Part shown: in pieces, positions 1 through 27,510 of the stretch
Position numbering within the stretch: the first letter of the stretch is position 1
How the letters are laid out: each line of letters begins with the position of its first letter
Virus record (IMG/VR): IMGVR_UViG_3300036830_000417
Coordinates: 1-27,510 of that record
DNA: 27,510 nucleotides
Strand: one strand, 5' to 3'
Source of the DNA: a virus
Translations under genes and position numbers: made by a program
The notes under the pieces: model-generated
Told to the model about the DNA's origin: nothing
Databases searched by the model: none
The model's input: only the letters and a program-made list of their open reading frames with translations

Positions 1-2
1 GC

Positions 3-257
3 CCTATACCTGAGAGCGTAGTGGATGACGTGCGTAGAGTGCAAGTTCTTTTCGAGAACGGGCTTATCTCGAAAGAGCAGGCAGAAAAGCGACTTGAAGG
101 TATTGAAGCAGACTTGAAGAAGTTGCAAGGTTTAGTGTCAACTGACAAGATAGAGGCAATTCAGACAGGAGAGGCTACCGAACTCGCGTTGCCTCTTCTG
201 GATGAGCTTGAGCAGGTTGATTTTAAGAAGTTGATGTATGGCGATTGGATAGAGTAG
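3..257 (+). CDS. Partial protein, possible serine recombinase C-terminal tail
   Basis: The reading frame is open from the window edge, so the GTG at 21 is probably internal and the gene begins outside the window. The visible 84 residues start PIPESVVDDVRRVQ and contain the segment GLISKEQAEKRLEGIEADL, then an acidic tail ending GDWIE. Alternating leucines and charged residues suggest a coiled-coil or helical hairpin. Large serine recombinases often end with a coiled coil carrying a G-x-I-S-x-E-x-x-x-R pattern, which this resembles. That link is an inference from a short stretch. No catalytic domain is visible, so another helical protein is equally possible. Confidence 0.5.
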   Translation, partial: PIPESVVDDVRRVQVLFENGLISKEQAEKRLEGIEADLKKLQGLVSTDKIEAIQTGEATELALPLLDELEQVDFKKLMYGDWIE

Positions 258-344
258 CGTGGCTAGAGCAGAGCTGAGATGTCCAGGTCAAGAACAACGA
301 TAAAAGCCCTGCTCTTGAGCATTATAGCAGAAAGGATATGGCAC

Positions 345-1106
345 ATGTCAGAACTAACAAAGCAGCACGGAACTGAAATCTCGACTGCTTACCTCGTATG
401 CGGTGGTCGAGAGAAGCCGCGTGAAGAGTTTCTAGACTCCGGTAAAACTGTAGCAGAATTAGTCTACGATGAAGAGGAGGACCGCAAAGACTTTCTCAAA
501 GGATGGAATGAAGGATGGGAAGAAGGAATACTCTTGCTTGAAGTGCTTGCTCAGGACGATCCCATTCTAGCCGAGTGCACACGCCTTGCAGACCGTCGCG
601 TGCTGGTAGTCGAGCGCCAAACGTTCCGTAGAGCACGTCTAGGCATCGGTGCCAAGAATGGCATGTGGGATGGTGGCTATGATGACGTATGGGACTACGA
701 TAGCCCAGAATCGGCTCTCAACGCTATGCAGACGTGGCAAGCTGATGAGGTTGAGCCTGATGGCTGGCACCGACATTTTGGCACGGGCCGCTATCGGATC
801 AATGGGGATAAGAGCCTGGAATGGGTCAAGGATGACGATCGCTTGTCGCTCGAGCACAACATTATTTATGCGGTGAGAGCAAAACTTGGGTATATATTGC
901 AAGACGTGAGCGTACAAGAGAACTCTCTGCACATTGGCAGCTCGTTCCCAGCTCATAGCAAATGCTTCACGGTAGCCTCAGAAGGCGTTGTACAATGGAT
1001 AGTGTATCATTATTGTGATAGAAGTGTAGCGCTATCTGTAGATGAGATAGAAACTGTTAGTGTAGGAAATGTGATTGAGAGATTGAAAGGAGGAAAGAAC
1101 GGATGA
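345..1106 (+). CDS. Hypothetical protein, 253 aa
   Basis: I do not recognise the family. The start at 345 is preferred over an in-frame ATG at 279 because AAAGGA lies at 331-336, eight bases upstream; nothing similar precedes 279. The protein is acidic in its first third (a run of E and D around residues 38-55) and rich in tryptophan, with no membrane segment, signal peptide or Cys-rich site. Its last four bases overlap the next start (ATGA at 1103-1106), so the two genes are probably translationally coupled. The cytoplasm is the likely location; function unknown. Confidence 0.7.
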   Translation: MSELTKQHGTEISTAYLVCGGREKPREEFLDSGKTVAELVYDEEEDRKDFLKGWNEGWEEGILLLEVLAQDDPILAECTRLADRRVLVVERQTFRRARLGIGAKNGMWDGGYDDVWDYDSPESALNAMQTWQADEVEPDGWHRHFGTGRYRINGDKSLEWVKDDDRLSLEHNIIYAVRAKLGYILQDVSVQENSLHIGSSFPAHSKCFTVASEGVVQWIVYHYCDRSVALSVDEIETVSVGNVIERLKGGKNG

Positions 1107-1318
1107 ATCCAGAGTTACGAGAGGCAATCGGGCGCGTACTCTACGAGGCAACGGTAGATCTCACGAGTGAGTATACGCCAACTTGGGACTGGCTGCTCAA
1201 CAAAGAAGAGTGGACACTTAGAGCTGAGAAGGTGGTAGAGGCTCGTCAGAAGTGGATAGACGACAATGTAGGCGGCTATTTGAAGACTGCAGGGATAGAT
1301 GAAAGAGAGGATGCGTAG
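1103..1318 (+). CDS. Small hypothetical protein, 71 aa
   Basis: The ATG overlaps the stop of the preceding gene and is preceded by AAAGGAGGAAAG, an excellent ribosome site. The product is a charged, helical protein (pI near neutral, several Trp) with no recognised domain. It ends just before a strong hairpin terminator at 1326-1370, so it closes this rightward transcription unit. Function unknown. Confidence 0.7.
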   Translation: MNPELREAIGRVLYEATVDLTSEYTPTWDWLLNKEEWTLRAEKVVEARQKWIDDNVGGYLKTAGIDEREDA

Positions 1319-1325
1319 GCAAACA

Positions 1326-1370
1326 AAAACCGACTTGGGCTCACTGCCTTTGTCGGTTTTGCTCCTTTTT
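1326..1370. terminator. Bidirectional intrinsic terminator
   Basis: A perfect 9-bp stem AAAACCGAC (1326-1334) pairs with GTCGGTTTT (1352-1360). A further GGC/GCC pairing lies inside the loop and CTCCTTTTT follows on the plus strand. Read leftward, the stem is followed by TGTTT. It sits between convergent genes, so it probably serves both strands. Confidence 0.8.
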
Positions 1371-1371
1371 G

Positions 1372-1551
1372 CTAATCTAGCATCCTACTCTTTCTCACAC
1401 ACCATACCAGCATGCAATTCACTATCCATGCCACAATCCCCAGCCAGAACATCCACCACATGCCATACCATACACCGTACACGATAGGCGCGATGCCTAA
1501 GAAGTAGTACGTTATGCTAAATGTCGCGATAAGTGCGGTGTAGATCCACAT
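1372..1551 (-). CDS. Small two-helix membrane protein, 59 aa
   Basis: This short gene starts MWIYTALIATF and is almost entirely hydrophobic and aromatic: about residues 3-26 and 30-51 form two membrane helices rich in Trp, Tyr and Met, followed by a basic tail (CVRKSRMLD). The ATG shares one base with the stop of the upstream gene (TGATG at 1553-1549), and AGGAAAG lies just upstream, so coupling with the 95-aa gene is likely. Such a protein could act in lysis timing, superinfection exclusion or membrane anchoring of its partner. No specific function can be assigned from sequence. Confidence 0.65.
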   Translation of the reverse strand: MWIYTALIATFSITYYFLGIAPIVYGVWYGMWWMFWLGIVAWIVNCMLVWCVRKSRMLD

Positions 1552-1838
1552 CAGCTTTCCTCTTTCTTGGGCTTCCTGCCCACTTTGCTCTCAAGCGGCA
1601 ATGCCATGATATCCCGCTTGAGGAAAATGTACGACTGGCCACGCCTTTTCTCTCCTGGCACGTTGGGTACCAAATTCACGCCCACAAAGACGTAGGCGGT
1701 GATGTGCCCCTGTAGTACGTGGTACCGGAGGGTGTCGGTACTGTAGGCCCTCTTAGAACGCTCTGAGAGCATTTTGAGCGCCCCCTGCGTATCTGTGATA
1801 AGATTGCTAACGAGGGCAATCTCAGGATTGTTTTGCAT
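1551..1838 (-). CDS. Small protein, 95 aa, possible DNA-binding protein
   Basis: The chosen start (MQNNPEIALVSNL) has AAAGGAG nine bases upstream. A longer frame to 1913 would run through the terminator hairpin at 1862-1884 and lacks a good ribosome site. The segment LSERSKRAYSTDTLRYHVLQGHITAYVFVG resembles the N-terminal part of excisionase or MerR-like proteins that name a choice of DNA contact, and the C-terminus is strongly basic (KVGRKPKKEES). I infer a small DNA-binding role, weakly. It is the upstream partner of the membrane protein at 1372-1551, with overlapping stop and start. Confidence 0.6.
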   Translation of the reverse strand: MQNNPEIALVSNLITDTQGALKMLSERSKRAYSTDTLRYHVLQGHITAYVFVGVNLVPNVPGEKRRGQSYIFLKRDIMALPLESKVGRKPKKEES

Positions 1839-1855
1839 GTTTTGTTCTCCTTTGT

Positions 1856-1884
1856 TTAAAAGGCCGGTATTTGTGGTACCGGCC
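1856..1884 (-). terminator. Intrinsic terminator, minus strand
   Basis: A perfect 8-bp stem (GGCCGGTA at 1862-1869 with TACCGGCC at 1877-1884) and a 7-base loop is followed on the minus strand by TTTTAAAC. It separates the 88-aa gene upstream from the 95-aa gene downstream, so the latter depends on read-through or an unseen promoter. Confidence 0.7.
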
Positions 1885-1891
1885 TCTCTTT

Positions 1892-2158
1892 CTACCTCAG
1901 ACAGGCGTCCCAATCTTGGGGGAACATCGTTTTGCGAACGGGCTCATGTGCCTCTTCCACCCGAAATTCGTAAACTTCCTTATTGACGCACATCAGCAGG
2001 AATTGCGCGTCGCTCTCTTTTCCTTCGAGGACTGTGATGAATTCCGGTGTCAGGATTGCATCGAAGCGTGCTGCTTCTTTTCCAGAAATAATTTCTTGTT
2101 TCTCAAATAGTTGGACTAGATGCGCTCTCGTGATACCGTCTGTTGCAAAAACTTTCAT
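1892..2158 (-). CDS. Hypothetical protein, 88 aa
   Basis: The start MKVFATDGITRAH has AAAGGAG nine bases upstream and a consensus promoter about 55 bases farther upstream. The protein is acidic, mixed alpha/beta by eye, with no membrane segment or Cys motif. It ends just before the terminator at 1856-1884. As the first gene after a strong leftward promoter it is probably expressed well, perhaps in the lysogen. I do not recognise the family. Confidence 0.65.
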   Translation of the reverse strand: MKVFATDGITRAHLVQLFEKQEIISGKEAARFDAILTPEFITVLEGKESDAQFLLMCVNKEVYEFRVEEAHEPVRKTMFPQDWDACLR

Positions 2159-2211
2159 GTCTCAAATCTCCTTTGTTTTCTAGAGGTGTGTGCCTCACTT
2201 CTTATGTATGT

Positions 2212-2240
2212 ATAATACCACGGACTGAACGAATTGTCAA
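2212..2240 (-). promoter_or_regulatory. Sigma70 promoter, leftward
   Basis: On the minus strand TTGACA (2240-2235), a 17-base spacer and TATTAT (2217-2212). It reads into the 88-aa gene at 1892-2158. The predicted leader holds a small GAGG/CCTC hairpin at about 2183-2196. Confidence 0.75.
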
Positions 2241-2366
2241 GCACTTTTCAATGAATTTTCAATGGATTTTCGAAACTGGTAAAAACTCGTTTTGCAGCAA
2301 CCGACCTGTGTTACCTTTCTCCTTTCGCTCGTTTATCCATATGCACAATATTTGCACGACTATCAT

Positions 2367-2380
2367 CTAATGCGCATTAG
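2367..2380. promoter_or_regulatory. 14-bp perfect palindrome, candidate operator
   Basis: CTAATGCGCATTAG is a perfect palindrome immediately upstream of the AAAGGA ribosome site (2381-2386) of the 44-aa gene. A dimeric repressor bound here would block transcription or translation of that gene. Which protein binds is unknown; the XRE protein at 2544-2897 is a candidate. Confidence 0.45.
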
Positions 2381-2392
2381 AAAGGACGTTTG

Positions 2393-2527
2393 ATGAGCAA
2401 TTTACCACAAGATGTGGAAGCCGATGAAGACGAGGACATCTACCACGTCATAGGTCATTCTGATGACGAGCCCAGACCGAGCTGGATTCGTCGATTATGG
2501 TACCTGTGGTGCTGGATCACACGGTAA
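2393..2527 (+). CDS. Small acidic protein, 44 aa
   Basis: A short gene with AAAGGA seven bases before its ATG. The first 28 residues are very acidic (DVEADEDEDIY, then SDDEPRP) and the last part is rich in Trp and Arg (WIRRLWYLWCWITR), giving an amphipathic or membrane-touching tail. It converges on the XRE gene, whose stop is 17 bases away. Small acidic proteins beside phage repressors can act as antirepressors, but nothing in the sequence proves this. Confidence 0.5.
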   Translation: MSNLPQDVEADEDEDIYHVIGHSDDEPRPSWIRRLWYLWCWITR

Positions 2528-2543
2528 GTCTAGACACACTGTC

Positions 2544-2897
2544 CTAGTGAAATCTCAGCGTGGTCTGGTCAATTCCTGGCCACGCATCGCTCACCGGCTG
2601 GCAGAACCAAGCCGACGTGAAGTCAGTCAGGAACTCGAGCGTGTGCAGATGTTCCGCAGTCGGCTCACTCTTGCCCTCTTCCCACGCTTCCACATCCTCT
2701 AGCGACACACCCACTATTTCAGCCCAGTCTGCCTGAGAAAAGCCGTACATCTCTCTTGCCCATATCAGACGTTCCGCTTGCACGCGCGGGCTCTGTTTGG
2801 CTTCCTGTTCGCTTTTGAGGCGTGCTAGCATTTTGGCTTGATTGTACTGCAAGCGGTTACGTCGGGTTGAAAGATCGATAATGTTGTCATCTGACAT
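2544..2897 (-). CDS. XRE-family transcriptional regulator
   Basis: Residues 48-80 form a helix-turn-helix of the Cro/CI (XRE) type: REMYGFSQADWAEIVGVS with the conserved S-Q-x-x-x-A-x-x-x-G-V core, then VEAWEEGKSEPT, the typical end of the recognition region. The N-terminal 45 residues are charged and helical, the C-terminal 30 unassigned. AAAGGA lies nine bases before the ATG. It is the second gene of the leftward unit starting at the 3272-3300 promoter, opposite a rightward DNA-binding gene, the layout of a lysogeny switch. I infer a repressor role; at 117 aa it lacks a LexA/CI-type cleavage domain. Confidence 0.85.
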   Translation of the reverse strand: MSDDNIIDLSTRRNRLQYNQAKMLARLKSEQEAKQSPRVQAERLIWAREMYGFSQADWAEIVGVSLEDVEAWEEGKSEPTAEHLHTLEFLTDFTSAWFCQPVSDAWPGIDQTTLRFH

Positions 2898-2960
2898 TGG
2901 TGTTGTCCTTTCTGTAAATAAAACGAGAGAGCCCAGCGACTGCCAAGCCCTCCCTTGAAA

Positions 2961-3155
2961 CTATGCGTACACTCCAAATGTTTGGACATAGGCAGAGCGG
3001 CGACGGGCCATTTCGAACTCGATCTGCTCTTGAATGGTCAACTCTGTCCATTCCCATACACCAAACTGTCCATTGTGCCAAGTGGATACGCTATCCCGCT
3101 CTTTACGAGCTGCTTCACGACGATCGCGGCGGGTTGAAATTGTTTGGTTGTTCAT
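2961..3155 (-). CDS. Small basic protein in repressor operon, 64 aa
   Basis: Starts MNNQTISTRRDRREAAR with GGAG nine bases upstream; an ATG 15 bases earlier has no ribosome site. The N-terminus is very basic (RRDRREAARKER), the middle aromatic (GQFGVWEWTELT), then an amphipathic helix (IQEQIEFEMARRR). It is the first gene downstream of the strong leftward promoter at 3272-3300 and precedes the XRE gene by 63 bases. I do not recognise it; a nucleic-acid-binding or repressor-partner role is a guess from charge and position. Confidence 0.6.
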   Translation of the reverse strand: MNNQTISTRRDRREAARKERDSVSTWHNGQFGVWEWTELTIQEQIEFEMARRRSAYVQTFGVYA

Positions 3156-3184
3156 GCTATGATTCTCCATAGTGTAAAGGCTAG

Positions 3185-3240
3185 AAGTCGGATGACTTCG
3201 GAATGTCCCGCGTGAGGTAAAGAGACACGCGGGACTTTTT
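3185..3240 (+). terminator. Two hairpins with rightward terminator
   Basis: GAAGTC/GACTTC (3185-3200, four-base loop) is followed by a perfect 10-bp stem GTCCCGCGTG (3205-3214) with CACGCGGGAC (3226-3235) and TTTTT. No rightward gene lies upstream, so it either ends a short antisense RNA or is a leader structure of the leftward transcript. A weak rightward promoter-like pair is TTGGTT (3144-3149) and CATAGT (3168-3173). Confidence 0.65.
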
Positions 3241-3271
3241 ATTGAAAGGTCTTGTAAACCTTTGTAAAGAT

Positions 3272-3300
3272 ATTGTACTCTACAAAATTGGTCTTGTCAA
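3272..3300 (-). promoter_or_regulatory. Leftward promoter of the repressor unit
   Basis: Minus strand: TTGACA (3300-3295), exactly 17 bases, TACAAT (3277-3272). This near-consensus promoter reads into the 64-aa and XRE genes through a leader of about 100 bases that includes the hairpins at 3185-3235. Confidence 0.8.
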
Positions 3301-3311
3301 CTCTTGACAAG
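3293..3311. promoter_or_regulatory. Shared operator over two divergent -35 boxes
   Basis: CTTGTCAA and TTGACAAG form a perfect 8-bp inverted repeat around CTC. Each arm contains a TTGACA for one of the two divergent promoters, so the -35 hexamers are only three bases apart. One bound protein would affect both, and two polymerases could hardly sit there at once. Confidence 0.65.
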
Positions 3312-3333
3312 CTAAGTAAAGTCATGGTAAGAT
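3304..3333 (+). promoter_or_regulatory. Rightward promoter of the MerR-like gene
   Basis: TTGACA (3304-3309), 18 bases, TAAGAT (3328-3333). Reads into the TTG-initiated gene at 3362. Weaker than its leftward partner by -10 match and spacer. Confidence 0.7.
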
Positions 3334-3361
3334 ACTTGCAGATGAGAAAAGGAGGTGCAAA

Positions 3362-3580
3362 TTGCCAATCATTGAGGACGGTGAGATCTACCTCTCTGTA
3401 AAAGAGACACACGAACGATTAGGCATATCGCGCCAAGCATTGAACGGATACGTTCAAAGGGGGTTGCTAAAAAAGTATTCCAGGGCATTGGCTAGAAGGG
3501 TCTTTTTCAAGCAGTCTGAGATTGACGCTTTGATGAGGATCAGGCAACCGGAGGAAGAAAATAGCAGTGAAGCGGCCTAG
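3362..3580 (+). CDS. MerR/excisionase-like DNA-binding protein
   Basis: Initiates at TTG, placed by AAAAGGAGGTG five bases upstream; there is no ATG alternative. Residues 10-50 match the helix-turn-helix 17 pattern of excisionases: YLSVKETHERLGISRQALNG, then YVQRGLLKKYSRALARRVFF and a short hydrophobic helix IDALMRI. At 72 aa it is the usual size of a phage Xis/Cox-like or Cro-like protein. It faces the XRE unit across a shared operator, so a role as the lytic-side regulator or excisionase is a reasonable inference. The acidic C-terminus (PEEENSSEAA) is probably disordered. Confidence 0.8.
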   Translation: MPIIEDGEIYLSVKETHERLGISRQALNGYVQRGLLKKYSRALARRVFFKQSEIDALMRIRQPEEENSSEAA

Positions 3581-3584
3581 CCCG

Positions 3585-3618
3585 GCTGGAAAGCAACCTT
3601 GATAAACCACTTTCCAGC
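3585..3618 (+). other. Stem-loop after the MerR-like gene
   Basis: GCTGGAAAG (3585-3593) pairs perfectly with CTTTCCAGC (3610-3618) around a 16-base loop, five bases after the stop codon. No T-run follows, so it is probably a 3' end or processing structure, not a classical terminator. Confidence 0.5.
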
Positions 3619-3622
3619 ACAG

Positions 3623-3680
3623 ACTATTGTTCAAAGTATAATCAAGTTGCAGGAATACTGCAATGCGACGGGTGTTCTAG
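3623..3680 (+). repeat. Intergenic repeat, copy A
   Basis: Shares ordered blocks with 4282-4340: ACTATTGT, AGTATA, AATACTGCAAT and TGTTCTAG with similar spacing. This copy holds a TATAAT (3637-3642) and an inverted repeat TTGCAG/CTGCAA (3647-3663). It ends 13 bases before the HNH gene start, so it looks like a duplicated promoter or operator region. Confidence 0.6.
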
Positions 3681-3693
3681 AAAGAGTGGCCTT

Positions 3694-4227
3694 GTGAAGC
3701 ATTTTTATCCCGATACTCAGCTTACCTCGGATGAGTGGAAGCAAACGGTAGCCGACTTCAATGGCATGTGTGCTTATTGCCCAGAGGGAAGGTATGAGGT
3801 TATGGAGCATTTTATTGCACAGAGTAAAGGCGGAACGATCCATGTTGGGAATTGCTTGCCTGCCTGCTCATATTGCAATAAGAGAAAATCAGATCTTACA
3901 GGTCCTGCTCTCATTGGGCTGTTTGGTGAGGAGTTGATTAGTCGGCTAAAAGGGTATCTCGAGTCTCGTTCTGGGCAAGTCATAGAATGGCCGAGCGATA
4001 CTTCTATGAAAGAGACTGGTGTACGGCTTTGTGTCAAAGAAGTCGCACTAGCCCGGGGTATAAGGCAGTATCAGTTAGTCGAACTGAGTGGAGTTGGCAC
4101 TTGGGTGATTGCTCGCTATTGGAATAATAATATCCAGAGAGTAGATTTAGAGCAATTGGGGATGATAGCGAAGGCGCTAGGTGTTAGCCCTGGGGATCTG
4201 CTTGAAGTAGTAGATTCTGCTGCGTAG
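3694..4227 (+). CDS. HNH nuclease fused to XRE-type DNA-binding domain
   Basis: Residues 26-66 form a zinc-ribbon HNH nuclease core: C26-x2-C29, E38-H39 (catalytic His position), K-G-G-T (45-48), N53, then C58-x2-C61-N62-K63-R64-K65. Residues about 107-172 look like an XRE helix-turn-helix: VKEVALARGIRQYQLVELSG, then NNNIQRVDLEQLGMIAKALG, VSPGDLLEV. HNH nucleases are usually single-domain or joined to other modules; a C-terminal repressor-like domain is uncommon. The GTG start has AAAGAG about nine bases upstream. It sits alone between two copies of an intergenic repeat, suggesting its own regulation, perhaps by itself. A homing-type or defence nuclease that also binds its own operator is an inference. 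Confidence 0.8.
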   Translation: MKHFYPDTQLTSDEWKQTVADFNGMCAYCPEGRYEVMEHFIAQSKGGTIHVGNCLPACSYCNKRKSDLTGPALIGLFGEELISRLKGYLESRSGQVIEWPSDTSMKETGVRLCVKEVALARGIRQYQLVELSGVGTWVIARYWNNNIQRVDLEQLGMIAKALGVSPGDLLEVVDSAA

Positions 4228-4281
4228 CCGGGGCGAGTGGTCTATCAACGGATGAGGCAGACAGAAAGCCACGCGCCCACA

Positions 4282-4340
4282 ACTATTGTAGTTAGTATAG
4301 TAGAAATACTGCAATTTCTGCAAGGTAACAAATGTTCTAG
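4282..4340 (+). repeat. Intergenic repeat, copy B
   Basis: Second copy of the block order ACTATTGT, AGTATA, AATACTGCAAT, TGTTCTAG. Here the hairpin is AGAAAT/ATTTCT (4302-4319) and the -10-like box is TATAGT (4296-4301). A further CAGCTC/GAGCTG hairpin follows at about 4345-4365, before the gene at 4399. Confidence 0.6.
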
Positions 4341-4398
4341 GTAGCAGCTCTCTCGTATGGAGCTGAGAATTGAAAAGTGCAAGAGAGGAGGTGAGTGA

Positions 4399-4581
4399 GT
4401 GAGTGATTTAGACGTTATGCAGTCAGCTCGCCTGAGGTCAGAGGTGACCATCAAGTACCACGAAGCTGCTGCTGCTCAGGCGCTGGCAGATGATATGCAC
4501 AATTTGGCATATGTGTACCAGTTGCAGGCAGAAAAAGAGAAAAAGAATCTCAAGGCTTTGAGAGAGGGAGGCGAGCAGTGA
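4399..4581 (+). CDS. Small helical protein, 60 aa
   Basis: The GTG start at 4399 is fixed by GGAGGT (4387-4392) and an in-frame TGA directly before it. The product is a long amphipathic helix rich in Ala, Glu and Lys (YHEAAAAQALADDMHNLAYV) ending KEKKNLKALREGGEQ. Its stop overlaps the next start (GTGA), so it is co-translated with the coiled-coil protein that follows. No family recognised; the two may form a complex. Confidence 0.6.
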   Translation: MSDLDVMQSARLRSEVTIKYHEAAAAQALADDMHNLAYVYQLQAEKEKKNLKALREGGEQ

Positions 4582-4925
4582 GCATAAATGATCCTCTAGG
4601 GCGTATCGAAGCTCTCGAAGCTGAGCAGAAGCAGCTCAAAGAGCAAGTGCAGCGTATTGAGCAAGCCACGGAGCCTATCAATGTCAGGATCGAGCGTGGG
4701 TTGCCAGTCCCAGAGGCACAACTGCTGCAAACGCTTGTCACCATGGCTGGCACCAATGCCACGGAAATGGCGCTACTCAAAGGCGAGCTGGGCGTGCTCA
4801 AAGGTGAGATGGGCGTGCTCAAAGGTGATGTAGCAGAGTTGAGGATAGACATGCAAAAGCGTTTCGATGCGATTGCAGATGTGCAGAATTTGATACTGCA
4901 CAGGCTGCAAGAGAAAGATAAGTAG
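4578..4925 (+). CDS. Coiled-coil protein with heptad repeats, 115 aa
   Basis: Starts at a GTG overlapping the upstream TGA. Two coiled-coil stretches: residues 6-32 (IEALEAEQKQLKEQVQRIEQ) and about 65-115, the latter with tandem seven-residue repeats LKGELGV, LKGEMGV, LKGDVAE. A short non-helical insert (RGLPVPEAQL) lies between them. This would form a trimeric or dimeric rod. No enzymatic motif is visible. It ends just before the structured leader of the FtsK operon. Similar small coiled-coil proteins are common in phages without known roles. Confidence 0.7.
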   Translation: MSINDPLGRIEALEAEQKQLKEQVQRIEQATEPINVRIERGLPVPEAQLLQTLVTMAGTNATEMALLKGELGVLKGEMGVLKGDVAELRIDMQKRFDAIADVQNLILHRLQEKDK

Positions 4926-4935
4926 TGTGTAGCGA

Positions 4936-4973
4936 TCTACTCTTGAGGCTTCCTACGGCTACTCAAGAGTAGA
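4936..4973 (+). other. 12-bp perfect stem-loop
   Basis: TCTACTCTTGAG (4936-4947) pairs exactly with CTCAAGAGTAGA (4962-4973), loop 14 bases. No T-run follows. It lies between the coiled-coil gene stop and the RBS-sequestering structure, so it may be an RNase processing site or part of the leader fold. Confidence 0.6.
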
Positions 4974-4997
4974 CCTGACCCTAAAGCAAGAGTTAGC

Positions 4998-5056
4998 CTT
5001 GCCGGGACTGGTGTGAGTTTAAACCTCCTGGCTGGCAAGAGTCAAGGAGGTTTTTT
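4998..5056 (+). promoter_or_regulatory. RBS-sequestering leader, possible pseudoknot switch
   Basis: The Shine-Dalgarno GGAGG (5046-5050) of the gene at 5057 lies in the 3' arm of a 9-bp stem: AAACCTCCT (5021-5029) with AGGAGGTTT (5045-5053). The stem is followed by more T residues, so it also looks like a terminator. A second stem, 4998-5005 (CTTGCCGG) with 5032-5039 (CTGGCAAG, one G-U), has its loop across the first stem's 5' arm, giving an H-type pseudoknot. Expression of the operon is therefore probably controlled in the leader by RNA folding, a ligand, an RNA-binding protein or translation. Confidence 0.5.
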
Positions 5057-5293
5057 ATGTCCACAGAGAAACAAGGACCATATCACATTGAAGAGCGTCC
5101 CAGCCCACATGGCAAGCTTGTGCGTGTCCAGGCGCATAAGACATTTACCCCAAGAATAAGCACATCGCTCCCGGTGAGTAGAAATGGCGCGATGTATGAG
5201 TTGCCTGCATTTAATTTAAGCAGTGGCGAAAAGCTTATATTGAGCATGGTAGAAGAGGACGATGTGGTGATTGACGGTGGAGGTGCAGCATAA
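5057..5293 (+). CDS. Hypothetical protein, 78 aa, first gene of FtsK operon
   Basis: The ATG follows GGAGG by six bases, all T. The product is a beta-rich small protein (KLVRVQAHKTF, RISTSLPVS) with an acidic end (EEDDVVIDGGGAA) and no membrane or Cys motif. Its stop shares a base with the next start (TAATG). It is the first of at least six tightly packed genes leading to the FtsK-like ATPase, so its translation gates the operon. Family unknown. Confidence 0.65.
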   Translation: MSTEKQGPYHIEERPSPHGKLVRVQAHKTFTPRISTSLPVSRNGAMYELPAFNLSSGEKLILSMVEEDDVVIDGGGAA

Positions 5294-5565
5294 TGGGATT
5301 TTTTGGAAGGGCACAATACCATGCGGAGGCCGACAACGGCTGGGAAGCATACTCGGCAGCAGAAGACCCTGACGATTATTGCGCTGCAGATTGGGCCAAG
5401 ATTATCAGGCGAGCTGAAAGAATGGGCGTGAATCACGCTTTCACAACCAAGGGGCTCAACTTGAGCCATGGAGATCTTGAGCTGAACTTTAAGGACTACC
5501 AAGGTGGCGTGAAATTGGCTCAGCGATTTCTCGACCAGATCGAATCAGGGGAGATCGCAGCATGA
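5293..5565 (+). CDS. Hypothetical protein, 90 aa
   Basis: ATG shares a base with the upstream stop; the gene ends in ATGA overlapping the next start. The protein starts MGFFGRAQYHAEADNGWEAY, is acidic, and has an amphipathic helix around residues 33-45 (DWAKIIRRAERMG). No known motif. Tight coupling on both sides suggests stoichiometric expression with its neighbours. Confidence 0.65.
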   Translation: MGFFGRAQYHAEADNGWEAYSAAEDPDDYCAADWAKIIRRAERMGVNHAFTTKGLNLSHGDLELNFKDYQGGVKLAQRFLDQIESGEIAA

Positions 5566-5774
5566 AGAAGTGGTTAAACAATCTCCTCAGAGGCGATGAA
5601 ATCAGTGAGCCAGTAGCAGTAGAAGCTGAAACAGATGCGGAGTCTCTTGCACGTGGCGTTGAACTGCTCAATGCGATGTATCCCGATGACCAGTATGAGG
5701 AGACACGCGAGAAAGACTTCTATTGCGGTATTTGTGGCTGGGCACCAATTAGTACGTTTCCACACGATCACTAA
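5562..5774 (+). CDS. Small protein with possible zinc site, 70 aa
   Basis: Starts at the ATGA overlap. The N-terminal 15 residues are basic and helical (MKKWLNNLLRG), the centre acidic, and the end reads YCGICGWAPISTFPHDH: a Cys-x2-Cys followed by two His, which could bind one zinc. The family is not recognised. It lies within the operon upstream of the membrane protein and ATPase. Confidence 0.65.
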   Translation: MKKWLNNLLRGDEISEPVAVEAETDAESLARGVELLNAMYPDDQYEETREKDFYCGICGWAPISTFPHDH

Positions 5775-5785
5775 GGAGTTGAGGC

Positions 5786-6067
5786 ATGGTCACGTTTTAC
5801 CAGTCATCTGCCAAAGAGGAGCGAGATCGCATTAAGGCTACGTTTAGAGCTGGTCGTGTCTCATGCCTTTCTGCTCTCTCGACACTGCTGTACGCAATAG
5901 CAACGTTTCTGCTTGCTATCATCCACACCCTCACGTTCGTGATTAATTTCACGATAGGCATGCTCACTATTTTGCATGCTCTTGTCTGCATGGTACGCCT
6001 CTTGCTTGTTCAATGGCAAGAGGCAACGAGAACACCGCTTGTGTGTGTCGTTGGGAGGTCGCTATGA
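5786..6067 (+). CDS. Small membrane protein, 93 aa
   Basis: AAGGAG lies seven bases before the ATG. After a charged 25-residue head (SSAKEERDRIKATFRAG) a hydrophobic stretch from about residue 27 to 75 could form two membrane helices (LSTLLYAIATFLLAIIHTLT and NFTIGMLTILHALVCMVRLL). Its stop overlaps the ATPase start (ATGA at 6064-6067). Small membrane partners next to FtsK-like ATPases are seen in conjugative elements (Spd-type proteins); that parallel is an inference from position and topology. Confidence 0.7.
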   Translation: MVTFYQSSAKEERDRIKATFRAGRVSCLSALSTLLYAIATFLLAIIHTLTFVINFTIGMLTILHALVCMVRLLLVQWQEATRTPLVCVVGRSL

Positions 6068-7584
6068 AGAAATACCCGCTCGAGTGCCTAGCAGGTGTAG
6101 CAGCATGCTTTGGGCTTATAGCATGGTGCCTCTCTCAGGTCATGCCAGTGGTATGTGCATGGTGGTCTACTCACTGGCTACTGGTGACAAGTGTGGTCGT
6201 GGTCGTGGGCTTGGTCGCTCTTGCTCACAAGTGGGTACCAGCTTTGTGGAGGGCATACGTCGCAATCACGGATCATGCTGACACACTGCGTATTCGAGAG
6301 CATCACTACCAGATGCTGGTAGTTGCAACAGGCAAAATGCAAGAGGGATTTGACACGACGTATGACAACGGTGTTCACAGCCTAAAGCTCGGTGTACACA
6401 ATCCCTATATGAAAAATCAGGTCAAGATCCAAGAAGTCCCTGCTCAGGAATTGCTTGCTCCCGTAGTGCCAAAAGCGCCGGGCTATGCAGAAGTCGATAG
6501 CCTGATCACTGACCAGCGGCTGGTGCTCTGCTACACAGCAGAAGGTCCCGTATTCGGCACAATCCTAGACCTGCTCAGCATGTGCGTGGTCGGCAAGCCT
6601 GGGCGTGGGAAAAGCACGGCATTGCTCTACTACATCCTCATCCTGCTCAAGGCTGGCGCGGAAGTGTGGATATGGGACCCACATAGCGGACTAAACGAGC
6701 TGGCCTATGGGCTCAACTACCAAGATGATTTGGGGGACATAGAGCAGAGTTGTGCCACTTTACATGGGATGCTCGAGCAGCGACGTAAGCTTTGGAAAGA
6801 GCACAAACGGGTGCTGCATCCTCTCTTGCTGTTAGTGGATGAGATGCCAGTGATAACAGACTATGAAATGGCCCGTGCTAAGGAGCTAAAGCAGATCTCG
6901 AAAGATGACTTGCTTGAATTTGATCAACTCTACCGACCTTCCAAGCTGCTCAAGAAATTTGTTCTCGAGGCTCGCAAGTGGAACTGCTATGTAATCCTTT
7001 CTGGGCAAGCCCTCCCGGCTGAGGTACTACCGACATTGACACGCGATAATCTCAGTAGCAGGATTGTATTCGAGAGCTGTAACGTGCATGCCAAGATGGC
7101 AGGATTGCAGAAAGAGGAAATTGACAGCTTGCTCCCATCGCTGAAAGGGGCTGGGCCTGGTGTCGCTGTGATGGATGTATCCAGGTGGTCAAAGCCAGTG
7201 TTGGCGGCTATCCCAAACACGACTGTAGAGGACTTGAGGGCTTTCATTGATGGGGGAAAGGTTGATGGGTCTTTCAGTGAGGATGAGAGCGACTTTCAAC
7301 CGTCGTCATGGGTTTCTGGAGACTCTGAAAATATTGGCGACACTGGCGAAAAATTGAGAGAGACTGGAAACCTTGAAAGTGCCGTGAAAGAAGCTGAGAA
7401 GATCGTTGAAAGCGTCCCATTGTTTTCAGAGGAAGATGAAAGACAGATCTTAGAAATCGCTCGCATCCATCTGGCTACGTATGGGCGGGTGATTAGGAGC
7501 AAGATACCAGCTTCAATGAACCCATCTCGCAACAATGCGATCTACCCAGTAGTGAAATACATTTGTAACAGAGAGGGATTGTAG
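6064..7584 (+). CDS. FtsK/SpoIIIE-type membrane DNA translocase
   Basis: The start at 6064 has GGGAGG seven bases upstream and overlaps the previous stop; an earlier ATG at 6013 lies inside that gene. Two N-terminal membrane helices (about residues 9-34 and 37-55) precede a RecA-type ATPase. Walker A is GKPGRGKS at 177-184; Walker B is LLLLVDE at 254-260. The C-terminal 50 residues (LEIARIHLATYGRVIRSKIP onward) look like a winged helix similar to the FtsK gamma domain. At 506 aa it is shorter than chromosomal FtsK and matches the size of FtsK-like proteins from integrative elements and some phages. Likely role: moving double-stranded DNA across a membrane or segregating it. The acidic linker at about residues 415-440 is probably disordered. 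Confidence 0.88.
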   Translation: MKKYPLECLAGVAACFGLIAWCLSQVMPVVCAWWSTHWLLVTSVVVVVGLVALAHKWVPALWRAYVAITDHADTLRIREHHYQMLVVATGKMQEGFDTTYDNGVHSLKLGVHNPYMKNQVKIQEVPAQELLAPVVPKAPGYAEVDSLITDQRLVLCYTAEGPVFGTILDLLSMCVVGKPGRGKSTALLYYILILLKAGAEVWIWDPHSGLNELAYGLNYQDDLGDIEQSCATLHGMLEQRRKLWKEHKRVLHPLLLLVDEMPVITDYEMARAKELKQISKDDLLEFDQLYRPSKLLKKFVLEARKWNCYVILSGQALPAEVLPTLTRDNLSSRIVFESCNVHAKMAGLQKEEIDSLLPSLKGAGPGVAVMDVSRWSKPVLAAIPNTTVEDLRAFIDGGKVDGSFSEDESDFQPSSWVSGDSENIGDTGEKLRETGNLESAVKEAEKIVESVPLFSEEDERQILEIARIHLATYGRVIRSKIPASMNPSRNNAIYPVVKYICNREGL

Positions 7585-7585
7585 G

Positions 7586-8575
7586 ATGAATTGGCAATCA
7601 GGATTCAGGGTAGCCATCCGTATCGTGTTCTTGTTTGCATTTATTGCATTCTTATCAGCTTCTATAAGTCATGTAGCCACGTTTTTTAATGACTTTGAAG
7701 CTGATAAGGGGAACTGGATTGAGCCGTATATGCTGGCTATCAGCATCGATTTAACGGCTCTTGTCTTGACTATCGGAGTGATGTTTTTTCGGAAGGAAAT
7801 GCCCTGGTACGCAGTGGTCATAACCTGGGCTTTTATCATCGGGTTAACGGCATTTTCCTGGACAGTAAATTTTGAATATGCGCAGACATATCAGGGGAAT
7901 TTGATCCATACAAATCCAATACTTACAACACTTAATCCGATCCTTGCATCATCGTTTGCCTTCTTCAATCTGGTCTACTCTTTCGTCTCTGAGTTCTTCG
8001 GAATGAAGCAAAAAACAGCAGTCGAATTGTTGGCAGAAGCTGATCGTTTGGAAGCATTGGAAGAGGCGCAAAAACGCATTGATGCCTACCGTGATAGGAA
8101 CCGCAAGAGCAGCCTGATACAGCGTGCCAAGGAAACTTTGATTGAAGCAAAAGAGGCTGTAATTGAGCTGAAAAACGGAAGTGATGAGGAAGTCGAGAGT
8201 TCCCCTAAAACGGAAGTCACTATAGAGCCTGACGTGGAAGTTTTGGAGGAAGTCACAGAGGAAGTTTCCAGCCAAGAATATGGAAGTGATGAGGAAGTTG
8301 AAACAGACCCAGAGGTGGAAGTTTTAAATGTTGTTCCGTTCCATCAAAACGGAAATTCTGATTTCCCTAAAACTTCCATCAAAGGGAAGATTGCTAGAAG
8401 AAAATTGTTCACAATAGCGGAAGCAGCAAAGGAACTCGAATGTACTCCAAGACATGTAAGGGAACTGCGAAAAAAGGAAGTCCTTGCTACTGATGATAGT
8501 GGGTTGATTACTGCTGCTAGTCTTAGGTCCTATGCAGCTAAACGTAGGGCGAAAACAGTCGAATTGAATGGATGA
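7586..8575 (+). CDS. DUF2637-like membrane protein with C-terminal HTH
   Basis: Four hydrophobic helices lie at about residues 10-30, 46-66, 74-92 and 112-136. The second (PYMLAISIDLTALVLTIGV) resembles the DUF2637/SpdB-type signature found next to FtsK-like Tra proteins in actinobacterial elements. A charged coiled region follows (140-190), then two acidic GSDEEVE repeats. Residues about 270-325 are a MerR-like helix-turn-helix (FTIAEAAKELECTPRHVREL). So a membrane anchor is joined to a cytoplasmic DNA-binding domain. It starts one base after the ATPase stop. I infer that it ties a DNA site to the ATPase at the membrane. The DNA target is unknown. Confidence 0.8.
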   Translation: MNWQSGFRVAIRIVFLFAFIAFLSASISHVATFFNDFEADKGNWIEPYMLAISIDLTALVLTIGVMFFRKEMPWYAVVITWAFIIGLTAFSWTVNFEYAQTYQGNLIHTNPILTTLNPILASSFAFFNLVYSFVSEFFGMKQKTAVELLAEADRLEALEEAQKRIDAYRDRNRKSSLIQRAKETLIEAKEAVIELKNGSDEEVESSPKTEVTIEPDVEVLEEVTEEVSSQEYGSDEEVETDPEVEVLNVVPFHQNGNSDFPKTSIKGKIARRKLFTIAEAAKELECTPRHVRELRKKEVLATDDSGLITAASLRSYAAKRRAKTVELNG

Positions 8576-8595
8576 AAGAAAGGAGGTGAGAAGGT

Positions 8596-8805
8596 ATGGA
8601 AAATTGGCAATTTGAAGCAGCACCGTGTCATCAGGTGTGTTGTCGTAAATGCGGATGGGAGACCTCTGAGGAGGGAACCAAAGAGCAGGCGATAGCAGAA
8701 CTCAAGAGGCTAGGGTGGCAGATCAAGAGCGACGGGCCATGGTGTCCTGAGTGCGTTCTTGAAGACGAGCTGAGCAGAGACGATTCGGAAGTGTATCCAA
8801 AGTAG
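8596..8805 (+). CDS. Zinc-ribbon small protein, 69 aa
   Basis: AAAGGAGG precedes the ATG by 11 bases. Two Cys pairs, CCRKCGWE and WCPEC, with 30 residues between form a probable zinc ribbon around an alpha helix (KEQAIAELKRLGW). The product has the look of a treble-clef or rubredoxin-like fold. It may bind nucleic acid or a protein partner. A GCCCAA/TTGGGC hairpin (8805-8819) overlaps its stop. Confidence 0.7.
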   Translation: MENWQFEAAPCHQVCCRKCGWETSEEGTKEQAIAELKRLGWQIKSDGPWCPECVLEDELSRDDSEVYPK

Positions 8806-8843
8806 CCCAACCGTTGGGCGATTTAGTCGAAATGGAGGTCTAG

Positions 8844-9092
8844 ATGCCACTCAAAACGCGAAAGATCAGAGTGGTAGGATATCCTGTTCTCAACGATCCA
8901 AAGCGCAAAGGAGAGATAGAGTATGTGGCCGTAGATGCCAAGACGGGTGCATATATCGAAAATCAGATCGATGTAGCAATCAAGACGGACGATGATACAG
9001 GAGAAATAATTAATGCAGAAGTCGTTATTGATTGCCGGGATATTGTTTTGTTCGATAAGAACGGGAATGCAAATCTGAAAGAAAGGAGGTGA
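8844..9092 (+). CDS. Hypothetical protein, 82 aa
   Basis: GGAGG lies five bases before the ATG. The protein is beta-rich with alternating hydrophobic residues (RKIRVVGYPVL, IEYVAVDAKTGAYI, EVVIDCRDIVLFD) and ends KERR. Those last codons and the TGA form the ribosome site of the next gene (AAAGGAGGTGA). Family unknown. Confidence 0.65.
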   Translation: MPLKTRKIRVVGYPVLNDPKRKGEIEYVAVDAKTGAYIENQIDVAIKTDDDTGEIINAEVVIDCRDIVLFDKNGNANLKERR

Positions 9093-9097
9093 GAGGT

Positions 9098-9235
9098 ATG
9101 TCACCTGAAGAACGAAATAGAGAACGTCGTGAGCGATACAAAAGAAAGAAGGAATGGCAAGCAACACTAGACAGGTATGCAGAATTTGCAGCGTATATAG
9201 TAAATCGCAAAAGAGAAGAGAAAGAAAGGAGGTGA
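9098..9235 (+). CDS. Very small basic protein, 45 aa
   Basis: Starts MSPEERNRERRERYKRKKEW with an excellent AAAGGAGG seven bases upstream. The sequence is a single basic amphipathic helix followed by YAEFAAYIVNRKREEKERR. The last codons are again the next gene's ribosome site. High Arg and Lys content suggests nucleic-acid binding, as in phage NTP- or RNA-binding peptides, but no family match is claimed. Confidence 0.55.
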   Translation: MSPEERNRERRERYKRKKEWQATLDRYAEFAAYIVNRKREEKERR

Positions 9236-9241
9236 GAAGGT

Positions 9242-9481
9242 ATGGGAAACTACCCAGGTGAGCACGATTCAGCATGCGAGGACATGTATGAAGACGAGCT
9301 GATTGAAGCAAAGCGTGCTATTGTACGCTTGACAGCGACCATAAATGATCAAAGTAAAACGATTGAGAAACAGGAAAAAGAGATAGCATACCTTAAAAAA
9401 GAGATGCTATCTCTCCAGCCAATTTTGAATGCATGGTCAGCGAGGCAACGTCCGCCCCGCGATGATTGCTACACCGATTAG
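9242..9481 (+). CDS. Coiled-coil protein, 79 aa
   Basis: AAAGGAGG precedes the ATG by 11 bases. Residues 20-60 are a clear coiled coil (ELIEAKRAIVRLTATINDQS, then KTIEKQEKEIAYLKKEMLSL); the acidic N-terminus contains one Cys. It is the last gene of the operon, ending 14 bases before the terminator stem at 9496-9526. Function unknown. Confidence 0.65.
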   Translation: MGNYPGEHDSACEDMYEDELIEAKRAIVRLTATINDQSKTIEKQEKEIAYLKKEMLSLQPILNAWSARQRPPRDDCYTD

Positions 9482-9495
9482 ATGCCACACGATGT

Positions 9496-9526
9496 CAGCC
9501 ACTCTTGACCGGGTGGCTGCTTTTTT
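9496..9526 (+). terminator. Intrinsic terminator of the FtsK operon
   Basis: CAGCCAC (9496-9502) pairs with GTGGCTG (9513-9519) and is followed by CTTTTTT. A strong rightward terminator, 14 bases after the coiled-coil gene. Confidence 0.8.
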
Positions 9527-9539
9527 GAACGCAAATTCG

Positions 9540-9569
9540 TTGACGCGGGTGGGATGATTGTCCTATACA
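9540..9569 (+). promoter_or_regulatory. Promoter of the HTH/coiled-coil gene
   Basis: TTGACG (9540-9545), 18-base spacer, TATACA (9564-9569). Reads into the gene at 9597 with a leader of about 20 bases. Confidence 0.6.
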
Positions 9570-9591
9570 TGGCATAGGCAAAGATAGGACA
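9559..9591. promoter_or_regulatory. Inverted repeat operator over -10 and RBS
   Basis: TGTCCTAT (9559-9566) and ATAGGACA (9584-9591) are perfect inverted copies 17 bases apart, with a third half-site ATAGG at 9574-9578. One arm covers the -10 box, the other holds the AGGA ribosome site. Autorepression by the HTH protein at 9597 is the simplest reading. Confidence 0.55.
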
Positions 9592-9596
9592 CGCGT

Positions 9597-10307
9597 ATGA
9601 CAGATTTCAATGCTTCCCAAGCAGCAAAAAGGATAGGCATCTCAGATCGCACAATTCGTAGATGGCTCAAACCAGACAAGCACGGCAAAGTCAAGCTGCC
9701 ATCTATCAGGACGGAATCCGGTCAGCTCGCTATTGCAGCGGCTGATGTGGAACGATTGAGGCAAGAGGTAGAAGAGGAGCGGACACGCTTTGTCGCGACT
9801 ACGCATACCTACGCAACGACTAGACCGGAAATGCCTACGCATGACATAGATCTTGAGTCAAGGTTAGCATCCATGGCACAATCGATAGCCAACCTCAACG
9901 CCGCCATAGATATCCAATCGCGTAGGATCAACGAGCTGACCAAACGTGCTGCAGAGCTAGAGAGCAAGACATTGGAGTCTGGACAAGCTGTTCCTACACA
10001 GACACAAGTGCCACTTCATCGCTACATCGTAGATAGAGAAGAGGCTGCTAAAACAAAGCCGCTGAGAGCCTCTACAGCCTCGGATAGCACTATCCCCAAT
10101 GATTGGACGCTGTGCAGCAACTTCTTCGAGACGCACGATATCAAAGAGACCACATACAGGCGCTGGCTCAAAGATGGGATTGCAGGTGAGTACTTCGAAT
10201 TCGAAGAAGTACCACGTCCTGGCCGAACTGACAAGTACCGTTATTTCACCCCAACTCAACAAGAGCATGCCATATTTCTGCTCAGAAAGCACGGCAAGCT
10301 GAGCTAA
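9597..10307 (+). CDS. MerR-type HTH and coiled-coil regulator, 236 aa
   Basis: Residues 4-60 form a MerR/excisionase helix-turn-helix (FNASQAAKRIGISDRTIRRW) with a wing (KVKLPSIRTESGQLAIAAAD). A coiled coil spans about 85-130 (MAQSIANLNAAIDIQSRRIN). The C-terminal domain (170-236) has a second DNA-binding-like region (FFETHDIKETTYRRWLKDGI, then a beta wing and PTQQEHAIFLLRKHG). The layout, HTH then coil then a second HTH, resembles RacA- or KfrA-like DNA-organising proteins. That comparison is an inference. AGGA lies seven bases before the ATG inside the operator arm, so self-control is likely. Confidence 0.75.
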   Translation: MTDFNASQAAKRIGISDRTIRRWLKPDKHGKVKLPSIRTESGQLAIAAADVERLRQEVEEERTRFVATTHTYATTRPEMPTHDIDLESRLASMAQSIANLNAAIDIQSRRINELTKRAAELESKTLESGQAVPTQTQVPLHRYIVDREEAAKTKPLRASTASDSTIPNDWTLCSNFFETHDIKETTYRRWLKDGIAGEYFEFEEVPRPGRTDKYRYFTPTQQEHAIFLLRKHGKLS

Positions 10308-10318
10308 TGCGCTCTTGT

Positions 10319-10333
10319 GTACATTCGATGTAC
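10319..10333. promoter_or_regulatory. 15-bp inverted repeat beside -35 box
   Basis: GTACAT-TCG-ATGTAC is a perfect 6-bp inverted repeat directly touching the TTGACA at 10334. A related TGTGTAC half-site recurs at 10373-10379, downstream of the -10. Likely an operator for the excisionase-like gene. Confidence 0.5.
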
Positions 10334-10362
10334 TTGACAGCATGAATAGCCATCGATATACT
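10334..10362 (+). promoter_or_regulatory. Sigma70 promoter of the excisionase-like gene
   Basis: TTGACA (10334-10339), exactly 17 bases, TATACT (10357-10362). Near-consensus and 50 bases upstream of the start codon at 10412. Confidence 0.8.
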
Positions 10363-10411
10363 ACTGGCATGATGTGTACCAACACTAAAAAGTACAAAGG
10401 AGATATTTAGC

Positions 10412-10600
10412 ATGGATGAGCTTTTAACTGTTTCAGAAGTCGCCCAGAGGCTGCGTTTAGATGCCACGACAATCAGGCGGTACATTAAGAATGGCGTGCT
10501 TGAAGCGATTGCCTTACCGCATAGAGGACTCAGGCAGGCATATCGTATCAGGCGTTCCACACTGGACAAGCTGCTTGAGACAACGACTGCCGCAGCCTAG
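10412..10600 (+). CDS. Excisionase-family DNA-binding protein, 62 aa
   Basis: Nearly the whole protein is a helix-turn-helix 17 domain: LLTVSEVAQRLRLDATTIRR, YIKNGVLEAIALP, then YRIRRSTLDKLLET. This is the pattern of excisionases and small MerR-like regulators (SinR/BldC type). AAAGGAG precedes the ATG by 10 bases, and the gene has its own promoter, operator and terminator. It may assist recombinase directionality or regulate nearby cassettes. Which of these cannot be decided from sequence. Confidence 0.8.
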   Translation: MDELLTVSEVAQRLRLDATTIRRYIKNGVLEAIALPHRGLRQAYRIRRSTLDKLLETTTAAA

Positions 10601-10609
10601 CCAAGACAC

Positions 10610-10648
10610 AGGAGAGCATTCTGAAAAATGGGTGCTCTCCTTCTTTTT
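10610..10648 (+). terminator. Intrinsic terminator
   Basis: AGGAGAGCA (10610-10618) pairs perfectly with TGCTCTCCT (10633-10641), followed by TCTTTTT. Ends the excisionase-like unit. Confidence 0.8.
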
Positions 10649-10661
10649 GCTCATTTCGAGA

Positions 10662-10679
10662 TGCATGACGGGCATGAAC
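10662..10679 (+). repeat. Cassette-border repeat, copy 1
   Basis: TGCATGACGGGCATGAAC, located 14 bases after the T-run of a terminator. An identical 18-bp copy is at 11793-11810 and an 11-bp copy at 10830-10840, all in the same orientation and context. Confidence 0.65.
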
Positions 10680-10683
10680 AGGG

Positions 10684-10712
10684 GTTGACAAATATGATAT
10701 CCTTGCTCTAAG
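10684..10712 (+). promoter_or_regulatory. Candidate promoter of the small RNA
   Basis: TTGACA (10684-10689), 17 bases, TCTAAG (10707-10712; four of six consensus). The same GGGGTTGACA block occurs at the promoter at 11859. Transcription would start near 10719. Confidence 0.5.
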
Positions 10713-10718
10713 TCCGTC

Positions 10719-10814
10719 TGGAATTGAAACGCTTTTTCCCGATTGCAGAGCACGCAGCCCGTCAGGGATTGAAACATTCTCAGAAGTAGCGCCATTCATC
10801 GTGGCGCTTTTTTT
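10719..10814 (+). ncRNA. Putative small RNA with two CRISPR-repeat-like units
   Basis: No start codon opens the only long frame here, yet a promoter-like sequence precedes and a strong terminator (10788-10814) ends the interval. It contains two units of a short hairpin plus ATTGAAAC. Unit one is TCC-GTCT-GGA then ATTGAAAC (10713-10730; its first bases are near or just before the predicted start). Unit two is CCC-GTCA-GGG then ATTGAAAC (10758-10775). The units are exactly 45 bases apart and about 21 of 31 aligned bases agree. The outer stem pair changes from T-A to C-G, keeping the stem. ATTGAAAC after a small stem is the form of many type I and III CRISPR repeats, where Cas6 leaves it as the crRNA 5' handle. 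The spacing is too short for a normal spacer. A repeat-mimic anti-CRISPR RNA, or a relic array, is an inference. Confidence 0.5.
10788..10814 (+). terminator. Strong intrinsic terminator of the small RNA
   Basis: AGCGCCA (10788-10794) pairs with TGGCGCT (10802-10808), loop seven bases, followed by six more T residues. Confidence 0.85.
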
Positions 10815-10829
10815 GTGCCTATCTCTAGA

Positions 10830-10840
10830 TGCATGACGGG
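10830..10840 (+). repeat. Cassette-border repeat, copy 2
   Basis: TGCATGACGGG, 15 bases after the terminator T-run of the small RNA. Shares the preceding AGA-type context with copies 1 and 3 but diverges after GGG. Confidence 0.6.
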
Positions 10841-10877
10841 TTTTTGAGACATGCCAGAAAGTCATCTTGAAAAGGTA

Positions 10878-10913
10878 TTGACAATCATCTTGAATATATG
10901 TTATTATTCAAGA
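10878..10913 (+). promoter_or_regulatory. Promoter with 9-bp inverted repeat operator
   Basis: TTGACA (10878-10883) and TATTAT (10902-10907), 18-base spacer. TCTTGAATA (10888-10896) and TATTCAAGA (10905-10913) are perfect inverted copies with an eight-base gap; the right arm overlaps the -10. Reads into the gene at 10950. Confidence 0.65.
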
Positions 10914-10949
10914 GTACCAAGTGAGGTGCAAAAATTAAGGAGAAATCAA

Positions 10950-11291
10950 ATGACCCGCAATTATCGCCCGTCAGGATACTATGTCAGTCGCAACACATCC
11001 ATCCAAGAAATTGAAGAGGCAGAGGAGCAAGACAGGATTGCATCTCAGGGAGAGCCCGTTCGTCTCTGTTGGTCTGTGCCGATCCCTGGATGCTCTGCTC
11101 TCCGTTTCATCGATGTCTGGTTCGATGAAGGCGAGTTTTGCATGATGGTAAATAGCCAGTTTTCATCTTATCCTGTTAGTGCTATTAAGCCTTGTGAAGT
11201 GTCAGGAAAGCCTGAGATCGTCGCTCGACTTGGGAATGTCGGACTTACAGCAGAGCGTCGTGATGCGCTCTTGAAGATGGTGGAGGAATAA
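10950..11291 (+). CDS. Hypothetical protein, 113 aa
   Basis: The start MTRNYRPSGYY is chosen because AAGGAG lies eight bases upstream and the promoter at 10878-10907 would be inside any longer version. The middle reads PVRLCWSVPIPGCSALRFID, then VWFDEGEFCMMVNSQFSSYP, beta-rich with several Cys. No family is recognised. It forms a two-gene unit with the next gene, one base apart, closed by a terminator at 11746-11778. Confidence 0.65.
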   Translation: MTRNYRPSGYYVSRNTSIQEIEEAEEQDRIASQGEPVRLCWSVPIPGCSALRFIDVWFDEGEFCMMVNSQFSSYPVSAIKPCEVSGKPEIVARLGNVGLTAERRDALLKMVEE

Positions 11292-11292
11292 G

Positions 11293-11739
11293 ATGTCATC
11301 AGAGAATTGGGGAGGCTATCGCCCTGGTGCTGGTCGCCCCCTTAGTCCATCGGTCAAAGCTCCCCTGGCGTTGGATAGGGAAATGATGAAGAGACTTCGA
11401 GAAGCCTGTGAGCTTCAAGAAGGCCGAACTATCAATAATGGTGAGTTTGAAGAGAAGATGCAAGTTCTCTTTGAGCGAGCTGCTCAGGCTTTCATCGATA
11501 CAGTCAAGCCTCCCTCCAAATGGACAGTGTATCTATTCTGGGATAGCGCCCACGATGGGAAGTTGCTTCAGGAAGTCAAAGATCTCTCTGAAGAGGATGC
11601 GCTCAAGTTTGCAGTAGACCACCAAAATGCAGAGCTGAAAGGCAAGATCTGCAATCGGATCATCGCACGCGAGCAAGGCGGTCGTACGAATGAGCGGCGA
11701 TGGAAAGCAGGTGAGAAGCCTGATCATCTCAAATTCTAG
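11293..11739 (+). CDS. GGYRPGAGRP-motif protein, 148 aa
   Basis: The N-terminus contains GGYRPGAGRPLSP, a motif common at the start of small phage and transposon DNA-binding proteins (an AT-hook-like GRP element). The rest is helical and charged: LALDREMMKRLREACELQEG, then an aromatic patch (WTVYLFWDSAHDG) and a basic end (GGRTNERRWKAGEKP). A DNA-binding accessory role is inferred from the motif only. The gene starts one base after the previous stop. Confidence 0.65.
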   Translation: MSSENWGGYRPGAGRPLSPSVKAPLALDREMMKRLREACELQEGRTINNGEFEEKMQVLFERAAQAFIDTVKPPSKWTVYLFWDSAHDGKLLQEVKDLSEEDALKFAVDHQNAELKGKICNRIIAREQGGRTNERRWKAGEKPDHLKF

Positions 11740-11745
11740 TTCCAA

Positions 11746-11778
11746 GCTGGTGGATTGGATGTCCACCAGCCTCTTTTT
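11746..11778 (+). terminator. Intrinsic terminator
   Basis: GCTGGTGGA (11746-11754) pairs perfectly with TCCACCAGC (11762-11770), then CTCTTTTT. Closes the two-gene unit. Confidence 0.85.
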
Positions 11779-11792
11779 GCCCACCGCAGAGT

Positions 11793-11810
11793 TGCATGAC
11801 GGGCATGAAC
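11793..11810 (+). repeat. Cassette-border repeat, copy 3
   Basis: TGCATGACGGGCATGAAC, identical to copy 1 over 18 bases, 14 bases after a terminator T-run, same orientation. Confidence 0.65.
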
Positions 11811-11858
11811 GAGATGAGAGGTATGGGTAAAAGTGGTCTAAATTGATAGCGATAGGGG

Positions 11859-11887
11859 TTGACATAGCGGTGTCACTGTGGTATCGA
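11859..11887 (+). promoter_or_regulatory. Promoter of the 63-aa and RHH genes
   Basis: TTGACA (11859-11864), 17 bases, TATCGA (11882-11887). TGACA/TGTCA (11860-11875) and TCGAT/ATCGA (11884-11898) inverted repeats flank the start region and may bind a regulator. Confidence 0.6.
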
Positions 11888-11933
11888 TTTCAGTATCGAC
11901 AAGTTAAGTAAAACAATCTGAAAGGATCACACA

Positions 11934-12125
11934 ATGGAAAATATCACAACAGTCAGCAACGACGAGCTTTTAGAGAAGTATCCTGCAATGCACCAACAGG
12001 CTAGCGAGACTCTTTGCACAGAAGAGAACTATCCAGCCGTTGAGAGCTGGCAAGTCGAGACTGATAGTCAGGGTAATGTTCAAGGCGTCTACGCCCCTAT
12101 CTTTGCGGATTGGTACCATGCATAG
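11934..12125 (+). CDS. Small acidic protein, 63 aa
   Basis: AAAGGA lies eight bases before the ATG. The protein is acidic with no motif I recognise (ends VYAPIFADWYHA). It overlaps the following ribbon-helix-helix gene by eight bases, as toxin-antitoxin pairs and phage regulator pairs often do, but no toxin feature is visible. Confidence 0.6.
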   Translation: MENITTVSNDELLEKYPAMHQQASETLCTEENYPAVESWQVETDSQGNVQGVYAPIFADWYHA

Positions 12126-12360
12126 AACACTCCGTCTGCCTGATGACATTCAGGCGAAAATCAAGAAGCTGGCTAAAGAGCATTGCCGCTCTGAAAACGG
12201 CGAAGTGGTCTACGCTTTGAGCCTCTACATCCAACGGTGTGAGGATGATGAAGCTAGCGAGCATGAGAACGACCTGGGTCCAGAGGAGATTGCTGCGGAA
12301 TGCGCAGTCCTCCATCCAGGTCTGACACATGAGGAATACGAGAAGTCTAAGAAGAAGTAA
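12118..12360 (+). CDS. Ribbon-helix-helix (Arc-like) DNA-binding protein
   Basis: The first 42 residues, MHRTLRLPDDIQAKIKKLAK then EHCRSENGEVVYALSLYIQ, fit the Arc/MetJ-type pattern: a beta strand (RTLRLP), helix A, the RS-x-N-x-E-V turn, and helix B. The acidic tail (ASEHENDLGPEEIAAECAV) is unassigned. The start at 12118 lies within the previous gene's last codons. Likely a dimeric repressor; the inverted repeats around 11860-11898 upstream are candidate targets, which would make the unit self-regulated. Confidence 0.7.
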   Translation: MHRTLRLPDDIQAKIKKLAKEHCRSENGEVVYALSLYIQRCEDDEASEHENDLGPEEIAAECAVLHPGLTHEEYEKSKKK

Positions 12361-12402
12361 GCAAGAGTTGTTCTTGCAGTCGAGAGCGAAAGGCGAAATA
12401 AG

Positions 12403-12588
12403 ATGGATATATCCCGTGAGCAAATGCTTGATGAAATTTGTGATCTCCTTATTAATTCCTCTTCCACAACGGAAGAGGAGAAAGAAAGCGATCGTAGTGC
12501 GAATAGAGCAATTTATTCGCGCTACTCAGACAAGGATCTGTCTGAGACCTACCGGAGGCTGAAAAGCCAGATTGAAATGGGAAGGTAA
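12403..12588 (+). CDS. Small hypothetical protein, 61 aa
   Basis: AAAGG lies about nine bases before the ATG. The product is helical with a Ser/Glu-rich middle (LLINSSSTTEEEKESDRSAN) and a C-terminal helix (SETYRRLKSQIEMG). No family is recognised. It lies in a rightward series from 11934 to 13201. Confidence 0.6.
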   Translation: MDISREQMLDEICDLLINSSSTTEEEKESDRSANRAIYSRYSDKDLSETYRRLKSQIEMGR

Positions 12589-12635
12589 ATTTCCTTCCTC
12601 CCTCTAGTCGAGAGAGGAGGGGGTTGCATACCCCC
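12580..12635 (+). other. Cluster of three hairpins before the zinc-ribbon gene
   Basis: GGAAGG/CCTTCC (12580-12598), an imperfect CCTCC-CTCT with AGAG-AGGAGG stem (about 12598-12620), and GGGGGT/ACCCCC (12619-12635) follow each other. The last ends one base before the AGAAAGG ribosome site of the gene at 12652. They may control translation or act as a weak terminator. Confidence 0.45.
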
Positions 12636-12651
12636 AGAAAGGCAAAAAATT

Positions 12652-12849
12652 ATGGCAGATATGATGGATTATTGCATCTCGTGTGGCCGTGATGCAGATG
12701 GGAAAAATGGCATCCAGTGTAAAAACTGTGATGCTATCGATGAAAAGTACAATAAAAATCAAAATGACCCGTCTCTTGTCGAGATGTGGTTAAAGAGAGA
12801 AGATGGCAGTCGAAAGTTGAAATTTTTCAAAAGAGAGAATTTTGAGTAG
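12652..12849 (+). CDS. Zinc-ribbon small protein, 65 aa
   Basis: Two Cys pairs (CISC at about residues 8-11 and CKNC at 23-26) in the first 26 residues form a zinc ribbon; a charged helical tail follows (LKREDGSRKLKFFKRENFE). AGAAAGG precedes the ATG by nine bases. A nucleic-acid- or protein-binding adaptor is likely. No specific family. Confidence 0.65.
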   Translation: MADMMDYCISCGRDADGKNGIQCKNCDAIDEKYNKNQNDPSLVEMWLKREDGSRKLKFFKRENFE

Positions 12850-12873
12850 TTCAGAAGTAAGAAAGGGTAAAAG

Positions 12874-13095
12874 ATGGATAAGTTCATAAAATCAGAAGCA
12901 GCAGTCATCATAGCAAAAAATGGGGTGGATAGCCCCAGTCTTCCGAATTGGATCACGGAAGAGCAAAAGGAGCAGTTTCGTAGTTTGTCAGATGAAGAGA
13001 GAAAATCCATCCTTCTGAAGGATGAAGCTAGTAGAGACGAATACGCTCATCTGATGGAAAATATATATGAAGAAAACGCAAAGGAAGGAAAGTAA
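12874..13095 (+). CDS. Small hypothetical protein, 73 aa
   Basis: AAAGGG lies about seven bases before the ATG. The protein is helical with LPNWITEEQKEQFRSLSDEE and an acidic end (YEENAKEGK). No motif recognised. The next tiny gene starts two bases after its stop. Confidence 0.6.
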   Translation: MDKFIKSEAAVIIAKNGVDSPSLPNWITEEQKEQFRSLSDEERKSILLKDEASRDEYAHLMENIYEENAKEGK

Positions 13096-13096
13096 A

Positions 13097-13201
13097 ATGT
13101 TGTTTTCATTAGGCACAGATGATCCAGAGATGAGAAGGATTAAAGAAATCCTCTATGGATATAATTCTCATCAATTGGAGCAAAAGCAGCAACAAAAGTA
13201 G
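13097..13201 (+). CDS. Tiny protein, 34 aa
   Basis: Starts MLFSLGTDDPEMRRIKEILY with GGAAGGAAAG just upstream, overlapping the previous gene's end. It ends in a Gln/Lys run (EQKQQQK). A 12-base tandem repeat, with AGCAACAAAAGT starting at 13189 and again at 13201, spans the stop; the second unit carries another in-frame stop. Codon use matches the neighbours. Probably a real peptide, though its size makes this uncertain. Confidence 0.4.
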   Translation: MLFSLGTDDPEMRRIKEILYGYNSHQLEQKQQQK

Positions 13202-13231
13202 CAACAAAAGTAGCCCACCACAACAACAATC

Positions 13232-13262
13232 AAGCCGCTTCCACAACGGACAGCGGCTTTTT
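13232..13262 (+). terminator. Intrinsic terminator
   Basis: AAGCCGCT (13232-13239) pairs with AGCGGCTT (13252-13259), followed by TTT. Ends the unit begun at 11859. Confidence 0.75.
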
Positions 13263-13284
13263 CATGTCCTCAACTAGCTCAACC

Positions 13285-13311
13285 TTTGTGAGTTTGCTAC
13301 TGTGCTATAAT
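13285..13311 (+). promoter_or_regulatory. Extended -10 promoter
   Basis: TGCTATAAT (13303-13311) is a perfect extended -10; the -35 (TTTGTG at 13285-13290) is weak. Reads into the 69-aa gene at 13357. Confidence 0.6.
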
Positions 13312-13356
13312 GACACACGTCGATACGTCATGATGAGTAACAAAGGAGAATGTTGT

Positions 13357-13566
13357 ATGCTGCGATCTTTCAACCGTTTCAACCAGCCGATGATACCCCC
13401 TTTTGTAGAGGACATAATCCGCAATCGGGTTAGCAAGAGAGCTGCATTCCTGTCAGGACAGATGAGTCTGCAGCTCGAGATCAGCAAGAGCCAGAGGCTG
13501 ATCGAGATAGAGAATCGATATCGCACTGATCAAATAAAGAAGGTTGAGCGCACAAGACGCCCATAG
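13357..13566 (+). CDS. Hypothetical helical protein, 69 aa
   Basis: AAAGGAG lies eight bases before the ATG; a longer frame to 13264 would include the promoter. The protein is basic and helical (VEDIIRNRVSKRAAFLSGQM, then LQLEISKSQRLIEIENRYRT). No family recognised. It is a one-gene unit with its own promoter and terminator. Confidence 0.6.
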   Translation: MLRSFNRFNQPMIPPFVEDIIRNRVSKRAAFLSGQMSLQLEISKSQRLIEIENRYRTDQIKKVERTRRP

Positions 13567-13585
13567 AGGCATGGAGGGAAGAGTG

Positions 13586-13612
13586 AGAAGGTCTGAATGG
13601 CCTTCTTTTTTT
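13586..13612 (+). terminator. Intrinsic terminator
   Basis: AGAAGG (13586-13591) pairs with CCTTCT (13601-13606), extended by two weaker pairs, and runs into seven T residues. Confidence 0.75.
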
Positions 13613-13640
13613 GTGCCTTGGGAAAAGGTCCCAAAACTAC

Positions 13641-13669
13641 TTGACAATTCTACACATGTAGAATATAAT
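13641..13669 (+). promoter_or_regulatory. Perfect consensus promoter with operator in spacer
   Basis: TTGACA (13641-13646), exactly 17 bases, TATAAT (13664-13669). The spacer is filled by an inverted repeat, ATTCTACA-CA-TGTAGAAT (13647-13664), so a dimeric repressor there would shut it fully. This is the strongest promoter in the window. Confidence 0.85.
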
Positions 13670-13728
13670 TAAGACAGTTGAGAGAGCAATAAGCTTTCCA
13701 AGAAATAAACAGAAAAGAGAACAAGAAA

Positions 13729-13944
13729 ATGATTAATCACGAAGTTTCAATTATCGGTTTTGACGGCGACATCAACGAGGTAAATGCAGCTCTAGTAAAT
13801 GCTGGTATTCAGACCAATCCAGAGGAAGCAGAGTCCCAGAGCAAAGAGTCCTCGGTATTTGTGAGTCCTGATCAGATCGGTCAGGCTGTCCAGGTCATTA
13901 ACGGTCTTGGATATGAGACGGACGAAGATGAAGACTCTGAGTGA
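13729..13944 (+). CDS. Small acidic protein, 71 aa
   Basis: First gene after the consensus promoter, about 50 bases of leader. It reads as a small alpha/beta protein (HEVSIIGFDGDINEVNAALV, then SVFVSPDQIGQAVQVINGLG) with an acidic tail (YETDEDEDSE). The ribosome site is weak (AGAAAAGAGA). The tail overlaps the next gene's start. Family unknown; possible DNA-mimic character from the acidic end is only a guess. Confidence 0.6.
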   Translation: MINHEVSIIGFDGDINEVNAALVNAGIQTNPEEAESQSKESSVFVSPDQIGQAVQVINGLGYETDEDEDSE

Positions 13945-14128
13945 GGTTGCAGCAGAGCACGGGCTCAAGGTTCGTGGCTCTGCTCTACAGAAAGCAGTGA
14001 ACGCTGGTGTGTTCGGTGAGTCTGCTCGCAAGTCTGGGAAGATCTGGCTTATCGATGATGAGTCAGAAGCTTTCCAGAAGTGGCTAGAGGCTCACTGGAA
14101 ACATCACAGGACAGAAGCAAATGGGTAA
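13928..14128 (+). CDS. Small HTH (excisionase-like) protein, 66 aa
   Basis: Begins MKTLSEVAAEHGLKVRGSAL inside the previous gene's last codons; earlier in-frame starts (13907 TTG, 13913 ATG) are possible. The pattern T-L-S-E-V-A-A-E-H-G then ALQKAVNAGVFGESARKSGK and IWLIDD fits a helix-turn-helix with a wing, as in excisionase-like regulators. Likely DNA-binding, possibly acting at the palindrome in its own promoter. Confidence 0.6.
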   Translation: MKTLSEVAAEHGLKVRGSALQKAVNAGVFGESARKSGKIWLIDDESEAFQKWLEAHWKHHRTEANG

Positions 14129-14435
14129 AATATGTAGAATATGCGGAGATGAGGAGACTCTTCAGTCTCCTTTTCCTGTTGATGCTGGTAGGTTATGCAA
14201 GGCATGTGAAGCTAAACGCAAAGCGGAGTGGTATCAGAAGAATAAAGAGAGGATCAACAAGAACAAGAAATGGGTAAAAAAATCTCCTGAAAAAGAGAAA
14301 GAGCATAAGAAGAGATATCGCGAAAAGAATGCCGACAAGATTAAAGCATATAATCATCAGTGGTATCTCGATAATGCGGAAAGACAAAAGGAGCGTGCCC
14401 GTCGGAGATATAGCGAAAAGAAGAGTCCTGGGTAA
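14121..14435 (+). CDS. Zinc-finger and basic-repeat protein, 104 aa
   Basis: Starts within the previous gene's end. C-R-I-C and C-K-A-C in the first 30 residues form a zinc finger; then repeated basic motifs follow: WYQKNKERINKNKK, RYREKNADKIKAYN, WYLDNAERQKERAR. Phage proteins with such an N-terminal zinc knuckle and W/Y-x-x-K-N repeats are common, and some relate to endonuclease VII or HNH enzymes, but no catalytic residues are visible here. Probably binds DNA or RNA. It is the last gene before the convergent terminator. Confidence 0.7.
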   Translation: MGKICRICGDEETLQSPFPVDAGRLCKACEAKRKAEWYQKNKERINKNKKWVKKSPEKEKEHKKRYREKNADKIKAYNHQWYLDNAERQKERARRRYSEKKSPG

Positions 14436-14454
14436 ATCTCAGGACTCTATTTTA
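14422..14454. terminator. Bidirectional terminator between early and late regions
   Basis: AGAGTCCTG (14422-14430) pairs perfectly with CAGGACTCT (14440-14448), followed by ATTTTA on the plus strand. On the minus strand it is followed by TCTTTTC. It overlaps the stop codons of both convergent genes. Confidence 0.75.
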
Positions 14455-14773
14455 TCGTCACTGCCATCGAAAACTGAATGACCTTGGCTATGTAGATCGA
14501 GCCCAGGAAAAGCAGCGTGATGAAGCCTGCCACGATGAAAGCACGTCCGATCATCTTCTCAATATCGAGCCCCTTCCACCACGGTTGTCTGTCCCAGGAC
14601 GGTGGATAGTCAGGCTTGGGAATTTGAGGGAGGGAGTTCTGCCAGCCATACGTGCCGCTATAGCTACTCTGCTTTGGCATAGCAGGCAACTCGCGTATAG
14701 TATCCAGGCTGTGGAACTCACTCTCATATTGAGGATCGAGACGTGGCTGTCTGAATTGCGTAGTGTGCTGCAT
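14447..14773 (-). CDS. Membrane-tail protein at late operon end, 108 aa
   Basis: The ATG at 14773 is used; a TTG at 14806 would add 11 residues, and neither has a clear ribosome site. The first 75 residues are Pro-, Gln- and aromatic-rich and probably unfolded (PQIPKPDYPPSWDRQPWW). One membrane helix follows (IVAGFITLLFLGSIYIAKV, about 80-100). The C-terminal anchor and position at the end of the lysis genes suggest a spanin-, holin- or exclusion-type role, inferred from context. Confidence 0.6.
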   Translation of the reverse strand: MQHTTQFRQPRLDPQYESEFHSLDTIRELPAMPKQSSYSGTYGWQNSLPQIPKPDYPPSWDRQPWWKGLDIEKMIGRAFIVAGFITLLFLGSIYIAKVIQFSMAVTIK

Positions 14774-14880
14774 GGCATTGCTCGCTTTATAAAGTAGGAG
14801 TGCCAATCCGCGATGAAATTATACAAGGCAACATGGCCTGGATGTCTCAAGCAGGTCATGCAGCGGACTGGCATACCTCA

Positions 14881-14910
14881 ATTCTACCTGACAAGCATAC
14901 TTGTGGTCAA
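14881..14910 (-). promoter_or_regulatory. Possible internal leftward promoter
   Basis: Minus strand: TTGACC (14910-14905), 18 bases, TAGAAT (14886-14881), directly after the stop of the 59-aa membrane gene. It could drive the last late gene. Confidence 0.35.
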
Positions 14911-14911
14911 G

Positions 14912-15091
14912 CTAGCTTTTCGATTGGGCAGGCGACGGTATCCACAAGCCAAGCAAGCCTGTAATAATGCTGAATGCGAGTGCATCAATGGGTCCATTAT
15001 CACGGAATGTATAGACCAGAAATCCCGCTAATATGAGAAATGCTACGGTGACGACACCTAGAATGATAGCGTGCAAATTGTCGTTGTTCAT
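14912..15091 (-). CDS. Small two-helix membrane protein, holin candidate, 59 aa
   Basis: ATG overlaps the upstream stop (ATGA) and GAGGAG lies just upstream, so it is a coupled gene. Starts MNNDNLHAIILGVVTVAFLI; helix one spans about residues 8-28, helix two about 34-51, with a short polar tail (PAQSKS). Two-helix proteins of this size in a lysis region, beside an XhlA-like protein and an endolysin, are typical class II holins or antiholins. The functional call rests on context. Confidence 0.6.
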   Translation of the reverse strand: MNNDNLHAIILGVVTVAFLILAGFLVYTFRDNGPIDALAFSIITGLLGLWIPSPAQSKS

Positions 15092-15393
15092 GATGATTGC
15101 TCCTCTTTCTTATAAAAGCCGACTCTCTCAAGTACGATCTTCCAATACATAGCTGACTGCGATGTGCTGAATACGACGTGCGATATGCCTATGAGAGAAA
15201 ATAGGCGTGAAAACATGGTACTAAATGCTTGGCTGAAAACGGCACTCATAACCCATGCTCCTGCGAAAGACACGGCAAACATGCATACAACAATCACAGC
15301 AGCTTTATACTTTGTACTGTTATACAGTTGCGGTACAAGTATCCCTGCTAAACAGAATATGAGAGGGATAATATCTACTACAGTAAGCGTCAA
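15088..15393 (-). CDS. Multi-helix membrane protein, holin candidate, 101 aa
   Basis: Initiates at TTG (MTLTVVDIIPLIFCLAGILV), fixed by AAAGGAGG eight bases upstream; an in-frame ATG at 15432 lacks a ribosome site. Three or four hydrophobic helices: about 4-22, 30-55, and a weaker pair near 60-85, then a charged tail (GFYKKEEQSS). Together with the next 59-aa protein it may form a holin/antiholin pair. The overlap favours joint expression. Confidence 0.6.
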   Translation of the reverse strand: MTLTVVDIIPLIFCLAGILVPQLYNSTKYKAAVIVVCMFAVSFAGAWVMSAVFSQAFSTMFSRLFSLIGISHVVFSTSQSAMYWKIVLERVGFYKKEEQSS

Positions 15394-15406
15394 GAACTCA
15401 CCTCCT

Positions 15407-15700
15407 TTACTTTGGTAGAAAATGCTGAGCAAAGTTCAAAAGAAGCGTTGTACCAATAATACCCGCGCCCCACTTGATCATGGTCATGCTTTGACCCATC
15501 GTTGCAAGCGTTTTTGTCAGTTCAAGCTCCTTTGCGGCATCATCTTTACCTTTCTCCTTTAGTGCCTCTTCTTGGATGTCAGCACGTCGTATTTGTACTT
15601 TTAGCATCTCTTCTATCCGTATTTGCGACTTTACTAGTTCATCAAGTATTTGTTCATGCTTGTCCACTCTTGGATCTCTTCCGCTGTTGTGCGCATCCAT
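15407..15700 (-). CDS. XhlA-like coiled-coil membrane protein, 97 aa
   Basis: Residues 12-75 are a charged coiled coil (VDKHEQILDELVKSQIRIEE and KDDAAKELELTKTLATMG), and residues 76-94 a single C-terminal membrane helix (IKWGAGIIGTTLLLNFAQHF). This matches the layout and size of the phage haemolysin XhlA family, which helps the endolysin reach the cell wall. Located between the endolysin and the holin candidates, which supports the call. GGAGG lies 12 bases before the ATG, a little far. Confidence 0.7.
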   Translation of the reverse strand: MDAHNSGRDPRVDKHEQILDELVKSQIRIEEMLKVQIRRADIQEEALKEKGKDDAAKELELTKTLATMGQSMTMIKWGAGIIGTTLLLNFAQHFLPK

Positions 15701-15727
15701 ACATGTCTCAAGCCTCCTGCTATACGT

Positions 15728-16765
15728 TTACGATAAATCTTTGATGGCTTGGGCGATTTGGGCTTTCAGCTCTGCATTCTCAGCCACAAGAGCGGCTGGT
15801 TGCAGAGCGGCTAGTGCCTCTTGCAGATCTGCTACCTGCGCGACTAAGAGAGCGTGCTGTTGCTGGTACCAGTACAGCTCTTGACCCAGCCAAGTCTTGT
15901 AGAGCCCGAGTGTTGCGCAGCCTGCTAGACGATCCCAGCGAAACTCTTGTGCAGGTCCCGCTCCAAGCGATGGGTGGGATTGCTCGACAGGATCGGCATG
16001 ATATTCAGCCCTCATTGGCCAATTGGCGGGCTCCCATGGCGGGCTCGAGTTGAGCACTTTGTCTCGAAATCCAAGTACAACAGGAATGCCATTAGGCGCT
16101 TTGAGTGTATGGCCATCGTCAGACCAGCCGGCCGGGACTTGTGGTGTTTGTGGCATAGGTATTGTTCCTCCTAGAAAAATGTTGGCATCGACGATCCCGG
16201 GGATCCCGGGGATAGTTGCTCTGTCCGTGTACTGTACGAACTCATACGACGTCCATGGTGGTGGGCAAGCAGGTCGCTCGTCTGGTGTAAATTGCCAGTT
16301 GGCCAACCAGAGCGGATACTTTGCGAGGCGTGCATCAGAGAGCCTTTCCCGAATGTAGGCAGAACTGGCATAGAGTCCTGGTAGCTTTCCACTATAGTTA
16401 GCCTCTTGCTGTGCCAGCCATTCGTACGCCCATTCAGCAGTCGCTTGTGGTGCGCCTTCCTCAAAGTCCAAGATGAGTATGTCCTGAGTTCGAACATTGC
16501 CCACCACTTGCTTTTGCCAGTTGGCTTCTGCAAACGCATAATTGATTTCTGGATAGCTGTAATGGTAAAAAATGATTTGGTCAATGCTTGCAGCGAGAGC
16601 ACCTGCACGGTATGCTGCAAAGTGTTGGTCCGTATAGCCCACTCCGTATGAAGAGCGCATGGCTACACGGCTCACACCATCGCCCTGTGCTGACCATTGC
16701 TTGTATGCCTGCCAATCTATGGCTGTGGGCTGCCACTGGCTTATGTCTACAAATTGCGCTACCAT
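15728..16765 (-). CDS. GH25 muramidase endolysin with C-terminal coil
   Basis: The ATG at 16765 follows TAGGAGG by five bases; a longer frame lacks a ribosome site. GH25 (Chalaropsis-type lysozyme) features in order: FVDISQW with D7, YHYS near 67-70, ILDFEEG with D100-x-E102 (catalytic pair), GLYAS, PLWLANWQFT, and a barrel-closing YTDRATIPGIPGIVDANIF. The enzyme cuts the MurNAc-GlcNAc bond of peptidoglycan. A linker and a C-terminal helical region (LLVAQVADLQEALAALQPAA) follow, probably for oligomerisation or wall binding. No signal peptide, so a holin should export it, consistent with its neighbours. Confidence 0.9.
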   Translation of the reverse strand: MVAQFVDISQWQPTAIDWQAYKQWSAQGDGVSRVAMRSSYGVGYTDQHFAAYRAGALAASIDQIIFYHYSYPEINYAFAEANWQKQVVGNVRTQDILILDFEEGAPQATAEWAYEWLAQQEANYSGKLPGLYASSAYIRERLSDARLAKYPLWLANWQFTPDERPACPPPWTSYEFVQYTDRATIPGIPGIVDANIFLGGTIPMPQTPQVPAGWSDDGHTLKAPNGIPVVLGFRDKVLNSSPPWEPANWPMRAEYHADPVEQSHPSLGAGPAQEFRWDRLAGCATLGLYKTWLGQELYWYQQQHALLVAQVADLQEALAALQPAALVAENAELKAQIAQAIKDLS

Positions 16766-16773
16766 GAGACCTC

Positions 16774-17235
16774 CTATACCGCTTGAAAGTCGCTTGTGAG
16801 CAGTGTAGACCCGTCCTCGCACACGAAAAGGTAGCACTCTTCTTTTACTAAATGAGCCTCTTGTAGCGCCTTTTCGAGCCCAGGCAGGTCTGCATGCAAC
16901 TCAAGAAAAGCGTTCGCACTGACTGCCAATTGACGCTTGTCTCGCTTCCATCCAATACAGTGCATTGTTGATAGTTTTTGCTCGTTAGAGGCCGTATCCA
17001 TCTCGATCTTGCGCCTCCTGAAAAAGACAGGCTCAGCACCGTCTGGGACAGTAACATTGTGAGCAGGCCACCCGTCTGCTTGATGAAGCCGAACATACTT
17101 CACTTGTGAGCTATCTATCTCAGCCCACCCGCGTCCGTCTGGTTTCTCATCATCAAACTCAGGCACAATCACGCCGCTGTGGTATTCCACACTCCACGTG
17201 TATATGTCTTGTGCAGGTTTTACTTCAATTATCAT
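16774..17235 (-). CDS. Hypothetical late protein, 153 aa
   Basis: AAGAGG lies five bases before the ATG. The protein begins MIIEVKPAQDIYTWSVEYHS and is mixed alpha/beta with several Trp and Asp. A Cys and His around residues 91-93 (TMHCIGWKRDK) could be structural. It sits between a virion-type beta protein and the endolysin. A baseplate, fibre or chaperone role is possible; family not recognised. Confidence 0.65.
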   Translation of the reverse strand: MIIEVKPAQDIYTWSVEYHSGVIVPEFDDEKPDGRGWAEIDSSQVKYVRLHQADGWPAHNVTVPDGAEPVFFRRRKIEMDTASNEQKLSTMHCIGWKRDKRQLAVSANAFLELHADLPGLEKALQEAHLVKEECYLFVCEDGSTLLTSDFQAV

Positions 17236-17244
17236 ATTTACCTC

Positions 17245-17766
17245 TTAAGCTTCATCGTACTGTATAATCACGTTTGGAAGTGATATTGCGCTGCCAGCAC
17301 CACCGACATACGAAAAGTCTGTTCCGAGCACACATACCGCCATTGACCCGTTAGGGCCCGATCCTGATGTTGCTACGCTCGTATTGTCATACTGTGCAGG
17401 CGATGTGGTCATGAGTGTGTAACCTGCAGGTGTGGCACCGTTCGATCCTGAGCTTGACGGTCTGTTGCCACTAGCCGCTTGTGCATAGGATGCCACCGCT
17501 ACTGCTTTCCAGAAGAGCTGCAAGCCAGTAGAAGGCGAGCTGCCCATGTAGATGTTTCTATTTGTGATAGCCGTCGTACCTGTGACCGTAACGGCTAGCA
17601 CAAGGTTCTTGATCCAACTGAAAACGGTTCCTGTAGCAGTTGGGACGGTTATAGGTGTCGTGCTCGTCGCCGAATCCGCGAGATTATATTTGCATCCACC
17701 TTCCACATTTGCCCATGATACGCTAGATCCTGTGCCTATTTGTCCCTGACAAGTTGCAGCAGACAT
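17245..17766 (-). CDS. Beta-rich virion protein, 173 aa
   Basis: ATG at 17766 is placed by AAAGGAG; a longer frame to 17844 has no ribosome site. It is Ser-, Thr-, Gly- and Ala-rich (SSPSTGLQLFWKAVAVASYA, GNRPSSSGSNGATPAGYTL), typical of tail fibre and decoration proteins with jelly-roll folds. No enzymatic motif. It follows the split repeat fibre and probably belongs to the receptor-binding or virion-surface set. Confidence 0.7.
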   Translation of the reverse strand: MSAATCQGQIGTGSSVSWANVEGGCKYNLADSATSTTPITVPTATGTVFSWIKNLVLAVTVTGTTAITNRNIYMGSSPSTGLQLFWKAVAVASYAQAASGNRPSSSGSNGATPAGYTLMTTSPAQYDNTSVATSGSGPNGSMAVCVLGTDFSYVGGAGSAISLPNVIIQYDEA

Positions 17767-17780
17767 AAGATGTATCTCCT

Positions 17781-18278
17781 TTATTTTCCAACTAATGACA
17801 ATGAATAAATCCAACCAGGACTTGATGAACCACCAATGACCCATCTCACCCTGACAGTTCCTGCAAAGCTTGCAGCAGATCCAAGACCAGCTCCCGTTGA
17901 GGCACTCTTGACCATTGGTGCTGTCGAAATGCTCGTACTATCGTAAATGGGATAGTACACACCGTCTGTGCCCAATCTTTCGATATAGAACTGTATTGTT
18001 GGTGATGTGCCCTGTTTGCTGGTGATGTTGATATCAAGCGATATTTCTCCAAGATAGCCAACCGTCAAGGGTCCGCTATTGCCGCTCGCTGTGATCAATT
18101 GCGACTGCTGTACATAGATCAGTTGCGCATTTACGACGGCTACGGGTGCTGCACTGGCAAGCGATGCTGATGAAAAGATGGTACGTGATTGCCTTTGCAG
18201 CAAAGCGACTGAGCTAGGGATGACACGGGATGATCCGAGTGATACTGAGCTTGGAATGGTCCTCTTGTTTGTCTGCAA
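17781..18278 (-). CDS. C-terminal part of frameshifted repeat fibre
   Basis: The first visible codon (TTG at 18278) has no ribosome site, and the frame is open upstream, continuing the 14-residue repeats of the gene at 18326-19360 in the other frame. So it is the 3' portion of one split gene. Residues 5-43 are repeat units (KRTIPSSVSL, RVIPSSVALLQ), and about 50-165 form a beta module: IYVQQSQLITASGNSGPL, DINITSKQGTSPTIQFYIER, and GWIYSLSLVGK. That module recurs in the protein at 21085-21438 and inside the 1520-aa hub. A missing T near 18331 would restore fusion. It is expressed only if frameshifting or correction occurs, or if the deletion is an assembly error. Confidence 0.65.
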   Translation of the reverse strand: MQTNKRTIPSSVSLGSSRVIPSSVALLQRQSRTIFSSASLASAAPVAVVNAQLIYVQQSQLITASGNSGPLTVGYLGEISLDINITSKQGTSPTIQFYIERLGTDGVYYPIYDSTSISTAPMVKSASTGAGLGSAASFAGTVRVRWVIGGSSSPGWIYSLSLVGK

Positions 18279-18694
18279 GAGAGCAGCGGTAGAACTTATG
18301 GGCCTAGCGTTTGTCTGCAGTAAAGCTACTGACTTGTGATTGGTCTGGCAGTGGTTTGAAGTAAAGCAGCCGTACTTGGGATAGTCCTCGTGCCGACCTG
18401 CAAGAGGGCAGCAGTAGAGGGAATGGTGCGTGTATTGGTTTGTAGCAGAGCAGCAGTAGATGTAACCGTACGTGTGCTCGTTTGCAGCAGTGCCGCTGTA
18501 CTTGGGATAGTGCGCGTGCTAGTGCTAGCACCTGTGTCCAAGGAGGCCGTGCTGGTGATAGTCCTGGTGTTCGTTTGCAGTAAAGCGGCTGTGCTCGTTA
18601 TGGTACGTGTGTTTGTCTGCAAGAGCGCGGCACTAGACGTGATAGTCCTAGAGCTCGTCTGAAGCAAAGCCGCTGTACTTGTTATAGTTCTCGT
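18150..18694 (-). repeat. Tandem repeat of about 42 bp (14 aa), about 13 units
   Basis: Units such as TRTITSTAALLQTN, TRTIPSTAALLQTS and ARPISSTAALLQTN follow each other across the split fibre gene, with one longer unit (TASLDTGASTS). DNA copies vary at silent sites, so the array is old or conserved as protein. Such repeats suit length change by slippage. Confidence 0.75.
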
Positions 18695-19360
18695 ATTTGT
18701 TGTGGATATTGCAGCATTATAGTGAGCAAGGACTCTCGTAGCACTAAGAGCTGTACTGTAAATAGCGGCTTCGTCAATCCTACCAGCGCAAAACTCGCTA
18801 GAAGCATTGAAACAGCCGATCTGAGCAGTGCCAAGCGTGACATTGGCTGTTATCGTCGTTGGGCCTGCAACAAGAGCGCCGTTTACATAAAGACGTAACT
18901 GCGTACCATCATATGTAGCTACGAGGTGATACGTCGTGTTCGTTGAAGCAGCAGAAGCTTCTATAAATGAAGATCCATTGAGGTCTACAGCCCATTTTGA
19001 GCTTGGCGTGTCGTAGTACAGCTCAATGGCCTTATCGGTTAGGGCAGAGCCGATGAAAAAAAGGACAGGGAGTCCCGCCAAACTTGTAAGATTGGTCAGG
19101 CACTCCACGCTCCACGCGCTAGAGCCAGTAGGCAAGCCTGATGTTGGTATCGAGATATAGCCTGTCGTGCCGTTAAGTGTGACCGATGCATCAGTATCCT
19201 GAGTAAGCAAGCTCGACTGATTGAGCGTGAAGCCGCCTGTATAAGTCCCTGCTTGGTTCTGACTTCCTAGGTCTGCTGCTGACGTGCCTGATGTCTCATC
19301 TAGACGATAATAGCGTATCGGACTATCAGACAGAACTGTTGCTCTATAGCTATTTCCCAT
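18326..19360 (-). CDS. LamG-like and repeat fibre, N-terminal part
   Basis: AAAGGAGG lies before the ATG. Residues about 5-215 form a LamG/ConA-type lectin fold: SPIRYYRLDETSGTSAADLG, VECLTNLTS, LVATYDGTQLRLYVNGALVA, GRIDEAAIYSTALSATRVLA, with the classic Y-N-G and D-E-A-x-Y endings. From residue 223 on are tandem 14-residue repeats. The frame stops at 18326 inside a repeat, where a one-base loss shifts the reading frame; the missing end lies at 17781-18278. Probable role: receptor-binding fibre recognising sugars. If the loss is real, this allele is truncated. Confidence 0.75.
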   Translation of the reverse strand: MGNSYRATVLSDSPIRYYRLDETSGTSAADLGSQNQAGTYTGGFTLNQSSLLTQDTDASVTLNGTTGYISIPTSGLPTGSSAWSVECLTNLTSLAGLPVLFFIGSALTDKAIELYYDTPSSKWAVDLNGSSFIEASAASTNTTYHLVATYDGTQLRLYVNGALVAGPTTITANVTLGTAQIGCFNASSEFCAGRIDEAAIYSTALSATRVLAHYNAAISTTNTRTITSTAALLQTSSRTITSSAALLQTNTRTITSTAALLQTNTRTITSTASLDTGASTSTRTIPSTAALLQTSTRTVTSTAALLQTNTRTIPSTAALLQVGTRTIPSTAALLQTTARPITSQ

Positions 19361-19375
19361 TTATCACCTCCTTTC

Positions 19376-19404
19376 TTGCTTAGATTGGCATGTCATGCTA
19401 TACT
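19376..19404 (+). promoter_or_regulatory. Rightward promoter inside late operon
   Basis: TTGCTT (19376-19381), exactly 17 bases, TATACT (19399-19404). It points against the late transcripts and would start at about 19411, adjacent to the ATG at 19412. Confidence 0.55.
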
Positions 19405-19411
19405 ATCGTTC

Positions 19412-19579
19412 ATGAATAAGATACTTAGATTTATTGCTCAGATACGTTGTGAATGGTTTTCCTTGCGTCATGATTGGCAGGTATCTATTGATGATGTTTT
19501 CATCACACATACCTGCAAACGTTGCGGGAAAGTTACGAAACGTGAAAACCATTCTAGGCACCTTCCAATCAGCCGATAA
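19412..19579 (+). CDS. Plus-strand moron, small zinc-type protein, 55 aa
   Basis: A gene in the opposite direction to its neighbours, in the 208-base gap between two tail genes, overlapping the stop of the tailspike gene. No Shine-Dalgarno; the promoter at 19376-19404 predicts a start point at the ATG, i.e. a leaderless message. Sequence MNKILRFIAQIRCEWFSLRH, then HDWQVSIDDVFITHTCKRCG and a KxTKRENHSRH end: a Cys-x2-Cys with nearby His, similar in layout to small prophage zinc proteins such as DUF1660. Independent expression in a lysogen is the usual reason for such an insert. Confidence 0.55.
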   Translation: MNKILRFIAQIRCEWFSLRHDWQVSIDDVFITHTCKRCGKVTKRENHSRHLPISR

Positions 19580-21077
19580 CCATAAATGCAGCACTATATG
19601 TTGTTCCACCTTGCGAATCAGATGGGGCATTTTGTGTTGCAATCTTAAACAACGTACTTGACGCGCTAGATACATACAAACCTAGTGCTGCTGTTGCCGC
19701 GTTTTGTGGTGTGATAACAACAATAGGCGTGTCTAAGTATTCCTCCGCGAAAGTGACACTGGCCTGGTCACCTGCACTTGGCGAGCCGCCACTGCCGAAT
19801 AGCACCATGCCACGAACGTCCGTCCCGTCTATGCTTGAGAAGGTTGGATCAGGCGGTGTCGTGCCGTTATTTGTGAGAGCGGCTAGGACAGGTGCCCCTG
19901 AGATGCCATTGTTAGCTATGAGATGTCTGTCAAGCCGAACATCTCCAATGTGCTCGATGGCACTAGGTGTGATGTAGCTGTCAAGCCCGGTACCCCCTCC
20001 TACATTGCGGTAGTGGTTGTGTGATGCAATGAGGTATGCTGGCTGTCCACCTCCGGTCTGAGTGCCGTTAGCTTCATAGTTGATTGCGGTGGAGAACTCG
20101 GTGCCGCTTGGATTGTTTGGATTGGAGTCCCAGCCGCCTTGAATAGTATTGTTCGTCACGAGGGCTCTCGTCTCAGTCGCACCGCCAAATACGACATTGA
20201 GATGGCGATAATGGTAGCTAGCATTGGGCTCAGTCGTTGAGATGATGTTATCTGTAATAACCGAAGGACGGGGCCCGATGATTGTCGCTCCTATGCCTGA
20301 AATAAAGCCACTGTCAACATTGCTCTGTCCATAATCGTCAATCTTATTATCAATGATGAATGTGTTATAGCAGTTGTCAACTATAATACCGCCTGACAGA
20401 TTATCATAGCAGGAATTGTGAGAGAGAAACCAGCCTGTACCACGATCGACTTTGATGGCTTCAAGTGTTGCGTTGCTAACAATACACTCATCGATATAGC
20501 CATCAATGAGCTTGCCGTCTGTGTCATGGCAGTAGATGCCACGGCCCAAACATGTGTCTATTTTGCACGACTCTATCCTATTTTGCACACACGTATTCGA
20601 TATACTTGATTCTGACCGACCAAGACTAGAGAGCATAATACCGTTATCGTAGCAATTAGTAACGGTACATTCTCTTACCACGGAATTGAAGTTCATGAGG
20701 GTTATGCCGTGTCCAGACAAGTTCCCCAGGTAGTTCCCATCCACAGATAAATCATAGATAAAGATAGGATCGCCACTTGTTGCTTCATCGGTCAGCCACG
20801 CTTGAGAGGCGAGGACAGCTACGAGGCTTGCCCCTTCTGCCATCTTGATCGTTGAGCCATTGGTGCCGATGTACGTACGTTTCCCTCGAAGCTGTATGGT
20901 TGCGTCCGCGATGTATTCCCCGGGTGGGAAGAAGATTACAGAGTCGTCAACGGAAGTATCGATGCAGCGTTGGATAGCGGCAGAATCGAATGTTGATCCG
21001 TCTCCAGTAGCTCCATAGTCGTGAACATTGAAGTTGAGTATTCCATAGCCAGGATCAACATTTGGTGGATAAGGCAT
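19569..21077 (-). CDS. Pectate-lyase-like tailspike, 502 aa
   Basis: Starts MPYPPNVDPGYGILNF; near its N-terminus is the pectate-lyase-3 type entry FNVHDYGATGDGSTFDSAAI followed by QRCIDTSV. The central part has the short beta-strand rhythm with Asn ladders of a right-handed beta-helix (SVVRECTVTNCYDNGIMLSS, ECIVSNATLEAIKVDRGTGW, NTFIIDNKIDDYG). The C-terminal 110 residues (DVRGMVLFGSGGSPS, then VSSASSTLFKIATQ) look like a beta capping or trimerisation domain. Such proteins degrade or bind capsule or wall polysaccharide at the cell surface. Catalytic residues cannot be assigned by eye. Confidence 0.8.
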   Translation of the reverse strand: MPYPPNVDPGYGILNFNVHDYGATGDGSTFDSAAIQRCIDTSVDDSVIFFPPGEYIADATIQLRGKRTYIGTNGSTIKMAEGASLVAVLASQAWLTDEATSGDPIFIYDLSVDGNYLGNLSGHGITLMNFNSVVRECTVTNCYDNGIMLSSLGRSESSISNTCVQNRIESCKIDTCLGRGIYCHDTDGKLIDGYIDECIVSNATLEAIKVDRGTGWFLSHNSCYDNLSGGIIVDNCYNTFIIDNKIDDYGQSNVDSGFISGIGATIIGPRPSVITDNIISTTEPNASYHYRHLNVVFGGATETRALVTNNTIQGGWDSNPNNPSGTEFSTAINYEANGTQTGGGQPAYLIASHNHYRNVGGGTGLDSYITPSAIEHIGDVRLDRHLIANNGISGAPVLAALTNNGTTPPDPTFSSIDGTDVRGMVLFGSGGSPSAGDQASVTFAEEYLDTPIVVITPQNAATAALGLYVSSASSTLFKIATQNAPSDSQGGTTYSAAFMVIG

Positions 21078-21084
21078 AATACGC

Positions 21085-21438
21085 TCACTTTCCTATTAAA
21101 GAAACGCTGTAGGTCCAACCCGGGGTGGAAGTCCCACCAATGGCCCACCGAAATTGAATGGTCCCACCAAAGGACTGACTGATAGCGAGACCCGCTCCGA
21201 TCGAAGTACTCACCTGAGCAGGGCTAGTTGATTGCACAGCACTTTGCCATATCGGATACCATATGCCATCAACCCCTAATCTATCGATAAAAAACTGTAT
21301 AGTTGGTGAGCTTCCTTGCTTACCCGTGATATTGATATCCACTGCTAGCTCAGCAAAGTTTCCTACGTTGAGAGGCGAGCTGCTGTTCCCTGCTAGGATT
21401 AATTGAGACGGTTGCGTGTAAACTGTTTGTGCGCTCAT
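21085..21438 (-). CDS. Stand-alone beta module, 117 aa
   Basis: The whole protein equals one copy of a module found also in the frameshifted fibre (17781-18278) and in the hub (about 21.8-22.2 kb). Key matches: SQLILAGNSSSPLNVG, VDINITGKQGSSPTIQFFID, RWAIGGTSTPGWTYSVSLIG. GAGGGG lies three bases before the ATG, an unusually short gap. It probably packs with the tailspike and hub as a receptor-binding or adaptor part, inferred from sharing and position. Confidence 0.7.
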   Translation of the reverse strand: MSAQTVYTQPSQLILAGNSSSPLNVGNFAELAVDINITGKQGSSPTIQFFIDRLGVDGIWYPIWQSAVQSTSPAQVSTSIGAGLAISQSFGGTIQFRWAIGGTSTPGWTYSVSLIGK

Positions 21439-21445
21439 TTTCCCC

Positions 21446-24400
21446 TCATTTCAGTGTTGATGCTAAAAGCTTCCATGGCGATCCCACATTCGCTTGTTCC
21501 GTACAAGTAACCATTTGAAAGTAATTTTGTGTTGGTGTGCCACCTTCATATCCTATCTTCTGTGTTGTTGATATACCCGTGATAAGCATAGATGCATCAT
21601 TTATATTGTGTTCTGGAATGAAGACAGGTAAGTATTGGCTTATAGCAAGCGACGGGTTACGTCTCCATGTCTTGAAAGTGATAGTCCTCCCCTGAGTACC
21701 GTATCTCTGAAGCAGGCTATTCCCATAGGCCGTCGCTGCAGCTACGTTGAGGCTCTGACTGCTCACATCTTCCACAACCGCTACAATGCCAAGACCAGCA
21801 CTCTGTGTGTCTAGCGTGCCCATGATCGATATTGAGAAGGCAAAAGACGGTGTTGATCCACCAATTGCCCACCTGAGCCTAGCGATTGCTCCGAGAGCCT
21901 GAGCGATCGTGCCAAACGCCCCTATCGTAGTAGAAACCTGACTAACCGCACTGACGACGCTACTTGACCAGAGATTAGAGTAAATACCGTTAACATCTTT
22001 TCTATCAACAAAAAACTGTATTGTTGGTGTGCTACCTGAAACAGCCGTGATATTGATATCTACTGCTATTCGTCTGCATTTGCTGACATCGACATCACCT
22101 ATATCACTAGAGGATGTATGAGCAGCAGAAGCACTGCTATAGATATTCTGGACAGCAAACGAGCGCCCCATACGTTGAGCAAGCTGCTTTTGCGTGACAG
22201 TATTGGCTAGATTGGTATTATCTACAGTGATGCTCGTTATATACTGGTATGTATAATTTTGAAAGAGAAGTGTATCTGTCTGCTGTAAGACTGTTCCTGA
22301 CGGGTCTTGATCGATGGCATTGCTTCCAGGCGTCCAGTAGAAATTCTTGCCAGTGTCTATGCCTTTGATGCCTACTGTTTGCGCCTGATTGTTGAGCAGA
22401 ATGATAGGAGTAGCTATCAGCTCGCCGCCAAGTGCCCAGGAGGTTGTATTCCCATCCCCAATCTTGATCTCTGATTTGATGCCAGTTGCCACCACGCCAT
22501 TCAAGATCATCTCATTTCTGTAGAGATCTGCTGAGTAGTCCACAGTGAGAGGCCCTGCTAACAGGAGTTTCGGATCGGCACTTTGCAGTATCCATGGTGC
22601 TGGTTGCGCTACACGTGGACCAAAGATGAAGTTGAGATTTTGATCTATGAACTGTGTATAATCCGACTTTTTCGCTAGATCATTTAAATTGTCTGAAATG
22701 TATGTATTGGTATAATCTGCAGTCGGTATGAGTGCGCCAATCCCGATATTTGGATGCAGTGCAGCTACCGTCAGGTCTGTAAGCTGTGGTGTTTGCGTAG
22801 GATCGGTAGAGGTCAGCGTCACTTTTGAGTAAACAACCTTACCTGAGAGGTTGTCCCCTTGAGGTTGCACTCTGAAGTTGTAGAACCGTCCGATTCCGGT
22901 AGCTGATATGATACCAACCTTACCTGCAGCGGATAGAGAGCTGTCTGTAGTCGAGATGAGGTTCACACCGTCTATCCACACATTGATAGCCGCGCCTACC
23001 ATCGTGACATGCAGGCGGTATTTGTAGCCCCTCGTAAGCGTTACGGCTACATCGCCCCCGAGCTGAGTTTTGACGTTGGCCACGACTTTGTAGAGTCGGA
23101 CCTTATTGGTAGTTCCTGTGCTAGAGGAGGCATCGAATACATCTAGCTCATAGAAGTTTGAAGCGTCTGCCCACCTCCAAACGAGGCCAGCCTGATCCGA
23201 CTGGTCAAAGTCGAGATAGATATCAACATCTTTGCAGGTAGGAATGGATGAGAGAAGCAAGAGTGCATTTGTGCCGCCACTCACACTCAGAAGGCTATTG
23301 AGTGTATCCCAGAACCATGTGCCTGCGCTTCCTCCTGTCCTGTTTGATTGTGTATAGTTAGGGCTGCTGTTAGAGCTAAATGTGTCGAGCGTAGGGCTAG
23401 GCTGTGATGTGATACCAGTGATGCCGCCTCCATTCGTGGCGCTCGAGTAGGATGTGCCATCCAAGCTAGTCGAGACTGCTACGCTCGTATTTGCTGGCGT
23501 GGTGGCCACCCAGCTCGAGAGCGTTGAGCCAGCGATGAGGGCATTCGAGAGCGAGAGAAATGGCGCTATCCTTGTGCCTGTACTGCTGAATTGACCTACT
23601 ACGCGCGCGACAAAATAGCGCAATCCAGCCATGACGCTTGCAGCAGGCGTGGCGAGTGTCACTCTGAATTTGACATGGCCCAGGGAATCGCCCACGCTAA
23701 ACCCCGGAATAGGACCACCATTTGTACAGGTTGCGTATGAGCCGCCATTGTTCAGGCTTGCCTCTACAAGGATGGAAGCCAGCCCAGGCACAGATGAAGC
23801 ATCCGCCCACGTGAGAGCGCTATTGCCATAGTGAGACGCACCTGAGATATCGATATTTGGTGATACCCACGTGCCACTCAAGCCAACGGAATTGATGCCG
23901 AAATTGTCAAAGAGACTGATGTACCCATTGCTTGGATCGCCATTCGAGACTCTGAATCCTACATAGCCTGAACCTGTATAGGTGCTATCAGTTGCATTTA
24001 TTGCTAATACATCATCAAAATATACTTGGTGGTTACTTCCATTGGCAATAACTTTAATATGATGTGTTGCTTGTGATGTGAGATTAACGGTAGCGGTGGC
24101 TACCTGTGTTCGCGTGCCTGCTGATGCTGCATTGCTGTTTGAGCCTCTTTGAAGTGAAATAGTCGTGCCAATTATTTGAACTGCATAGGCGTATTGTGCA
24201 TCATAATTGCTTGTGCCTGTTGTGCGATAAAAACACCCGACAATCATTAAAGAATTATCTACATAGACATCGAATTCCATCGTGAAATTTGACCATTGGC
24301 CAGCGAAGTCCATACGTGAGCGTGCTTCTGTGGACTGGTGAACTTCCATCCTGAATTGCTTTGAGTCCACATATTGAAAGCATGAATTGGCATTGTTCGG

Positions 24401-26008
24401 TCCGGTTGCACCACCGCCAAATAAATTTTGACTTCCCAGATTGCCATCATCCCAGTTCTTTACAGCGCCAATGAGATTGAGGAAGCCGAAACCTGTACTA
24501 GCAATCGTATTCGTTAGCGTTCCTGCATTTAGAACACTGTCGGTAGATGCATCATAGAGCACATCTGATTTTGACGCTGTATAGGATGGATTGAGCACTA
24601 ATTTTAGAGAATTAAGGACAGGTGGTGTTTCAGGCGATGCATTCAGATTTTGCGTGAATTCCTCAGCAAACTGAATAGATAGACCCGAAAGAGACGTGCC
24701 TGCTGGTAGAGATGGCAGAGGACTATTATTTGCACATTGAATATACGAATTGCCGCCATTAAGAGAATATTTCAATCCAAAATCTGTATTTTCTGGTGTC
24801 GTTGCATTCCATGTTATAAATGAGTCTCTTAGGATATTAGCATTAGAAATACTATATGGTGCGCTAACGCGATAAGATGCGAGGCTATCATAGGTATTCA
24901 CAACACTCACACTCACACCAGAATAGCCACTTTTTTGCATTTGTTGTGGGGGATTGACATTAAGCGAGCTGCCAAAGAAGGTATTTTTAACAACGCCTCC
25001 ACCATCAACCTCTAGGATATTCTTAATGTATCCTGTGTATGCACCTTGTTCATCACCTTCTACAACAACAGTAGCATATGCGATTGTTTTACCTACTACC
25101 TCATCTAGCAAGAATGAACGTGAGTACCATTGTCCATTTGCTAGGCCTGCAAGATCGGTACCTGGATGAGGTGATTTATTTTGAGCATCGAAGTACGCTC
25201 CGTTGTTGCTGGTAGCTATATCTCGTAAGGCTGTCCCATCGGTAAAAACGAGATCAACACCTATCTTTGCCTCTGGAGAACTGGAGTCGATATAGATGCT
25301 ATAGGTGAGATAGCGACTTGCAACAATCGCTACCGAGCCACTCCAAATCTTGACATACGTGTAGCATTTCGAGACACCTGCTACTGATTGCGTTGCCTGT
25401 ATTTTGATGGTAGGTGTTGCAGTAGGCGTGAGTGTATTCCCGGTGGCTGTGCAATTATTGAGTGAGCCGGTTGAAAATGCTGAAGTGGTATTTTCCAGGA
25501 CGGTAACCTGTCTCCCAGCCAAAGCCAGCTCTAAATCGCCTCCCAAGTTGCCTGTAGCTTGTGTGCCGTTGAGGGTGCCCTGTGCGAAGTCGAGCTGAGA
25601 ATTATCATCCCTCACTGCATAATTGGCTACCACTCCATCTTGCGAAAGGTGGTCGTTGACCATGCTAGCCGCAGCTATGCCTGCATACTGCTGATTGATG
25701 ACTCTATTGGTGGTCTTCTTGCCTGCCAAGAACTCATTATCTATGCAATCAATTGTCCAGGCTAGAGCAACATTTGCTGCATATTTCACAGCGATAGGCT
25801 TGGCTGTAAAACCTGTGTATCTCACACCTTCTAGTGTATCTGTGATGGTGACAGGTTGAAAAGGTGTGAAGTTATAGATATTGTTTGCATCAAGTATGGT
25901 CAGACGTACAGCAGAACGCTCGTCAACCCTATCGTCTAGCTTGTACGTGGTATTGAGCACAGGATAGATTGTGCCTGCTATGGAAGCTGTGAGATTTGTT
26001 GCTGTCAC
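21446..26008 (-). CDS. Baseplate hub / receptor-binding protein, 1520 aa
   Basis: Starts at a GTG overlapping the tape-measure stop (GTGA). The N-terminal 110 residues (YKLDDRVDERSAVRLTILDA, FQPVTITDTLEGVRYTGFTA) resemble tail hub domains. Lectin-like insertions lie at about 528-704 and 898-1049, the second with TCKDVDIYLDFDQSDQAGLV. Three copies of a short NGGSY-type motif (near 413, 750 and 845) mark repeated beta domains. About 1090-1520 returns to a hub-like end (ATAYGNSLLQRYGTQGRTIT, MLITGISTTQKIGYEGG). A beta module shared with the neighbouring genes lies near 1295-1400. Located right after the tape measure, where siphoviruses encode the distal tail and hub. Host adhesion is the likely job. 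Confidence 0.75.
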   Translation of the reverse strand: MTATNLTASIAGTIYPVLNTTYKLDDRVDERSAVRLTILDANNIYNFTPFQPVTITDTLEGVRYTGFTAKPIAVKYAANVALAWTIDCIDNEFLAGKKTTNRVINQQYAGIAAASMVNDHLSQDGVVANYAVRDDNSQLDFAQGTLNGTQATGNLGGDLELALAGRQVTVLENTTSAFSTGSLNNCTATGNTLTPTATPTIKIQATQSVAGVSKCYTYVKIWSGSVAIVASRYLTYSIYIDSSSPEAKIGVDLVFTDGTALRDIATSNNGAYFDAQNKSPHPGTDLAGLANGQWYSRSFLLDEVVGKTIAYATVVVEGDEQGAYTGYIKNILEVDGGGVVKNTFFGSSLNVNPPQQMQKSGYSGVSVSVVNTYDSLASYRVSAPYSISNANILRDSFITWNATTPENTDFGLKYSLNGGNSYIQCANNSPLPSLPAGTSLSGLSIQFAEEFTQNLNASPETPPVLNSLKLVLNPSYTASKSDVLYDASTDSVLNAGTLTNTIASTGFGFLNLIGAVKNWDDGNLGSQNLFGGGATGPNNANSCFQYVDSKQFRMEVHQSTEARSRMDFAGQWSNFTMEFDVYVDNSLMIVGCFYRTTGTSNYDAQYAYAVQIIGTTISLQRGSNSNAASAGTRTQVATATVNLTSQATHHIKVIANGSNHQVYFDDVLAINATDSTYTGSGYVGFRVSNGDPSNGYISLFDNFGINSVGLSGTWVSPNIDISGASHYGNSALTWADASSVPGLASILVEASLNNGGSYATCTNGGPIPGFSVGDSLGHVKFRVTLATPAASVMAGLRYFVARVVGQFSSTGTRIAPFLSLSNALIAGSTLSSWVATTPANTSVAVSTSLDGTSYSSATNGGGITGITSQPSPTLDTFSSNSSPNYTQSNRTGGSAGTWFWDTLNSLLSVSGGTNALLLLSSIPTCKDVDIYLDFDQSDQAGLVWRWADASNFYELDVFDASSSTGTTNKVRLYKVVANVKTQLGGDVAVTLTRGYKYRLHVTMVGAAINVWIDGVNLISTTDSSLSAAGKVGIISATGIGRFYNFRVQPQGDNLSGKVVYSKVTLTSTDPTQTPQLTDLTVAALHPNIGIGALIPTADYTNTYISDNLNDLAKKSDYTQFIDQNLNFIFGPRVAQPAPWILQSADPKLLLAGPLTVDYSADLYRNEMILNGVVATGIKSEIKIGDGNTTSWALGGELIATPIILLNNQAQTVGIKGIDTGKNFYWTPGSNAIDQDPSGTVLQQTDTLLFQNYTYQYITSITVDNTNLANTVTQKQLAQRMGRSFAVQNIYSSASAAHTSSSDIGDVDVSKCRRIAVDINITAVSGSTPTIQFFVDRKDVNGIYSNLWSSSVVSAVSQVSTTIGAFGTIAQALGAIARLRWAIGGSTPSFAFSISIMGTLDTQSAGLGIVAVVEDVSSQSLNVAAATAYGNSLLQRYGTQGRTITFKTWRRNPSLAISQYLPVFIPEHNINDASMLITGISTTQKIGYEGGTPTQNYFQMVTCTEQANVGSPWKLLASTLK

Positions 26009-27510
26009 TGTGCCCTCACGTTTCCATTCAGTCTAATCATGCTCGCCTGATGTGGAGCGAGGCAATTGGTCAGCTCGTAGCCATCGATGTCAAATTTCAC
26101 GTCGGTCGGCTGCACCGTCACATAGATGTGATTGTGGATGACAGGAGCTTGCCCTCCACCTGAAGAAGACGGATACTTGAACGCAGGCTGCGCAAAGTTG
26201 CTCTGAGATGGCATGCCTTTATTCATCCCTTTGAGCATGGCCTTGGTCTCTGAGGCTGTGAACACATCGCTACCACGTGGTAGCCTTGTCAGCTCCGGGC
26301 CTTTCTCACCCACGATGGCAAGCCCGCCTTTGAAGTTCTCAACGCCACCTGCAAAGCTGCCAACGCTGCCGCCGCCAGTGCTAGGCGTGCCGCTTGGGGT
26401 TATATGCTGAGCGTGCGCATTGCCAGCCGTCGCAAAATTGAGGAGGTCTGCAGAGGCATTCACCAAGGACGCATCAAAATCATTCATCCACCCGACCGCA
26501 GTAGTCAACCAATCAACAATAGATGTTAATGCATCTATTCCCATATTTATGTTTTTTACGAATGCATCAATCCCAAAGCCAACAACATCAATTGCACTTT
26601 TTAATCCATCCATCTTGCCCTTGGTCTCAACGCCTGAAACACCAAGTGTGTCAATTGCAGGGATGAGTATAGGCGAGATTTTGTCCCAGAGCTTACCTAG
26701 GGACGTTGTGAGCTTGCCCGTGCTTTTCTCGAAGCTGTCCCAATGTGGCATCACATCATTCTTGATAATGTTGCCTAGAGACGTAAAGACAGGTACTACA
26801 TTTTGTGAGATCCAATTCCATAGATTGGTAAGGTCGGTCTGCAGGCCTTTTGAGCTATCAGCCCAGGTGAGAAAATCGGTTGCGAGCGTACCGACCACGC
26901 CGCCGATTCCAGACAAAGCAGGCAGTAGATCTTTGGATATAATCGGCAAAAGGAATTTGATAGCAAATCCTATCCCTACGAAAATCTTCCCTCCTAGATC
27001 CATCAATGTTGGTCCATTTTGCTTGAGCCAAGCGCCAAATCCCACGAACATGTCTAAAAGCTGCTTAGATATTGGCTTGAGAAGAGGGCCCATATCCTTG
27101 ATAAAGCCATTTAGCCCATTTATTGCAGGTGTAACATAATTGTCGATAGCATCGCCTATGCTCGACATAACACCCGAGAAAGTTAGACCTGAGTCTCCAA
27201 TTGATTTGAAGAGAGTGCCAATAGGGGAGAAAGTTGTCCAGAGACCGAATATTGAGCCTCCCAAATCAAGAGCAGCTTTACCGAGGTGTCCGAGTACATC
27301 CCCCATCTTCTGCCAAACAGGGAGTTCCATAGCCTTTTTTACATCTTGAAATGCTGTTTTTAACTTATTATCAATTGTGTCACCAAATTTGTGTACATCC
27401 TCAGCAGCTTTCGCTATAGCCCCACCAAGCTTGAAAAAGCCGTCACCAATGAGAGTCTGCAGCGGGCTCTTTGTCTTGACCATGACACCATTGACAATAT
27501 CGAATGACTT
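26005..27510 (-). CDS. Tape-measure protein, C-terminal part
   Basis: The frame is open to the window edge (KSFDIVNGVMVKTKSPLQ...), so the gene begins outside; the ATG at 27483 is probably internal. The C-terminal part carries the tape-measure hallmark: FAGGVENFKGGLAIVGEKGP, then ELTRLPRGSDVFTASETKAM. Before that lie long hydrophobic amphipathic stretches (FVGFGAWLKQNGPTLMDLGG, VVPVFTSLGNIIKND). Tape measures set siphovirus tail length and are typically over 700 residues, so several hundred residues are missing. It ends in a 4-base overlap with the hub gene. Confidence 0.9.
   Translation of the reverse strand, partial: KSFDIVNGVMVKTKSPLQTLIGDGFFKLGGAIAKAAEDVHKFGDTIDNKLKTAFQDVKKAMELPVWQKMGDVLGHLGKAALDLGGSIFGLWTTFSPIGTLFKSIGDSGLTFSGVMSSIGDAIDNYVTPAINGLNGFIKDMGPLLKPISKQLLDMFVGFGAWLKQNGPTLMDLGGKIFVGIGFAIKFLLPIISKDLLPALSGIGGVVGTLATDFLTWADSSKGLQTDLTNLWNWISQNVVPVFTSLGNIIKNDVMPHWDSFEKSTGKLTTSLGKLWDKISPILIPAIDTLGVSGVETKGKMDGLKSAIDVVGFGIDAFVKNINMGIDALTSIVDWLTTAVGWMNDFDASLVNASADLLNFATAGNAHAQHITPSGTPSTGGGSVGSFAGGVENFKGGLAIVGEKGPELTRLPRGSDVFTASETKAMLKGMNKGMPSQSNFAQPAFKYPSSSGGGQAPVIHNHIYVTVQPTDVKFDIDGYELTNCLAPHQASMIRLNGNVRAQ

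Follow-up and report, generated by a model that had tools for sequence, protein, structure and literature searches.

A candidate tandem CRISPR-repeat mimic RNA, Racr-like in character, encoded by a phage with probable links to Ktedonobacteria

We consider a putative small RNA gene in the window, the 27.5-kb virus record that is analysed here over its whole length. The gene holds two copies of the 3' part of CRISPR repeats of its presumed hosts, and similar genes are present in five more phage contigs; for these reasons, its product is probably a decoy that ties up CRISPR machinery. In this reading, a small non-coding phage RNA mimics CRISPR repeats in tandem and, much as the RNA anti-CRISPRs (Racrs) do, would engage Cas6 and the type I-D effector. 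The units, their identity to host repeats, the arrangement of promoter and terminator, the recurrence in phages and, for one pair of relatives, the conservation of units over linkers can be read directly from the sequences. The initial annotation had left three options, a Racr-like RNA, a two-unit decoy and a decayed mini-array, and the two-unit decoy is the best supported of them.

Results

Layout of the small RNA gene

According to a protein scan, the window encodes a tail tape measure, a tail spike, an endolysin, an excisionase and an FtsK-like ATPase. The tape measure and the endolysin mark it as phage, and no cas family is found among the window proteins that were scanned (a subset of its ORFs). 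Two units are located on the plus strand, TCCGTCTGGAATTGAAAC at 10713-10730 and CCCGTCAGGGATTGAAAC at 10758-10775, and their period is exactly 45 bp, as first reported. Unit 1 has the hairpin TCC-GTCT-GGA followed by the 8-nt handle ATTGAAAC and matches the 3' end of a CRISPR repeat, while unit 2 has the hairpin CCC-GTCA-GGG followed by the same handle and matches a Thermogemmatispora repeat. The units are unlike at 3 of 18 positions, and their stems (TCC/GGA and CCC/GGG) are one compensatory pair apart. Between them is a 27-nt linker, the "spacer" of the element (10731-10757, plus strand); its stretch 10745-10757 looks like the 5' portion of a repeat. A pattern search of the whole window finds GGRATTGAAAC at the two unit sites only, and 400 order-3 Markov simulations of it yield not one case of two hairpin-plus-ATTGAAAC units within 70 nt.

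The gene lies between two terminators and ends in a perfect one, again as the initial annotation described. The excisionase-like gene upstream ends in an intrinsic terminator (10610-10646, plus strand, a 12-pair stem and then a T-rich tail), which isolates the small RNA gene from it; the gene's own intrinsic terminator (10788-10815, plus strand) has an 8-pair stem (10788-10808) with a 5-nt loop and T7. The promoter-like sequence that had been noted stands in its -35 part, a perfect TTGACA hexamer (10685-10690, plus strand) that is also found 5' of the units in four of the related contigs (L017, L140, L208 and L210). Its -10 part does not fare as well: the candidate TCTAAG (10707-10712, plus strand, spacer of 16 nt) is weak, is missed by the promoter scan and abuts unit 1, and a start about 7 nt downstream of it would lie inside unit 1.

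The compensatory pair change had been taken as a sign of conserved RNA structure. The change itself is real, but folding of the whole RNA gains only modestly over shuffles (z = -1.4 to -2.1), and the minimum-energy fold of the window RNA contains hairpin 2 and lacks hairpin 1. Given the repeat matches described below, the change reflects natural variation among the repeats, of which one sub-family has TCC/GGA stems and another CCC/GGG stems. A search of the element against Rfam gives no family, a tRNA search of it gives none, and a DNA similarity search for the region and the element in phage and plasmid collections gives no match. For the gene that follows (10851-11291), no relatives were found.

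The small RNA gene sits between the two copies, at 10641-10672 and 10809-10840, of a 32-bp direct repeat (81%). Each copy runs from a terminator T-tract into GATGCATGACGGG, and at 11791 the 13-mer recurs a third time in nearly the same form (GTTGCATGACGGG); one possible role of the direct repeat is that of an operator, another that of a cassette boundary. At a distance from the gene, window positions 3694-4227 encode a protein with both a Cro/C1-type helix-turn-helix and a motif of HNH endonucleases, and an HNH region related to this protein is present in the L017 phage contig (L154, 7529-8374).

Match to CRISPR repeats of Ktedonobacteria

The 18-mer CCCGTCNGGGATTGAAAC has 22 matching stretches in 84,980 species genomes. 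Nine of the 22 are in Ktedonobacteria (Chloroflexota), namely in Thermogemmatispora, Dictyobacter and strain brp13, mostly within CRISPR arrays, and the arrays have 37-nt repeats with a period of 72-75; the stretches outside the class are scattered singles and look like chance. Unit 1 (10711-10730) is identical at 19 of 20 positions to the 3' end of a CRISPR repeat that adjoins a type I-D cas locus (L133), and unit 2 (10745-10775) agrees with a Thermogemmatispora repeat in 27 of 31 aligned columns, with one gap. These matches are equalled by none of 200 shuffles, and they cover 20 of 37 nt for unit 1 and about 30 of 37 nt for unit 2, that is, from about half to 80% of the repeat. Judged by these identities, the window units are 3' parts of real Ktedonobacteria CRISPR repeats. 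The initial annotation had proposed a comparison with host repeats over more than about 20 bases, which comes out at 20 nt for unit 1 and about 31 nt for unit 2; its view of the stem and ATTGAAAC as the end of a CRISPR repeat of the Cas6 type is borne out by these repeats and by type I-D cas genes with Cas6 in the class. When the match is extended into the 5' half of the repeat, p is about 0.05 for each second unit, tested separately, and the first units are not significant; the resemblance to the 5' half before the second-unit stems is suggestive only.

Of 47 Ktedonobacteria genomes, 29 have Cas6 (PF10040). Csc1, Csc2, Csc3, Cas3' and Cas1d identify the cas loci that were examined (L131, L133 and L136) as type I-D. 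The subtype of each exact matched repeat is a presumed one, since several of the closest arrays have no apparent cas gene within about 17 kb. Among the arrays with CCCGTCNGGGATTGAAAC ends, L037, L045 and L049 appear from their ORF layout to be orphan arrays, with no cas gene apparent nearby. In Dictyobacter aurantiacus, a type III locus (L132, 2188-12353) with Cas10, Csx7-like RAMPs and a SAVED-domain protein adjoins a type I-D locus and arrays whose repeats have near-identical 3' ends.

Host of the phage

The FtsK-like protein of the window has 43-45% identity to one in a Ktedonobacteria genome (G041), and the excisionase has 87% identity to that of the phage contig carrying the L140 element. 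The tape measure, the one structural gene tested, has no match in the 47 Ktedonobacteria genomes, and no copy of the element is found in them. When 555 host spacers are compared with the window, the best matches are at chance level, with no clear protospacer. Given the two protein identities, the tape measure result and the spacer result, we place the host in Ktedonobacteria, at class level at best. Among the related contigs, the integrase of L208 and L210 has about 42% identity to one in Ktedonobacteria strain brp13, and the protein adjoining the L209 element has 58% identity to one in Dictyobacter.

Related elements in other phage contigs

Pattern scans of IMG/VR, together with a search within related records, give five further phage contigs with the same layout (L017, L140, L208, L209 and L210): a promoter or leader, two to 4-5 units with differing hairpins, and usually a terminator. 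The units are mostly spaced by 45-61 bp and never by the 72-75 of the host arrays. L017 has TTGACA-17-TATCAT, two CCCGTCTGGG units 49 bp apart, of which the second is without the AAAC of the handle, and a perfect terminator. L140 has TTGACA-17-TATGCT and a terminator; its three units, spaced by 57 and 54, have the stems CCCGTCTGGG, CCCGCTAGCGGG and ACGGCGTGCCGT. L208 carries four clear units and a broken one, the last unit being without handle, and a terminator; its unit 1 matches the repeats of Thermogemmatispora and of genome G026, and its unit 4 those of genome G008. L210 has three units, the last two 23 bp apart, with promoter and terminator as in L208, and L209 has two units 60 bp apart with no clear sigma-70 promoter. 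The promoters of L017, L140, L208 and L210 (TTGACA-17-TATNNT-type) are clearer than that of the window.

Stem complementarity holds for each of the 16 listed units, which is partly a selection effect because the scan patterns preset the stem of one unit per element and the GG of the next, leaving the 5' arms of second units free. A comparison of L208 with L210 gives identities of 46/48 in the promoter, 46/51 in the units and 39/40 in the terminator, against 24/58 in the linkers. As this is a single pair with boundaries set by hand and with array-like unit shuffling visible, the constraint is supportive and not conclusive.

Two further hairpins may be mentioned. The second linker of L140 (about 1512-1545) contains the perfect hairpin TTGGTCA-GAAA-TGACCAA with a GNRA-type loop. 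On the minus strand of L210 (about 2077-2098 of the reverse complement), the third-unit hairpin CACGCGATTGAGCGA recurs unchanged within the terminator of the element, as it would after a duplication of terminator sequence beside a handle. Other scan matches were set aside: a viral scan with a window-derived 17-mer has 21 matches, all of them but L017 chance-like and mostly within apparent coding sequence, and the double-unit matches L031-L036 and L157-L160 are coding or tandem repeats on inspection. The nearest relatives of the excisionase (L027-L029) have no unit at the corresponding place; the contig of L026 has its unit element, which is L140, elsewhere.

Discussion

Proposed mechanism

We infer transcription, Cas6 cutting, binding and inhibition along the following lines. 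The RNA would be made from its own promoter and ended at the terminator at 10788-10815, and the host Cas6 would bind the hairpins and cut just 5' of each ATTGAAAC. In type I-D systems, the cut by Cas6d falls after the stem-loop, and the resulting 5' handle has 8 nt and the 3' handle 29 nt; mature crRNAs are 39-49 nt long, with two lengths (45 and 39 nt) in Synechocystis and one of about 49 nt in S. islandicus (PMC10212523). Under these processing rules, the predicted product of the window (10723-10767, plus strand) consists of ATTGAAAC, 27 nt of linker and CCCGTCAGGG, begins with AUUGAAAC and ends in the 3' hairpin. Its predicted length of 45 nt, like the 49 nt predicted for L017, lies within the range of the type I-D crRNAs. 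Such a product would have the 8-nt 5' handle and the 3' hairpin of a crRNA around a short, apparently untargeted insert, and may resemble a loaded guide without a usable spacer. Together with uncut repeats, it would occupy Cas6 and the effector proteins of type I-D (possibly also of type III); fewer real guide complexes would then be formed, and the phage would escape immunity. Since the last unit would give the product only its hairpin, the loss of the handle with the hairpin kept in the last units of L017 and L208 fits Cas6 processing. The unlike units in one gene, each near a different Ktedonobacterial repeat, would allow one RNA to cover several CRISPR loci or hosts. It is an evenly balanced question, in our judgement, whether Ktedonobacteria phages carry such multivalent RNA anti-CRISPRs, in the form of dummy guides cut by Cas6, each matched to a different type I-D (or III) repeat and disarming several loci or hosts.

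Several findings speak against the decoy reading. The start at the weak -10 of the window could fall in unit 1 and cost the RNA its hairpin 1, which is also outside the minimum-energy fold; the folding z-scores are modest; the units are partial repeats; L209 is without a clear sigma-70 promoter; and the 47 Ktedonobacteria genomes yield no copy of the element. The weakest points are the -10 box of the window and a host placed at class level.

Alternative explanations

The element may instead make a targeting guide RNA, either as a minimal CRISPR array or in the manner of CreA/CreR, with a linker that sends the host Cascade to a promoter (of the host cas operon or of a phage gene) or to a rival phage. 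CreA is built of two degenerate repeats that give a 5' handle of 8 nt and a hairpin at the 3' end (PMC8501985), viral mini-arrays against related viruses are known (PMC6858448), and the linkers of L208 and L210 differ, as spacers would. Because CreA-type RNAs share this two-repeat anatomy, we searched for targets of the linker. Neither a seed match nor a full match of the window linker is convincing in the window, the sampled cas loci or the related phages, and phage records give no convincing match either; the linker's best matches in the 47 Ktedonobacteria genomes have 2-3 mismatches, so that nothing beyond chance is found across all these sets. A 15-nt seed match shared by two Ktedonobacteria genomes is antisense within one conserved large gene and was dropped. 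Moreover, the linkers (27-43 nt) partly resemble the 5' half of the repeat, and only about 10-14 nt of true spacer would remain in the window. We regard a targeting guide as unlikely. A functionless fragment of a decayed host mini-array, left by recombination, would agree with the incomplete repeats and with the weak window promoter, but we consider it quite improbable. The layout of promoter, units and terminator recurs in several divergent phage contigs with differing hairpins, the stems of all listed units are intact, the spacing never equals that of the host, and the divergence between L208 and L210 is in the linkers and not in the units. The recurrence in five more contigs and the conservation in this pair thus disfavour the decayed mini-array that the initial annotation had allowed.

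Two further explanations do without an RNA decoy. The repeat-like DNA adjoins an excisionase-like gene, as it might if it were a DNA-level decoy for spacer integration by Cas1-Cas2 or an attachment site steering phage integration to CRISPR arrays. What is kept, however, is the 3' Cas6 hairpin and the handle, whereas integration begins at the leader-proximal 5' end; the promoter and terminator are strand-specific and there is no leader, and such a role at the DNA level is very doubtful. That the units belong to a protein-coding frame or to an operator repeat in the DNA, with no RNA involved, is scarcely credible, even though minus-strand frames of 93-105 codons run across the window units in the ORF list and the 13-bp motif recurs around promoters. 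The spacings in the relatives (49, 57, 54 and 50 bp) break the frame and are not all multiples of three, so that the minus-strand frames make no credible protein; hairpin and ATTGAAAC match the CRISPR repeats of the presumed hosts, and plus-strand terminators follow. The choice of an RNA over a translated frame, made at the outset, is in this respect upheld.

If the decoy reading is correct, RNA anti-CRISPRs would extend to type I-D, for which this would be the first RNA inhibitor candidate, and would include a class that falls outside solitary-repeat surveys by their very design. The published RNA anti-CRISPRs are single repeats that come from a filter removing clustered and partial matches, and a tandem class may have been overlooked. 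The decoy reading also raises a testable question: does the mimicry of several repeats at once widen the host range of a phage, with the host Cas6 itself making the inhibitor? The units give a hint of which CRISPR systems an uncultured phage meets.

Comparison with known systems

The mini-CRISPR arrays of viruses (SPV1/2 and phages, PMC6858448) are likewise short series of repeats in cas-less viruses that depend on host machinery. Theirs are identical, full host repeats, and most of their spacers target related viruses (PMC6858448); the window-type repeats are heterogeneous and truncated, mostly at 45-61 bp spacing, and no target is found for them. In place of full-length, near-identical repeats with normal spacers, the window has a period of 45 against 72-75 in the host and units that differ at 3 of 18 positions, and its linker has no match to a related virus in the phage collection or the related loci. 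With repeats truncated and unlike and with the wrong spacing, the window element is no mini-array.

The CreA/CreR RNAs (PMC8501985; PMC12737573) are similar in having two diverged, degenerate repeats around a spacer analogue, with the 8-nt 5' handle and the 3' hairpin kept for Cas6, and the window element has this anatomy in full. It differs in its location on a phage and outside a cas locus, in having no toxin or cas promoter as partner, and in the up to 4-5 serial units of its relatives. For a PAM-flanked seed of the CreA/CreR type in creT or a cas promoter, the sampled loci and the Ktedonobacteria genomes give no convincing match. As for counter-defence against type I-D, predicted here, AcrID1 is the only type I-D anti-CRISPR named in a 2023 review (PMC10212523); it is a protein acting on Cas10d, whereas the present candidate is an RNA that is predicted to act on Cas6/Cas7.

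Published Racrs titrate Cas6 and Cas7, which end up in dead sub-complexes (Camara-Wilpert et al. 2023, PMC10651486), and in the part of that paper drawn on here the inhibitions are of types I-C, I-E, I-F and V-A, with I-D not among them. The window element shares with the Racr/SRU group a CRISPR-repeat-like, intergenic small RNA gene just 3' of a candidate promoter on a mobile element in which the scanned window proteins include no cas family, a match to the repeats of the presumed host group, and a predicted sequestration of Cas6 and Cascade. The upstream promoter has its perfect -35 and weak -10, and the host group has type I-D loci with matching repeats, the host being placed at class level. 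SRUFinder discards clustered or flank-similar repeats and needs at least 90% identity over at least 90% of the repeat length (PMC10651486), and such a filter would miss window-type elements. Unit 1 has 19/20 identities over 20/37 nt and unit 2 has 27/31 over about 30/37 nt; a solitary repeat has no second one within 100 bp, and here the units are 45 bp apart, with up to 4-5 of them in L208. The differences are therefore those of a tandem of two to 4-5 units in place of one, of units that mimic different repeats and are each shortened, and of crRNA-sized products with both handles that Cas6 would yield. In the open-access literature, we came upon no description of repeat mimics that are both tandem and heterogeneous. 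On paper, the window element is Racr-like and lies outside the published definition of solitary repeats, and we set it apart as a tandem repeat-mimic form of RNA.
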